Positions 1-57,246 of a stretch of DNA of 57,246 nucleotides are shown piece by piece. A program made the translations under genes and the position numbers. The notes beneath the pieces are model-generated. The model had not been told where the DNA came from. It was given only the letters and a program-made list of their open reading frames with translations, and ran no database searches. The stretch covers positions 2,283-59,528 of the forward strand of contig SUTQ01000004.1 of NCBI GenBank assembly GCA_015062805.1, written 5' to 3'. The number at the start of each line of letters is the position of its first letter. Within the stretch, counting starts at the first letter, position 1. Origin of the DNA: Methanosphaera stadtmanae. Its GTDB lineage: Archaea; Methanobacteriota; Methanobacteria; Methanobacteriales; Methanobacteriaceae.

Positions 1-338
1 TGATGATGGTGTCCATGTCCTCCAACATACTGTTCTACTTCAGGTGAAGGTTCTAACCCAAGAATGGTAGGAATATCACGTTTTGTGTGTAAGCCATGTG
101 CTAAAAATACAGGAGTTACAATAATTTTTTTTACACCGGTAGATGCTAACTTATTGAAAGCTGAAGGTATGTTAGGTTCTGCTAATTCCATGAAACCTAC
201 TTCAATATTGTACTCTGGTTTTGTTTCTGAATATTTAGCTGCTATTGCCTGTACAACTTCTTTGTTGTAAGGTAATCTACTTCCATGCCCTATTAATAAA
301 ATTCCTGTATCATTCTTTGAGTTTGAATTTGAATCCAT
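1..338 (-). CDS. cfbA: Sirohydrochlorin nickel/cobalt chelatase CfbA (CbiX-S type), C-terminus cut by window edge
   Basis: Read on the minus strand from an ATG at 338, the protein starts MDSNSNSKNDTGILLIGHGS, the small-CbiX opening whose first His (GHGS) is a metal-site ligand. About 75-90 residues in comes the second signature, PVFLAHGLHTKRDIP, with another ligand His. The last visible residues, GGHGHHH, begin the His-rich stretch found in many small CbiX/CfbA proteins. In methanogens CfbA inserts nickel into sirohydrochlorin, the first committed step to cofactor F430 of methyl-coenzyme M reductase, and can also insert cobalt. The start overlaps the end of the DUF35 gene by 29 bases, so the two are probably co-transcribed. 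The function is known for the family; the metal used here is inferred. Confidence 0.88.
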   Translation of the reverse strand, partial: MDSNSNSKNDTGILLIGHGSRLPYNKEVVQAIAAKYSETKPEYNIEVGFMELAEPNIPSAFNKLASTGVKKIIVTPVFLAHGLHTKRDIPTILGLEPSPEVEQYVGGHGHHH

Positions 339-708
339 ATGATATTACTCCATCTTTTCCTTCTTCACGTATTTTTCTAAATACGACTTCTACTTCGTCT
401 CCTATGTTTATTTCATCTAAATCACAGTCAACAATTTGTGCAGTTACTTTTGCACCTTCATCTAATTCTATTATTCCAACAGCGTAAGGGGAATTGTTTT
501 TGAATTCATCGGTTGCTGCATGAATTATAGAATATGTGTAAATTTTTCCAGTTCCTTTAAATTGGAGGTCTTCTATATCACCATGGCTTCTACAATTTGG
601 ACAAACTACTTTTTTTGGGAAAAATGTTTCGTTACAGTTGTTACATTTTGTTCCTATTAAATTATATCTTTGGTCGTTATGACGCCATCCTTTGATAATG
701 TCACTCAT
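310..708 (-). CDS. DUF35 OB-fold protein with N-terminal zinc ribbon
   Basis: 132 residues. An N-terminal rubredoxin-like zinc ribbon has CNNC near residue 22 and CPNC near residue 36, followed by an OB-fold with the motifs GTGKIYTYSIIHAA and PYAVGIIELDEG, which define the DUF35 family. In archaea such proteins bridge acetoacetyl-CoA thiolase and HMG-CoA synthase in the mevalonate pathway and channel acetoacetyl-CoA. In many methanogens the gene follows those two enzymes; here it comes first in its unit, with about 320 bases of AT-rich DNA upstream and cfbA downstream. The acyl-CoA role is therefore from family knowledge, not from local context. Confidence 0.85.
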   Translation of the reverse strand: MSDIIKGWRHNDQRYNLIGTKCNNCNETFFPKKVVCPNCRSHGDIEDLQFKGTGKIYTYSIIHAATDEFKNNSPYAVGIIELDEGAKVTAQIVDCDLDEINIGDEVEVVFRKIREEGKDGVISYGFKFKLKE

Positions 709-1028
709 ATTATTTCCTCCGTAATAATAAATATTAATTATAAAATTATTCTTAATTAATATATTTACTTAACCTCTATTTATTATTAATTATTAAAAAT
801 CTTGAACTCACGTATATATTTCTAAATTATTAAAACTATTTAAAATTGATTTAAAATATTATATATTTGTATTATATTATAGATTTTAATAAAAAAAAGT
901 TATTAACATGAAATATTAAGGGATAGGACTTTAATTTTTTTATTATCATCGTTTTGAAAAAATAACAATGTTTATATCTTTAAAAAAGCATATTATTATT
1001 TAGTTTTATAAATTAAGGAAGTGGTAGT
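709..1028. promoter_or_regulatory. Divergent intergenic region with promoters
   Basis: 320 bases, extremely AT-rich, between the minus-strand DUF35 gene and the plus-strand gene at 1029. A TATA-like stretch (GTTTATATC, about 969-977) lies upstream of the plus gene, which also has a GGAAGTGGT ribosome-binding site just before its ATG. No open reading frame, RNA gene or clear repeat was seen. Confidence 0.4.
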
Positions 1029-1364
1029 ATGGATAAGATAGTTCATTATTCAATCAAAGATAAATTATCCTGTGATGATGTAATTTCAGTATCTATAAGA
1101 ATAACAGTTAAGAATTTCCCTGTTTCTGAAGTATTAGAATATCATAATGAAGGAAAATGGTCTAAAGATATATCCTTAATAAGTAGAACGTATAATGATA
1201 CTAAAATTCAAGAACAATGGGGTAATTTCCAGTCTAGGCTGTTATCATTCTTAGATGATGGGAATATGAGGGTCATAATGGATATTATGTCTGCTGATGA
1301 TAAATACTATTCCAGTAAATATGACTTGGAAGTAGTAGTTACATCATATGAAAGATTAGATTAA
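1029..1364 (+). CDS. Hypothetical protein, 111 aa
   Basis: Not recognised. The ATG follows the purine-rich Shine-Dalgarno GGAAGTGGT. The product is soluble, mixed alpha/beta in appearance, with no membrane segment, no cysteine pair and no signal peptide. The N-terminal half (SIRITVKNFPVSEVLEYH) and the C-terminal half (YDLEVVVTSYERL) look like strands around a central helix. It has its own promoter region and is followed by a separate TATA box for the prepilin-like genes, so it is probably a single-gene unit. Confidence 0.7.
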   Translation: MDKIVHYSIKDKLSCDDVISVSIRITVKNFPVSEVLEYHNEGKWSKDISLISRTYNDTKIQEQWGNFQSRLLSFLDDGNMRVIMDIMSADDKYYSSKYDLEVVVTSYERLD

Positions 1365-1460
1365 TATTTATCTTCTTTTAAATTACTTTTTTTAATATGT
1401 TTATATATTTGGTTAAATTTATAAACAATGTTTTACATATCCATCATTATTAAGTATATT

Positions 1461-2396
1461 ATGAAAATTATTAATGATGAAAATGGTTATATTACCAGTA
1501 TATTGTTGTTAATTATATTGATTCCAGTACTACTATTACTGGTAATTACAATAGATGAATATAGCGATAATGTAAACAATACTGTTGAAACTTTAGAATC
1601 AAATCAAATTATAAGTATAAGTGAAGATTTTGAAAATGAAATCATGCTTATTACTAAAGACTCATTGCACAACATTACATATGATATTGTTACTTCAAGA
1701 AGATCAATCACAAATAGAGATACGATAAAAAAATATATTCAACATAAAATTGATGATAGAAAAATTAGTTACAATAATACGGATTTTTTAATAGAATGTA
1801 AAATAAATGACTTGAAACCCTCAAATAATCCATTTAAAGTTGAAATAGATTATACTTTTGAAGTTACAACAAAGAATAACAAAATCAAAAACACTAAAAA
1901 TGAACAAAAACTTGTAGAGATTACAGATAAGAAATTCCCAGTATATGATCCGCTACCAACACTTAAAACTGGAGCGACATTTAATGTCAATAACATTAAT
2001 TTTGGAAAAAAGTTATCTGATTACATAAATTTAGACAATGCAGATGTATATTTGAATACAATTCAAACAATAATTATTAGGGAATGTCCCTTAAATGATT
2101 ATACTCAGCACGGAAATAGTAATGAAACAATTTTTTCCTGTTTAAACAATCATTATTATCATAATAGTCATGATGGTATGTGTATCTTTTGTCGATTAGA
2201 AAATAAGACAGATTGTAATCATTACGGATTTGAAACATTTATTTTACCAACAAAACTTGTCGATGAGGCACCAGTATCAATAGACCACGTATTATTAAAT
2301 GATAGAAATAATCAATATTCGGGAAACTTAATTACAATAGAAAATGATACCTTTATCTATTTGGATAATGGACATAAGTCAAAATACGGATTATGA
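1461..2396 (+). CDS. Prepilin-like membrane-anchored protein with Cys/His cluster
   Basis: About 311 residues from the ATG at 1461; an in-frame ATG at 1428 would add 11 hydrophobic residues. I prefer 1461 because MKIINDENGYITSILL resembles an archaeal class III prepilin leader: short polar N-terminus, glycine, then an uninterrupted hydrophobic segment of about 20 residues. However, a TATA-like box at 1400-1408 places the transcription start near 1428, so a leaderless start there is possible. The outer domain carries C, C, CxxC, C and several His (roughly residues 209-255 from 1461), a possible metal site. It overlaps the next gene by 4 bases (ATGA), which implies translational coupling. Pilus or pseudopilus membership is inferred. 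Confidence 0.65.
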   Translation: MKIINDENGYITSILLLIILIPVLLLLVITIDEYSDNVNNTVETLESNQIISISEDFENEIMLITKDSLHNITYDIVTSRRSITNRDTIKKYIQHKIDDRKISYNNTDFLIECKINDLKPSNNPFKVEIDYTFEVTTKNNKIKNTKNEQKLVEITDKKFPVYDPLPTLKTGATFNVNNINFGKKLSDYINLDNADVYLNTIQTIIIRECPLNDYTQHGNSNETIFSCLNNHYYHNSHDGMCIFCRLENKTDCNHYGFETFILPTKLVDEAPVSIDHVLLNDRNNQYSGNLITIENDTFIYLDNGHKSKYGL

Positions 2397-3232
2397 ACAA
2401 TAAAGGACAAATAATAATTACCGACATATTACTTTACTTAATACTTTTATTAGTGATATTCTCGTTGGTTATATATGCAACAGAAACATTAAACGATAAT
2501 CAAGTTACAAAAATAAACAATAAACAAGCTAATCAGTTTTTGAAAGATAGTTTATCAACATTAACAAAAACAAGCGGAACTCCAAGTAATTGGGAATATT
2601 CAAGCAGTAACAATATCCAAACTATTGGTTTAAAATCCAATAAAGGTCAATTATTAAGTTATGATAAATTAATTAAGTTAAAAACTAACCCTAATCTCTT
2701 GGATGGATATTTTCCAGATTCTTTGGATTATTCTTTAACACTATATCCTCGGGATAATGTCAATAGCAAGGAATTGATTGCAGGAAAAAACTCTTTTACT
2801 AATAATAAACAAGTTCAGTCAAAAAGTGTATTGGTGTTGTTTGATTATGAATTTAATACATTATCCTTCAATAAGGAAAATTCAAGTGAATCTTGTCCAT
2901 ATAAACATGATAACCAATGGGTTTGCAAAGCAATAAACATTAATGAATTATCATTATCTTCAGGTAAATATTATATTATATCAGATTCAAATGTTGAATA
3001 CATATTTTCTAATACATATTCTCAAAATGCAACTGGTCAAACAAATAAATTATGTATTAACAATCATTTTGAACGGTTAAGAAAAAATACTAATCAAACC
3101 ATATATTTACATATTAAAGCTGATAATAACAACACTTATTTAGTTTATGATACAAAAAATAGGGAAAAGTTTTTAGAAGAAGTAATTAAACCAAGAACAT
3201 ATGTATTAAACATGAAAATAGCTAATAGCTAA
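2393..3232 (+). CDS. Prepilin-like protein with class III-type N-terminus
   Basis: 279 residues. It begins MNNKGQIIITDILLYLILLL: a short basic leader, a G-Q junction like the class III (EppA-type) cleavage site, and a hydrophobic helix to about residue 29. The following segment contains TKTSGTPSNWE and IGLKSNKGQLLSYDKLIKL, an arrangement that recurs in archaeal pseudopilin-like proteins. It overlaps the upstream gene by 4 bases, and its TAA abuts the methyltransferase leader. The N-terminus resembles that of the protein at 49037. Anchoring outside the membrane is well supported; a pilus role is inferred, and no secretion ATPase or assembly gene is nearby. Confidence 0.68.
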   Translation: MNNKGQIIITDILLYLILLLVIFSLVIYATETLNDNQVTKINNKQANQFLKDSLSTLTKTSGTPSNWEYSSSNNIQTIGLKSNKGQLLSYDKLIKLKTNPNLLDGYFPDSLDYSLTLYPRDNVNSKELIAGKNSFTNNKQVQSKSVLVLFDYEFNTLSFNKENSSESCPYKHDNQWVCKAININELSLSSGKYYIISDSNVEYIFSNTYSQNATGQTNKLCINNHFERLRKNTNQTIYLHIKADNNNTYLVYDTKNREKFLEEVIKPRTYVLNMKIANS

Positions 3233-3246
3233 TGAGGAATAATAAA

Positions 3247-3918
3247 ATGAAAAATAAGGAAGTACTTGAAGCATTTAATAAAGCATCAAATGATTATGAT
3301 AAGTTTAGAAAACAGGCAATACCTAATATGGACATCTATTATGATACAGTGGTAAATTTAACAAATAATTATATAAATCCACAAATATTGGATTTAGGTG
3401 CAGGAACAGGAATATTAACAGAATTACTGTACAAAAAGCATCCTAATGCAGACGTAACATTGGTTGATTTGTCAACAAAAATGTTAAACATAGCAAAAAA
3501 GAAATTTGCTAACCTTAATTTCAAGTATGTAGAAGCTGATTATTTAACATACGATTTTAAAGAGAAGTATGATATAATAGTTTCATCGTTATCTATCCAT
3601 CATTTAACCGATGAAGAAAAAAAACTTTTATACAAAAGAATCTACAATTACTTGAAAGATGGAGGTATATTCATAAATGCAGATCAAGTTTATGGTGCTA
3701 CAGAATCTACCGAGAAGATATACAAAGAACAAGATTCCACTTATTTAAATAAACAAAATATTCCCGAAGAGGAAAAGGAAATTTTAAGACAAAGAAGGTT
3801 ACTGGATAAGCCAGCAAAGTTATTGGATACAATACAATGGTATAATAAGATTGGCTATAAAAATGTGGATGTTTACTATAAGTATTACAGATACTTTGTA
3901 ATAGCTGGTGAAAAATAG
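3247..3918 (+). CDS. Class I SAM-dependent methyltransferase
   Basis: 223 residues from ATG 3247, chosen because GAGG lies 9 bases before it; an ATG at 3232 overlaps the previous stop and has no such site. Motif I (ILDLGAGTGILTELL) and the acidic end of beta-2 (VTLVDLSTKML) form the SAM pocket, and the post-I motif and SSLSIHHLTDEEK match UbiE/TrmN-like small-molecule methyltransferases. The C-terminal third is helical, ending YYKYYRYFVIAGEK. The substrate is unknown. It is the last gene of the prepilin-like unit, and its TAG sits in a strong stem-loop. Confidence 0.85.
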   Translation: MKNKEVLEAFNKASNDYDKFRKQAIPNMDIYYDTVVNLTNNYINPQILDLGAGTGILTELLYKKHPNADVTLVDLSTKMLNIAKKKFANLNFKYVEADYLTYDFKEKYDIIVSSLSIHHLTDEEKKLLYKRIYNYLKDGGIFINADQVYGATESTEKIYKEQDSTYLNKQNIPEEEKEILRQRRLLDKPAKLLDTIQWYNKIGYKNVDVYYKYYRYFVIAGEK

Positions 3919-3932
3919 TAACTATTTTTTTT
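3911..3932 (+). terminator. Stem-loop terminator containing the stop codon
   Basis: AAAAATAG at 3911-3918 pairs perfectly with CTATTTTT at 3922-3929 around a 3-base loop and runs into further T residues to 3932. The TAG stop of the methyltransferase (3916-3918) is the top of the ascending arm. Confidence 0.55.
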
Positions 3933-4112
3933 GGTTCAAAAGAAATTCTATTTTTTAGTTCTGAAATATCTTATAAAAGTAAAAAAATGCTGGCAATGTA
4001 TAAAAACCATGTCGGCGTTTATAGAAAAATATTTTAAAAAAGTGGATTGAATTTAATATTTAAGAACATTTTATTCTTAAATATTTCAAAAAACAATATA
4101 ATAATAGAGAAC

Positions 4113-4787
4113 ATGAACAAAAACAATGATATAATGAATAATAAATCAAAGGATATTAATTGGAAAGAAATATTAAAAAACTATTCTATATTACTTATTG
4201 GACTATTTATAATGTCTTTTGGTGTAGCACTATCCGTAAAATCAGATTTAGGTACAACACCAATATCCTGCATTCCAAACGTACTTAAATATGCACTACC
4301 TTTATCGTTAGGTACAATAACCATAATATTCAACTTTTTGTTAGTAATTATACAAGTAATAATTCTTAAAAATGAATTTCAAAGAAAACAGTGGTTGCAA
4401 GTAATATTGACTATATTCTTTGGATATTTCATTGATTTGGCCTTATATATTTTAACTCCATTACAAGCAACAGGTTATATTTCAAAATGGATACTATGTA
4501 TCATCAGTTGTTTCATAATTGCCTTTGGAGTCTATTTGGAAGTGGTCTCAAATGCTATAGTACTTCCGGGAGAAGGTGTTTCATTGGCGGTTCGGCACGT
4601 TACTAAGATAGAATTTGGAAAATTAAAAACTGCTTTTGATTCCTCAAATGTTATTATTGGTGGAATATTGTCTTTAGCATTATATGGTACATTTCAGGGA
4701 ATAGGTCTGGGAACCATTTTTGCAGGTATAGTTGTGGGCTATATTGTAAGATTTTATCGAACAATTATCGAAAAAATTATAAGTTAA
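4113..4787 (+). CDS. YczE/YyaS/YitT-type integral membrane protein
   Basis: About 224 residues from ATG 4113; the frame stays open to a TTG at 4047, but the extra residues are low-complexity and have no ribosome-binding site. There are five to six hydrophobic helices. The signature after the first helix, GVALSVKSDLGTTPISCIPNVL, and the later EVVSNAIVLPGEGVSLAV are typical of the YczE/YitT family of uncharacterised membrane proteins. It is a monocistronic plus-strand gene facing the lipoprotein gene. Transport or export has been suggested for relatives, but no function can be assigned. Confidence 0.75.
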   Translation: MNKNNDIMNNKSKDINWKEILKNYSILLIGLFIMSFGVALSVKSDLGTTPISCIPNVLKYALPLSLGTITIIFNFLLVIIQVIILKNEFQRKQWLQVILTIFFGYFIDLALYILTPLQATGYISKWILCIISCFIIAFGVYLEVVSNAIVLPGEGVSLAVRHVTKIEFGKLKTAFDSSNVIIGGILSLALYGTFQGIGLGTIFAGIVVGYIVRFYRTIIEKIIS

Positions 4788-4794
4788 TAAAAAA

Positions 4795-4823
4795 AGTAAG
4801 GGAGTTGAATTTATTCAAACTCC
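4795..4823 (-). terminator. Terminator for the lipoprotein gene, stop codon in the loop
   Basis: GGAGTT (4801-4806) pairs with AACTCC (4818-4823) and GAAT (4807-4810) with ATTC (4813-4816), with one bulged A. The minus-strand TAA (complement of 4811-4813) lies at the apex. On the minus strand the hairpin is followed within five bases by seven T residues. It may also stop the convergent plus gene. Confidence 0.55.
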
Positions 4824-5836
4824 AAAGCCATTTGGTATAAATCTTCTGCTTCTTCTTCAGCTGAATAGTAAACTTTATCGTTTTGTGGACTGTAATAAGG
4901 GTAATTTTCTCTTACAGCTACATTTTTACCTTTATAAACAATGTCAACAAAATCTCCAGCTTCATCTACAGAATATATTTTTTCATCTACTTCTACTAGT
5001 TTTAATAAAATAATTTCACCCGTTTCTGCATTAATTGTAGCATTACCCGTGATGTTTTTATTTGAACTTTCATTTAAAGCATTGAATGTAATATTGTAAA
5101 AGTCTGTGTTATTTTCACTAAATGTACTTATGACGTAAGTAGGATTTTTGATTGAATAGTTTCTTTCTAGTTCACTGTTCATCTTTTCTTTTATTTCATC
5201 TTCCGGTAATAAAGTTACTTCAGTAGTGTTTAAGCCATTTTTCTCAGTTTCATTAGAATTATTAGTTGTAGTTTTAGTAGTTCCTTCATCATTTACTTCA
5301 TCTCTAAATGCTCCTCCATTAAAGGAGTATCCTAATTGATCATTTCCAATTGGACCGTTTTCAGCATCTACTTCTAAGTAACCATACCAACCTTGATTAT
5401 CATAAATGTCTATGACATAAATCGGTTTATTTTCAATGTAAACTAATGTTGTTTCGGTAGTAAAGTCAACATTTGGATTTTCACTTTTTAAAATATTGAT
5501 AATCTGTTTTTCAATGTCTACTTTTGAAATTTTTGGTTGTGTGGTACTGGTACTTTGTTGTTTTTCTTTAATAGCTTTTGAAGTGGATTCGTTAGCTATT
5601 TTTATGTTTCCTGTTTTATTGACTTTAGCTATCGTTGTCTTCTTAACACTATCTTGTGTATTTTTTGCATCAGAGTTTGAAGAGTCATCTCCTTGCAATA
5701 TGTCCATAGGATTATCATTTCCAATAACATTGCTTATTGATGGGGAATCCCCTCCATCTACATAATGTATACACCCTGATACGGATACTACTCCAATAGT
5801 AAGAAGTAGTATTAGAATAGGCGTATATTTATTCAT
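4811..5836 (-). CDS. Secreted lipoprotein-like protein with Thr/Ser/Asn-rich linkers
   Basis: 341 residues with an N-terminal signal: a hydrophobic stretch to about residue 20 ending VVSVSGC, a plausible lipobox with Cys22 as the lipid-anchored residue. Two low-complexity linkers (about 45-105 and 185-200) flank two similar-looking alpha/beta modules: QIINILKSENPNVDFTTETT with VYIENKPIYVIDIYD, and EKMNSELERNYSIKNPTY with NITFNALNES. Such repeats resemble PepSY-type domains, but I cannot confirm that. It is probably exposed on the cell surface. Two 14-base direct repeats sit just upstream of its start. Confidence 0.72.
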   Translation of the reverse strand: MNKYTPILILLLTIGVVSVSGCIHYVDGGDSPSISNVIGNDNPMDILQGDDSSNSDAKNTQDSVKKTTIAKVNKTGNIKIANESTSKAIKEKQQSTSTTQPKISKVDIEKQIINILKSENPNVDFTTETTLVYIENKPIYVIDIYDNQGWYGYLEVDAENGPIGNDQLGYSFNGGAFRDEVNDEGTTKTTTNNSNETEKNGLNTTEVTLLPEDEIKEKMNSELERNYSIKNPTYVISTFSENNTDFYNITFNALNESSNKNITGNATINAETGEIILLKLVEVDEKIYSVDEAGDFVDIVYKGKNVAVRENYPYYSPQNDKVYYSAEEEAEDLYQMALEFE

Positions 5837-6168
5837 ATTTAATCTCCTATTTAATTCTATTTCTAGGCGTATATTACTTTTATTTTCTATTTCTAGGCTT
5901 CTTATTAATAAAATGACTATAATCTTAATGTATGATATTTGTTTTAATTATATAATCATCTACTAATGAATTGTATTAAGAAGTATAAATACTTTTTTTA
6001 ATATATGAAAATTAATTTTTTAAGAAATTTATATAAAACATAATATTATAACTGATTTTTTTATAATTTTTGTGTTTTTAACAATATTTTAATAATTTTT
6101 GGTTAAATTCACAATATTATTATAATATGTAACATAGATAATAATATAATAAGATATGAGATGACACT
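5837..6168. promoter_or_regulatory. Divergent intergenic region with a 14-base direct repeat
   Basis: 332 AT-rich bases between the lipoprotein gene (minus) and the Lrp gene (plus). TTCTATTTCTAGGC occurs at 5855-5868 and again at 5885-5898, exactly 30 bases apart and close to the lipoprotein start. The Lrp gene is preceded by AT-rich TATA-like runs (about 6118-6150) and a GAGATGA ribosome-binding site. No open reading frame or RNA gene was recognised. Confidence 0.45.
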
Positions 6169-6618
6169 ATGGATGAAACCGATAAAAAGATATTAAATGT
6201 TCTGTCTGAAAATGCCAGAACAGCAATATCGTCTATTTCTAAAAAAACAGGAATACCCAACTCTACGATATCAAATAGAATACATAAACTCGAAAAAAAT
6301 AATGTAATTGAACAATACACCACTATTTTAAATCCTGAAAAAATTGGTGTAAATGTTACCTCATTAATAATTATTCAAACAGAAACTGAAAAGCATGAAC
6401 ACGTTGAGATTGAGTTACCGAAACTTGAACAGGTATCACAAGTTTATAGTATTTCCGGGGAATATGATATTCTAATAAAAGTATGGGCAAAAAATTTGGA
6501 AGAATTAAATGAAATAATCAATTCACAGATTAGAACAATTGATGGAATTGAAGAATTAAGAGAATTAATTGTAATGGAAAGATTAAAAGATGAACCCTTA
6601 AAAATAAAACTGGATTAA
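6169..6618 (+). CDS. Lrp/AsnC-family transcriptional regulator
   Basis: 149 residues, the usual length for the family. The N-terminal winged helix (MDETDKKILNVLSENARTAI, then SISKKTGIPNSTISNRIHKLE with the recognition helix near residues 32-45) is followed by a RAM ligand-binding domain from about residue 65 (TSLIIIQTETEKH, then VYSISGEYDILIKVWAKNLEEL). The GEYD motif in the RAM domain is characteristic. It is divergent from the lipoprotein gene and 22 bases upstream of the PRC/MgtE-N gene, so it may control either. The ligand is unknown. Confidence 0.9.
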   Translation: MDETDKKILNVLSENARTAISSISKKTGIPNSTISNRIHKLEKNNVIEQYTTILNPEKIGVNVTSLIIIQTETEKHEHVEIELPKLEQVSQVYSISGEYDILIKVWAKNLEELNEIINSQIRTIDGIEELRELIVMERLKDEPLKIKLD

Positions 6619-6640
6619 CCATTACAAAGGTGGTGATACT

Positions 6641-7867
6641 GTGTACTTAACAGAACTACTAACAAAGATAGTATATGATAGTAATAAAGAAAAATTGGGA
6701 AAAATAAAGGATGTAGTAATTTCTCCTGATAAAGCTTATCCCAAAATAGAGGCAATAAAAATAAAAGCTAATGGTGAATTTTATTTCATACCCTCTTCAT
6801 ATATTAAAGAAATAACTGGTAATAAAGTACTGCTGACAACACCACTGGAAGATATTAAACAATACCCTAAACAAGACTCTCAAATAAAATTATCTAGAGA
6901 TATTTTAGATCGTCAAGTAGTAGATATGGAAGGCAGTAAAATTAGAAGGGTCAATGATGTAGAAATCTCATATAAAATGGGTGACTATTATATTATTGGA
7001 GTAGACATAGGGGTAAACGGATTATTTAGAAGACTAGGTATGGGTGGATTATCTAAGAAAATAAAACATCAAGATAATATAATTTCTTGGAAAGATATTG
7101 ATTCTTTGGATTTTTCTAACTTAAAGCTTAAAGTTTCAAAGAAAAAATTAAGAAAATTACATCCTGCAGATATTGCAGAAATAGTTGATGATTTAGGAAT
7201 ATCAGATTCAATGAGTATACTTAATTCACTGGATGATGAATCAGCTGCAGATGCTTTTGAAGAAATATCCCCAGAAAAACAAAAAACCATACTTACAGAA
7301 ATGGAAGAAAAAGAGGCAGCAGATCTTGTAGATGAGATGTCACCGGATGATGCGGCCGATCTATTGGCAACAATATCTGATGAGAAAAAAGAGGAAATTC
7401 TGGAATTAATGGATCCGGAAGAATCACAAGAATTAAGGGAATTGTTGGAATATCCAGAAAACACTGCTGGCGGGGTAATGACAACAGAATATGCATCAGT
7501 AATAGGTAATATATCAACAAAAGAGGTAATGAATGAAATAAGACAAATTGCTGATGAAGTGGAAACCTTGTATTATATTTATATTTTATCGGCTGAAGAA
7601 AAATTAGAAGGTGTAGTAACAATAAGGGAATTACTCCTAAATGATGATGAAACAATGATTTATGATTATATGATAAAGGATGTTGTTTCAGTTGATGTAA
7701 ATGAAGAAGAAACTGAAGTAGCAAAAATTATTGCAAAATATAATCTAATTGCCCTTCCGGTTGTTGATGAAAGAGAAAAAATGAAAGGGATAATCACTGT
7801 GGATGATGCGATAGACATAATTCTACCTACTGCTTGGAAGAAAAGATTACCTAAAATGTTTAGATAA
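6641..7867 (+). CDS. PRC-barrel / MgtE-N / twin CBS cytosolic protein
   Basis: 408 residues from a GTG preceded by AAAGGTGGTGAT. Domain order: two PRC-barrel-like modules (about 1-70 and 85-150), an MgtE N-terminal superhelix (about 170-275, with HPADIAEIVDDLG and MSPDDAADLLATISDEKK), and a CBS pair (about 280-395, with YPENTAGGVMTTEYASV and LPVVDEREKMKGIITVDDAID). It has the cytosolic sensor half of the MgtE magnesium channel but no transmembrane domain. It lies 14 bases before an Nramp-family transporter and probably forms an operon with it; regulation of that transporter by Mg2+ or nucleotide is inferred. Confidence 0.87.
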   Translation: MYLTELLTKIVYDSNKEKLGKIKDVVISPDKAYPKIEAIKIKANGEFYFIPSSYIKEITGNKVLLTTPLEDIKQYPKQDSQIKLSRDILDRQVVDMEGSKIRRVNDVEISYKMGDYYIIGVDIGVNGLFRRLGMGGLSKKIKHQDNIISWKDIDSLDFSNLKLKVSKKKLRKLHPADIAEIVDDLGISDSMSILNSLDDESAADAFEEISPEKQKTILTEMEEKEAADLVDEMSPDDAADLLATISDEKKEEILELMDPEESQELRELLEYPENTAGGVMTTEYASVIGNISTKEVMNEIRQIADEVETLYYIYILSAEEKLEGVVTIRELLLNDDETMIYDYMIKDVVSVDVNEEETEVAKIIAKYNLIALPVVDEREKMKGIITVDDAIDIILPTAWKKRLPKMFR

Positions 7868-7881
7868 AATGGAGGCTTATT

Positions 7882-9141
7882 GTGACATTTAAAGATGCCT
7901 TTAAAAATCGTTTAAAGAAATATCCTTCAATAGTTTCTATATTAATATTTATATCGGTCTTGGGACCTGGCTTAATAACGGCAATGGTTGATAATGACTG
8001 TGCAGGAATATTGACATATTCGTTGGCAGGAGCTCAATATGGATATAATTTAATCTGGACTTTTATTCCAATGATCTTTTCACTCATGGTTGCTCAAGAA
8101 ATGGGAGTTAGGATGGGAATAATATCAGGAAAAGGACTAGCAAGTCTAATAAGAGAAAAAGTTGGAGTAAAGCTAACCATGTTTATCATGATAGGTTTAC
8201 TCTTAGCGAATCTTGGAAACACTCTTGCAGAATTTTCAGGTATAGTCGTATCTTCTGAAATATTTGGAATTCCACCATTTATATCTGTAATACTTGCAGC
8301 AATATTAATATGGTTGCTTGTAATTAAAGGAAGCTACAAGAACGTTGAAAAGATATTTATAGTATTGTCCCTGGTTTATATTTCATATATAATAGCCGGA
8401 TTAATGGCAAATCCTGATTGGGGACAAGTAACTACTTCTGTAGTACCGAAAATACATTGGGAAAAGGATTATATAGTGATGGTAGTAGGACTTATAGGAA
8501 CAACAATAGCACCATGGATGCAGTTTTACCTTCAATCCTCGGTAGTGGAAAAAGGAGTAAGTCGTGATGAATTAAAATACTCAAGAGCAGAATCAATAAT
8601 TGGACCAATGTTTACAGGAATAGTGGCTTTGTTTATCCTGATTGCTTGTGCAGCAACAATAAATATTTCAGGAACTCCCGTTACTGATGTTCAAGACATA
8701 GCTCATGCACTCATTCCCGTAGCCGGGGAATATGCAGGATTTTTATTTGGTTTGGGATTTCTTAATGCATCATTATTCAGTGCAATAATACTGCCGTTGT
8801 CAACAGCTTATTATGTATGTGAAAGTCTTGGTTTTGAAACGGGAATATCAAAAGACTTTAAGGAAGCACCAGTTTTCCATGGATTATATGCGGGGATGAT
8901 TTTCGTATGTGCAATATTAATATTAATACCTAATATTCCTTTGATGGAGATATTACTGTTTTCACAGGTAATCAATGGTATTTTATTACCAGTAATATTG
9001 GTACTGATGCTTTTAATAATAAATGATAAACGTATAATGGGAGATTATGTCAATTCTAAATGGTATAACATTATTGCATGGTTGATAACTGTTATTATCA
9101 CAATATTGGTAATAATTTTAGTAGTATCAAGTTTTATCTAA
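7882..9141 (+). CDS. Nramp-family divalent metal transporter (NRMT-like motifs)
   Basis: 419 residues from a GTG with GGAGG 6 bases before it; about eleven hydrophobic helices fill the protein. It opens in Nramp style (GPGLITAMVDNDCAGILTYS), but where transition-metal Nramps have DPGN the motif here is DNDCAG, close to the DDPSG of the Nramp-related Mg2+ transporters. In the sixth helix, GTTIAPWMQFYLQSS has Ala where manganese/iron Nramps have the metal-binding Met. Both changes point to Mg2+ rather than Mn2+/Fe2+ as substrate, an inference. The MgtE-N/CBS partner immediately upstream fits this. The TAA stop lies in a terminal stem-loop. Confidence 0.87.
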   Translation: MTFKDAFKNRLKKYPSIVSILIFISVLGPGLITAMVDNDCAGILTYSLAGAQYGYNLIWTFIPMIFSLMVAQEMGVRMGIISGKGLASLIREKVGVKLTMFIMIGLLLANLGNTLAEFSGIVVSSEIFGIPPFISVILAAILIWLLVIKGSYKNVEKIFIVLSLVYISYIIAGLMANPDWGQVTTSVVPKIHWEKDYIVMVVGLIGTTIAPWMQFYLQSSVVEKGVSRDELKYSRAESIIGPMFTGIVALFILIACAATINISGTPVTDVQDIAHALIPVAGEYAGFLFGLGFLNASLFSAIILPLSTAYYVCESLGFETGISKDFKEAPVFHGLYAGMIFVCAILILIPNIPLMEILLFSQVINGILLPVILVLMLLIINDKRIMGDYVNSKWYNIIAWLITVIITILVIILVVSSFI

Positions 9142-9152
9142 TTTAGATAAAA
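9132..9152 (+). terminator. Stem-loop overlapping the transporter stop codon
   Basis: TTTTATCTA (9132-9140) pairs perfectly with TAGATAAAA (9144-9152) around a 3-base loop. The TAA stop (9139-9141) spans the stem-loop boundary. The following T tract is weak and interrupted, so it could be a terminator or an mRNA 3'-end structure. Confidence 0.4.
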
Positions 9153-9184
9153 TTATTATAATTTTACATTCGGAGAGGATTAAT

Positions 9185-9910
9185 TTGACAGTAATTAAGC
9201 TTATAAAAGAAATTACTTCACATGATACGGTAAAGATTATTTCTGAATCTTTTACTGGCGATTTAAAACCAATTACTTTTGGTAAATTAGCATGTATAAT
9301 GGATAATAATATTTTGGTGGATATTCAGGAAGTAACAACTGGAAAGAATACATTTAGTTTCGATGTTTCGGATATTTTTGAAAATAACAAGGAACATGTT
9401 CTTCGATTTGAATATTCTGGCTCATATCAAGCAGAAAAAAAGTCGGTTTCAACAATAATATCTGTTAATAAAACAGACAATCAAAAAATAAAAGCTAAGA
9501 TAGTTGCCGATGATTATTTTGCAGATAGAGGTGTAAAATTTAAATTTACGTCTTATTTGGATACAGTTGATGAAATACTTATTGAAGGTAAAGCAGTATT
9601 AAAAATGGATAATAAAACCATTAATCAAACTGAAATCGTTGATAATAAGGCAGAAATAGAACATGAAATAACAAACATGATTTTAGATGAGCATGTCATG
9701 TCCTGGAAGTATGAAACTAATCAGGGTACCTTTTCAACCTCTTCTGTACTATATTTATCACCAAAAACTTCAGTTCTTTCTACAGAATATTATGAAAACA
9801 ATGGAGTTACAGATGAAGTTAGAAAACTATTGAACGAGGATAACATCAAAACTAACAATAAATCCGAAAAAAACTTTTTTAATAAGATTAAACAGATGTT
9901 TGGGGAATAA
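9185..9910 (+). CDS. Hypothetical protein, 241 aa, paired with the AlgX-like gene
   Basis: Start TTG with GGAGAGG 7-8 bases upstream. Not recognised. The sequence is rich in predicted beta strands without signal peptide or membrane helix: NILVDIQEVTTGKNTFSFDV and HVLRFEYSGSYQAEKKSV, then a second similar half (about 105-205) with VKFKFTSYLDTVDEILIEGK and SWKYETNQGTFSTSSVLYL. This suggests two Ig-like sandwich domains. A charged C-terminal tail ends KNFFNKIKQMFGE. It is separated from the next gene by only 2 bases, so the two products probably act together. Confidence 0.7.
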   Translation: MTVIKLIKEITSHDTVKIISESFTGDLKPITFGKLACIMDNNILVDIQEVTTGKNTFSFDVSDIFENNKEHVLRFEYSGSYQAEKKSVSTIISVNKTDNQKIKAKIVADDYFADRGVKFKFTSYLDTVDEILIEGKAVLKMDNKTINQTEIVDNKAEIEHEITNMILDEHVMSWKYETNQGTFSTSSVLYLSPKTSVLSTEYYENNGVTDEVRKLLNEDNIKTNNKSEKNFFNKIKQMFGE

Positions 9911-9912
9911 TA

Positions 9913-10791
9913 ATGTCTTTTGATGATTTAGATTTAACTGTAGAAAAATTTGAGATGATAAAATGTGTAGGGTTGGATAATTATTTGTTTTTAACAAATG
10001 ATTCCAATTATGAGTTAATTCAACATTACTCAGAGAATTTTCAAAATAATTTTGATGAAAAGCGTTTTAGGGAAAGTTACAATTCCAAAAAAGAATATTG
10101 TAATGAAAAGGGAATTGATTATAGGTTCTATATTGTACCAGATAAAAGTGTAATATGTAAGGAATATCTTCCAATAACTCCAAAAGTTTTAAAAAGAAAT
10201 TTTGATTCTGTTAGTGACTTAGTAAATGATTATAAAGATATACTGGATCCAACGGATTATTATAAAAGTGATTCCCATATAAATTTTAAAGGTGCTTTAA
10301 AATATTCTGCAGAGATAATGCATGATATAAGAAGCCAAGTAAGTAGTGAAAAGTATTTAGAAACATTAAAGGAGAATCTGGTTCATAAAAAAATTAGTGT
10401 TGATGGAGATTTATATAAGTTTAAAAATCCTGATAGTTCAAAAAGAGAAGTAATAGATTTCTATGAGTTTCCATTAATGGAGTATTCTAATCAATATAGG
10501 TATTTTGATGATCCTTTTACGATGCCTGAAGAATTTTCTAAAGTTGGTAAAAGAGAATCTTTTTACATTAGAAATAGATTTAGTTTAACTGATTTAAACT
10601 GTTTATTTTTACGGGATTCAACATTAATTCGTTTTTTAAATCCATTGAACGTGTTTTTTAAAAGCATGTTTGCATATTGGGATCATTGGTATTTTAACAC
10701 GGATTTAATTGAATGGTATAAACCGGATGTTATTATTGAAATAAGAACCGAAAGATTCTTGGAAAATATGAAGTATGAAAAAGTTGAATGA
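9913..10791 (+). CDS. AlgX/AlgJ SGNH-hydrolase-like domain protein
   Basis: 292 residues. The pattern fits the AlgX/AlgJ acetyltransferase fold: YIVPDKSVICKEYLP near residue 75, DYYKSDSHINFKGALKYSAE near residues 115-135 (the Asp-x-His pair, normally DTHW..G), and LFLRDSTLIRFLNPL near residue 235 (normally GDS, catalytic Ser kept, Gly replaced by Arg), ending PDVIIEIRTERFLEN. Relatives O-acetylate surface polysaccharides. No signal peptide or membrane helix is visible, so the protein appears cytosolic, which is unusual for the family. The assignment rests on motif spacing only; the substrate is unknown. Confidence 0.6.
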   Translation: MSFDDLDLTVEKFEMIKCVGLDNYLFLTNDSNYELIQHYSENFQNNFDEKRFRESYNSKKEYCNEKGIDYRFYIVPDKSVICKEYLPITPKVLKRNFDSVSDLVNDYKDILDPTDYYKSDSHINFKGALKYSAEIMHDIRSQVSSEKYLETLKENLVHKKISVDGDLYKFKNPDSSKREVIDFYEFPLMEYSNQYRYFDDPFTMPEEFSKVGKRESFYIRNRFSLTDLNCLFLRDSTLIRFLNPLNVFFKSMFAYWDHWYFNTDLIEWYKPDVIIEIRTERFLENMKYEKVE

Positions 10792-10792
10792 C

Positions 10793-11377
10793 TTATTTGA
10801 AGGCGGTTATTAGTGTTATATCTTCAAAGAAAATATGTTCTATAGCCGTAATTTCAGCTTCAAAACCCATTTTTTCAAACATTTCCAGGGTTTTTTCATT
10901 ATCTGATAATGATGATTGGACCAACTGGATAATTCCATCTTTTTTTAAGTAACCAGGAGCCTGTTTAATGAATTTGTCAATGACGTCGCGTCCACTTTCT
11001 CCACCATCCCATGCCTTGGAATAATCATCATCAACATGTTCTTCTTCAATTACAGGTAGATAAGGTGTGTTAAAAAGTATTAAATCATATTTATCATTAA
11101 TATTTTCAAATAAATCACTTAAAAAAACAGTAATATTTTCTCTTTTGTTAAGTTTAATATTATTTTTAGCACATTTAATTGCATGAGGATTAATATCAGT
11201 ACTGGTTACTTCATGACATTTCAATGATGCAGTTATACTTACAATCCCACTTCCAGTTCCAATTTCCAATACTTTATCTGAAGATTTGATTTTTAGGTTA
11301 TCTATTAATAGGAAAGTATCCTCTGCAGGCGGATAAACCTCTTCACATTCATTATATTCTACACCATTATAATTCAT
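10793..11377 (-). CDS. HemK-family (Mtq2/HemK2-like) class I methyltransferase
   Basis: 194 residues. Motif I is VLEIGTGSGIVSITAS and motif IV is LILFNTPYLPVIEE, the HemK N-P-P-Y signature with the second position changed to Thr. The short length without the bacterial N-terminal helical domain fits the archaeal/eukaryotic HemK2 form, which methylates the Gln of the GGQ motif in release factor aRF1. Its start overlaps the ksgA stop by 4 bases, and archaeal genomes commonly keep HemK2 next to ksgA. The 3' end lies 1 base from the convergent AlgX-like gene. Confidence 0.82.
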   Translation of the reverse strand: MNYNGVEYNECEEVYPPAEDTFLLIDNLKIKSSDKVLEIGTGSGIVSITASLKCHEVTSTDINPHAIKCAKNNIKLNKRENITVFLSDLFENINDKYDLILFNTPYLPVIEEEHVDDDYSKAWDGGESGRDVIDKFIKQAPGYLKKDGIIQLVQSSLSDNEKTLEMFEKMGFEAEITAIEHIFFEDITLITAFK

Positions 11378-12192
11378 AGTTTATCTCCTAAAATTGTAGA
11401 TATTTCAAGTATTTCTTCTGGACTAAGTTTGAACACTTTATTTTCAAGCAATTCAGAATCAATATCCTCTAAAATATTTTTTAATTCTTTTTTATCATAA
11501 TTGATTTCATGAGAAGATTGAATAAGTGCTTTTTTAGCCTTTTTGTTTCTATGTTGGAATAGGGCTCTTGTTACATCATCAAATAATTTATTAAGGGTTA
11601 CTTCTTTTTTTGGGATTAATTCGATGACTGCACTATTGACTTTGGGTTGTGGTAAAAATGCTTTGGGAGGTAAAGTGTCAATAATTTCAATGTCAGCTCT
11701 AAAATATAATGCCACAGAAAGTCTAGAGTACTCTTTTGTATCGTATTTTGCATTCATTCTTTTAGCAAATTCCAGTTGATACATCAGAACAGCTTTTTTA
11801 AAGTCATATTCTAATAATTTAAACGTAATTGGTGATGATATCTGGTATGGTAAATTAGAAACCACCTTGTCAAAATGTGGAAAATCAATTTTTAATGCAT
11901 CTTCATTAATAACTTCAATGTTTGTAATGTTCTCTTGAACTATTCTGTCCCTCAAAATCTCTGATATTATAGGATCCTTTTCTATAGCAATCACTTTTAA
12001 TGCTTTTTTTGCCATAGGGATAGTTAAAGTACCGATACCTGCCCCAATTTCCAGAATTGTTTCATTTGATTGAATGTCTGCATGATTAAGGATATTATTT
12101 AACTTATTATTATCTATAAGGTAGTTTTGACTTTTATTCTTATCTAATCTTATGTTGTATTTATTTAAAATGTCTCTGGTATTGTTAGGCAT
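11374..12192 (-). CDS. rsmA: 16S rRNA dimethyladenosine transferase KsgA (RsmA)
   Basis: 272 residues, normal length. It opens with KYNIRLDKNKSQNYLIDNNK, the family signature, then motif I ILEIGAGIGTLTIPMA (about 45-60), VIAIEKDP, and motif IV VSNLPYQISSPITFKLLEY (N-L-P-Y). The C-terminal helical domain includes LFQHRNKKAKKAL. It dimethylates two adjacent adenines in the 3' hairpin of 16S rRNA late in 30S assembly. It sits downstream of rpl21e and rpo4, the usual euryarchaeal order, but the DUF655 gene often found just before ksgA is absent; only an 87-base gap separates it from rpo4. Confidence 0.95.
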   Translation of the reverse strand: MPNNTRDILNKYNIRLDKNKSQNYLIDNNKLNNILNHADIQSNETILEIGAGIGTLTIPMAKKALKVIAIEKDPIISEILRDRIVQENITNIEVINEDALKIDFPHFDKVVSNLPYQISSPITFKLLEYDFKKAVLMYQLEFAKRMNAKYDTKEYSRLSVALYFRADIEIIDTLPPKAFLPQPKVNSAVIELIPKKEVTLNKLFDDVTRALFQHRNKKAKKALIQSSHEINYDKKELKNILEDIDSELLENKVFKLSPEEILEISTILGDKL

Positions 12193-12279
12193 ATCAATAT
12201 CTCAATTAAGTTTTTAATAGAAAAGTAAGTATATAAATTTGGGAGGTCAGTTCTTAAAGATAAGAAGTAGAGGATTGAT

Positions 12280-12642
12280 TTATCGGTATTGGTCCAATAA
12301 ATCTAAAATATTTTGCAAAACATCTGTTTCGTAGTTTCCTCTTTCTTTTGCAAATATTAATCTTAAGTCATCAAGATCTTCAGGCATTAAATCCACTACT
12401 TTCACTGCTTGAGCAGGTGTTAAATATTCTTCAAGTTTTGTTACTAACTCTCTAGCATCATCCGCATCAAGTAGTGCAAACTTACTGACATAGTCAATAG
12501 TTAAGTTTTGTTCATATGTAAATTGGCGGCCATCGACTTCGTTATTTTCATCAGCTTTTTCTTCTACTTTTTTCATTAGAATTTCTTTTGCTTCAGATAT
12601 TGTAATAGGTTTAGTATCAATGACTTTTTTTCCAATCATCAT
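12280..12642 (-). CDS. rpoF: RNA polymerase subunit Rpo4 (RpoF)
   Basis: 120 residues from ATG 12642 (alternatives GTG 12648 and ATG 12639). Predominantly helical with the HRDC-like C-terminal part: TYEQNLTIDYVSKFALLDADDARELVTKLEEYLTP and VVDLMPEDLDDLRLIFAKE are diagnostic of archaeal RpoF/Rpb4. With Rpo7 it makes the stalk of RNA polymerase. The start region overlaps the end of rpl21e, whose TGA supplies part of a GAGTGAT ribosome-binding site, so the two are coupled. Confidence 0.93.
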   Translation of the reverse strand: MMIGKKVIDTKPITISEAKEILMKKVEEKADENNEVDGRQFTYEQNLTIDYVSKFALLDADDARELVTKLEEYLTPAQAVKVVDLMPEDLDDLRLIFAKERGNYETDVLQNILDLLDQYR

Positions 12643-12644
12643 AA

Positions 12645-12941
12645 TCACTCTTGTACTTGTAATTTGAGATGTTCTGGTCTAATAATTAATTCTTTAGCTT
12701 TGTTTCCATCTTTAATAGCAACAAGGTATGCTCTTCCTTTTTGTCCTACAATTTCACCGGTTTTTCCGTGGAATCTAGGGTGTGGTTGTCCTTTTTGGAA
12801 ACTTGAATCTGTAATTATATGTACTTTTTGACCATTTTCAAATACTTGTATTTTTTTACTTATAATATTAGCTCGTTTAGGTCTGATACTTTTTTTAAGT
12901 TTATATCTTGATCGACTTTTAAATCCTTTTGATTTTTTCAT
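12645..12941 (-). CDS. rpl21e: 50S ribosomal protein L21e
   Basis: 98 residues, very basic. MKKSKGFKSRSRYKLKKSIR and GQKVHIITDSSFQKGQPHPRFHGKTGEIVGQKGRAYLVAI match archaeal eL21 over its whole length. It heads the rpl21e-rpo4-ksgA-hemK2 unit on the minus strand. The leader is long and contains an imperfect 19-base tandem repeat, so expression may be regulated at the leader. Confidence 0.95.
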   Translation of the reverse strand: MKKSKGFKSRSRYKLKKSIRPKRANIISKKIQVFENGQKVHIITDSSFQKGQPHPRFHGKTGEIVGQKGRAYLVAIKDGNKAKELIIRPEHLKLQVQE

Positions 12942-13386
12942 CTTTTATCATCTCATTTATGTTATAGAATTTATTTTTATAGGTTTTTTTGTGAGTTATA
13001 GGTTTTTCACAAATAATAAGGTTTTTTAGTCTTATAGGTTTAGACTATAGCTAATTATTAGTATAACTAATTATTTTGAATACTAAATTCTAATTATCCT
13101 GTAATGAGTTATTTCTTCGATTAATTTCTTTAGAGCTAAGAAAGAAATTAAAAAAATTTATTATAAACATATTCTTGCATATAATGTTTTATAAAACAAG
13201 AGTATCCTATGTTCTAATATTATATTATATATATAATTTTTATTCTTTATATATCTTACATTCTTTTATTTATGATATTTAATAAAACAAAATTTTATTT
13301 TCAATTAGAGTAATATACATAATAAAGAGTAATTATAAAAATTGTGTGTTTTGTCATGATTTGGAAATAATATTGGGGGGGATATT
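12942..13386. promoter_or_regulatory. Divergent region with tandem repeats and a perfect inverted repeat
   Basis: 445 bases between rpl21e (minus) and the adhesin-like gene (plus). On the rpl21e side TATAGG followed by T-rich sequence recurs at 12978, 12997, 13016 (as ATAAGG) and 13033, spaced 19, 19 and 17 bases; some copies are flanked by short stems (GTGA/TCAC, AGTCT/AGACT). In the middle AATTTCTTT (13123-13131) pairs perfectly with AAAGAAATT (13141-13149). On the adhesin side several TATA-like runs (13215-13325) precede a GGGGGG ribosome-binding site at 13375-13380. Confidence 0.5.
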
Positions 13387-15783
13387 ATTAAATATATAAA
13401 ATATTCTATTTTTGCAATATGTCTATTATTATTTATGGGAGCTTCGTTTGCTACAAATATTGGAGAAAATCATAGTTTTGAAAATAATGAACAAGTTTTT
13501 ATCCAAAAAACCAGTCAAATAGATGATACTTCTAAAGTTAACAACGAATTTTCTAATGATTTGATGTCTACAAATAATTCTTTAAAAAAAACTAATACTT
13601 CTTCAATAGATATTATGAAAAAAGGTATTAATCAACCTAATCAAGAATCAACTGGTTTGGGGATGATTAAAAAGATTTATGTTGATCAAAAATTTAATAA
13701 TTCAAAACAATTAGGAACAAGAGAAAATCCTTATTATACGTTAGATTTAGCTTTAAACAGCACTTTAAATAAATATAATAATATAATTTATTTAAACGAA
13801 GGAACATATAAACTTTCGAATACTCACAATATATTAAAAAATATTTCACTGATAGGAAGTAATAGGGGAAAAACAATAATCAATTGTAATTCAAAACAGG
13901 GTTTCAGAGTTTATAAAGGATCTATATTAACCTTTGAAAATTTAACAGTCACAAATGCAAATTATTCACAGGGAGGTGCAGTATTATTATCTTCAAATTC
14001 TAAATTAATTATTAATAATTGTACCTTTAAGAAAAATAAAGGAAATAACGGGGCAGTACTGTTTGGTTCAGGAGCAAATATTAGTGCAAACATTACTAAT
14101 TCAAGTTTTGAATCAAATACTGCTGTTAAATTTGGGGCAGCATTACAATTGGGTGGATATGATTCAATATATAATGTGATAAACTGTACCTTTATTAAAA
14201 ATATTCTTACCGATACAAATTATTCACACAGTACAGGAGGTGCAGCGATATATGCTTCAGCATATGCTTCAGTAAATGTGGATAATTCTGTTTTTAAAAA
14301 TAATGAAGCAATATGGGGAAATGCAATATTAAATGGTAATCATGCTACTTTAAGAGTTTATAATTCAAAATTTACAAGCAATATTGCAGTAAAAAATATT
14401 GAAGGTTCAAATAGGACAAAAGGGGGTGCAATAGCTGTTGGTAGTGGATATGCAGAGATAAACAACTGTTATTTTGAAAATAATATGGCAGATATAGGTG
14501 GAGCTATTTCAATAAATAGTGGAGAGAAAGCTTTAATCACTTCATGTCTGTTCCAAAAAAATATTGCTTATTATGAGGCAGGAGCAATAAATAATTATGG
14601 TTTATTGACTTTAAAAAACACTTCATTCATTAAAAATAGTGCAGAAAGATTTGGCGGAGCATTACTGGATAAAGGTGTTAATAATATTCTTATCGACAAA
14701 TGTACTTTTAAAGATAATAGAGTTTCAACATGTAAAAACGTTTCAGGGGTAACTCCAAAAGGTGGAGCAATTTATATTGTAAGTGGTGTTCCACAGTTTA
14801 CTATAAAAAATACGGTATTTGATCATAACAGTGCGTATTATGGAGGAGCAATTTTTTCATATTCCAATGTTCAATGGATAACCATTAAAAATTCCAAATT
14901 CAATAATAATACCGCTTGTTATGCGGGAGCATTATATATTTCTGGAGAAACCACTATAGATATTGATAAATGTACTTTCACTTATAATCGTGCTTTAAGA
15001 AAAGGTGGATCCATAGTAATTACGAACATGGTTCAAGGAAATTTCGTTAACACAAAATTTAACTATAATGTTGCAAATCAATCAAATGATGGTTATGGTG
15101 GAGTAATTTATTTAGATTCTTACTCAAGATTGGGATTTAACTATTGTCATTTTGCTTCTAATTATGCAAATATTAAAGGTGGAGTAATATACTCATCTTC
15201 AGTAGTGAATATTAGAATAGTTTTCTCTAATATGACTAAAAACACAGCAACAATTGGAAGTACTATATATTTGAATAACTCAAAAAATTATAAAAAATAT
15301 AAAAGTCAGATAATTTTAGATGGATCTTCATTTATAGCTAATCAAGGAAAATATGTGATGTACTCCTCTGAAGAGTATAATTCAACATATAATTATAATT
15401 TAATCAGAACTAGTTGGTGGGGAACAAACAATGTTCCAGGCAACATGACTTATAACTTTAAATTATTAAACTATCATCTTTTAACTGTTGCTCTAAATGA
15501 CATTGCCCTAAATACTAATTGGATTAAAGATGAAATTAACATAGTAGTAAACAGAACAAAAAATGCCGATAAAAATTTAATTATTACTATGAATACTATT
15601 AAAGAAAACAATGCTATCAGATATACTGATGCTTTTATACTTCCTAGAAAAGTAAGTCTTAGAGAAAATAATCAAAAAGTAGTCACAAAAGATTTCTATG
15701 TATATTATCATTTGGATATGAGTTTAGACAATATTATTGTAAAATTAGATTATCAAAGAATTACAATAAAAATAGTGGATTAA
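13387..15783 (+). CDS. Adhesin-like protein with parallel beta-helix repeats; probable ATT start
   Basis: About 798 residues. The first in-frame ATG (13435) would remove the signal peptide; upstream in the same frame lies IIKYIKYSIFAICLLLFMGA, a textbook signal sequence, directly after GGGGGG at 13375-13380, so translation probably starts at ATT 13387 or 13384. Residues about 100-650 form a right-handed beta-helix: recurring units such as NCTFKKNKGNNGAVLF, NSVFKNNEAIWGNAI and GGAISINS (N-C-x-F-x-x-N ... GGA). The last 120 residues are a different, non-repetitive module. Such adhesin-like proteins are abundant in gut Methanobacteriales and are thought to bind surfaces or partner cells. Confidence 0.88.
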   Translation: MKYIKYSIFAICLLLFMGASFATNIGENHSFENNEQVFIQKTSQIDDTSKVNNEFSNDLMSTNNSLKKTNTSSIDIMKKGINQPNQESTGLGMIKKIYVDQKFNNSKQLGTRENPYYTLDLALNSTLNKYNNIIYLNEGTYKLSNTHNILKNISLIGSNRGKTIINCNSKQGFRVYKGSILTFENLTVTNANYSQGGAVLLSSNSKLIINNCTFKKNKGNNGAVLFGSGANISANITNSSFESNTAVKFGAALQLGGYDSIYNVINCTFIKNILTDTNYSHSTGGAAIYASAYASVNVDNSVFKNNEAIWGNAILNGNHATLRVYNSKFTSNIAVKNIEGSNRTKGGAIAVGSGYAEINNCYFENNMADIGGAISINSGEKALITSCLFQKNIAYYEAGAINNYGLLTLKNTSFIKNSAERFGGALLDKGVNNILIDKCTFKDNRVSTCKNVSGVTPKGGAIYIVSGVPQFTIKNTVFDHNSAYYGGAIFSYSNVQWITIKNSKFNNNTACYAGALYISGETTIDIDKCTFTYNRALRKGGSIVITNMVQGNFVNTKFNYNVANQSNDGYGGVIYLDSYSRLGFNYCHFASNYANIKGGVIYSSSVVNIRIVFSNMTKNTATIGSTIYLNNSKNYKKYKSQIILDGSSFIANQGKYVMYSSEEYNSTYNYNLIRTSWWGTNNVPGNMTYNFKLLNYHLLTVALNDIALNTNWIKDEINIVVNRTKNADKNLIITMNTIKENNAIRYTDAFILPRKVSLRENNQKVVTKDFYVYYHLDMSLDNIIVKLDYQRITIKIVD

Positions 15784-15806
15784 TAGAAAATCTTTATTTT
15801 TCTATT
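15782..15806. terminator. Convergent stem-loop overlapping the adhesin stop codon
   Basis: AATAGAAAA (15782-15790) and TTTTCTATT (15798-15806) form a perfect 9-bp stem. The TAA stop of the adhesin-like gene is at 15781-15783. It lies between two converging genes and may serve both. Confidence 0.5.
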
Positions 15807-15815
15807 TTTGAAAAG

Positions 15816-16994
15816 TTATTCAGGTATATGAACTTTTAAAACATCTAATTGTGTACATAATGCTTTATTATTTGTAATACTACTTACACTAGGTACAGTT
15901 CTACCTTCATCACCCGATATTAATTCTTTAATATACAATCCACCCTCACATTTAATTTTCAAACGAAGTTTTTTACTGTTTATTCTTTCAACTTCGAGTT
16001 CTTTGATTTTTCTTGTTCTAATTTTGTCTGCTCTTCTATGTGAGACTCTTATTGGTGTTCTTTGATCAATGACATTTAATTTTTCTATTTTTTTCAAATC
16101 AACACTGGTTACACCATTTTCAAATTCGGCTATTGCAGAGTAGATTTTATAACTTTCCACAGAACTGTTCTTGATAGCGGCACGCCTATTATTATCCACA
16201 AATTTCAAGTCATTAATTTCTATTTTTCCATCGCTATGACTATTAACAACTCTTCGTAATAGTTTTAAATCTATTTTTCTTACAAATGGGTGTTTAACTT
16301 CAATTACAAAAGGCCTTCCTTCTCCAAGCATTAATACATCTATATCTTCTCTTCCGGAACCATGAAATTTAATGTTTTTTCCTTTTGCCATTGGTAATAA
16401 ATGTTCTCCTATTAATCCTTCAACAGTTTCTTTATATTGTTGTCCAGTTCCATCACAGGATTCACATCCTTTACCTTTACATTCTGTACAAGGCCATTTA
16501 GTTTGAGGTATACCTCTTACTAATTTACGATATTTACCCTCTATAAACAAGGGATTGGTATCGATAAACACGGTTAAATTTTTAATTTCAGGGTAAGGGG
16601 TGTGGGGGAATGCTTTTTTTCTTATTTTAATATTGATAATCACTTCAGGATTTTTATAGTCAATAGTTTTACCCATTTTTTCAACAATCATAGAAGATAA
16701 TTCTTTTCTTAATTGTTTTTTTAATCCGTTGTTGCCCTTATAATTTACATATTCATGTATCTTCTTCTCATTTATATTCAGCTCATCGTAATTTACTTGG
16801 CAAGCTATATGAAAAGTATCAAATTCTATACCGAACTTGTGTATCTTGTTATATATAACTTTGTAAATTTTATCCACGTGTAATAATAGATTATCACAAA
16901 GGCTACACTTTTCATTGGGTAAAGTTTTAGGGAATTTTCTACTAATTCTTGTTAAACATCTAGAACAAAGTTTGTAGTCATTAATTTCTGACAT
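15816..16994 (-). CDS. pus10: tRNA pseudouridine(54/55) synthase Pus10
   Basis: 392 residues. An N-terminal zinc module (CSRCLTRISRK, then CSLCDNLL, and later CTECKGKGCESCDG) is followed by a THUMP-like region and the pseudouridine synthase domain with FHGSGREDIDVLMLGEGRPF, in which the Asp after REDI is catalytic, and VIEVKHPFVRK. Archaeal Pus10 makes pseudouridine at tRNA positions 54 and 55, in place of bacterial TruB. It is probably co-transcribed with srp54 upstream, 68 bases away, though srp54 has its own terminator-like hairpin. Confidence 0.93.
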   Translation of the reverse strand: MSEINDYKLCSRCLTRISRKFPKTLPNEKCSLCDNLLLHVDKIYKVIYNKIHKFGIEFDTFHIACQVNYDELNINEKKIHEYVNYKGNNGLKKQLRKELSSMIVEKMGKTIDYKNPEVIINIKIRKKAFPHTPYPEIKNLTVFIDTNPLFIEGKYRKLVRGIPQTKWPCTECKGKGCESCDGTGQQYKETVEGLIGEHLLPMAKGKNIKFHGSGREDIDVLMLGEGRPFVIEVKHPFVRKIDLKLLRRVVNSHSDGKIEINDLKFVDNNRRAAIKNSSVESYKIYSAIAEFENGVTSVDLKKIEKLNVIDQRTPIRVSHRRADKIRTRKIKELEVERINSKKLRLKIKCEGGLYIKELISGDEGRTVPSVSSITNNKALCTQLDVLKVHIPE

Positions 16995-17039
16995 GATAAT
17001 TTCCTTTAAAAATTTGTTAATAATAAAAATAGTGCAAAA

Positions 17040-17068
17040 AATATATTAGATAAGAGTTTATCTTATCT
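17040..17068 (-). terminator. Stem-loop containing the srp54 stop codon
   Basis: AGATAAGA (17048-17055) and TCTTATCT (17061-17068) pair perfectly around a 5-base loop. The minus-strand TAA (complement of 17063-17065) lies inside the stem. On the minus strand a T-rich run with six consecutive T follows a few bases after the stem. Confidence 0.5.
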
Positions 17069-18397
17069 ATTCATCCGTCTCATGAGTTTACCCATAGGTC
17101 CGCCCATATTACGTTTGCCCATACCTTTTAGTGCTTTTTTGGTAACACTGTAATATTTAAGTAATTCTTTTACATCATCATTGGTTAATCCTGAACCTCT
17201 ACTAATACGGTTAATTCTTGATTTTTTGATGACTTCCGGATTTTCTAATTCATACTCGGTCATTGAGTTCATTAATATTTTGTATGTTGCAAGTTTTTCT
17301 TCTGTTACTTTTGATGCATTTGCAGGAAGTTGATTACCAAGACCTGGAATTAGTTTCATAATTTGTTGCATCGGTCCCATTTTATTCATCATGTTTAACT
17401 GGTTTTCCATGTCTTTTAATGTGAATTTTCCACTGATAATAGAATCAATCATTTCTTTGTCTGATTTTTCAGAGGTAACTTCTGCAGCTTTTTCAATTAA
17501 GGTTTCAAGGTCACCCATTCCAAGAAGTCTTGAAATAAATCTATTCGGATCAAATGCTTCGAAATCATCTACTCTTTCACCAGTACCAATGAATTTAATA
17601 GGTGCTCCTATTTCTGCAACTGCAGATAACGCACCCCCACCTTTTGCTGAACCATCTAATTTACTTACTATAATTGAACCAATGTCTGTGGTTTGTTTGA
17701 ATGACTCTGCTTGACTTTTTGCTTGTTGACCTATTGTTCCATCAATTACTAATATTACTTCATCAGGTTCAACTACAGTACTTAATTCTTTCATTTCATC
17801 AAGTAGGTACTGTTCTTCTTTATGACGACCAGCAGTATCTACTAAAATAATATCATATTTATTTTCGAATTTTTCAAGACCTTTTTTAGCTAAATCAATT
17901 GCATCAGGATTTTCTGGATCTCCATATACTGGAGTGTCTAAAGGTTCACATAATTGTTTTAATTGTTCGTATGCAGCAGGTCTCCACGTGTCTGTACATA
18001 CTATTGCACAAGAATGTCCTCGTTTTTTCAGTAATTTTACAAGTTTTGCTGTTGTGGTTGTTTTACCACTACCTTGTAAACCTAACATCATTATTTTGAA
18101 AGGTTTATGGGTAATTTTTAATTCTTCTGGTTCTTCACCAACGAGGTTTACTAATTCTTCGTAAACTATACGCATTACATGTTCTTTTGGACTTAAACCC
18201 TTTGGTAGTTCTTCTTCAAGAGCTCTTTTTTCAATCTTTTTTGTCAATGCAAAGACTACTTTAACGTTTACGTCTGACTGTATAAGTGCACGTTGAATAT
18301 CTTTAGTGACTTCTTTGAGTGTCTGTTTGTCTATTATGGACATTCCTGCTAGTTTTTTCATAGTTTGGGATAAACTATCACTTAATCCTTCTAACAT
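17063..18397 (-). CDS. srp54: Signal recognition particle protein SRP54 (Ffh)
   Basis: 444 residues, normal length. N-domain: [20 protein letters not shown] to about residue 85. G-domain: G1 [14 protein letters not shown] near residue 107, G3 DTAGRH near residue 190, G4 [14 protein letters not shown] near residue 245. M-domain from about residue 300, ending in a Met/Gly-rich tail ([20 protein letters not shown]). It binds signal peptides and 7S RNA and, with FtsY, targets nascent chains to the membrane. GGGAGG precedes the ATG. The gene is divergent from hpt. Confidence 0.97.
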
Positions 18398-18535
18398 TTT
18401 TAACCTCCCTATCGTTTTATTGGTAAAAAGTCTATTATTATATAATCTATATCCAATAACATTAATAATTAAGTATTTTACTAAAATCGAAGTAATATAT
18501 TTATAAGTAAAGACACTATAAAGGAGTCCTTTGTT

Positions 18536-19099
18536 ATGTTAGAAGAGTTAAAAAAATCTTTAGTTGAATGTCCAGTTGTTAAAAAAGGAGAATATTTTTA
18601 TTTTGTACATCCTATTAGTGATGGAGTACCATTAGTTGAAAGTAAATTATTAAATAATATAATGGATTATATCATAGATAATTTTGATTTATCAAAAATT
18701 GATAAAATTGTAGGTGTAGAATCAATGGGTATTCCATTAGCAACGGCTTTATCATTGAAAACAGATATTCCTTTTGTGATAATTAGAAAAAGATCTTATG
18801 GATTAGAAGGGGAACGTAAAGTTCATCAACAAACAGGTTATGGAAAAAGTGAACTATTTATAAATAATATAAAAGAAGAAGATAATCTTCTATTAATAGA
18901 TGATGTTGTAAGTACTGGCGGTACTTTAACCAGTGTTATCAATGCTATTGATGAGATAGGTGCTAACCTTGAACATATTATCATTCCTATAGAAAAAGAT
19001 GATGGTAGAAAAATAGTTGAAGAAGCTACCAATAAAAAAATTAGTACATTAGTGAAAATTAAAATGGTTGATGGAAAAGTAACTATTGTTGAAGATTAG
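18536..19099 (+). CDS. hpt: Hypoxanthine/guanine (purine) phosphoribosyltransferase
   Basis: 187 residues. The PRPP-binding loop is [21 protein letters not shown] (acidic pair and TGGT), with the family opening [31 protein letters not shown] and [33 protein letters not shown]. This is the archaeal APRT-like Hpt group, which salvages hypoxanthine and guanine to IMP and GMP. AAAGGAGTCC precedes the ATG. The next gene (dph2) follows after 9 bases. Confidence 0.9.
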
Positions 19100-19108
19100 G
19101 TTATTATT

Positions 19109-20122
19109 ATGTCTACACTGGATTATGACTATAAATTTGATGTTATAATAGATAAAATTAGGGAAATTAATGCACAAAATATTATTTTACAATTTCCGGA
19201 AGGATTAAAAATTGATGCTGTACATGTTTCAAATACTCTTCAAGAAAGTGTACCTAATGTAAATATTATCATTGATGCTGATCCATGTTTTGGGGCATGT
19301 GATTTGGCAGATGTAAAAGTAAACAAACACATTGATTTGGTCGTACACTTTGCTCATACTCCTCTTCCAATAAAAACTGACTGTCCTGTGCTGTTTATTG
19401 AGGCACATTCTACTGCTGATGTTGAAGCTCCAATATTGGATGCTTTAAGTAAATTACGTGCGGATGTAAAAACTGTTGGGCTCGTTACGACTACACAACA
19501 TATACATAAATTAGATGAAATGATTGATTTAATTGAAAGTAGTGGGTATAACGTAAAGCTTGACAATGGAAAAGGTACTTCCAAAGGACAAGTATTGGGT
19601 TGCAACTTCACTTCTATAAAAAACTTGGATGTTGATGTAATAATATATGTTGGTAGTGGAGATTTTCATGCATTAGGTGTAAAACTATTTACACAGAAAC
19701 CGGTCATACTGGCTGATCCATTTATTGGAAAGTCAAGGGATATTGAAGAATTTTATGATAGAATTATTAGGGTTCGTTTTGCAAGAATAACAAAAGCTAG
19801 CAGTGCAAAGTCTTTTGGAATTATAATGTCTTCTAAAAAAGGTCAACTAAGATTTGATTTGGCATTACATCTAAAAAAATTGATTAAGGAACATGGATTT
19901 GATGCACAGATATTAAATATGGATTATATATCCCCTGATTTATTGTTGCCTTATGATTTGGATGCATTTGTTATGACCGCATGTCCAAGGATTGCCATAG
20001 ATGACAGTGCCATGTATAAAAAACCAGTGCTTACTCCAGATGAATTGGAGATAGTATTGGGTCTAAGAGATTGGGAAGATTATCAAATGGATGAAATAGT
20101 CATACATGATGAGCAAATATGA
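19109..20122 (+). CDS. dph2: Diphthamide synthase subunit Dph2 (Dph1/Dph2 family)
   Basis: 337 residues. Three scattered cysteines provide the unusual [4Fe-4S] cluster: Cys near 59 (DADPCFGACDLADVK), near 167 (LGCNFTSI) and near 293 (FVMTACPRIAIDD). NIILQFPEGLKIDA opens the family fold. The enzyme uses a non-canonical radical-SAM reaction to transfer a 3-amino-3-carboxypropyl group to the target His of elongation factor 2, the first step of diphthamide synthesis. In archaea a single Dph2 homodimer does this. It is likely in one operon with hpt. Confidence 0.94.
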   Translation: MSTLDYDYKFDVIIDKIREINAQNIILQFPEGLKIDAVHVSNTLQESVPNVNIIIDADPCFGACDLADVKVNKHIDLVVHFAHTPLPIKTDCPVLFIEAHSTADVEAPILDALSKLRADVKTVGLVTTTQHIHKLDEMIDLIESSGYNVKLDNGKGTSKGQVLGCNFTSIKNLDVDVIIYVGSGDFHALGVKLFTQKPVILADPFIGKSRDIEEFYDRIIRVRFARITKASSAKSFGIIMSSKKGQLRFDLALHLKKLIKEHGFDAQILNMDYISPDLLLPYDLDAFVMTACPRIAIDDSAMYKKPVLTPDELEIVLGLRDWEDYQMDEIVIHDEQI

Positions 20123-20201
20123 AAAGATAGTTACATTTAATATTTATAAAGTAAATAAATTATATATTATATAATTCTGAAAATACTTTGGTTATGTAAT
20201 T

Positions 20202-20771
20202 ATGAATCATAAAGATAATGACTTGGTGCTACTTGGAGAAGTTTTATGTACTTATGAAGAGTATATTCCATCAGATTGGACTTATGTTGAGGATGGAAAT
20301 ATTAAAGCAAGTATTACTGGGAGAATTAAGATTGATAATGAAGAAAAAACTATTTCAATATCCTCTATTAATGCTCCAAGCTCTATTAAAATAGATGATT
20401 ATGTAATAGGTCATATTACTGAAGTAAAACAGAATAAAGCATTAGTAACAATTAAGATGATTAAAGATAATCCTCGTGAAATAGTAACAGGTTATAAAGG
20501 ATTTATTCATATATCAAAAGCTAATGAAAATTTTGTTTCTTCACTTCACGAATTATTTAAAATAGGAGATATAGTTGAGGCAAAAGTAGTGAATATATAT
20601 GGATTAGAATATATTGACTTGAGTACATCTGAAAAAGAAACGGGCGTAATTAAGGCAATGTGTGTTAATTGTCGTAAATTTATGAAAATGGATGATATGA
20701 CTCATAAATTAATCTGTGAATGTGGAAAAGTTGATTCACGAAACATATCAAGTAACTATGGAGGTTTTTAA
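20202..20771 (+). CDS. csl4: Exosome RNA-binding subunit Csl4
   Basis: 189 residues. An N-terminal beta-hairpin domain (LGEVLCTYEEYIPSDWTYVEDGNIKAS) leads to an S1 domain (about 65-145; IDDYVIGHITEVKQNKALVTI and YKGFIHISKA) and a C-terminal zinc ribbon (CVNCRKFM, then CECGK). Csl4 caps the archaeal exosome and recruits DnaG. It is 3 bases from rpo11, a common euryarchaeal arrangement. A TATA box (ATTATATATTATATAA, about 20158-20173) lies upstream. Confidence 0.93.
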   Translation: MNHKDNDLVLLGEVLCTYEEYIPSDWTYVEDGNIKASITGRIKIDNEEKTISISSINAPSSIKIDDYVIGHITEVKQNKALVTIKMIKDNPREIVTGYKGFIHISKANENFVSSLHELFKIGDIVEAKVVNIYGLEYIDLSTSEKETGVIKAMCVNCRKFMKMDDMTHKLICECGKVDSRNISSNYGGF

Positions 20772-20774
20772 ACA

Positions 20775-21041
20775 ATGAAATATTTAAGAAAAGATGAAGA
20801 ACATGTAGTATTAGAAATAACTGGGGAAAGCCACACAATTTGTAACATCTTAAGAAAAAGATTAATGTCACAAGATGAAGTTAGTGCAGCAGCATATGAT
20901 ATTACTCATCCTCTTATCGGACAACCTGAATTTGAAGTAGTAAGTTCAAATCCTAAAGAATCATTAATAACAGCTTCAGAAACAGTTAAATCAGAAGCAA
21001 ATGAATTTAAAGAAGCATTAGTTGAAGCATTCAACGAATAA
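20775..21041 (+). CDS. rpoL: RNA polymerase subunit Rpo11 (RpoL)
   Basis: 88 residues. EITGESHTICNILRKRLMSQDEVSAAAYDITHPLIGQPEFEV matches the RpoL/Rpb11 dimerisation domain, which pairs with Rpo3 in assembly of archaeal RNA polymerase. It immediately follows csl4. The TAA is embedded in a terminator stem. Confidence 0.96.
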   Translation: MKYLRKDEEHVVLEITGESHTICNILRKRLMSQDEVSAAAYDITHPLIGQPEFEVVSSNPKESLITASETVKSEANEFKEALVEAFNE

Positions 21042-21075
21042 AATGGATGTTTTATTCTATTCAAACTATTTTTTT
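21036..21075 (+). terminator. Terminator with the rpo11 stop codon in the stem
   Basis: GAATAAAA (21036-21043) pairs perfectly with TTTTATTC (21050-21057) around TGGATG; TAA is 21039-21041. A run of seven T follows at about 21069-21075. Confidence 0.55.
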
Positions 21076-21125
21076 AACACTTTTTTTCAAAAATTAAATA
21101 AATTATTACTAATAAACCTAATTCT

Positions 21126-21530
21126 ATGACAAAGTATAAAAATCCTGCATTAACAGTAGATACCCTAATTTTAGAAGACAATAAAATAATATTAATTAAA
21201 CGTCTTAACAATCCATTTAAAGACTATTGGGCAATACCTGGAGGTTTTGTTGAATATGGAGAAAAAGTCGAGGATGCAGCAGTTAGAGAAGCAAAAGAAG
21301 AGACAGGATTAGATATTGAACTGACTAAGTTAGTGGGAGTATATTCAGATCCCGATAGGGATCCAAGAGGACATACCGTTACTATCGCATTTTTATCTAA
21401 AATAATCGGTGGAACACTTAAAAGTGATTCAGATGCCAAAGATGCAAAATTTTTAGATATTAATGAGTTGAAAAATATGAAACTTGCCTTTGATCATAAA
21501 GAAATTTTGAAAGATTCGGGAATATTGTAA
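21126..21530 (+). CDS. NUDIX hydrolase
   Basis: 134 residues with a complete Nudix box, GGFVEYGEKVEDAAVREAKEETGLDIEL (G-x5-E-x7-REUxEExGU), at about residues 39-66. The opening NPALTVDTLILEDNKIILIKR and the later YSDPDRDPRGHTVTIAFL resemble archaeal ADP-ribose pyrophosphatases. It hydrolyses a nucleoside diphosphate linked to another moiety; ADP-ribose is the likely but unproven substrate. No Shine-Dalgarno precedes the ATG, so the mRNA may be leaderless. Confidence 0.88.
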   Translation: MTKYKNPALTVDTLILEDNKIILIKRLNNPFKDYWAIPGGFVEYGEKVEDAAVREAKEETGLDIELTKLVGVYSDPDRDPRGHTVTIAFLSKIIGGTLKSDSDAKDAKFLDINELKNMKLAFDHKEILKDSGIL

Positions 21531-21610
21531 TTAACTTTATTTGATATTATTAACAAATAAGTATATAATATATAATAATAAAACAAATTTTTAGGAGATA
21601 ACGATTATAA

Positions 21611-21928
21611 ATGGAATTTTGTCCGGAGTGTGGAAAAGTATTATTTCCAAAAGATGGTAAATTCTCATGTGATGCATGTGGATATGAGAAAGCAGTAACT
21701 GAAGAATCTAAAAAACAATATGAAGTATCAGAAAAACTTGATAAAGAAGATACAATAATTGTTACAGATGGTAATGTTAAAACTTTACCAACAATAAAAG
21801 TAATATGTCCAAAATGTGCTAATAAATTAGCATTTTGGTGGTTACAACAAACAAGAAGTGCTGATGAATCTGAAACTCGTTTCTTTAGATGTACTGAATG
21901 TGATTATACATGGCGTGAATACGATTAA
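21611..21928 (+). CDS. tfs: Transcription elongation factor TFS
   Basis: 105 residues with two zinc ribbons. The N-terminal one has [21 protein letters not shown]; the C-terminal one, [21 protein letters not shown] then [16 protein letters not shown], carries the conserved RSADE acidic pair that enters the polymerase funnel to trigger transcript cleavage. It is homologous to TFIIS and Rpb9. AGGAGATAACG provides a strong ribosome-binding site. The stop lies in a terminator stem. Confidence 0.96.
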
Positions 21929-21952
21929 TTTCTAATCGTATGAACATTTTTT
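21919..21952 (+). terminator. Terminator with the tfs stop codon in the stem
   Basis: ATACGATTA (21919-21927) pairs perfectly with TAATCGTAT (21933-21941) around ATTTC; TAA is 21926-21928. Six T residues follow five bases after the stem. Confidence 0.6.
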
Positions 21953-22063
21953 ATTAATCTATTTTTGAAATTATTTTAGAATAGTAAATTATTTATTATT
22001 TGAAAATAAAAATAATATCATTAGTAAATATTTGTTTTGAAAATTTCGGTTAAGTGACTTGTC

Positions 22064-22918
22064 ATGGCAGAAAAAAATAAAAAATCTAATACTTTTGATG
22101 AAAAAGAAGTAGATCCTTTTGATGAATTAAACGTGTTTGATGAAGATTTTACAAGCATAGAAACCGAAAAAGACTTTTTTGATGAAATTGAACAATCTGA
22201 TTTAGAAACTGTTCCTGAATATGATAGTACTAGTGGTAAAATTATAGAAGGTTCAGATCCTGTTTCTCAAGCAAATTCTAATTTAAATAGGCTTGGCAAT
22301 GATAAAAATTCATTGATGGAAACTATTGATGAAGTTGATGTTAATAACGTTAAAAATTCTGTTGAAAGTAATGATACTAAAAAAACAAATAAAAACGGGA
22401 AAAAATTAGATTTTGTATCTAAATTGAAATTATCTAAATCAAAAACTTCAAAAAAATCAAAACCTGCAAAACCTACAATTAAAAAGCCAGCTTACAAATC
22501 AAAAGTTCAAAAGACAATTGATGAAGATACTAAAATTATTGATAATGTAAAAGTGGATAGTGATGGTGTACCATTGCTCAATCAATTTGACACAGAAAAA
22601 ATCAAAGAGTCTACTTTCTTCCCTAAAATTAAAATTAGCAAAATTTCTATCTCTAGAATTATCATGATTGTTTTAGGTCTTATTGTATCTATAATTGGAA
22701 TCATACAAGCAATGAATGATGTTGTTAAGGTTTCAGATCATGTTATGTATGGTGAACATGGATCATTTGCATATGGTTTAATATTTTTAGGTATAATTAT
22801 AATCATTTTAGCTTTCTACAAGGAACTTATGAAAATGGTAGGTTTAAATAATTTATCTAATGTAATGGATGAAGTAGAAGATTCTGTTTCTGATAAAAAG
22901 CATAAAAAGAATAAATGA
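22064..22918 (+). CDS. Hypothetical protein with acidic/basic cytosolic region and two membrane helices
   Basis: 284 residues. Residues 1-110 are acidic and low-complexity (DPFDELNVFDEDF); 110-150 are strongly basic (SKLKLSKSKTSKKSKPAKP). Two hydrophobic helices follow, IIMIVLGLIVSIIGIIQAM (about 210-228) and FAYGLIFLGIIIIILAF (about 243-260), with a short charged tail. It is not recognised as a named family. The position between tfs and pcn suggests it was inserted into the usual tfs-pcn neighbourhood. It has its own AT-rich upstream region. Confidence 0.68.
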   Translation: MAEKNKKSNTFDEKEVDPFDELNVFDEDFTSIETEKDFFDEIEQSDLETVPEYDSTSGKIIEGSDPVSQANSNLNRLGNDKNSLMETIDEVDVNNVKNSVESNDTKKTNKNGKKLDFVSKLKLSKSKTSKKSKPAKPTIKKPAYKSKVQKTIDEDTKIIDNVKVDSDGVPLLNQFDTEKIKESTFFPKIKISKISISRIIMIVLGLIVSIIGIIQAMNDVVKVSDHVMYGEHGSFAYGLIFLGIIIIILAFYKELMKMVGLNNLSNVMDEVEDSVSDKKHKKNK

Positions 22919-23102
22919 TTATTGTTTAATAGTTATATTATTTAAATTAAAAGAATGACCCTCAATTAAAATCTGATTTTATATTCAAACAGTTGTTTAG
23001 AACTTTTTTTATGATAAACTTTGAAGTTGAAAAAATTTATTACTTACCTTTACTAAAACATTAACTATAATAAAAATTCATTTTTAAGGAGAGTATGGCA
23101 TA

Positions 23103-23834
23103 GTGTTCAAACTAGTATTAAGTGACCCAAGCATATTTAAAACAAGTTTTGATGCAATATCATCAATCGTTGACGAAGTACAAATTGAAGTAGATTCAGA
23201 TGGACTAAGATTGAATGCAATAGATAGAAGCCACATTACATATGTACATTTAGAATTAAAAGAAAGTTTATTCGATATTTATGAATGTGATAAACCAATC
23301 AAATTAAATTTAGATACTGAAGAATTAATGAAAGTACTCAAAAGATCTAAATCTGATGATGTAATGGAATTAACAGTTGATGCAGGAAGTCTTATAATAA
23401 CATTTGAAGGTGCAATTAAGAAAACATTCAAAGTAAAACTCATAGATTTAGAATATGATACACCAGCACAACCGCAAATAGAATATCCAGTAAACCTTTC
23501 AATACCTATTTCAACCTTAAAAGAAGCAATTCAGGATATTGAAATAGTTGCAGATAGGGTATCATTTAATGTTGATGAAGATAATCTTACATTAGAAGCA
23601 GTAGGTGATTTTGCTGATGCGAAAGTAGAATATTTACATGGTGAAAAAATATCTGAAACCGCAAAAGCAATATATGCAATTGAGAATATTAAAGAAATGT
23701 TAAAAGCAGAAAAATTTGCTGACAAAACCTATGTACAGTTAGGGGATGACATGCCATTAACTTTAGTTTTAGAATTATTAAATGATGAAGGAGAACTATC
23801 ATTTTTATTAGCTCCTAGAATAGAAGAAGAATAA
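23103..23834 (+). CDS. pcn: DNA polymerase sliding clamp PCNA
   Basis: 243 residues from a GTG preceded by [32 protein letters not shown] and the central-loop region with [18 protein letters not shown] match archaeal PCNA, and it ends in LLAPRIEEE, the usual C-terminal strand. It forms the trimeric ring that tethers polymerases, ligase, FEN1 and, in archaea that have it, EndoQ. The neighbouring GINS gene is a conserved pairing. Confidence 0.97.
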
Positions 23835-23857
23835 TACTCTCTCTATTATTTTTTTTA
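23830..23857 (+). terminator. Terminator with the pcn stop codon in the stem
   Basis: AATAATA (23830-23836) pairs with TATTATT (23844-23850) around CTCTCTC, directly followed by T residues. TAA is 23832-23834. It may attenuate rather than block transcription into the GINS gene. Confidence 0.55.
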
Positions 23858-23886
23858 AATATTGATTTAACTTAGGGGAAATATAA

Positions 23887-24876
23887 TTGGATACTTTTTT
23901 TCAAAAATTAAGGGATATTCAGAAGAAGGAAAGGACTACAGGTACTTTATCTGAAATTGATGATTCTTTCTATAGTGATGCTTCTAATTATCTTCAAGAA
24001 TTGTTAAAAAAGGTAAATAATAATCCTCTATCATTAGAAGCATACCAATTGCGTGATGCTCAAAGAATCACAACGGAAATATGTGAAAGACGTGAGTTTA
24101 AGATAGTTAGTACAGCTGCAACCAACATTCAAAAATCTCATGATATTTTTAAGGGACATAAAAATGACTCTGAATTATATGATGTAATACCTTACAATAC
24201 TACTCCTGAAGAGGAGGAGTTTTATAGAAAACTCGTAGATATGATGATTGATCATCGAGAACATTTAATGGAAAAAATCATCATAAATAATAAGTCCAAT
24301 GAAACTAAAATAGGTTTTAAACCTCATAAAAAGGAAATCAAGGAAGAAAAAACAGAACATGTTGATGTTTCACCTGCTGATGAAAAAACTTCTGAAATTG
24401 AGAATAAAGAAGAGCTAACTAAATCTAAAGAATCATCAAAACCTAAACCTCCAATTCTTGATGAAAGTCAAATTGCGATGATGTTTGGTCAAGCACCCGA
24501 TGATACATTGCTGGATGAAAATAATAATCCAGTTAAACCAGTAAAAAGAGATATAACAACACCATTTAAAGGTCCTAAACCTCCTAAAGAGGATTCGGTA
24601 ACCTTACAGAACATACCTGAAAAAGAGTCTGAAACTAAAGTTGAAACTGAGTTAGAATTTAAGGAAGAAATTGTTGATACAAATATTGAAACAGAAACTG
24701 AAGAACTTGAGTTGAATGATGTTGAATTAGTTGAGTTCAAGCAGGAAATTAGCACGGACATTCTTGATGAGAATGAAAAAACTTATGGTCCCTTTTTTGA
24801 AGATGATATTGTTTTACTTCCTAAATCTATTGTTAAAATATTAAGTAAAAATGATGTAATTGAAATCATAGAATAA
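23887..24876 (+). CDS. GINS complex subunit (Gins51/Gins15 type)
   Basis: 329 residues from a TTG with TAGGGGAAA upstream. The N-terminal helical A-domain (MDTFFQKLRDIQKKERTTGTL, then YLQELLKKV, and ITTEICERREFKIVSTAATN) is typical of archaeal Gins15. A long acidic, Pro/Glu-rich linker spans about 145-280. The C-terminal B-domain reads PFFEDDIVLLPKSIVKILSKNDVIEII. GINS joins MCM and GAN/RecJ-like protein in the replicative helicase. The linker is longer than usual, giving about 330 residues against roughly 190-250 in many relatives. Confidence 0.88.
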   Translation: MDTFFQKLRDIQKKERTTGTLSEIDDSFYSDASNYLQELLKKVNNNPLSLEAYQLRDAQRITTEICERREFKIVSTAATNIQKSHDIFKGHKNDSELYDVIPYNTTPEEEEFYRKLVDMMIDHREHLMEKIIINNKSNETKIGFKPHKKEIKEEKTEHVDVSPADEKTSEIENKEELTKSKESSKPKPPILDESQIAMMFGQAPDDTLLDENNNPVKPVKRDITTPFKGPKPPKEDSVTLQNIPEKESETKVETELEFKEEIVDTNIETETEELELNDVELVEFKQEISTDILDENEKTYGPFFEDDIVLLPKSIVKILSKNDVIEIIE

Positions 24877-25195
24877 TATTTTATCATTTCTTTTTTTTAA
24901 AATACTAAATTATAAATATAGATGATTAATATATTATAATATAGATAAATTATTGATTGTTCTTTCTTTAACGAACAATTAGGATTAACTAGTTATACAC
25001 AAGCTAAGTCATAGAATCAGTTATGTGGCTTATATAAAGCTTAAAGTGTAAATAATACAATTATTTGTATTAATATTTTTAAAGAATAAATTTTTAAGGA
25101 AATAATTTATTCAAATATTTTATCGAATTTTAAAGTATTTTACTTTAAGAATAATTAAATTTATAATTTAATTTCATAAATAACGAGGTGAAAAG
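24877..25195. promoter_or_regulatory. Leader/promoter region of the L44e-S27e-aIF2-alpha operon
   Basis: 319 bases. ATTGTTC (24956-24962) and GAACAAT (24973-24979) form a perfect 7-bp inverted repeat; farther down AAAGTA and TACTTT (25132-25146) and AATTAAAT and ATTTAATT (about 25153-25172) form short stems. TATATAAAG (25031-25039) is a candidate TATA box. ACGAGGTGAAAAG supplies the L44e ribosome-binding site. No open reading frame. Confidence 0.42.
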
Positions 25196-25477
25196 ATGAA
25201 AATACCACGAGAAAGAAGGACTTACTGTCCAAAATGTAAAAAACATACAGTACATGAAGTACACACATCCAAAAGAAGAAAAGCAAGCGAATTAAAATGG
25301 GGTCAACGTCAGTTCAGACGTGTAACTGCTGGTTACAGAGGTTACCCAAGGCCATTACCATCCGGAAGTAAACCTGTTAAAAAATTAGACTTAAGATACA
25401 AATGTAAAGAATGTGGAAAAGCACACATCAAAGGTTCAGGTTTCCGTGCAGGAAAAGTTGAATTCGTATCAAACTAA
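25196..25477 (+). CDS. rpl44e: 50S ribosomal protein L44e (eL42)
   Basis: 93 residues. [23 protein letters not shown] and [24 protein letters not shown] carry the two CxxC pairs of the zinc-binding ribosomal protein eL42, which contacts the E site. The strong ribosome-binding site is GAGGTG. It heads a four-gene translation cluster. Confidence 0.97.
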
Positions 25478-25506
25478 TCTTATAATTATTAACGGAGGTT
25501 CTTTCA

Positions 25507-25686
25507 ATGGCTAAACAACAAAGTAATTTTTTAAAAGTCAAATGTGGTGACTGTGAAAACCATCAAGTAATATTTGATCACGCTGCATCAACAGTAAAAT
25601 GTGTCATCTGTGGTAAAACATTAGTTGAACCAAAAGGTGGACGTTCTAAAATTTGTGCACAAATTGTAGAAGTTTTAAACTACTAG
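25507..25686 (+). CDS. rps27e: 30S ribosomal protein S27e
   Basis: 59 residues, read directly from 25507 (ATG) to TAG at 25686. The product, starting [20 protein letters not shown], carries a CGDC ... CVICGK zinc ribbon and ends [14 protein letters not shown], matching archaeal eS27 over its full length. ACGGAGG lies upstream. It is wedged between L44e and aIF2-alpha, the usual order. Confidence 0.96.
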
Positions 25687-25722
25687 ATTTAACTCAACAA
25701 GATTACTATTCCAGGTGATTAT

Positions 25723-26505
25723 ATGGTTAGAATGAACAAAGAATGGCCTGAAGAAGGTGATCTAATTGTTGGAACAGTTCATAAAGTATTAGGTTACGGT
25801 GCATTTGCAAAATTAGAAGAATATGAAGGAAAAGAAGCTTTTATTCATATTTCTGAAGTTTCTTCTGGTTGGGTAAAAAATATAAGAGATTATGTGAGAG
25901 AAAACCAAAAAATTGTAGCACGTGTACTTAGAGTAAATCCTAAAAAAGGTCATGTTGATGCTTCATTAAAACGTATTCGTGAAGATCAAAGGACCAGAAG
26001 AATTCAACAATGGAAAATAGAACAAAAAGCTGAAAAATTATTAGAAATTTCTGCTAAATCTATTAACAAAACATTAGATGAAGCATACGAAGAAGTTGGA
26101 TATCTAATAATGGATGAATTCGGAGATTTATATGAAGGATTTGAGTTAGCGTCTGATGAGGGTGAAGAAGTTTTATTAGCAATAGATGTCGATGAAATAT
26201 GGGCAAAAACTATAACTGATGTAGCTAAGAAAAATATTTCAACTCCAGAAGTGCAAATCACTGGTTATGTAGATATAACCTCATATAAACCAAATGGTGT
26301 AGAGATAATCATTGAAGCTTTAGAATCTATAGAATCAGAGAACGTTGAAGTTCAATGTGTGGGAGCACCTAAATACAGAGTGATGGTAACAGCACAAGAT
26401 TACCCAACAGCTGAAAAAATATTAAGAGAATCAGCTGAAAAATGTATAGAAATGATTGAAGAAAATGATGGTGAAGGTAGTTTCCATCGTGAATTAGATG
26501 ATTAA
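25723..26505 (+). CDS. eif2a: Translation initiation factor aIF2, alpha subunit
   Basis: 260 residues. S1 domain: [51 protein letters not shown] (about 6-60). A central helical domain follows ([31 protein letters not shown]) and then a C-terminal alpha/beta domain ending HRELDD. With beta and gamma subunits it delivers initiator Met-tRNA to the 30S. AGGTGAT is the ribosome-binding site. Confidence 0.96.
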
Positions 26506-26572
26506 TTTCATTTCTATAAACACTTTTTTTTAAAATATTTTATCATTAATTTAACTTATTTTGAGGAATTTT

Positions 26573-27547
26573 ATGCAAATAGAATCTATTAATCCCGATT
26601 ATTATACTTTAGATAATTTTACTTTTATAAATGGTACAACTTTAGAAAATTTGACTGTTGAATATTTGACTTTTGGAACTCCCACTTATGATGATGAAGG
26701 TAATATAAACAATGCAATAATTTATTTCCATGGAACAAGCGGTAATTATGCATCAATTAAGCGAATTTCAGAAGCAGTAGGTCAAGGATTACCATTTGAT
26801 ACTGATAAGTTTTTCTTTGTATCATTATCAACTCTTGGAACTCCAGGCAGTAACAGTCCAAGTACTTCAAAATTATTTAATGAATATCCGGATTATACTG
26901 TTTTGGATATGGTAAACTTTAATAAAAAGTTTTTAAAACGAGCACTTAAAATTAAAAAACCATTAGGTCTTATTGGTAACTCTATGGGGGGTTTTGAAGC
27001 ATTAACATGGGCATCAAAATATCCTGATGATATAAGTTTTTTAATATCTTTGGTAAGTAGTTACAAGGTTGGAGGTCAGAATTACATTTTAGGTAAAGTG
27101 ATGAATGATATCATAGAATCTGATCCAGATTTTGATAGTCCTGATAAAGAACTTAAACGTTCACTTAAATTATCAAGTAAGGCCATGTACTCCTTTGGTT
27201 TATCAAGACAGTATTATATGGATTTATCTAAAGAAGAAATAGATAATTTCATGGATGAGTTTGCACTTGAAGATTCTGAAGAAAATGTTTATGATGCATA
27301 TTATAGAAATAAAGCATCAATTGATTATGATTTATCTAATGAAGTTTCTAAAATAACAGTACCAACTTTGATAGTTGCAATATATGAAGATCAGTATTTC
27401 CCTCCAGAATTGGATGCTATTCCAATGAGTGGATTAATTAATGATTCAAAATTAGTAATATATAATTCCTATATTGGTCATATAGGTTCAAGTCAATTAA
27501 ATAAAATCAAGGATGAACTTGAAGAATTCATGTCACAGTTTAAATAG
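26573..27547 (+). CDS. Alpha/beta hydrolase, homoserine O-acetyltransferase (MetX)-like
   Basis: 324 residues from ATG 26573, chosen because GAGG sits 7 bases before it; a TTG at 26561 is less likely. The oxyanion region is IIYFHGTSGNYASIKR, the nucleophile elbow LIGNSMGGFEALTWA (Ser about 140), with a candidate acid in VAIYEDQYFPPE and the His in YIGHIGSSQ. This order matches MetX-type acyltransferases, but the family also contains hydrolases, and no methionine gene is nearby. It separates aIF2-alpha from nop10, which are usually adjacent in archaea. Confidence 0.75.
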   Translation: MQIESINPDYYTLDNFTFINGTTLENLTVEYLTFGTPTYDDEGNINNAIIYFHGTSGNYASIKRISEAVGQGLPFDTDKFFFVSLSTLGTPGSNSPSTSKLFNEYPDYTVLDMVNFNKKFLKRALKIKKPLGLIGNSMGGFEALTWASKYPDDISFLISLVSSYKVGGQNYILGKVMNDIIESDPDFDSPDKELKRSLKLSSKAMYSFGLSRQYYMDLSKEEIDNFMDEFALEDSEENVYDAYYRNKASIDYDLSNEVSKITVPTLIVAIYEDQYFPPELDAIPMSGLINDSKLVIYNSYIGHIGSSQLNKIKDELEEFMSQFK

Positions 27548-27577
27548 TTAATACTGTTTAGACATATATTGCAAGTG
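27542..27577 (+). terminator. Stem-loop at the MetX-like gene end, next to a repeated 19-mer
   Basis: AAATAGT (27542-27548) pairs with ACTGTTT (27553-27559, one G-T pair) around TAAT; the TAG stop is 27545-27547. The next 19 bases (27559-27577) match 40364-40382 after tnpB with a single mismatch. Confidence 0.4.
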
Positions 27578-27631
27578 TAACTTTGATAAAAATAGTACAA
27601 ATTTAAGTTTATAATAATTAAATATAATATT

Positions 27632-27805
27632 ATGAAATTTCAGATGAGACGTTGCAACAATTGTAAAGAATACACATTACAAGAGATATGTCCTGATTGT
27701 AATGAAAAAACTGGAGTAATTTTTCCAGCAAGATATTCTCCTCAGGATAAGTATGGAAAATATAGGAGAATATTGAAGAAACAACAAGAAGAGGGTGAGA
27801 AATAA
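27632..27805 (+). CDS. nop10: H/ACA ribonucleoprotein subunit Nop10
   Basis: 57 residues, read from ATG 27632 to TAA 27805. It starts MKFQMRRCNNCKEYTLQEIC and carries the CxxC ... CPDC zinc knuckle, then PARYSPQDKYGKYRR, the segment that contacts Cbf5. Nop10 is a core protein of archaeal H/ACA particles that make pseudouridines in rRNA. The PAC2 gene starts 1 base after its stop, with a ribosome-binding site inside the nop10 end (GAGGGTGAG). Confidence 0.95.
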   Translation: MKFQMRRCNNCKEYTLQEICPDCNEKTGVIFPARYSPQDKYGKYRRILKKQQEEGEK

Positions 27806-27806
27806 T

Positions 27807-28583
27807 ATGACACTAGAAAATAAAATAAAAGAAATTACAGACTTTGACTTAAAGGATCCAATAGTTTTGGAAGGATTGCCTGGTATAGGATTTGTAGGTA
27901 AATTTGTAGTAGACCAGATTATCAAACAGGCAGACGCAACAAAATTTGCTGAATTAAAATCAGATTATTTCCCACCACAAGTTACTATGAAAGCAGATGG
28001 TTTAATAGAACATATGAAGAATGAATTTTATTACTTAAAAGATTTTGGTGAAGATAAGCTAGATCTAATATTGCTCACCGGAAATACTCAAGGTGCAGAT
28101 TTTATAGGACAAACAGAAATTTGTAAAGTATTGATTGATTATTTTGAAGACCTTGGATCTAAAAAATTATTTACTCTTGGTGGATTAGGTACTGGAGAAT
28201 TAGTAAAAGAAAATAGAGTATTTGTTGCAGCCAATAATAAAGAATCTCTTGATGAAGTTCTCGAATTAGACAACACTTCCGTCAGAAAAGATGATGGTGG
28301 AGCAATTTTAGGAGCATCAGGATTATTATTATATTATGCAGAAGAAAGGGACATACCTGCCACATGTTTGATGGGAGAAACACCAGGATTCTATGTAGAT
28401 GCTAGTGCTGCTAAAGCAGTTTTATCAGTACTTTTTGATTTATTAAAATTTACGATTCCACTTGATGAGATTGAAGAACAAATTGATTTAATTAATCAAA
28501 GGATAGAAGCATCTCAAAAAGTACCACCTTATGTAATGGAACAACAAGTTCAAAATCAGGATGATTTACAATACATAGGATAA
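27807..28583 (+). CDS. PAC2-family protein (proteasome assembly chaperone-like)
   Basis: 258 residues from ATG 27807; an in-frame GTG at 27795 lies inside nop10. DPIVLEGLPGIGFVGKFVVDQII, LKSDYFPPQVTMKADG and LILLTGNTQGADFIGQTEI are typical of archaeal PAC2-domain proteins, and LLYYAEERDIPATCLMGETPG follows. The C-terminal helix is amphipathic (about 205-245). The family is named for eukaryotic proteasome chaperone PAC2; the archaeal function is not settled. The nop10-PAC2 pairing is conserved in euryarchaea. Confidence 0.92.
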   Translation: MTLENKIKEITDFDLKDPIVLEGLPGIGFVGKFVVDQIIKQADATKFAELKSDYFPPQVTMKADGLIEHMKNEFYYLKDFGEDKLDLILLTGNTQGADFIGQTEICKVLIDYFEDLGSKKLFTLGGLGTGELVKENRVFVAANNKESLDEVLELDNTSVRKDDGGAILGASGLLLYYAEERDIPATCLMGETPGFYVDASAAKAVLSVLFDLLKFTIPLDEIEEQIDLINQRIEASQKVPPYVMEQQVQNQDDLQYIG

Positions 28584-28620
28584 TTATTCCCCTCCCTTTT
28601 TTAACTATTTTTGTGATTAT

Positions 28621-29769
28621 ATGATAATTAATGCAGATTTACATGTTCATAGTAAATACTCAATGGCAACATCTAAAAACATGAACCCTGAAACAATGGC
28701 TAAGGAATCTATGAAAAAAGGATTAAACCTTATAGCTACGGGGGATGCTTTTCATTCTAAATGGCTTGAAGAACTAGAAAAACATTTAACACAATTGGAT
28801 GACAGTGGTATATATAAGACCAATCTGGAGGGTGTTTCAACAAATTTTGTCACAACTACTGAAGTAGAGGACAATGAAAGAATTCATCATTTACTGATTA
28901 TACCCTCATTGGAAGTTGCATGGCAAATGAGAGATGAATTCATAGTAAAAAATATGGATGCTGATGGTAGACCAAAGATTAGAATGAATGCTTCGGAAAT
29001 AATTGATATAGCTAAAGAGTATGACTGTATTGTTGGACCAGCACATATATTTACACCTTGGACTGGAATATTCAAATCTTACGATTCAATTTATGAATGT
29101 TATGGTCAAAAAGTGGACTTTGTAGAATTGGGATTGTCAAGCGATACAATTCTTGCAGATACTATTGAGGAATTGCATGATTATCCATTCTTAACAAATT
29201 CCGATTCACATTCGCCATGGCCTCACAGGATAGGAAGGGAGTTTAACAAAATTGAATTGAATGAATTTTCATTTAATGGACTAAAAGAAGCTATAAAAAA
29301 CAATAAAATCCTGGAAAATTATGGATTTAATCCACGTATGGGAAAGTATCATGAAACCGGTTGCATAAAGTGTTATAAGATGTATGACATAAATGTTGCA
29401 TTAGAAAGAAATATGAAATGTAACTGTGGAGGACAGATAAAAAAAGGTGTAAAATCAAGAATTGATGAATTATCCACAATTGAGGAGGGTCATCATCCAG
29501 AAAATAGGCCACCATACCAATATATTCTTCCCTTAGCTGAATTGTTAAGTGTTGTTCATAACAAAGGTGTAACAACAAAATATGTCCAAACAAGGTATAA
29601 TAACTTAATAAGTGAATTTTCAAATGAAATAGAAGTTTTACTTAATACACCTATAGAAAAAATAGAACTTATCGATGAAAAGTTAGCAAAGGTTATTGAA
29701 TCATATAGAACAAATAATTTGGATGTAATTCCGGGGCGTGGCGGACAATATGGTATAGTTAAATATTAA
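28621..29769 (+). CDS. EndoQ-like DNA endonuclease (PHP domain plus zinc finger)
   Basis: 382 residues. PHP metal motifs: MIINADLHVHSKYSMATS (HxH), ATGDAFHSKW, GPAHIFTPW and LTNSDSHSPWPHRIGREFN. A C-terminal zinc module (CIKCYKMYDINVALERNMKCNCGG), then IKKGVKSRIDEL and HPENRPPYQYILPLAELL, reproduces the layout of endonuclease Q, which nicks DNA 5' of deaminated bases (hypoxanthine, uracil, xanthine) and AP sites and is stimulated by PCNA. The PCNA gene is about 5 kb upstream on the same strand. EndoQ identity is a confident family inference; the exact lesion range is not deducible. Confidence 0.82.
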   Translation: MIINADLHVHSKYSMATSKNMNPETMAKESMKKGLNLIATGDAFHSKWLEELEKHLTQLDDSGIYKTNLEGVSTNFVTTTEVEDNERIHHLLIIPSLEVAWQMRDEFIVKNMDADGRPKIRMNASEIIDIAKEYDCIVGPAHIFTPWTGIFKSYDSIYECYGQKVDFVELGLSSDTILADTIEELHDYPFLTNSDSHSPWPHRIGREFNKIELNEFSFNGLKEAIKNNKILENYGFNPRMGKYHETGCIKCYKMYDINVALERNMKCNCGGQIKKGVKSRIDELSTIEEGHHPENRPPYQYILPLAELLSVVHNKGVTTKYVQTRYNNLISEFSNEIEVLLNTPIEKIELIDEKLAKVIESYRTNNLDVIPGRGGQYGIVKY

Positions 29770-29775
29770 AAAAGT

Positions 29776-29800
29776 GTTATTGAAGTTAAATGTTAACTTC
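29776..29800. terminator. Convergent stem-loop containing the frhD stop codon
   Basis: GAAGTTAA (29782-29789) and TTAACTTC (29793-29800) form a perfect 8-bp stem with loop ATG. The minus-strand TAA (complement of 29786-29788) lies in the stem; a T6 run follows on the minus strand about eight bases later. Confidence 0.5.
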
Positions 29801-30253
29801 TTCATAAACTATGTCTAGTGCTTTTGGAATTGCTTCGGCTACACTATCAGATACTCCGTATTCAACAAATGGTGAAGATACTTTTTCTGGTTGACATGCA
29901 ATAATTACTATTTCAACTTCTCCTAATTCATCCAGAGGATCTGCAACAGACACTGAATGTGGGTCTTGATATTTTCCTTGAGGTACATCCTCTTTGCTTA
30001 AAATTTTAATGTCTCCCGGTTTTCCACCGAAATCTGCAATATCCAATATTATTATTTTTTTCCACATGGGATTTGGTAATGAGAATATATAGTGAGGAGC
30101 ACTTGTACCTGCATCAACTGTCATTACATTGGATGGTAAAGGTCTTTCTTCTAATTGTTCTTCAAGTTTGTTTATTGCAGCTGGACCAAAACCATCATCT
30201 TTAAATAGAACGTTTCCACATCCTATTACTAAAACTTCTGCATCATATGCCAT
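29786..30253 (-). CDS. frhD: FrhD-type hydrogenase maturation protease
   Basis: 155 residues. VLVIGCGNVLFKDDGFGPAAINKLEE has the G-C-G-N-x-L-x-x-D-D-G-F-G opening in which Asp binds the active-site nickel; VDAGTSAPHYIFSLPNP and ILDIADFGG follow, with PHSVSVADPLDELGE near residue 100. This endopeptidase family trims the C-terminus of [NiFe]-hydrogenase large subunits after metal insertion. The match is to FrhD, named for coenzyme F420-reducing hydrogenase, but the frhABG genes are not in this window. Confidence 0.9.
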   Translation of the reverse strand: MAYDAEVLVIGCGNVLFKDDGFGPAAINKLEEQLEERPLPSNVMTVDAGTSAPHYIFSLPNPMWKKIIILDIADFGGKPGDIKILSKEDVPQGKYQDPHSVSVADPLDELGEVEIVIIACQPEKVSSPFVEYGVSDSVAEAIPKALDIVYEEVNI

Positions 30254-30305
30254 TTATTATCACCATTTTTTTGTTAGATATATTAATTTAAGTTTTTCAT
30301 TGTTT

Positions 30306-30698
30306 TTAATTATTTGTACTGGGTATATAACAGCTAATCATTTTTTTCTCTTCAATCTCATCTAAGGGTTTTTCAAGCTCTGAGTGGTACCATGCCAATT
30401 CATATTCATGAGTGTTCGGATTTTTATACAATGCATAACCCTCATAATCATCTTTCATTAACATGATCCATCTATCTAATCCAAATGATGTTTTGTAAAT
30501 TTTACAAGTGAATTTATTATTATTAATATCACTATTAAAATAAGCATAACAATTTGGAATAATACTCATTTCTTTAGACATTAAATCAATATTTTTATAT
30601 TCTGATAACAGTTCTTCAACTTGAATAAGACTAAGTTTGGAAAAACATTTACCATCAATACAAATATCAATAAAAATATTTTCATCTTTAAAAATCAT
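30306..30698 (-). CDS. Hypothetical protein, 130 aa
   Basis: Not recognised. Soluble, acidic, with predicted beta-rich centre (NNKFTCKIYKTSFGLDRWIMLM, then YEGYALYKNPNTHEYELAWYH) and four scattered cysteines that do not form a zinc motif. No Shine-Dalgarno is obvious. It lies between frhD and dnaJ on the same strand, separated by about 50 bases on each side, and nothing in the context reveals its role. Confidence 0.62.
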   Translation of the reverse strand: MIFKDENIFIDICIDGKCFSKLSLIQVEELLSEYKNIDLMSKEMSIIPNCYAYFNSDINNNKFTCKIYKTSFGLDRWIMLMKDDYEGYALYKNPNTHEYELAWYHSELEKPLDEIEEKKMISCYIPSTNN

Positions 30699-30746
30699 TG
30701 AATCACATAATAAATAAAATATTAAAAAAAGGGAATGAAGGCTTAT

Positions 30747-31907
30747 TTATTTAAAAGATTCTTTTACCTTATCAAAGAGGCCTTGTTTTACGTGAGAAAT
30801 TTCTTCACCACTAACACTAGCAAATTCTTCCAGTATTTCTTTCTGTTTATCAGATAACTTTTTAGGCACTACTACATGTGATTTGACATATAAGTTTCCT
30901 TTACCTGACCAATTCACATGTTTAATACCTTCTCCTCTGAGTTTAAATGTTGTTCCACTTTGTGTACCTGCAGGGATTTTTAGTTTGGCACTACTTCCAT
31001 CAATCGTTGGAACTTCTACTTCTGAACCTAAACAAGCCTGAACATAGCTTATAGGTAAATCATAGTATAAATGTTGACCGTCACGTCTGAATAAGTCGTG
31101 AGGTAAAACTTTTATTGTAATATATAAGTCTCCTGGAGGAGCACCATTGATTCCGTCATCACCTTCTCCAGATACCCTAAGTTTACTGCCTGTTTCAACA
31201 CCAGCTGGAATAGGGATTGAAATTTTGTTGGTTGTAGTGGTTAAACCTCTACCGTTACATTCAGAACAAGGAGTTTCAATAATTTTTCCCTCTCCATTAC
31301 ATTGTGGACATGCAGATACTGTGGAAAATTGTCCAAGAGGAGTATTTTGAACTTGACGTACCTGTCCAGAACCATTACAGTTACTACATGTTGTCACATT
31401 ACTACCCGGTTCTGCCCTACTACCGTTACAGTGTGGACATGATTTTTGATGTCTAACATCCAAATCCTTGGTAACACCACTGGCAACTTCTTCTAATGTT
31501 ACCTCAATGGTATTCATAATGTCTCTGCCTGCATAAGCATTTCTTGGAGATCCTCCAAATCCGCCACCGAATAAATCTTCAAAAATACTTCCAAATCCGC
31601 CTTGACTTCCACCAAAGGAGAAACCTCTGAATATGTCTTCAAAGTTTATATTGTTGAAGATATCTTCTTGACTAAATCCTTCCATACCTGCATGTCCGAA
31701 TTGATCATATCTTTGTCTTTTATCATCGTCAGATAAAACACCGTAAGCTTCACTTAATTCTTTAAATTTTTCTTCAGCATCCGGGTCATCTTTATTGACA
31801 TCTGGGTGATATTTCATTGCAAGCTTTCTGTAAGCTTTTTTAATAGTTTTTTTATCAGCGTTTTTGTCAACGCCCAAAACATCATAATAGTCTCGTTTAT
31901 CTGCCAT
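30747..31907 (-). CDS. dnaJ: Chaperone DnaJ
   Basis: 386 residues. J-domain with HPD ([21 protein letters not shown], about 25-45), then the Gly/Phe-rich region ([25 protein letters not shown]), four CxxCxGxG zinc repeats ([36 protein letters not shown], about 150-215) and the C-terminal client-binding domains. It is a type I DnaJ that stimulates DnaK. AAGGGGAAATGAG precedes the ATG. A strong stem-loop with a T tract lies between dnaK and dnaJ, so dnaJ may be read at a lower level or from its own promoter. Confidence 0.97.
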
Positions 31908-31938
31908 CTCATTTCCCCTTTTAATTTAATATTTCGAT

Positions 31939-31973
31939 AAAAAAAAATTAGTTAAGGTACTTTCCTTAACTAA
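31939..31973 (-). terminator. Intrinsic-type terminator between dnaK and dnaJ
   Basis: TTAGTTAAGG (31948-31957) and CCTTAACTAA (31964-31973) make a perfect 10-bp stem with a 6-base loop. On the minus strand, in the direction of dnaK transcription, the stem is followed immediately by nine T residues (complement of 31939-31947). The stem begins about 60 bases after the dnaK stop. Confidence 0.75.
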
Positions 31974-32033
31974 TGGTCCTTACTTGTCATAGGGTTTTTC
32001 TTGTATAAAAGTATGTAGCTAATTAGTATTTAC

Positions 32034-33896
32034 TTATTTTTTTTCGAAGTCAACATCGATGGTGTCATCATCATCAGTTGGTTGTTGGCCAGCATTACCT
32101 GCAGCCTGTTCTGCTTCTTGTTGGGCTTGTGCAGCTTGAGCTGCTTGTTGATAAATTTCAGCTCCGATTTCCTGGATGGTTTTATCTAATTGTTCTGATT
32201 TTTCTTTAATTAAATCGATGTCATCTTTTTCTATTGCATCTTTAAGTTCAGCTTGTTGATCTTTGAGTAATTTTTGTTTGTCTTCAGATAATTGGTCTTT
32301 TAATTCTTCTAAAGTTTTATCTGTGGTGTATACTAAACTGTCAGCATTGTTTCTGATTTCAATTTCTTGTTGACGTTTTTTGTCTTCTTCTGCGTGAGCT
32401 TCTGCTTCTTTAACTTTTTGTTCAATTTCTTCATCGGATAATTTGTTGCTTGAAGTAATTGTTATTTGTTGTTCTTTACCGGTACCTTTGTCTTTTGCAG
32501 ATACGTTAATAATACCGTTTGCATCGATATCAAATGTTACTTCAATTTGTGGGGTTCCTCTAGGTGCGGATGGGATACCGACTAATTGGAATCTACCAAG
32601 AGTGGTGTTATCGTTAGCCATTGGTCTTTCACCTTGTACTACGTGGATGTCTACACTGGTTTGACCATCTGCTGCAGTTGTGAATATTTGACTTTTCTTG
32701 GTAGGGATAGTTGTGTTTCTTTCGATGAGTTTTGTAGCTACTCCACCCATTGTTTCAATACCTAATGATAATGGTGTAACATCTAATAATACTAAGTCAT
32801 CGATTTCTCCAGCTAATACTCCACCTTGGATGGATGCACCACTTGCTACACATTCCATTGGATCAATTCCACGTTCTACTTTCTGACCAACATAGTCTTC
32901 CACATATTTTTGAATTACTGGCATTCTTGTAGGTCCACCTACTAAGATTATTTTATCAATGTCACCGTTTGCCATTTTTGCATCGCTGATTGCTTGTTTA
33001 ATAGGTGCTCCACATTTTTGTACAATAGGGTCTACAAGTTCTTCTAGTTTAGCTCTGGATAAGGACATGTTTAAGTGTAAAGGTCCTGCTTGTGTTGCTG
33101 TAATGAAAGGTAAGTTGATGTCTGTTGTTAATGTTGTTGATAATTCGATTTTTGCTTTTTCTGCTGCTTCTCTTAATCTTTGTGCTGCTTGATCATCGTT
33201 TAATAAGTCAACACCATTTTCTTTTTTGAATTCTTCAGCTAAGTATTTCATTAAAGCAGTATCCATATCTGTTCCACCAAGGTTTGTGTCACCGCTGGTT
33301 GATTTTACTTCAAAGATTCCATCTCCGAATTCCATTATGGTTACGTCTAACGTTCCTCCACCAAGGTCGAATACTAATATGTTAACGTCTTCTTCATCAC
33401 TTTTATCTAAACCATATGCTAAACTTGCTGCTGTAGGTTCGTTAACTAATCTTAATACTTCTAAACCTGCAATTTTACCTGCATCTTTGGTTGCAGTCCT
33501 TTGATTGTCATCAAAGTATGCTGGTACGGTAATAACTGCTTTTTGTACAGGTTCTCCAAGGAATGCTTCAGCGTCTTTTTTAATTTTTTGTAATATTAAT
33601 GCTGAAATTTCTTGAGGAGTGTAATCTTTTCCCTTAATGTTTACTTTGTAGTCTGATCCCATGTGTCTTTTGATTGCACTGATTGTGTTTTCAGGGTTTG
33701 TAACTGCCTGTCTTCTTGCAGGTTCTCCTACTAATACTTCACCTTCGTCGGTAAAAGCAACATAACTTGGGAATGATTTTCCGTATTGTGTTGCTCCTTC
33801 TGCACTAGGAATGATTGTTGGTTTTCCACCAATCAATGCTGCTGCTGCTGAGTTACTTGTTCCTAAGTCTATTCCAATTACTTTTTCTTCTGCCAT
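32034..33896 (-). CDS. dnaK: Chaperone DnaK (Hsp70)
   Basis: 620 residues from ATG 33896, with AGGTGAT upstream; an in-frame GTG nine bases earlier lies in the ribosome-binding site. Signatures: [51 protein letters not shown]; linker and substrate domain with [17 protein letters not shown]; lid helices and a tail rich in Ala/Gln ending [16 protein letters not shown]-driven folding chaperone working with DnaJ and GrpE, acquired by some archaea from bacteria. Gene order grpE-dnaK-dnaJ. Confidence 0.98.
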
Positions 33897-33939
33897 AAAT
33901 ATCACCTAATTTATTTTTTTAATTATTATATTATCGTAA

Positions 33940-34503
33940 TTATTTTTTACATACTTTAACTTTAGAGTATCTAATAACTTTTGAATTTAATGTATAACCT
34001 TTTTGAAGATCTTGTATTATTTCATTATTCTCATAGTCTTCATTGTTTTCGGTCATTAGAGCTTCGTGTTTATATGGGTCAAATTTTTGGTGTTCTGTTT
34101 CTATCTCTTCTACACCTTCATCTTCTAAGATTTTTGTCATTTTTTTGTATATTAATTCTACACCTTCTCTTAGATTTTTATCTTCTTTGACTTCTAATGC
34201 TCTTTCTAAATCTTCATATGCCTCCAGCACTTTAAGTATTAAACCTTCATTGGCATACTTGACAAATTCTCCTTTTTCTTTTTCGGATCGTTTTTTATAA
34301 TTTTCGAAATCAGCTTGCATTCTTTGCATTTTGTCTTTGTATTGAGAAATTGTTTCTTCTAACTGTTTAACTGTATCATCATCTGATTCTTCTTCTTCAG
34401 GTTCTTGAATTTCCTCTTTTTTTTCTTCATTTTCTTGAATTTCTTCTTCTTTGATTTCTTGTTCTTCAATATCTTCCTGTTCTATTTTTTTTTCATCTTT
34501 CAT
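33940..34503 (-). CDS. grpE: Nucleotide exchange factor GrpE
   Basis: 187 residues. A very acidic N-terminal extension (about 1-50; runs of Glu) leads to a long coiled coil ([28 protein letters not shown]) and the C-terminal beta domain ([13 protein letters not shown] and [16 protein letters not shown]). It releases ADP from DnaK. First gene of the grpE-dnaK-dnaJ unit; its promoter carries a palindrome shared with the divergent regulator. Confidence 0.95.
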
Positions 34504-34561
34504 TTATTCACCCTTATTTTTTGATAATCTTTACTTATTTTAAGGGCTTTAACTATTATAG

Positions 34562-34574
34562 TAACCCTAAGTTA
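34562..34574. promoter_or_regulatory. Palindromic operator candidate at the grpE promoter
   Basis: TAACCCTAAGTTA: TAAC and GTTA flank a 5-base centre. On the minus strand it lies immediately downstream of CTTTTATAA, a good TATA box for grpE. It matches 10 or more positions of the site at 34638-34650. Confidence 0.6.
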
Positions 34575-34637
34575 TAAAAGTATTTTTTGTTAATTATAGA
34601 TTAATTATTAAAGTATATATACTTAACGGTCTTTTAG

Positions 34638-34650
34638 TAACCTAAGGTTA
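34638..34650. promoter_or_regulatory. Palindromic operator candidate at the ArsR-type regulator promoter
   Basis: TAACCTAAGGTTA is a perfect 6-bp palindrome around one central base. It overlaps the upstream edge of the TATA region (TTATATTTATATAATA) of the regulator gene. The same motif, slightly degenerate, is at 34562-34574, 76 bases away. Confidence 0.65.
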
Positions 34651-34718
34651 TATTTATATAATAGATGACAATATAATATTATATAGGAAATTATCAATAA
34701 AATTCGAAAGGTGATAAT

Positions 34719-35225
34719 ATGGACTTAGAGGCTATACTAGATGTAATAGGATGTAAAACTAGAAGAGATATATTAGGTTTATTGACAGAAGAGCCTTGCT
34801 TTGTTAGTCAAATTTCACAAGAATTAAATGTTGGACAAAAAGCAATTATAGGTCACTTGAAAGCTATGGAAGATTTAGGTTTAATTTACCCTTCATTTCA
34901 AAAAATAGAACGAGGACGACCTAGAAAATACTATGAAATAGCACAAGATATTGAAATAAAAATCTTCATTAAACCTGATTCTATTAATATGCACATGATG
35001 GGAGAGGAATTTACTGAATTATTTAATATCGAAGAAAGATTATATATGGGTGATCATGCAGCAATTGATGATTTAAAAACTGCAATAACAAAATATAAAA
35101 ATGCTCTCACGTATGCTGAAGAGTTATTAAATCAAGTAGAAAACCCAGAAAAACGTAAAACTAGAACAATCATCACAGATATCACTAAAACAAAAGCTAT
35201 TCCTGAATTTAATTTGGATGAGTAA
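34719..35225 (+). CDS. ArsR-type winged-helix regulator, probable heat-shock/chaperone regulator
   Basis: 168 residues. Winged helix at about 5-70: LDVIGCKTRRDILGLLTEEPCFVSQISQELNVGQKAIIGHLKAMEDLGLI, then the wing with GRPRKYYEIAQDIEIKIFIKP. A helical C-terminal part follows (EEFTELFNIEERLYMGD and ALTYAEELLNQVE), probably for dimerisation. The strong ribosome-binding site is AAGGTGATAAT. It is divergent from grpE and both promoters carry the same palindrome, so I infer that it controls itself and the chaperone operon. No metal-binding cysteine motif is evident. Confidence 0.87.
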   Translation: MDLEAILDVIGCKTRRDILGLLTEEPCFVSQISQELNVGQKAIIGHLKAMEDLGLIYPSFQKIERGRPRKYYEIAQDIEIKIFIKPDSINMHMMGEEFTELFNIEERLYMGDHAAIDDLKTAITKYKNALTYAEELLNQVENPEKRKTRTIITDITKTKAIPEFNLDE

Positions 35226-35337
35226 AAAATCTTATATATTACAGATAAACAAATAATATATTATATAAAATGTTGAGTATTATAAAAATACTTGATATTG
35301 TAGTGATACTGCTAACGAAATAAAATAAGGTGAAATG

Positions 35338-36147
35338 ATGGATAAAAAGATAATATTGTCCGTCTTAATAGTAGCTCTTATAGGAATCGTAGCAGCTACC
35401 TACCAAATAAATAATGGGGAAGATATATTAAACCCTTTAGCTAGTGTTGAAACAGAAGAATCTCCTGTTACTGAGGTTTTAACAGCACCTGAAACTGCGG
35501 AAGATGCTCAAGCTCAAGCTGATGCTCAAGCTCAGGCCGATGCTCAAAAAGCTGCACAGGCTCAGGCTGAAGCCGACGCTCAAGCTCAGGCGGAGGCTCA
35601 AGCTCAGGCTGACTCCCAATCTCAATCTGTTCAAGCAGGCCAAACAACTCCACGAAGTTCATTAGTGGATGCAAATAATGGAATAACTGTACAGTCCACA
35701 CCTTCTGGTGATAGTTCTGGAAGTAATCCATCTTCTGGAGAAAGTTCATCTTCTGATAGTGGTTCTGCTAATAATCCATCTTCAAGTGGTAGTTCAGATT
35801 CAAATAATGGTCAATCTTCTGATAACAATCCAAGCAACAATCCTAGTGATCAACAACAATCAAATTCAGGATTTTCTGATGATATCAGACAGCAAATAGA
35901 ATCAGTTATTCAATCTAATTATGATTCAAATATCTTGGTTTTAGATTGGGATGATACAGAAGTTCAAGAAGATTATTATGTTGTTCCAGCATATTACAGA
36001 GATAATAATAATTATGCAGGAAAATTCTATATTCCTAAAGATAACTTCTCTGGATGGAGATTCGTTGCTGCAGATTTAACAGTATACACTCAAGAAACTC
36101 CAATACCTGGAAGTCCAAATCTTGGAGAATTAGATACTAGTGAATAA
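35338..36147 (+). CDS. Secreted or membrane-anchored protein with Ala/Gln repeats and Ser/Asn-rich linker
   Basis: About 269 residues. An N-terminal hydrophobic helix (KKIILSVLIVALIGIVAATY) anchors or exports the protein. Residues 55-100 are a degenerate AQAQADAQ repeat, likely a helical rod; 115-185 are Ser/Asn/Gly-rich and flexible; the C-terminal 90 residues (IESVIQSNYDSNILVLDWDD, then VVPAYYRDNNNYAGKFYIPKDNFSGWRFVAADLTVY) form a compact domain. Function unknown; domain order suggests a cell-surface stalk presenting a small head. GGTGA precedes the two adjacent ATG codons. Confidence 0.72.
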   Translation: MDKKIILSVLIVALIGIVAATYQINNGEDILNPLASVETEESPVTEVLTAPETAEDAQAQADAQAQADAQKAAQAQAEADAQAQAEAQAQADSQSQSVQAGQTTPRSSLVDANNGITVQSTPSGDSSGSNPSSGESSSSDSGSANNPSSSGSSDSNNGQSSDNNPSNNPSDQQQSNSGFSDDIRQQIESVIQSNYDSNILVLDWDDTEVQEDYYVVPAYYRDNNNYAGKFYIPKDNFSGWRFVAADLTVYTQETPIPGSPNLGELDTSE

Positions 36148-36354
36148 TTATTTTTTGGGTAGCGAAGATAAATATAAGACAATTAAGACAATAAAGTCTA
36201 TTTTTGATTAAATGGTATGAGATATTATTCTCACAAACCTTTTTTTCATTGTAAACATAATCGTTTTTTAACTTTAAAAAAAAATATATACTATTTTGAT
36301 TATATATTATACTATAAATTAATTAAGGATTACAATAAGTATTGAGGTAATATT

Positions 36355-36444
36355 ATGGATTATGTACCAATAATAGCAATTATTATAGTCGGAATGATTA
36401 TAGTAACTTTAGTCGGTGAAATATTAGGACGTTCTATTGAATAA
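36355..36444 (+). CDS. Small single-span membrane protein, 29 aa
   Basis: Read directly: ATG at 36355 preceded by TTGAGGTAATATT (a good Shine-Dalgarno), ending TAA 36444. It starts MDYVPIIAIIIVGMIIVTLV and ends GEILGRSIE: one hydrophobic helix of about 20 residues and a short polar tail. A TATA-like run (GATTATATATTATAC, about 36298-36312) lies at a suitable distance upstream. It has promoter, ribosome-binding site and coding logic, but no known family. Confidence 0.55.
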   Translation: MDYVPIIAIIIVGMIIVTLVGEILGRSIE

Positions 36445-36534
36445 GTATGTTCTAATTTAAATTTCTTTTTTTAACAATTTTATTTTAAAACATTTTAATT
36501 CTATTTTAAGTACTCTTTTTGAAAAATTATTATA

Positions 36535-36609
36535 CGGATTTGAGGGGATTTGAACCCCTGACCTTCAGATTAGGAGTCTGATGCCCTATCCAGACTAGGC
36601 TACAAACCC
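36535..36609 (-). tRNA. tRNA-Arg (anticodon CCT)
   Basis: 75 bases on the minus strand. Acceptor GGGTTTG pairs with CAAATCC (one G-T), anticodon stem TCAGA/TCTGA encloses loop CTCCTAA with anticodon CCT, and the T arm has GGGGTTCAAATCCCC. Reads AGG codons. CCA is not encoded. Confidence 0.95.
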
Positions 36610-36682
36610 ATATTAAAAAATATTTTCTAATAAAATTAAATAATTTTAAAAATTCTTTAAAAATAGTCATTAGTAAAATATA

Positions 36683-36757
36683 CGGACCTGGTGGGAATTG
36701 AACCCACGGTCTCTGGATTAGAAGTCCAGCGCCCTATCCAGGCTAGGCTACAGGCCC
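36683..36757 (-). tRNA. tRNA-Arg (anticodon TCT)
   Basis: 75 bases on the minus strand. Acceptor GGGCCTG/CAGGTCC, anticodon stem CTGGA/TCCAG with loop CTTCTAA and anticodon TCT, T arm GTGGGTTCAATTCCCAC. Reads AGA codons. D arm and variable region closely resemble the neighbouring tRNA-Arg(CCT), suggesting tandem duplication and anticodon change. Confidence 0.95.
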
Positions 36758-36958
36758 ATATCATATGTTACTATTATAATGTTTTATAGTTTATCCTTTT
36801 TATACTTTATGGTTTTATCCTTTGTAATCACCAAAATATAGCTAATATTATTAATTTTATTCTAAATTTCTATTTATTAATAAAATAAATATTTTATATA
36901 ATAATCGATAAATCTATTCATTAATAAAGAATTAAATATAATTATTATGGGAGATTTC

Positions 36959-38737
36959 ATGTTACAAACATTACCAGTAATATTGCTTTTTATTTTGTCT
37001 CTACTTTTTTTCAATAATAAAACTATGGGATTGGATAAAAAAGTAAGTGTAGTTATTCCCGCTTTCAATGAAGAAAAATCCATTATCCACGTTATTGACA
37101 CGGTAAAAAAAGTTAAAGCAATTACAGATATTATTGTTGTAGATGATGGTTCTACAGATAACACATATAATCTTGTTTCAGAATGTGAAGACGTAATATT
37201 ACTTAGACATTTATCCAATAAAGGTAAAGGTTCTGCAATGAAGACAGGATTAAAAAAGGTTTCAAATGACATAGTGTTATTTTTGGATGCAGATCTTTCT
37301 GAAATTAATCAATATCAAATTGAAGCCATAATTCAACCAATTTTGGATGGTGAAGCAGATATTACAAAAACTAAATTTAAACGTGAAGCTGGTAGAGTAA
37401 CAGAATTGACAGCAAAACCATTACTTCAGTTTTTCTTCCCAGAATTAAATTTTGATCAACCTTTAAGCGGACAATTTGCATCTATTAAAAGTTTTTTAGA
37501 TCGTATTGATTTAGAACATGATTATGGGGTAGACATAGGTATAGTTTTGGATGCTGATGCAAGGGGTATGAGAATTCAGGAGGTAGACATTGGAGATATA
37601 GTTCACGAAATGTCTACTTTAAAAGAATTAAATATTATGGCTAATGAGGTTGTAAGAACAATTGTTGATCGTGCAATAACTTATGGTAGATTAACAATGG
37701 TTGATGACTTAGGTAATGCAATACGAATGGAAATAATGGGGTTATCCATAGTTACCTTTGGAATATTTGGATTGTTCTTCATAAAATATATGGGTCCTAT
37801 CATATCAGCAATTACAATAGTGATTGGTTTAATAATTTCATTTTATTATTTGTACAAAATAATTAAAATGTCCTTTAAGGTTTATAATCAAACAAAAATA
37901 CCTACAAGGCAAATCATTAAATCTTTTATTCACATGCATTTTCCAGTTGTTATCTCTATAATAATTATATTGGCAATTGTAGCTTCATTATTGGGATCAG
38001 TTTCTATTTCCCCAAACGAAATATCATTAGAACCCACAACTAAAAATCTTGTAATTTCCACAGTTTCACAACCAAGAAATACTGTGGATGTTAGGGGTCC
38101 ATATACTATTGAAAGTGCATTAGAAAATGAGCCTCATTTGATTAGGTTACCGAATTCGGCATTAAATACATTACATGCCCAGTATGGTGATTATATTTAC
38201 ATAGGTGGGGAGCGTTATCAGTTAGAACAAGTGGTAAATAACGAAAACGATCTTATACGAATTCCTGAATCTGCTAGAACAGTTTTAAATCTGAAACCTG
38301 ATGCAGTAATTCGTGATACGGATTTAAGAAGCGTATTTGAAGAATGTTATATTGTTAACAACATCCATAATGATGATGGTTCAATTATTGAGGCTAATGA
38401 AAATCAAACAAAACTAGAAGTTCTTAATGCAACGACAGTAAATATTGTATCACAGATATTAACTGAATCACATCCTTCAAAGAAATTGAATGTTTATGTA
38501 AATGATACTAAAGTGTCTCAATCAGCAGGTATAATGGAAAACGGTACATATATTCTTAGTATAAACAATGTAACCATGAAAAAACTATTGTTAAATGAAT
38601 CAAGTGTGGGATTAATATATAATTCAACTTATGACTCATCAACTGTAAAAGTTATTCTAGAAGAGAATGATGCTAATTCAACAAATTTATTCGTAGGAAA
38701 TTCATATTTAAATCAGTTCTTAAATATTAATTTTTAA
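36959..38737 (+). CDS. Membrane-bound GT81/GT2 glycosyltransferase (glucosyl-3-phosphoglycerate synthase-like) with exported C-terminal domain
   Basis: About 592 residues from ATG 36959, preceded by GGGAGAT; ATG 36947 is upstream of that site. One N-terminal helix, then a GT-A domain: VVIPAFNEEKSIIHVIDTV, VVDDGSTDNTYNLV, LFLDADLSEI (DxD) and LSGQFASIKSFLDRIDLEHDYGVDIGIVLDA; the last block, together with IQEVDIGDIVHEM and LKELNIMANEV, resembles GpgS/GT81 enzymes. Two to three transmembrane helices occupy about 250-345, and a 240-residue C-terminal part (LGSVSISPNEISLEP to the end) is probably outside the cell. That fusion is unlike soluble GpgS. Product unknown. Confidence 0.78.
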   Translation: MLQTLPVILLFILSLLFFNNKTMGLDKKVSVVIPAFNEEKSIIHVIDTVKKVKAITDIIVVDDGSTDNTYNLVSECEDVILLRHLSNKGKGSAMKTGLKKVSNDIVLFLDADLSEINQYQIEAIIQPILDGEADITKTKFKREAGRVTELTAKPLLQFFFPELNFDQPLSGQFASIKSFLDRIDLEHDYGVDIGIVLDADARGMRIQEVDIGDIVHEMSTLKELNIMANEVVRTIVDRAITYGRLTMVDDLGNAIRMEIMGLSIVTFGIFGLFFIKYMGPIISAITIVIGLIISFYYLYKIIKMSFKVYNQTKIPTRQIIKSFIHMHFPVVISIIIILAIVASLLGSVSISPNEISLEPTTKNLVISTVSQPRNTVDVRGPYTIESALENEPHLIRLPNSALNTLHAQYGDYIYIGGERYQLEQVVNNENDLIRIPESARTVLNLKPDAVIRDTDLRSVFEECYIVNNIHNDDGSIIEANENQTKLEVLNATTVNIVSQILTESHPSKKLNVYVNDTKVSQSAGIMENGTYILSINNVTMKKLLLNESSVGLIYNSTYDSSTVKVILEENDANSTNLFVGNSYLNQFLNINF

Positions 38738-38859
38738 ACATTTTCTATTTTTTTTATTAATTTTTATTATTTTTTATAAAATAATTGTCTATTTTAGTTT
38801 TTTATTTAATTTTTTTATATTTTATTACAAAACATTTAAATACTATGTAATATATAATA

Positions 38860-38895
38860 TTGATTGTAACATGAATAGTATTATACAATATTCAT
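38860..38895. repeat. Candidate left-end hairpin of the tnpB element
   Basis: ATGAATA (38871-38877) and TATTCAT (38889-38895) form a perfect inverted repeat enclosing GTATTATAC, itself palindromic. TTGAT at 38860-38864 lies just outside. Subterminal imperfect hairpins are typical of IS200/IS605 left ends, but no tnpA or second element copy is available to confirm the border. Confidence 0.35.
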
Positions 38896-38997
38896 AAAAA
38901 CATATACCTCTCTGAAAAATTTATAAAAATACTTTCATGTTATAATAAACTGGATATAAATGAATAATGTTCAGTATGGAGGAAATATTATTAAAAT

Positions 38998-40089
38998 ATG
39001 AATTATCACCCATTAACCCATAAGTGTAGAATTTATCCTAAAGATAGACAAATTAAACAGTTTGAGATGACATTTGACTCTTGTCAATTCTTATACAACG
39101 AACTATTAAAACAATACAAAATCGACTATAAAAATAACAATATTCCCTACAATTTAAAAAATTATTTTAAAAGTTTAACAGAACAATACAAAACAATGTA
39201 TAGTTCAATATCTAAATTAAATGATTCAACAATTGATGATGTATTAAATAACATAATTCGTGCAATAAGATTTAGTAACAATCCCTACAATTTAAAAACT
39301 AAAAATGACAAAATAAGAGTTCATTCATTTCTACTCAATAATAATGAAGATATAGAGTTAACAGGAAATATTTTACATTTAGAAAAGTATGGAAAACTAA
39401 AGCTATATTACGGAAAAACTATTGAATATCACAGAGTAATATCTTATAAAGTTTTAAATCAGAATATGAAATGGTTCATCTTAATCACAATCAGATCCAA
39501 TAACATTAAACCTTTTCCCAAAACGGGTAAAAAAATAGGAATAGATCTAGGGTTAAAAAATTTGATAGTGCTGTCAAATGGACAAAAATACGACCCTCCA
39601 AACATTTCATATTCCAATAACAAACTTGATAGATTAAATCATAAATTATCATCAAAAGAAGATCACAGCCGAAATTATAACATAATCATAAATAAACAAA
39701 ATTCAGAACATTTTCATAGAAAAAACATAATCAACGATTATTTCCATAAAATTAGTACAAAAATAGTTAAAGAATATGATATAATTGCAATGGAAAGCTT
39801 AGATATCCAGGATATGCTAAAAAATCGCAATTATAGTAAAAACATATTCCATGCCAATTGGCATAAACTAGTGTATATGATAAAATACAAATGTGAACTC
39901 TATGATAAAATCTTCATTCAAGTAAACAGAAGATTTCCTTCAACAAAACTCTGTAGTAAATGTGGTTATAAATACGATGATATCACTATAGACGTGAGAA
40001 CATGGCAATGTCCCAAATGTGGAGAAATACATGATAGGGACGTTAATGCCGCAAAAAACATATTAAATAGGGCATTAATAAATAATTAA
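38998..40089 (+). CDS. tnpB: TnpB, IS200/IS605-family RNA-guided nuclease (orphan, no TnpA)
   Basis: 363 residues. An N-terminal helix-turn-helix/WED-like part is followed by split RuvC motifs: GIDLGLKNLIVLSNG (Asp about 181), IIAMESLDIQDM (Glu about 265) and HDRDVNAAKNIL (Asp about 350), with a CSKCGYKYDD ... CPKCGEIH zinc finger between the last two. All three catalytic acids are present, so the nuclease looks intact. GGAGG lies 12-13 bases before the ATG. No TnpA transposase is nearby, so the element is immobile on its own or depends on TnpA in trans. It probably uses the structured RNA downstream. Confidence 0.93.
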   Translation: MNYHPLTHKCRIYPKDRQIKQFEMTFDSCQFLYNELLKQYKIDYKNNNIPYNLKNYFKSLTEQYKTMYSSISKLNDSTIDDVLNNIIRAIRFSNNPYNLKTKNDKIRVHSFLLNNNEDIELTGNILHLEKYGKLKLYYGKTIEYHRVISYKVLNQNMKWFILITIRSNNIKPFPKTGKKIGIDLGLKNLIVLSNGQKYDPPNISYSNNKLDRLNHKLSSKEDHSRNYNIIINKQNSEHFHRKNIINDYFHKISTKIVKEYDIIAMESLDIQDMLKNRNYSKNIFHANWHKLVYMIKYKCELYDKIFIQVNRRFPSTKLCSKCGYKYDDITIDVRTWQCPKCGEIHDRDVNAAKNILNRALINN

Positions 40090-40099
40090 CCATTATCCA

Positions 40100-40330
40100 A
40101 AACTTCATTTATTAAATAAAAAAGTGAACCTAGGGAACCTGGGGGATAGCTTTGTCGAAAGACATGGAATCTTGCAAAAGAAGTTCAAGATCTCGCGGGT
40201 TGAAGGGTGATATCATCCATAACCTATGGGACATGGGAGATAGCTTTGTTAATAGTTATAAATGTTAACATAGAATCATAGTAAAATATGAAGTCCATTC
40301 CACTCTATTATTATAGAGATGTTTTTTAAT
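40100..40330 (+). ncRNA. Candidate TnpB guide (omega) RNA with duplicated module
   Basis: The 240 bases after tnpB are unlike AT-rich intergenic DNA. A 29-base block at 40127-40155 recurs at 40221-40249 with four differences (core GATAGCTTTGT); each copy runs into a hairpin (TGTC-GAAA-GACA at 40153-40164; TGTTAA/TTAACA at 40247-40270) and then ACATRGAATC (40162-40171; 40268-40277). Between them GGTT/AACC encloses GGGTG-ATAT-CATCC. The position matches omega RNAs that overlap the right end of tnpB elements; the boundaries and the guide segment are not known. Confidence 0.5.
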
Positions 40331-40360
40331 AAATTTTTTTCAAGAAAAATAATTTATAAA

Positions 40361-40414
40361 ATCTAGACGTATATTGCAAGTGAAAAAACTTGCATATTCC
40401 CATCTAGATTTTTT
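40361..40414 (+). terminator. Large stem-loop with T tract after the tnpB region
   Basis: ATCTAGA (40361-40367) pairs with TCTAGAT (40403-40409); inside, ATAT-TGCAAGT (40371-40381) pairs with ACTTGCA-TAT (40388-40397) with one bulge. Six T follow. It can end plus-strand transcripts from tnpB and lies between the converging ubiD gene. Its left half repeats 27559-27577. Confidence 0.6.
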
Positions 40415-40420
40415 CTAATT

Positions 40421-41704
40421 TTAATCTTCAAGAGTAAAACTTACTCTTTCATAATCATCGATGTTATGGAAAGATTTAGTAGCGTCTACACCAATTTTGG
40501 TTGTAGTTCCATCAATTTCTGCAACAGGATCCAAAGAAGAACCTCTGGCTTTAGGAATAATGAATATGTCGTCATCACCCTTTACACGGGTAGCAATGGC
40601 ATACTCAACATCAACAGGGTCAAAAATATTTATGTCCTCATCGACAATTACACAATGTTTTAAAGAGGGATGTGCAGATAAAGCTGCCATCATAACATTC
40701 TTGGCATCGCCTTCAGTTTGTTTTTTTATGGAAACTACAGCATGCAACCAACAACATCCACCTTCTGTCAATACAACATTTTGTACTGTAGGCAACGTAT
40801 TTTTAACGCTATTGTATATACGAGGTTCTTGAGGTAAACCCTGTAAAAGTTTATGTTCGTTACCTGCTGGAAGGATTGCATGATAGTAAGGATTATCCTT
40901 GTAATGCATTTTTGTCAATGATATAACCGGTTCATCTCTTATTTTATCGTAGGTGTCTGTCAAGTCAACAAACGGTCCTTCACTCTTTCTTTCGTTAGGT
41001 AAAATTTTACCTTCAAGTAAAATTTCGCATTCAGGAGCTTCAATATCCACAGTTTCACATTTAACTAATGTCAAGTCACCATCTTTAAAAGTATTTGCAA
41101 CTTCCAACTCATTTTCGGTAACAGGGATACTTGTTGTACTGGCAAGCATAGTTGAAGGACTTAAACCAATTGCAATTGCAATCTCCAATGGCTTACCTAA
41201 CTCTTCAGCTCTCTTATAATAAGTATATAAATGTCTAGGAACAATCCTAATACCCAGTTCATTATCTGAATGAACCAACATTCTATGGATGGAAGCATTA
41301 GTCAGGCCCGTATCCGGGTCTTTAGCAATAACAATTCCGGCCGTAATGTACTTGCCCTTATCCTTAGGGTAATGCTTTAGTATAGGTAGTTTACTTAAGT
41401 CAGCAGATTCATTGTTTTGATATATTTCATCAAAATTTTTTATGTTCTTGATAGGTGTTGGATTGTTGGTAGCATTAATAATATTTTCAGTAATCTTATC
41501 TACACTAGTACCGATGGATTTGGCAATTTTTTCCCTGGTGTTACAAATTCCTGAAATAATATTCATTTCAGAACCTTTAACATTGGTAAAAATCAATGTG
41601 TCATAAGGATGTTTCTTTAAGATTGAAGTAATTTCATATTCTGTAGATATTTCGTCAGTTATTTCAATAATATCATCATTAATTTCATCAATTAAACGGG
41701 ACAT
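40421..41704 (-). CDS. UbiD-family prFMN-dependent decarboxylase, probable anhydromevalonate phosphate decarboxylase
   Basis: 427 residues from ATG 41704, preceded by AAAAGGTGA; the GTG at 41713 overlaps that site. UbiD features: [26 protein letters not shown] and [27 protein letters not shown], then [34 protein letters not shown] and the C-terminal [20 protein letters not shown]. Archaeal UbiD members of this size include trans-anhydromevalonate 5-phosphate decarboxylase of the modified mevalonate pathway, the most likely role in a methanogen, but other substrates are possible. Very closely followed upstream by purE on the same strand. Confidence 0.83.
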
Positions 41705-41716
41705 AATATTCACCTT

Positions 41717-42739
41717 TTAATCATAATAAACATTTCTATGTAAGGTTTTCATAAATTTAACAAGTTCGTTTCTAATATTCTTATCATAAATTGCAAAGAT
41801 TCTACCAACAAATAAAGCTGCATTTTCTCCAGCATCCAATCCCATGGTAGCAGTTGGTACGCCAGGAGGCATTTCAATCATACTAAGAAGTGAATCAATT
41901 CCGAATAGTCTGGTAGTGCATGGAACACCTATTACCGGTTTGGTTGTGTGAGAAACGACAGCTCCTGTCAGAATAGTGGATAAACTGGAAACAGTAATGT
42001 ATAAATCAACATCATCGTCAATATCTTCAATACATTTCTCTAGTAGGAGTGGATTTCTGGTAGCTGAAATAACTTTATATTCGCTTTTAATTTTTAAAGT
42101 ATCCAAAGTTTGAATGATTCTTTTTACTACTTCCATATTGGAATAATTACCTGAAATAATCAGTACCTTGGTATCAGAATTAAGTTTTATTGTTTCAGTG
42201 ATTTCTTCGCTTTCTACAGGGAAATATTCGGTTCTTCTATAATTCTTTCCTGCAATTTTTTCAATAAGTTCATCCTCAGATTTTTGAATTTTGGCATTAT
42301 AAGCAAGACGTTTCTCTTTAAGAGTATTCTTCAAATCAGCATCGTTGCATGCAATAATCTGACAAGCTAACCATGCAGCATTATCTCCTCTATCAATTCC
42401 CATAGTGGCTACAGGAGTTCCCAATTGCATTTCGGTTGAAGACAATAATGAATCAATACCACCTAACTTAACATCTACGGGAACTGCTATAACCGGTTTG
42501 GTTGTTAGTGAAGCAGTTACACCAGGTAAATGTGCAGCTAATCCTGCAATAGTTATAATTACTTCAATATCCTCAGTTTCATTCTGAATGATTTCTTTTA
42601 AACGTTCGGATGTTCTATGGGCTGAAGCAACACGTAAATCATAATTAATGTCCATTTCTTCAAAGACATTAACAGCTTTTTGTGCAACTTTATAATCAGA
42701 TGCACTGCCCAATAAAATCATTACTTTTGTTTGGCTTAT
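41717..42739 (-). CDS. purE: PurE, tandem-domain N5-CAIR mutase/AIR carboxylase-like, second domain degenerate
   Basis: About 340 residues. The first ATG (42721) begins MILLGSASD, trimming strand 1; in the same frame, ATA at 42739 gives (I)SQTKVMILLGSASD and has GGGGG 7 bases upstream, so it may be the true start. The first PurE domain has GSASDYKVA, VASAHRTSERL and GIDRGDNAAWLA, the active-site Ser/Asp/His set. The second domain (about 190-340) keeps the fold (IDSLLSMIEMPPGVPTATMGLDAGENAALFV), but GSxSD has become SGNYSN and SAHR has become SATR, so it looks inactive and perhaps structural. Tandem PurE proteins are known in methanogens. It acts in purine synthesis. Confidence 0.87.
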   Translation of the reverse strand: MSQTKVMILLGSASDYKVAQKAVNVFEEMDINYDLRVASAHRTSERLKEIIQNETEDIEVIITIAGLAAHLPGVTASLTTKPVIAVPVDVKLGGIDSLLSSTEMQLGTPVATMGIDRGDNAAWLACQIIACNDADLKNTLKEKRLAYNAKIQKSEDELIEKIAGKNYRRTEYFPVESEEITETIKLNSDTKVLIISGNYSNMEVVKRIIQTLDTLKIKSEYKVISATRNPLLLEKCIEDIDDDVDLYITVSSLSTILTGAVVSHTTKPVIGVPCTTRLFGIDSLLSMIEMPPGVPTATMGLDAGENAALFVGRIFAIYDKNIRNELVKFMKTLHRNVYYD

Positions 42740-42939
42740 TGTTATGCCCCCTCTTTATATTGTGTAAGATTAATTGTTGTTATTATTATATTGTGTTTTT
42801 ATTTCTATTTAATTAATTGTAAATAATAAGGTTTTTCCAATCAACATTTAATATCCTTATTAAAGCATTAATAATAATAAAAGATAATATTTATAATAAA
42901 CAAACTACCTTTATAAGAAAATATATAGGGATGATAATC

Positions 42940-43350
42940 ATGGACATGATTTTTACTGCAGATCAAATATTCTTATTGATATTAGCCGTAATATTTTTAA
43001 TAGCAATAATAACAATTGTAGTCGAATGGCGTAAAAGTAATGTTTCTAAAAATGAAATCATATTACTGGAAAAACAAGCAGAACTTAAAAAGATTGAGTT
43101 AGTTGAGAAGGATTTGGACAGTAAACAAAGAAAAGAAAATTTGGCTGATTTATCTGAAGAAGATCAAAATAAATTAAAAGAAATTAGAACAAACACTTCA
43201 GAAATCACAGCAAAAGTTGGTTTATTAACTACACAAGTAAATGAAAGAGTTGAACAATTAGAAGCAAAAAATGAATTGGTTAAATTATTAAAATTATCTA
43301 ATGAATTAGATAAAAAAGAAAAAGAACTCAACGATTTATTAAATAAATAG
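42940..43350 (+). CDS. Membrane-anchored coiled-coil protein
   Basis: 136 residues from ATG 42940 (an ATG at 42931 lies in the purine-rich site TAGGGATGATAATC). One N-terminal helix (DQIFLLILAVIFLIAIITIVV) and then an almost uninterrupted Lys/Glu-rich coiled coil (NEIILLEKQAELKKIELVEKDL, then TTQVNERVEQLEAKNELVKLL). No family recognised. It is 11 bases upstream of another single-helix coiled-coil gene, and the two products probably pair. Confidence 0.72.
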   Translation: MDMIFTADQIFLLILAVIFLIAIITIVVEWRKSNVSKNEIILLEKQAELKKIELVEKDLDSKQRKENLADLSEEDQNKLKEIRTNTSEITAKVGLLTTQVNERVEQLEAKNELVKLLKLSNELDKKEKELNDLLNK

Positions 43351-43361
43351 GAGTTGGTCAA

Positions 43362-43829
43362 ATGGAACCTGCTACTACTCTAGCAATAATCATATTAGTT
43401 GTAGCTATATTAATTTTATTATACTACTATTTAGAATCCACAAATAATCCAGTTTATCAAGATATTCATGCACGAGCTTCAGGTTTTTCTACTCGTGTAG
43501 GTCAGGAGGAATATATTTCCAACATAGCTGAAAGAGTAAATGGATTCAGTGATAAATTTAAGGATAGGATACAAGATGACGAAGAGGAACATGTTTCAAA
43601 AACGGATATCATGTCTAAGAAAATAACTCAATTTATTGATGAACAAAGTGAACAAGTTATTGAAGATTGGGATCTTGCTACTCATAAAGATTTAGATAGT
43701 GTCATTGAAAAATACGAAAGTCTCCAATTGGAACTTGATTCTTATAAAGAATCAAATGACACCCGCGTTTCTGATTTGGAAGAACGTGTTAACAAAATTG
43801 ATGAAGAACTTAAAAATTTAAAGAAATAG
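43362..43829 (+). CDS. Membrane-anchored coiled-coil protein, partner of the upstream gene
   Basis: 155 residues. An N-terminal helix (ATTLAIIILVVAILILLYYYL) is followed by a soluble part with NISERVNGFSDKFKDR-like helical segments and a C-terminal coiled coil (SVIEKYESLQLELDSYKESNDTRVSDLEERVNKIDEELKNL). AGGAGTTGG is the ribosome-binding site. It shares architecture with the protein at 42940 and is probably in the same operon. Function unknown. Confidence 0.72.
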   Translation: MEPATTLAIIILVVAILILLYYYLESTNNPVYQDIHARASGFSTRVGQEEYISNIAERVNGFSDKFKDRIQDDEEEHVSKTDIMSKKITQFIDEQSEQVIEDWDLATHKDLDSVIEKYESLQLELDSYKESNDTRVSDLEERVNKIDEELKNLKK

Positions 43830-44662
43830 TTTTTCATTTACACTTTTTTTATAATTTTTCTTAAGAAATATTTACTGTTCTATATATTGACTTTTTTTAA
43901 TGCAGTTTAAACTCCTCTTTTTTTAATTTGAAATGGTATATTTTGTCAACTATATGAAACGCTTTTTTGAAGTTTATTGAAAAATATGTAATGGGAAAAC
44001 ACAAATCTGCATATAAAAAAAGGATATTATGGATATTAGTTCTTTAGATTAATCTGGAAAAATGCTACCAACATGAATCAAAAGGAAAGTCAAAGTATCA
44101 ATAAAAACTATTTAGAAATTAAAGACAACATACAGCACAATACAATCCACCTTTGACGAACTAAAAGGAATGAAATTGATCAATAGCAACAAAACCTGGA
44201 AATAAATGGTATGCTATCTCATTGAAAATAAAAGATTAGAATGAAAGTTCAAAGGCTATAATTGTATTTTCATAATAAAAACAAGAGTTTTAATTTTTTA
44301 AAAATTAATGTCTGTAAAATAAGATTTGATTATTTAAAATGGTATGCTAAGAGTAATCCACTTCATGTTTTATCACAGCATTTATCTAAGCAAGTCACCT
44401 TTGTTTTAAACAATGTTTACTTTTGCACCACATGGATTGTTCGTTTCATCGGTTACTAAAGTCAAGCTAATCAACCCAATTGTATCATTTATTATCGCTT
44501 AATTATAGTCTACTGTATCGTTTCTATGACAGTGTCACACCTCTCGATGTATGTCAATTAAGAGCATCATGTTTCAATATGGTGTGTGGAATTTCCTCAG
44601 TAAAAAATTTACCGTAAACTGTGCTTTAGCTTACCAAAAATAATCATTAATTAAAATAATAA
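43830..44662. other. 833-base non-coding stretch, possible decayed gene
   Basis: No convincing gene. A frame through 44140-44250 reads like protein (TFDELKGMKLINSNKTWK) but is cut by stops, and other frames continue similarly, which suggests remnants. AAATGGTATGCTA occurs at 44214-44226 and 44337-44349. The 44440-44640 part is less AT-rich than the rest and could hold a small RNA or old transposon end, but I see no recognisable family. Confidence 0.35.
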
Positions 44663-44737
<75 letters not shown>

Positions 44738-44867
44738 ATATGAAAAATAATTACTCTATAACAGAGTTATTACTATTTATGCCTAAACTTATATATATAC
44801 TTATCTATTAATTATTAGTTTTAATTATATAAGTTGTGTAAATAAATATAATTATTAGTGATATAAA

Positions 44868-45845
44868 ATGTTGGAAAAATATGAGAAAGCTGGGAAAATA
44901 GCATCTAAAGTACGTAAACAGGCAGCTAAAAAAGCTACTGCCGGTATGAAAGTAATCGATTTGATTGATTGGATTGAATCAGAGATTAAAAGTACTGGTG
45001 CTGGACTCTCTTTTCCTTGTAATGTTTCAATAAATCAAATTGCAGCTCATTATACTTCTCCACCTAATGATGATACTGTATTTTGTGAAGGAGATATTGT
45101 TAAAATTGATTTAGGGGCTGAAGTTGATGGTTATGTGTCTGATACTGCAGTTACTGTGATTATTGAGGGGGATAATGCTGATCTCGTTGATGAAGAGGGT
45201 AATCCTTTAAAAATGCCGGGTCGTCTTGATGATGGTAATCCTGTTGTTACTGAGGATGAGTTGGAGGAAAGGCGTGCTATTATTGATGCTTCTAGCAGTG
45301 CTTTAGAAAATGTTATTAGTATTATTAAGGATGGTGTTAGTTTAGAGGAAATTGGTCGTGTGGTTCAGGAAACTATGAACAGTAAGGGTTATAATCCTAT
45401 TGTTAATTTAAGTGGTCATAGTTTGGAACAATATAATTTGCATGCTGGTTTATCTATTCCTAATTATCCTGAAAAGAGTTCGGTTGTCCTTAAAGAGGGT
45501 GATCATGTTGCTATTGAACCATTTGCAACTAATGGTGTAGGTATGGTTAATGATATTCCTAACCATTATATTTATTCATATTTGAGAACTCGTCCTTTAA
45601 GGCAGCCTGATGCTACCAAGTTGTTGAAAAGGATTAGGGATGATTTTACTTATTTCCCTTTTGCTCAGAGACATTTGTTGGATGGTTATGATGAGCATTC
45701 ATTGAATAGGGCTATGCGTCCTTTAATTACTTCCCGTTCTATTTATCCATATAATGCTTTGAAGGAAAAGACGGATGGTATGGTTGCTCAAACTGAACAT
45801 ACTATAATTGTTGAAAAAGATGGTTGTAATGTTACAACTTTATAG
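44868..45845 (+). CDS. map: Methionine aminopeptidase, type II
   Basis: 325 residues. Metal and substrate motifs: CNVSINQIAAHYTSPPNDDTVF (His), VKIDLGAEVDGYVSDTAVTV (two Asp), NLSGHSLEQYNLHAGLSIPN (His), VAIEPFATNG (Glu) and MVAQTEHTIIVEKDG (Glu). The type II helical insert (YSYLRTRPLRQPDATKLLKRI) is present. An extra acidic loop (about 106-140, DNADLVDEEGNPLKMPGRLDDG) follows the second metal strand and makes the protein longer than the usual 295-300. It removes N-terminal Met from nascent proteins. A TATA-like run precedes, but no clear Shine-Dalgarno. Confidence 0.93.
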   Translation: MLEKYEKAGKIASKVRKQAAKKATAGMKVIDLIDWIESEIKSTGAGLSFPCNVSINQIAAHYTSPPNDDTVFCEGDIVKIDLGAEVDGYVSDTAVTVIIEGDNADLVDEEGNPLKMPGRLDDGNPVVTEDELEERRAIIDASSSALENVISIIKDGVSLEEIGRVVQETMNSKGYNPIVNLSGHSLEQYNLHAGLSIPNYPEKSSVVLKEGDHVAIEPFATNGVGMVNDIPNHYIYSYLRTRPLRQPDATKLLKRIRDDFTYFPFAQRHLLDGYDEHSLNRAMRPLITSRSIYPYNALKEKTDGMVAQTEHTIIVEKDGCNVTTL

Positions 45846-45929
45846 TTTTTATTAAGAATCTTTATTTATTAGGAAACTTATAGATTTAATTAGATTTAAA
45901 TTATTTTTTATTATATGAAAAGGACTAAC

Positions 45930-46964
45930 GTGATTCGAATGAATGAGACAGTAGGTATGATTTTATGTGGTGGTTTTGGTAAAAGGCTTAGACCAGTTAC
46001 TGAGACTGTTCCTAAACCATTAGTTGAACTTAAAGAAGATTATACTATTTTAGATAAGCAGTTATTTGACTTTAAGAGTGCAGGTATTTCAAAAGTAATT
46101 CTTTTAACTGGGTTTTTAGGAGAGAAAATCGAGGAACGGTATGGTGACAATTATATGGGAGTGGATATTGAGTATGTTCGTGAAGAACAGCCTCTTGGTA
46201 CTCTTAATGCTATCCGTTTGGGTATGGAACATATGGATGATGGTGTCCAGTGTGTTATACGTAATGGAGATGTTGTTGCTGATTTAAGTATTAAGAAAAT
46301 GGTGGAAGATGGTGAAAAATCTCCATTTGACTTTTCTATATTTGTTACGCAGATGACTTCACCTTATGGTATTGTTGAGTTAAGTGGGGATAAGATAGTT
46401 TCATTTAAGGAAAAGCCTTTGCTTGACTATTATATTAATGGTGGAGTTTATTTCTCTAAAGGTAAATTGGATTTTGGTAATTATAAGACGGGTGATATTG
46501 AGAAAACTATCTTCCCTGAACTTGCCAAGGATAAGAAGTTAGGATATTATAAGGAGAATGGTCTTTTCTGGATGGCTGTTGATACCAGTAAGGAGTTGCA
46601 ACAGGTTCAGGAAGAGTATGAAAACAGGGAGGATAAGCCTTGGGGTTATGAGAAAGTTCTTATTTATACTGAAAAGTATTTGACTAAGGAGTTGTTTATC
46701 AAGGAGGGTTATCAGACCAGTTTCCATTATCATCCTAATAAGGATGAAACTATGTATATTGTCAGTGGTAAGGGTTACATAGAATTTGAGGATAGTAAGG
46801 AATATTTTGGTGCCAAGGATACTGTTAGGATTGAACCTAATACTCCTCATACTATTGTTGCCATTGAGAATACGGTTTTACATGAAGTTTCTACTCCTGA
46901 TTTGGATGATACTATCAGAATCAAGGATTATTATGATTCTCAAACTCCATCGGGTTCTCGATAA
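45930..46964 (+). CDS. Sugar-1-phosphate nucleotidyltransferase fused to a cupin domain
   Basis: About 344 residues; GTG 45930 has AGGA 5 bases before it, while ATG 45915 and 45939 are alternatives. Nucleotidyltransferase domain (1-225): [49 protein letters not shown] and [14 protein letters not shown]. Cupin (about 235-340): [35 protein letters not shown] and [15 protein letters not shown] with the metal His/Glu set. The layout resembles GDP-mannose pyrophosphorylase-phosphomannose isomerase fusions and may supply activated sugars for surface glycans. The nucleotide and sugar are not determined. Confidence 0.83.
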
Positions 46965-46996
46965 TTCTTTTTTTTCTATTTTTTTTAGGTTGTGTT

Positions 46997-47617
46997 ATTA
47001 TTAGTGATATAGTTGTTGTTGATTATGGTAGTGGAAATTTACGTAGTATTCATAATGCATTTACTCGTATTGGTAAGGATGTGGTAGTGTCCTCTGATAA
47101 GGATGTTTTGGCTGATGCTGATGCTCTTGTTATTCCGGGGGTTGGTGCTTTTGGTGTTGCTATGAATAATTTGTCTGATTTTGTGGATGTTATCAGGTCT
47201 CATGTGGAATCGGATAAGCCGTTGCTTGGTATTTGTCTTGGTTTGCAGCTTTTGTTTGAGTCAAGTGAGGAAACTCCTGGTGTTAGAGGTTTGGGCTTTT
47301 TTGAAGGTTCCTGTAGGCATTTTGATTTGGATACTTCCTTTAAGATTCCTCATATGGGCTGGAATCAGATTAGGGTTAATGATACTGATTTGAATAATGT
47401 TAGCATTCTTGAGGGTGCAGATAATAAGTATATGTATTTTGTTCATTCGTATTTTATTGATCCTGTATGTAGGGATTATGTTACCGCTTATTGTGATTAT
47501 GGTATGGATGTTCCCGTTGCTGTCGGAAGGGATAACCTTTTTGCTCTTCAGTTTCATCCTGAAAAGAGTGGTAAGGTTGGTCTTGGCATTTTGAAGAATT
47601 TTGTTGATTTGATTTAA
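46997..47617 (+). CDS. hisH: Imidazole glycerol phosphate synthase glutaminase subunit HisH; no standard start codon
   Basis: About 206 residues. The glutaminase is complete: VVVDYGSGNLRSIHNAFTRIG, PGVGAFGVAM, LLGICLGLQLLFE (nucleophile Cys), and LFALQFHPEKSG (His, Glu). The first in-frame ATG/GTG/TTG (GTG 47081) would delete the first strand and YGSGN loop, so translation must begin earlier; in frame lie only ATT 46997, ATT 47000 and ATA 47009, with AGGT 6 bases before 46997. It supplies ammonia to HisF for histidine and AICAR synthesis. No other his gene is nearby. Confidence 0.85.
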   Translation: MISDIVVVDYGSGNLRSIHNAFTRIGKDVVVSSDKDVLADADALVIPGVGAFGVAMNNLSDFVDVIRSHVESDKPLLGICLGLQLLFESSEETPGVRGLGFFEGSCRHFDLDTSFKIPHMGWNQIRVNDTDLNNVSILEGADNKYMYFVHSYFIDPVCRDYVTAYCDYGMDVPVAVGRDNLFALQFHPEKSGKVGLGILKNFVDLI

Positions 47618-47703
47618 TTGTCTTTTTTTGGGAAATTTTATTAATGGTGTATGATATAAATTTTATCATACTTTTTTAGTTATTTGTATTAACAGTGATT
47701 TTT

Positions 47704-49044
47704 ATGGATATGGAAAGTTATGTAAAAAAGTGTATTAGCGAGTCTGAATCTGAGGACGATATTGTAGAAAAACTCAGCTCCATTATCAGGTTCTACAAGG
47801 ATATGAGTGTTTCCGATTCTGATAGGCTTTCTAAGGCCGTTTTTGATGAGGTCAGATTAGTATCCGATATCGGTGAGAGTAAAGTCATGTCTTATCCACG
47901 TTCCAATATTCACATGGGTGAATTCGGTGTGGGTTCCAGGGGTAAGGGCGACTTTTTTGTTCATAGTAAAATCGCTGAGATAATTGGAAATACCTCTGTA
48001 GGCGCTCTTGTCAACCCCACTGCCCAGGATGATGGTGGTGTTGTGGCCATTGACGAAGATTCCCGTTTTGTAACAACAGCCATTGACGGTATCCATTCCC
48101 GTTTGGGTGACTACCCCTTTTTGGCCGGTTTCCATACTGCCAGGGCTACTCTTCGTGACGTCTGTGTTATGGGCGCCAAACCTGTTAGTCTCATAAGCGA
48201 TATTCATTTGGCAGATGATGGTGATGTGGCCAAGATATTGGATTTTACTGCAGGAATCTGTGCTGTTAGTGAGTTGACAGGAGTTCCACTGGTTTCCGGA
48301 AGTACTCTTCGTGTAGGTGGAGACATGGTCCTGGGTGACAGGCTTGTCGGTGCCGTTGGTGCTGTCGGTACTTCATCTGATGTACCTACTGCCAGAAGTG
48401 AAGCCGAAGCGGGGGATGTTATCATTATGACTGAAGGTTCCGGTGGAGGTACCATCACTACCACGGCAATTTACAACAATTATCCTGAGGTCATTGAAGA
48501 GACGTTGAACGTTCAGTTTGTCAAGGCTTCAAATATCCTTAACTCAATTGAAGGTATTCATGCCATGACGGACATTACAAACGGTGGTATTAACGGTGAT
48601 GCCAATGAAATCAACAAAACTACCGGTCTGGGTATCCATCTGTTTGAGAAGAGGATTGTGGACCTTATCAATCCCAGGGTTTATTCAATGTTGAGTGATT
48701 TGGATATTGATCCTTTGGGAGTTTCCATAGATTCGCTCATGATTATTGCTCCGGCAGGTATTGTTGATGAAATTATTGGTTCATTGGCCAGGTCCAACAT
48801 CAGGTCGGACATTATCGGCAGAGTCAATGACAGCGGCAGGACAACAATTGAGTCCGCCGACGGCAAGGTCCGCCTATTGGTTCCCAAGTTCAGGGAAGCT
48901 GCCTATACTCCAGTTAAAAAGGTCGTTGACTCTCTGGATTCAGTTGATTTTGATGAGGGTGCCGCGGAAATTGACAGGGTAACCAATGAAATAATAGCTA
49001 AGAAGGATGAGGTTGTGAGGTGGATAAAGGATAAATATGAATAG
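47704..49044 (+). CDS. AIR synthase-related (PurM/HypE/SelD-like) protein
   Basis: About 446 residues from ATG 47704 (GTG 47695 lies in AGTGAT). PurM fold: AQDDGGVVAIDEDSRFVTTAIDGIHSRLGDYPFLAGFHTARATLRDVCVMGAKP, then the C-terminal lobe with VPLVSGSTLRVGGD and IIMTEGSGGGTITTTAIYN, and MTDITNGGINGDANEIN. An N-terminal helical extension of about 110 residues distinguishes it from PurM. ATP-binding Asp/Gly motifs are intact. Methanogens have several paralogues without assigned substrates. The gene is far richer in G+C than its neighbours (for example 34 of 60 bases at 48301-48360). Its end overlaps the next start by 8 bases. Confidence 0.82.
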   Translation: MDMESYVKKCISESESEDDIVEKLSSIIRFYKDMSVSDSDRLSKAVFDEVRLVSDIGESKVMSYPRSNIHMGEFGVGSRGKGDFFVHSKIAEIIGNTSVGALVNPTAQDDGGVVAIDEDSRFVTTAIDGIHSRLGDYPFLAGFHTARATLRDVCVMGAKPVSLISDIHLADDGDVAKILDFTAGICAVSELTGVPLVSGSTLRVGGDMVLGDRLVGAVGAVGTSSDVPTARSEAEAGDVIIMTEGSGGGTITTTAIYNNYPEVIEETLNVQFVKASNILNSIEGIHAMTDITNGGINGDANEINKTTGLGIHLFEKRIVDLINPRVYSMLSDLDIDPLGVSIDSLMIIAPAGIVDEIIGSLARSNIRSDIIGRVNDSGRTTIESADGKVRLLVPKFREAAYTPVKKVVDSLDSVDFDEGAAEIDRVTNEIIAKKDEVVRWIKDKYE

Positions 49045-49411
49045 TTATGGACAGTTCCTGTTGTATGATGCACTCCTGGCTTTTTTAATTCTTCTTGTAG
49101 TGCTGGTGGGCATGGCTTTTGTTCTTAGCACTGAGGATGATGCCTTGCCCGATTCCAATGTCGCATTGGATAGGCTTATTTTGTTAAGTTCAATTGATGT
49201 TCATGATACTAATCTTCTGCTTTCATTGAGTGCTAACGATTCAAGTGCCCGTAGTGTTGTATGTGACGTTTTGGCAGAGGATTCCTTTGTTATCAGGGAT
49301 TTGACTTTGAATAAAACGCTTATAAATAAAAAAAGTGGGGATTATGTTGACGTATTCTCTGCAAGAAAGGTAGTTGGAGGTCACGAGTATGAATTAATGA
49401 TATATGTCTAG
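49037..49411 (+). CDS. Prepilin-like single-span protein
   Basis: 124 residues. MNSYGQFLLYDALLAFLILL has a short leader, the G-Q junction and a hydrophobic helix to about residue 29, very like MNNKGQIIITDILLYLILLL at 2393. The rest is a small domain with NDSSARSVVCDVLAEDSFVIRDL and GHEYELMIYV. It overlaps the end of the PurM-like gene and its last 4 bases (CTAG) form stop codons for both this gene and the convergent PHP gene. A pilus-like or membrane-anchored role is inferred from the N-terminus. Confidence 0.72.
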   Translation: MNSYGQFLLYDALLAFLILLVVLVGMAFVLSTEDDALPDSNVALDRLILLSSIDVHDTNLLLSLSANDSSARSVVCDVLAEDSFVIRDLTLNKTLINKKSGDYVDVFSARKVVGGHEYELMIYV

Positions 49412-50064
49412 TTAGTTTTCGGTTTTGTCTTTCTTCCTTTTTTTCTTATTACTTCCTTTATTATCAGGTTCATTGGTGTACGTTCTCCGTGGGCCGTTGT
49501 TTTTCCTTTTTTTATGTTTTTCAGTATCTCGTCTACGCTGTCACAGTCAGGCAGTTGTGTGTAGCAGCGTCCTATTCCCTTGATGAAGTGTGCATCGCTT
49601 GCTCCTATTTCCGGAATTTTGTTTTTTTGTGATACCTGCTTTGCAAGGTAGTTTGATATTCCAAGTATGAATCTTGAGTTTTTTGTTTCCATTGCGTCTA
49701 TGTCCAGTTGTCTTACTATGTCTCCCAATCCGCTTCTGTAGTAGCAGTAGGGGTGGGCGGATATTGCTATTCCTGCATTGTCGTGGATTTGGTCTATAGT
49801 TTCTGCCGGAGTTTGAAGTGGTTTGATGTAGTCTGTTATTCCTAGGGCGACTATGTGGCCTTTTGTGCTGCTTACTTCCTCTCCCGGAATTAGGATTAGT
49901 CCTTCATGTTCAAGTTTTCTTGCGGCCCATGTTCCCTCTATTTCATCGTGGTCCGTGATTGCTATTGCATTTAGTCCAATCTTTTGGCTGTATTTTATTA
50001 TATCTTTAAGGGGGGTTATTGAGTCCTTTGAATATTGGCTGTGGATGTGGGTGTCTATTATCAT
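49408..50064 (-). CDS. PHP-domain phosphoesterase
   Basis: 218 residues. Metal motifs in order: IDTHIHSQYSKDS (HxH), AIAITDHDEIEG (DHD), PGEEVSSTKGHIVALG (E..H), AISAHPYCYY and GASDAHFIKGIGRC (SDAH). This is the short TrpH/RNase AM-type PHP family; such enzymes act on 3',5'-bisphosphate nucleotides or short RNAs, but the archaeal members are not well characterised. The C-terminal tail is basic (RKKGRKTKPKTN). Convergent with the prepilin-like gene with shared stop bases. Confidence 0.85.
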   Translation of the reverse strand: MIIDTHIHSQYSKDSITPLKDIIKYSQKIGLNAIAITDHDEIEGTWAARKLEHEGLILIPGEEVSSTKGHIVALGITDYIKPLQTPAETIDQIHDNAGIAISAHPYCYYRSGLGDIVRQLDIDAMETKNSRFILGISNYLAKQVSQKNKIPEIGASDAHFIKGIGRCYTQLPDCDSVDEILKNIKKGKTTAHGERTPMNLIIKEVIRKKGRKTKPKTN

Positions 50065-50168
50065 TTTTTTTCCTCTTTTATATGGATTGTTACTATTTTT
50101 GTGTTTTTATTTATAATATTTTTTTTTACTTTATTTTTTTAATAGTCAATTATATTTATTTAAAAATT

Positions 50169-50259
50169 ACATATATTATATTATAATAAAAATATTTGAT
50201 TATCCAATATCTAATGATCTGCAACGGGTCATTGTCAAAAATTTAACGGAGATTAACTT
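50169..50259 (+). promoter_or_regulatory. fae-hps promoter and leader hairpin
   Basis: TATA-like sequence (CATATATTATATTATAATAA, 50170-50189) is followed by a stem-loop near the expected RNA 5' end: AATGATC (50213-50219) with GGTCATT (50227-50233), one G-T pair and a wobble closing the loop. AACGGAGATTAACTT supplies the ribosome-binding site. Confidence 0.4.
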
Positions 50260-51471
50260 ATGTATGAAATAGGAGAAGCTTTAATTGGTAATGGGCCAGA
50301 ACTTGCTCATATCGACTTGATTGTTGGGGATAAGAATGGTCCTGTAGGAACAGCATTTGCAACTAATATGGGTAACATGTCTGTTGGACACACTCCTTTA
50401 TTGTCTGTTGTAAGACCTAACTTACCAACAAAACCTGCAACACTCATTATACCTAAAGTAACTGTTCAGAATTTAGGTGATGCTAGTAAAATTTTTGGTC
50501 CTGCTCAGACCGCTGTCGCTAGAGCTGTTGCTGATGCAGTAGAGGAAGAAATTATACCTAGGGATATGGTGGAAGACATTGTATTGATGGTTAACGTATT
50601 TATAGATCCTGCTGCAGAAGATTATCGTAAAATTTATCAATTCAACTATGGAGCTACTAAACTTGCAATTAAACGTGCATTTGACAAGTATCCTTCTGTT
50701 GATAAAGTCTTGGCTGAAAAAGATAGGGGAACACACCCAATTATGGGATTCAAAGCTATGAAATTATGGAACCCACCTTACTTACAGGTTGCATTGGATC
50801 TTGATAACGAAGATAAGATGCGCAGCATTATAAGAGATTTACCTAAACGTGAAAGAATCTTGATTGAAGCAGGTACACCTCTTGTTAAAAAATTCGGTGT
50901 AGAAATTATCAGTAAAATCAGGGAAGAAAGGCCTGGTGCTTTCATAATCGCTGATTTAAAAACATTAGATGTTGGAAGGGTAGAAGTTAAAATGGCAGCA
51001 GATGAAACCGCTGATGCAGTTGCTATTTCCGGTTTAGGTACTAATGAATCTATTGAAAAGGCAATCCATGAATGTACCAAGCAGGGTGTCTATTCCATTC
51101 TTGACATGATGAACGTTAAGGATATTCCTGCAAAACTTGAACAACTCAAATTGAAACCTAACATCGTATTGTTACACAGAAACATTGACTCTGAAACAAT
51201 GAGTGACAATGATAACGAACAACAATCCGAATGGGGAAATATACTCGACATTAAAGCTAAGTTAGGTAAAAGAGGTTTAATAGCTGTTGCTGGTGGAGTA
51301 ACTCCTGAAAAAGTTGACACAGCTTTAGGTAATGGTGCTGACATCATTATTGCAGGTCGTTACATTATCGGTTCTTCTGATGTAAGAAGGGCAGCAGATG
51401 ACTTTTTAAGATACATGCCTCAAGATTCTGATACTATGAGGGTAGCTCTTGATGAGGATGAAAAAATTTAG
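50260..51471 (+). CDS. fae-hps: Bifunctional Fae-Hps: formaldehyde-activating enzyme / 3-hexulose-6-phosphate synthase
   Basis: 403 residues. The Fae part (about 1-165) starts [22 protein letters not shown] and continues [21 protein letters not shown], with the catalytic His in the latter stretch. The Hps part (about 170-403) is a TIM barrel: [58 protein letters not shown] and [27 protein letters not shown]. In methanogens the pair makes ribulose-5-phosphate from hexulose-6-phosphate, with the formaldehyde captured on tetrahydromethanopterin. Phi (isomerase) is not nearby. Confidence 0.95.
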
Positions 51472-51495
51472 ATGATTTTTTCATCTATTTTTTTT
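51457..51495 (+). terminator. Terminator with the fae-hps stop codon in the loop
   Basis: GATGAAAAAAT (51457-51467) pairs perfectly with ATTTTTTCATC (51475-51485), an 11-bp stem; the loop TTAGATG contains the TAG stop (51469-51471). TATTTTTTTTT follows. Confidence 0.7.
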
Positions 51496-51579
51496 TAAAC
51501 AAAAAAATTTATATATGACTTTTGTAAATATATAGTATTATATCCTAAGATTTGGTCTTAGTAACTTTATTACATGATA

Positions 51580-51722
<143 letters not shown>

Positions 51723-51872
51723 TTTTTATTAATTGGAATTTTTTCTTTTTTTTATCAATCTTTTTTAATACTTTTTTTCTTTTTTGTATTATCTTTTTTA
51801 AGTAACCTATATATTTTACTTTAAATAAACTTATTACTATCAATTAGCTACCAAATGATAATTTGGGGGGTG

Positions 51873-52463
51873 ATGAATTTAGGTACACTTAAATATTTGA
51901 GTTTTTACTCTTTAATAGGTGAAATAGGGATTGTGTGGGATGATAAGACAAAAATTTTAAAACAGGTTGTGTTGCCCGATGTGAATACAAACAAACAGAA
52001 TTATGGGAAGATAGCATTTTCAGGGGTAGTCACAGAAACATCACCTAGCGAAAAAATCTTTCAGTTGATGTCAGATATAAAGGATGTAATTCTCGGAAAG
52101 GAAGTTCATTTCAACATTGAAAGATTTGACTTTTCAGACTTGACGGATTTCCAGAAAGCGGTGCTCACCAAACAAAGTGAAATACCATACGGTAAGGTTA
52201 CATCGTATAAGAAATTGGCAGAAATGATAGGTAAGCCAAAAAGTGCAAGGCCTGTAGCTAATGTTTTGTCTAATAATCTATTTCCTTTAGTAATTCCATG
52301 TCATAGGACTGTACGTTCTGATTGGACTGTTGGAGGATATGCTGGAACTACTGATGGATATTACAAGGAATTTTTATTGGAAAAAGAGGGAATTCTAATT
52401 GACAATGGAATAATATCTAAAAAATTCAGATATCCTGACAATAAAATATCGAAATCCATTTAA
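51873..52463 (+). CDS. ogt: Methylated-DNA--protein-cysteine methyltransferase (Ogt)
   Basis: About 196 residues from ATG 51873; GGGGGGTG touches it, so a slightly later start (TTG 51898) is possible. The DNA-binding helix-turn-helix region reads IPYGKVTSYKKLAEMIGKPKSARPVANVLSNN, followed by the active site FPLVIPCHRTVRSDWTVGGYAG with the acceptor Cys in PCHR. It repairs O6-methylguanine by suicidal alkyl transfer. Confidence 0.92.
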   Translation: MNLGTLKYLSFYSLIGEIGIVWDDKTKILKQVVLPDVNTNKQNYGKIAFSGVVTETSPSEKIFQLMSDIKDVILGKEVHFNIERFDFSDLTDFQKAVLTKQSEIPYGKVTSYKKLAEMIGKPKSARPVANVLSNNLFPLVIPCHRTVRSDWTVGGYAGTTDGYYKEFLLEKEGILIDNGIISKKFRYPDNKISKSI

Positions 52464-52508
52464 AATTTCTTTACTTTTTTTTTAAAAAATAATATTTTTT
52501 GGGGGAGG

Positions 52509-52892
52509 TTATTTGGGTGTTCTCTTAATGAGTATTCTTTCTGCAACAATCTGTGGCGGAATGGTATTTGTAGGATCACCAATTGTATTGACTTCTATAC
52601 GGCAACCCTTTTTCAAATCGCGCATGTTGGTTTCCACCTGTTGATTTTCACTGTTCTCCTTATAAATCTTCGTGTTTTTTGTAATTATTACAGAAGTGTT
52701 CGTCGTGTTAGTTTCATCTTGTATGTAGACCGTTCCAATGCTGTTGTTTGTAATATTGGAACTGCTGGTAGTATTTCCCATAACAACACCTGTTATGTCT
52801 GGCAATTGGTCTACAGTTGCCGCATAAGTTCCATATGCTATCCCCGCCAATATAACCAGAATAGCTAACATTTGTAAAGGAGTAAGTTTCAT
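52509..52892 (-). CDS. Membrane-anchored small beta-domain protein, function unknown
   Basis: 127 residues. An N-terminal hydrophobic helix (LQMLAILVILAGIAYGTYA) acts as signal or anchor. A Thr/Ser/Asn-rich segment (GNTTSSSNITNNS) precedes a small domain with SVIITKNTKIYKE and GCRIEVNTIGDPTNTIPPQIVAERILI, a pattern resembling OB-like or carrier-tag beta domains. Not recognised as a named family. It lies downstream of polB on the same strand after a 61-base gap. Confidence 0.68.
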   Translation of the reverse strand: MKLTPLQMLAILVILAGIAYGTYAATVDQLPDITGVVMGNTTSSSNITNNSIGTVYIQDETNTTNTSVIITKNTKIYKENSENQQVETNMRDLKKGCRIEVNTIGDPTNTIPPQIVAERILIKRTPK

Positions 52893-52953
52893 ATTAATTT
52901 CTCATATTTTCTTGTTATATTATATGTTTTTTAATTATATTATTTTTTAGTAA

Positions 52954-54768
52954 TTATTCCAGGTCGCCAACATATGTTGCATAAAAACCATCCGTATCTG
53001 CGTATATAGGTTTAAAACCATATTTTTCGGATTTTTTCATTGCATCCTGTATATATTCTCTTCCCCATGCGGTAATTGCTGCACCACATTCTTTTTTATA
53101 CCATCTGAATCTTGAATAGCCATAAACACCATACATGGAATTTGCCAATCTTTTTAAACCTTGCTGTTCAAAGTCATATGCCTTTTTCTGTTCAGGAACA
53201 CTTTCCTCTTTCATCATTTTTTTGATTTTCTGACGCTCATCCAAAATGTTTCCGATTATTGAAGGAATAAATCCTTTAGGTTCCTTGAGGAATTTATATC
53301 CGTTTTCTGGACAAACATGGTATTCGTCTTCATTCAATCCTTCCCCCGTAGTGAAAGTGTCGGGAGATATGTTTTGTGCAATGATAATTGTTGGATATAG
53401 GCTTTTAAAGTCCAGGTATGCGATATGTTCAAACAGTCCTTTTTCAGGTTCCTTAACATATCCTCCCTCGTTTTTCTTGGATAGTCTGCGTTCATTGTAT
53501 TCACTGGTTGAAGGTTTGTTTGGAACGATGTTATTCTTTTCATAGGCTTTTAGCATAAGGTACCATTCAATCATTTGGCCAGTGGTCATACGTGCAATAT
53601 CAAATAGGGGTTGACCTACCAATCTGCTTTGTGCAATGGTTAATGGTGTGATCTTATCACCTATTTTCGTTGTGCTAACAGCATCGTCCATGGAATAATC
53701 AAACAATTCTTCCAGCCTTTCATCATCCGAATCCCAGTACTGGTATATTTTTTCTCCGGGAACGTCAATTTTTTCTTCATCAAACAGTTCTTCATAAACC
53801 CTTTCTAAGGTGTAACGTTCCAGACGCATATACTGTCTTATCAGCAAATATAAATCTACGTGAACTCTTCCTTTAATTACTCCCGCATTGTTGAACCCTC
53901 TTTTCATGAACTTTATTGAAGAATTGTCTATACCCAGATTTAGCTTGACTTTAAGAACGTCAGCTCTCTTTTTAATATACGGCAGGTCAAAGTTGTCTGA
54001 ATTGTATCCCACCAGCAAATCAGGATTTTCCTCCTTTATGATTTCAACAAAACGTTTCAACATTTCCTCTTCAGAATCTAAAGTTTCAACAAATTCCTTT
54101 TCAGACTTTTTTGTGGAAAGAACCTTATTGAATCCATAGTTTCCACTTAGGCTCATCATGATAATCGGGTCGTTTTCTGCTTCGGGCATACCTTCCGCAT
54201 TGTAGACTTCAATGTCGAAGCTCAGAACCTTGTTTCGGGTAATCGTTTTTCCAGTGTCAACAGGCTCTTCTTCCATTTTAAACAGGAGAACGTCATTGTC
54301 TATGTTGATGTCCCCGTAAATTTCTCGTTCAATGACATGTCCATTCAATTTAATGATATTTCGGGGAGTGATTTGCTTATCGATAAGGTATCTTCTATAA
54401 AATGGTATATCATATTCCCTAATTTCCTTGACTTCACTCAGGTCACGGATAGTGTCTCTGATTTTGGGAACTTCCTGTGGATGTTTTAGAATTATTTTAA
54501 TGAATTCCTTTTCAACACCAATGTCGATTTTGTTTTCAAGTTCAAGATTATCCAAACCCAGTTCACGAAGCTGATTTAGGCATTCATCCAAATCATAGGC
54601 AAGAACGTACATGTACGGAACAAATGAATTGTCATAGGCAATAATGTTCTGATTGCTTTCGGGATCTGTTCCGAATAATCTGATAACCGGTTTGTCATTG
54701 CGGGTGATATAATCAATATCGTTTAGAAGAATTGTCTTTGTTTGCATAGGATTAATTTTGTAGTACAA
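52954..54768 (-). CDS. polB1: DNA polymerase B, large part of a split enzyme (PolB1)
   Basis: 604 residues. Exonuclease motifs SFDIEVYN, YNSDNFDLPYIKKR and YSMDDAVSTTKIG, then polymerase motif A DFKSLYPTII, motif B QQGLKRLANSMYGVYGYSRFRWYK and motif C YADTDGFYATYVG. The protein stops 6 residues later, lacking the thumb. In Methanothermobacter the family-B polymerase is split at this position into a long and a short polypeptide, so this is a natural break rather than a truncation. The small subunit gene is outside the window. Confidence 0.93.
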   Translation of the reverse strand: MYYKINPMQTKTILLNDIDYITRNDKPVIRLFGTDPESNQNIIAYDNSFVPYMYVLAYDLDECLNQLRELGLDNLELENKIDIGVEKEFIKIILKHPQEVPKIRDTIRDLSEVKEIREYDIPFYRRYLIDKQITPRNIIKLNGHVIEREIYGDINIDNDVLLFKMEEEPVDTGKTITRNKVLSFDIEVYNAEGMPEAENDPIIMMSLSGNYGFNKVLSTKKSEKEFVETLDSEEEMLKRFVEIIKEENPDLLVGYNSDNFDLPYIKKRADVLKVKLNLGIDNSSIKFMKRGFNNAGVIKGRVHVDLYLLIRQYMRLERYTLERVYEELFDEEKIDVPGEKIYQYWDSDDERLEELFDYSMDDAVSTTKIGDKITPLTIAQSRLVGQPLFDIARMTTGQMIEWYLMLKAYEKNNIVPNKPSTSEYNERRLSKKNEGGYVKEPEKGLFEHIAYLDFKSLYPTIIIAQNISPDTFTTGEGLNEDEYHVCPENGYKFLKEPKGFIPSIIGNILDERQKIKKMMKEESVPEQKKAYDFEQQGLKRLANSMYGVYGYSRFRWYKKECGAAITAWGREYIQDAMKKSEKYGFKPIYADTDGFYATYVGDLE

Positions 54769-54834
54769 AATATTAAAAATTTTATATCTTTGATGATAAA
54801 ATATTATTTAATTACTCCTTAAAAATGTGATGAA

Positions 54835-55440
54835 ATGACCTCTTTTAGAAAATTGTATAAAAACGATGACATGACTCCAATTGCCAACGGAATCTATATG
54901 AATAATAAACGATTCTTTGACCTGTTGTTTATGGATAAAAAGAACGCAATTGAAGCCATTATAAAACTGATAAACAGTGAATATGTTAATGAATATCATG
55001 GATATTTTATAACAGTAATCTATGATGAAAATCCAGAACAGATAGAAGGATTTGTAATATCATATAAAATAGATCAAATACCTCGAAATTCAACATTCAA
55101 GGCATTTAAAGATACTGAAAAATTTTCACTGCCTTTTATGATGCTTAATAGAGCTGTTGATGGATTTAAATACAATTTGATGAAAAATGTTTTTGTTATC
55201 AAAGAGTTGTACGTTTTTGAAGAGTATAGAAATAAGGGTCATGGAACAAGATTAATTAAAAAATCCCTACAAAAAGCACTCCAATATAATTCCAAGTGTG
55301 TTATTTTGGATGTTGAATATGGAAATGATTATCTTTTAAATTTTTTCAAGAAATTAGGATTTAAAGAGAAAACTCTAAGTTATAAAAGATTAATAGGAAA
55401 AATGCCGGGACATTACATATTAGAATATGAATTTGAATAG
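54835..55440 (+). CDS. GNAT-family N-acetyltransferase
   Basis: 201 residues. The acetyl-CoA motif A is ELYVFEEYRNKGHGTRLIKKSLQKAL (R-x-x-G-x-G), about residues 125-155, followed by CVILDVEYGNDYLLNFFKKLGFKEK. Earlier strands (GYFITVIYDENPEQIEGFVISYK) complete the fold. The substrate is unknown. It is 8 bases from the MBL-fold gene, suggesting one transcript, and divergent from polB1. Confidence 0.85.
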   Translation: MTSFRKLYKNDDMTPIANGIYMNNKRFFDLLFMDKKNAIEAIIKLINSEYVNEYHGYFITVIYDENPEQIEGFVISYKIDQIPRNSTFKAFKDTEKFSLPFMMLNRAVDGFKYNLMKNVFVIKELYVFEEYRNKGHGTRLIKKSLQKALQYNSKCVILDVEYGNDYLLNFFKKLGFKEKTLSYKRLIGKMPGHYILEYEFE

Positions 55441-55448
55441 GTGAAAAT

Positions 55449-56081
55449 ATGGATAAAGTAGATGATATAATAATTATAATGGGAAAAGGAAGAGATTCAA
55501 ATACTTATATTATTGGAGAAACGTTGATTGATCCTGGAAGTGGAGAAAATATCGATTATCTTAAGGAAGAAATCAAGGCCGCAGGATTGGAAATGACAGA
55601 CATAAAAAGAATTGTCAACACTCACTGTCACTTTGACCATATGGGAGCTGATAAACAATTGCAGGAGGAATATGGATATGAAATATACATGCATCCGTTG
55701 GATTTGCAGACCGTAAATGAAAAAGATGCAAGTGCTACTGTTGCAGCATCATTTGGAATGGAAGTTCCTGATTTGGATATAAAAGAATTGAATGAGGGAG
55801 ATACTGTGGAAGGTTATGATGTAATTCATACGCCAGGACATACCCGTGGTGGAATCTGTCTGTTTGACGGTAAAAGCTTAATTAGTGGGGATACAGTATT
55901 TTCCGGAGGTAATTTTGGAAGAACGGATTTACCGACAGGTAATCGTGAAGAGATGAGGGAATCCATTTTAAGAATATCAGAACTGGATGCAGTGCAATTA
56001 TTCTCCGGTCACGGACCATATGCTATTTCACAGGTGTCTGAACAAATAGCATTATCTGTAATGATTGCATCCCGATTATAA
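55449..56081 (+). CDS. MBL-fold metallo-hydrolase (glyoxalase II-like)
   Basis: 210 residues. The zinc motif is IVNTHCHFDHMGADKQL (HxHxDH), with YDVIHTPGHTRGGICLF (His), KSLISGDTVFSGGNFGRTDLPTG (Asp) and VQLFSGHGPYAISQ (His). This is the compact thioesterase-like branch of the superfamily; the exact substrate cannot be read from sequence. Likely co-transcribed with the GNAT gene. Confidence 0.92.
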   Translation: MDKVDDIIIIMGKGRDSNTYIIGETLIDPGSGENIDYLKEEIKAAGLEMTDIKRIVNTHCHFDHMGADKQLQEEYGYEIYMHPLDLQTVNEKDASATVAASFGMEVPDLDIKELNEGDTVEGYDVIHTPGHTRGGICLFDGKSLISGDTVFSGGNFGRTDLPTGNREEMRESILRISELDAVQLFSGHGPYAISQVSEQIALSVMIASRL

Positions 56082-56101
56082 CTCCTTTCTTATATTTTTT
56101 G

Positions 56102-56190
56102 AGACTATTATTTTTTTAGTCTTGGATTAAATTTTTTTTGTTTTTTCTATCATTTTTTGAGGGTAGGATAATGATAGATTCTTTTTTTGA
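56102..56190 (+). terminator. Two successive stem-loops after the MBL gene
   Basis: AGACTA (56102-56107) and TAGTCT (56117-56122) form a first stem around a T tract. TCTATCATT (56146-56154) and AATGATAGA (56170-56178) make a perfect 9-bp stem with a 15-base loop, followed by TTCTTTTTTT. The second looks like an intrinsic terminator. Confidence 0.55.
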
Positions 56191-56466
56191 ATTATTTTTA
56201 ATAATTTCTTGGATTTTATTATTTTTTTCGTGATTTTTAAATAGGGTATTTCATGTAAATAGTTCTAAAAAAGGGAATTTTTTTGTAATGATGTCTAAAA
56301 ATGGTATAATTTAAAAACATTTAATAATTATTCTTTAGAGATATATTATCATTTTGTTCATTTTTTTGTTTTCATATTAATTGTATAATTTTTTATATAA
56401 TTGAGATTGATTAAAATATAAATTGAATTTTGAATTATTATTTGATTAAATATTTTTAGGAGGTAA
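56191..56466. promoter_or_regulatory. T-rich spacer and promoter of the adhesin-like gene
   Basis: Very T-rich DNA after the terminator. TATATAATTGA (about 56394-56404) is a candidate TATA region, and AGGAGGTAA (56458-56466) is a perfect ribosome-binding site for the ATG at 56467. Nothing else was recognised. Confidence 0.4.
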
Positions 56467-57246
56467 ATGGAATTGAAAAAATATGGAAAATTCTTAATAT
56501 TCTGTGTTTTATTGGTATTACTGGCTTGTTTAAGTGTTGTAAATGCTGCAGAAGCAAGTGACAATACTACAAATATTGTCGATAACGATATTCAATCAAT
56601 TGATACTCAAGAACACTACACTCAAGAATTATAAACACAGAAGATGTTACGAAAAAAGATGTTTCAAAAAAGGAATCAACAAGAGAAAATACAAAAACGT
56701 CAAAGCAAGTAACTGTTAACAATTATCAGCAGCTGTTGGAAGAAGTTTAAAATGCGAAAAAAGTACTGAACAGACATACACCATTAACCTTAACAAGGGA
56801 AACTACGATGTGACCAATACAATACTATGGGATAATACAGGTACTTCAAAAAAACTAATCATAAACGGAAACAACAATGTTATTTCAGGAAAAAACAAAT
56901 ATTCATTTATCAACGTAACTTCAAAAAACATATTGGAATTAAATAATATCATATTAAAAAATTTTAAAACTGCAATAAATTCATATAGTGGTAAAATTTC
57001 TTTGTCAAATTGTACTTTAACTGATAACACAGGTAGCGTATTGTGGTATGAAGGTGGTCGTGACCTTATTGGCGCTGCAATATATTCCCGTGTTAGTAAT
57101 ATCACAGCCACTAATTGTAATTTTGTTAATAGCAACAAAGATGAGGGGGGTTGAATAGACTCTGCTGGTGCAATATCTTCAGATTATAATTGTAATGTTA
57201 CACTTGTTAATTGTACTTTAGCTAATAACTCTGCAACAAATGGTGG
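56467..57246 (+). pseudogene. Adhesin-like beta-helix protein gene, disrupted, continues past window edge
   Basis: The ATG at 56467 follows AGGAGG and gives a good signal peptide (MELKKYGKFLIFCVLLVLLA and on to NAAEAS). That frame ends at TAA 56632-56634, but an adjacent frame continues immediately (NTEDVTKKDVSKKESTREN) to TAA 56748-56750; a third frame then carries typical adhesin sequence (STEQTYTINLNKGNYDVTN and LKNFKTAINSYSGKISLSNC) to TGA 57152-57154, after which the same frame goes on (IDSAGAISSDYNCNVTLVNC). So at least two frameshifts and one nonsense codon interrupt it. The composition is normal for the region. Decay or phase-variable silencing are both possible. Confidence 0.78.

Follow-up and report, generated by a model that had tools for sequence, protein, structure and literature searches.

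A probable tandem array of omegaRNA scaffolds beside the tnpB gene of Methanosphaera

The window analysed here, a stretch of 57,246 nucleotides from Methanosphaera stadtmanae, carries the only tnpB gene of its genome (38998..40089, plus strand, 363 aa). TnpB proteins are a family of RNA-guided DNA-cutting enzymes, from which CRISPR-Cas12 evolved. The product of this gene has the OrfB_IS605 and Cas12f1-like TNB domains of Pfam, its nearest natural relative of solved structure is ISDra2 TnpB (PDB search, E 5e-38), and the alignment shows an intact triad of RuvC D, E and D motifs. The identified neighbours of tnpB and the repeats described below are a glycosyltransferase gene and a ubiD-like gene. 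The window also holds an archaeal RNase P RNA (44342-44634) and a tRNA match spread over 143 nt (51580-51722), probably an intron-containing tRNA gene.

A repeat starts 37 nt past the stop codon of tnpB, on the same strand. Its 29-nt block (40127-40155) recurs at 40221-40249, at a spacing of 94 and with four changes (86% identity), just as the initial annotation had it. Folding also returned the hairpin ascribed to each copy: UGUC-GAAA-GACA in the first, hereafter unit A (40153-40164), and UGUUAAUA/UGUUAACA in the second, unit B (40247-40270). Per unit, folding gives a first stem (CCUAGG-GAA-CCUGGG in A, CCUAUG-GGA-CAUGGG in B), then this hairpin, then one further hairpin. In the omegaRNA of ISDra2, the GAA in the loop of stem 1 pairs with a UUC that precedes AA and the guide, and stem 1 is followed by stem 2 around stem 3 and by stem 4 (PMC10097598). 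The module has the four stems and the loop pseudoknot in the same order. Unit A (40127..40188, plus strand) comprises stem 1 (40129-40134/40138-40143), the stem 2/3 hairpin (40150-40167), stem 4 (40170-40181) and a pseudoknot between GAAC (40135-40138) and GUUC (40183-40186), followed by AA. Unit B (40221..40298, plus strand) has its stem 1 at 40223-40228/40232-40237, stem 2/3 at 40244-40273, stem 4 at 40276-40291, and pairs GGAC (40229-40232) with GUCC (40293-40296). That both units are complete TnpB omegaRNA scaffolds is well supported. The span first proposed for the module, 40127-40277, was too short, since unit A ends at 40188 and unit B at about 40298; it omits the pseudoknot strand of both units and the last hairpin of unit B.

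There is room for a guide 3' of unit A. By analogy with ISDra2 (PMC10097598), a putative 16-nt guide, GATCTCGCGGGTTGAA, occupies 40189..40204 on the plus strand, and its first 12 nt are identical in a related genome, G116. Between this guide and unit B lies a small hairpin, GGGTGATATCATCC (40205..40218, plus strand), whose sequence is not conserved in G116. Unit B is followed by the hairpin CTCTATTATTATAGAG and T-runs (40303..40340, plus strand). This terminator-like end takes up part of the stretch in which unit B would have its guide, is largely common with G116, and its hairpin is recognisable in both G116 and G114.

The module belongs to an RNA family. Of the 139 genomes of the taxonomic family, 33 contain its 14-nt core pattern, and the reversed control pattern gave no match. 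We aligned 29 genomic copies, none of them from the window. Covariation in this alignment is strong: 85.9% of the cells are paired, against 71.3% in shuffles, and double-change cells number 136 against 57. The covariance model R1 was made from it. At E <0.01, R1 matches the window in two places only, namely 40125-40189 (39.4 bits, E 2.2e-7) and 40219-40299 (36.4 bits, E 1.2e-6), although model E-values are rough. The repeat is thereby beyond chance, as a model that had never seen the window scores exactly both units. The next best score in the 57 kb, 17.8 bits at 23724-23809 (E 0.048), may be a decayed module or chance. Among the 150 R1 matches listed in the taxonomic family, at least 21 share their strand with a listed tnpB and sit -13 to 111 nt downstream of it; at least one is found up to 300 nt upstream, and no listed match has the opposite strand. 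Beyond archaea, R1 recognises bacterial IS200/IS605 elements on plasmids of Peptoclostridium (E 1.5e-10), Brevibacillus (4e-8) and Paenibacillus (2e-4), where its matches follow tnpB directly or overlap its end. Two Deinococcus tnpB loci give weak matches at the right place (E 0.15 and 0.7), and the ISDra2-type end can be read there, e.g. GAATCACGCGACTTCAGTCGTGTGAGGTTCAA. No Rfam 15 family exceeds its gathering score at the window module, and five related loci searched up to an E of 1 gave no match except a sub-threshold overlap with Ref70 (E 0.17).

The pseudoknot is kept by compensatory change, since unit A pairs GAAC with GUUC and unit B pairs GGAC with GUCC; elsewhere the combinations include GAGC/GCTC, GGAT/ATCC, GAGA/TCTC, GTGA/TCAC, GTGG/CCAC, GTAC/GTAC and GGTC/GACC. 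With the 3' strand assigned by eye, 31 of 33 units have at least three Watson-Crick pairs, whereas 2000 shuffles gave a mean of 16.8 and a maximum of 25. A blind rule, in which the 3' strand is taken from the coordinates of R1, a model that itself lacks the pseudoknot pairing, still finds such pairs in 76 of 111 units (shuffled mean 42, maximum 56). Related sequences are not independent, so these shuffles overstate significance somewhat. The minimum-energy folds of several single array units are no better than shuffles, and the claim of structure hence rests on covariation and on the models. One helix of R1, P1, which joins a GAA upstream of stem 1 to the 3' UUC, is probably wrong, because this UUC covaries with the loop of stem 1 instead; the module is nevertheless detected by R1. 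A group of Methanobrevibacter-like TnpB loci (L018, L028, L031, L061, L069) seems to have its pseudoknot strand, placed by eye, at a more distal 3' position (AGTC/GACT, AGAC/GTCT before CTATA), and the guide would therefore start later than in the ISDra2 type.

Tandem units recur in relatives. At the syntenic locus of four Methanosphaera-type genomes we found two units in the genome of the window (G000), two in G116, six in G114 and five in G122. Adjacent scaffolds are separated by 33-35 nt, enough for a guide of 16 nt; several of these intervals also hold a small hairpin. OmegaRNAs were said to have normally one scaffold, and the other TnpB loci scanned bear this out, with one module each or none. 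Likewise, when other genomes are scanned with R2, a model made from the units at array loci, many of their TnpB loci show a single module. No tandem pair outside the genus appeared among the matches listed, in large scans that used stricter filters. Arrays of two or three units that lack a tnpB are also found near tuf-rps10 (L085 3060-3373; L087 3758-4051; L088 2594-2762; L165 2303-2514), downstream of these genes in G000, G116 and G114. They have a hairpin and a T-run after the last unit. G000 and G116 share the guide-position sequence GACTTGAGATTAGTACTAA without any change, and behind the penultimate unit their first 19 nt agree fully. G110 has no module next to its tnpB; just two were found in this genome, as a pair some 117 kb from the gene, and they form an array near rps10 on the opposite strand. 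An apparent reverse complementarity between the spacer in the window and one spacer of the rps10 array (L085) was seen by eye and set aside; both spacers contain palindromes. Also, a tree of the units was left unused because it was poorly supported.

Taken together, the identity of the scaffolds, their pseudoknots, the recurrence of tandems in relatives, synteny, the selection on tnpB described below and the arrays away from tnpB speak for a tandem array. In our view the region is therefore probably a tandem omegaRNA array of the resident TnpB, a transcript with two scaffolds, each of them bound and trimmed. Structurally, the two-unit TnpB guide RNA first proposed has held up, with two omegaRNA scaffolds, compensated pseudoknots and tandems in four related genomes. 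We infer the rest: that the region is transcribed and processed, that TnpB binds it, that DNA is targeted, and of what kind the targets are. A transcript from tnpB would run through both scaffolds. Processing of the mRNA that encodes it has been documented for one TnpB (PMC10278001). Here TnpB would bind and trim each scaffold, and separate RNA-protein complexes, one per scaffold, would form. The guide of unit A would begin at 40189. Unit B, ending at the terminator-like hairpin, would be either a second guide carrier or the 3' end of the array.

This last ambiguity, which arises because the guide position of unit B overlaps CTCTATTATTATAGAG and the T-runs, bears on the best surviving alternative. 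Only unit A might be a working guide RNA, and unit B an omegaRNA-derived 3' cap, a terminator partner or a decoy titrating TnpB, with no programmable guide. Units of type B do come last in the arrays of G000 and G116 and are followed there by a similar palindrome and T-runs, the rps10 arrays end likewise, and unit B is less conserved than unit A between these two genomes (76% against 95% identity, with about 58% at the synonymous sites of tnpB). Yet unit B retains all four stems and a compensated pseudoknot, and the five consecutive units of G122, at a regular spacing of 34-35 nt, look like repeated guides rather than a guide and its cap. We consider this alternative unlikely, and each unit may be a working guide. 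A recent duplication of A into B was rejected, since the two are 53% identical overall while unit A is 95% identical across species.

The history of the locus bears on another alternative, that the units are right ends of a transposon in duplicate, left behind by IS200/IS605 insertions that were nested or repeated, and have no current function. OmegaRNA scaffolds do form part of IS200/IS605 right ends, and in G114 the A-B pair is itself repeated. Yet the order glycosyltransferase-tnpB-array-ubiD is common to G000, G116, G114 and G122, so the tandems have persisted at the locus while TnpB diverged (83% identity to that of the window in G116, 63% in G114 and 51% in G122), and their stems and pseudoknots have been kept by compensatory change. 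The glycosyltransferase side of the locus is also found in G109, G110 and G113, and in G124 tnpB adjoins ubiD. Judged from its substitutions between G000 and G116 (dN 0.096, dS 0.606), tnpB is under purifying selection. The Y1 transposase (PF01797) is absent from the genome of the window and from 19 of the 20 genomes of the genus, where draft assemblies may hide a copy, and its sole trace in these 20 is one fragment in G114. The transposase gene (tnpA) expected of a mobile IS200/IS605 element thus appears to be missing, bearing in mind that solo-tnpB elements exist and that assemblies have gaps. This TnpB is most likely stably inherited and resident. The duplicated element end evoked in the initial annotation is very improbable, because TnpBs of only 51-83% identity still have the tandems beside them and the search of the genus yielded no intact transposase. 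Even less likely is a leader acting in cis, or a riboswitch-like RNA family, with no relation to TnpB. Standalone modules some 10-80 nt upstream of host-gene start codons favour this reading. We dropped it as the main one because the module has a same-strand site directly behind tnpB in several lineages, bacteria among them, because it matches the ISDra2 omegaRNA and its pseudoknot part by part, and because of the pseudoknot test; the lack of any Rfam match further disfavours it.

The tandem omegaRNA array is accompanied by modules in other contexts. The initial annotation proposed a covariance search to ask whether the module always follows tnpB. It was found directly behind tnpB in several lineages and is also present away from it. 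The distant modules are of the same RNA family and not an unrelated repeat. In many genomes of the Methanobrevibacter-like genus g10, a tnpB-less omegaRNA-like module lies between a secE-like gene and spt5/nusG (L039 1500-1591; L040, L042, L043, L044, L063, L074). Its 3' adjoining sequence, ATAACTTTTAACTTAATGTATGATTTT, is nearly the same across species and the pseudoknot GAAG/CTTC is kept; it is possibly a domesticated guide RNA or a leader. In three genomes, an ehbA-like gene (MFLNRIIYGIEFFVRLV) is preceded at a distance of about 21-23 nt by a single module with its stems kept (L086 2507-2597, which is C15:109006-109096 of the genome of the window; L167 1118-1210; L090 395-491). Further single modules lie upstream of host genes at L076, L077, L079 (FBPase-like), L096 (ilvC-like), L163 (purM-like), L164 (TBP-like) and L161 (Drg-like GTPase), gene names being drawn from first residues only. 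In all cases read, modules upstream of host genes have the orientation of the gene. The single-contig genome G124 (L158-L164) has one tnpB and seven dispersed modules, four of them with a similar stem, TTAATCTAAACTA...TAGTTTATT.

What the guides might target was searched in two ways. Guide A has no other site in its own genome at three or fewer mismatches over 18 nt (pattern search), and the guide of the rps10 array has one site with three mismatches in that genome, none being convincing. Viral contigs contain no exact 18-nt match to either guide. If the nuclease is intact and its guide conserved, with no chromosomal target found, this would be compatible with defence or with the policing of a mobile element. 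A broader picture, to which we give slightly less than even credence, is that in this genus TnpB is retained as a host gene, immobile and nuclease-competent, with tandem multi-guide omegaRNA arrays in cis and, near rps10, in trans, some of whose guides are conserved between species. Guides would then be supplied as from a CRISPR array, directly from omegaRNA and without CRISPR repeats. How a guide array originated from one guide RNA per transposon is an open question in the evolution of Cas12. If our reading is true, a natural tandem array of whole omegaRNAs beside a fixed and selected TnpB would show, in an organism alive today, one route that this change could have taken. It would also offer a very small nuclease with a multi-guide system already in place.

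The RNA and the protein belong to the known TnpB-omegaRNA kind. The searchable literature did not reveal a tandem array that several species have at a syntenic locus, and its novelty is provisional. The system closest to ours, ISDra2 TnpB-omegaRNA of Deinococcus radiodurans (PMC10097598), shares with it the protein family, the RuvC motifs, the scaffold just 3' of tnpB, the order of stems 1-4 and the pairing of the stem 1 loop with the UUC before the guide. It differs in having one scaffold where we found two and up to six, and longer units; here, moreover, no transposase was found in the genome and tnpB sits at a syntenic chromosomal locus. Trans-encoded omegaRNAs have already been described, and tnpB-less omegaRNAs and non-autonomous relatives of IS200/IS605 are known. 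These too are guide-RNA scaffolds away from tnpB, whereas here they form tandem arrays, at syntenic loci in several species and with some guides conserved. TldR proteins are nuclease-dead domesticated TnpBs (PMC13418256), which the host likewise keeps outside a mobile element. In contrast to them, the TnpB of the window has its RuvC D, E and D motifs intact, and no associated target gene was identified. Type V CRISPR arrays resemble our array in alternating scaffolds with unique spacers and in supplying several guides to one effector of the TnpB/Cas12 superfamily. Yet their direct repeats are short and nearly identical, whereas the units described here are whole scaffolds, few in number and strongly diverged (53% between A and B).
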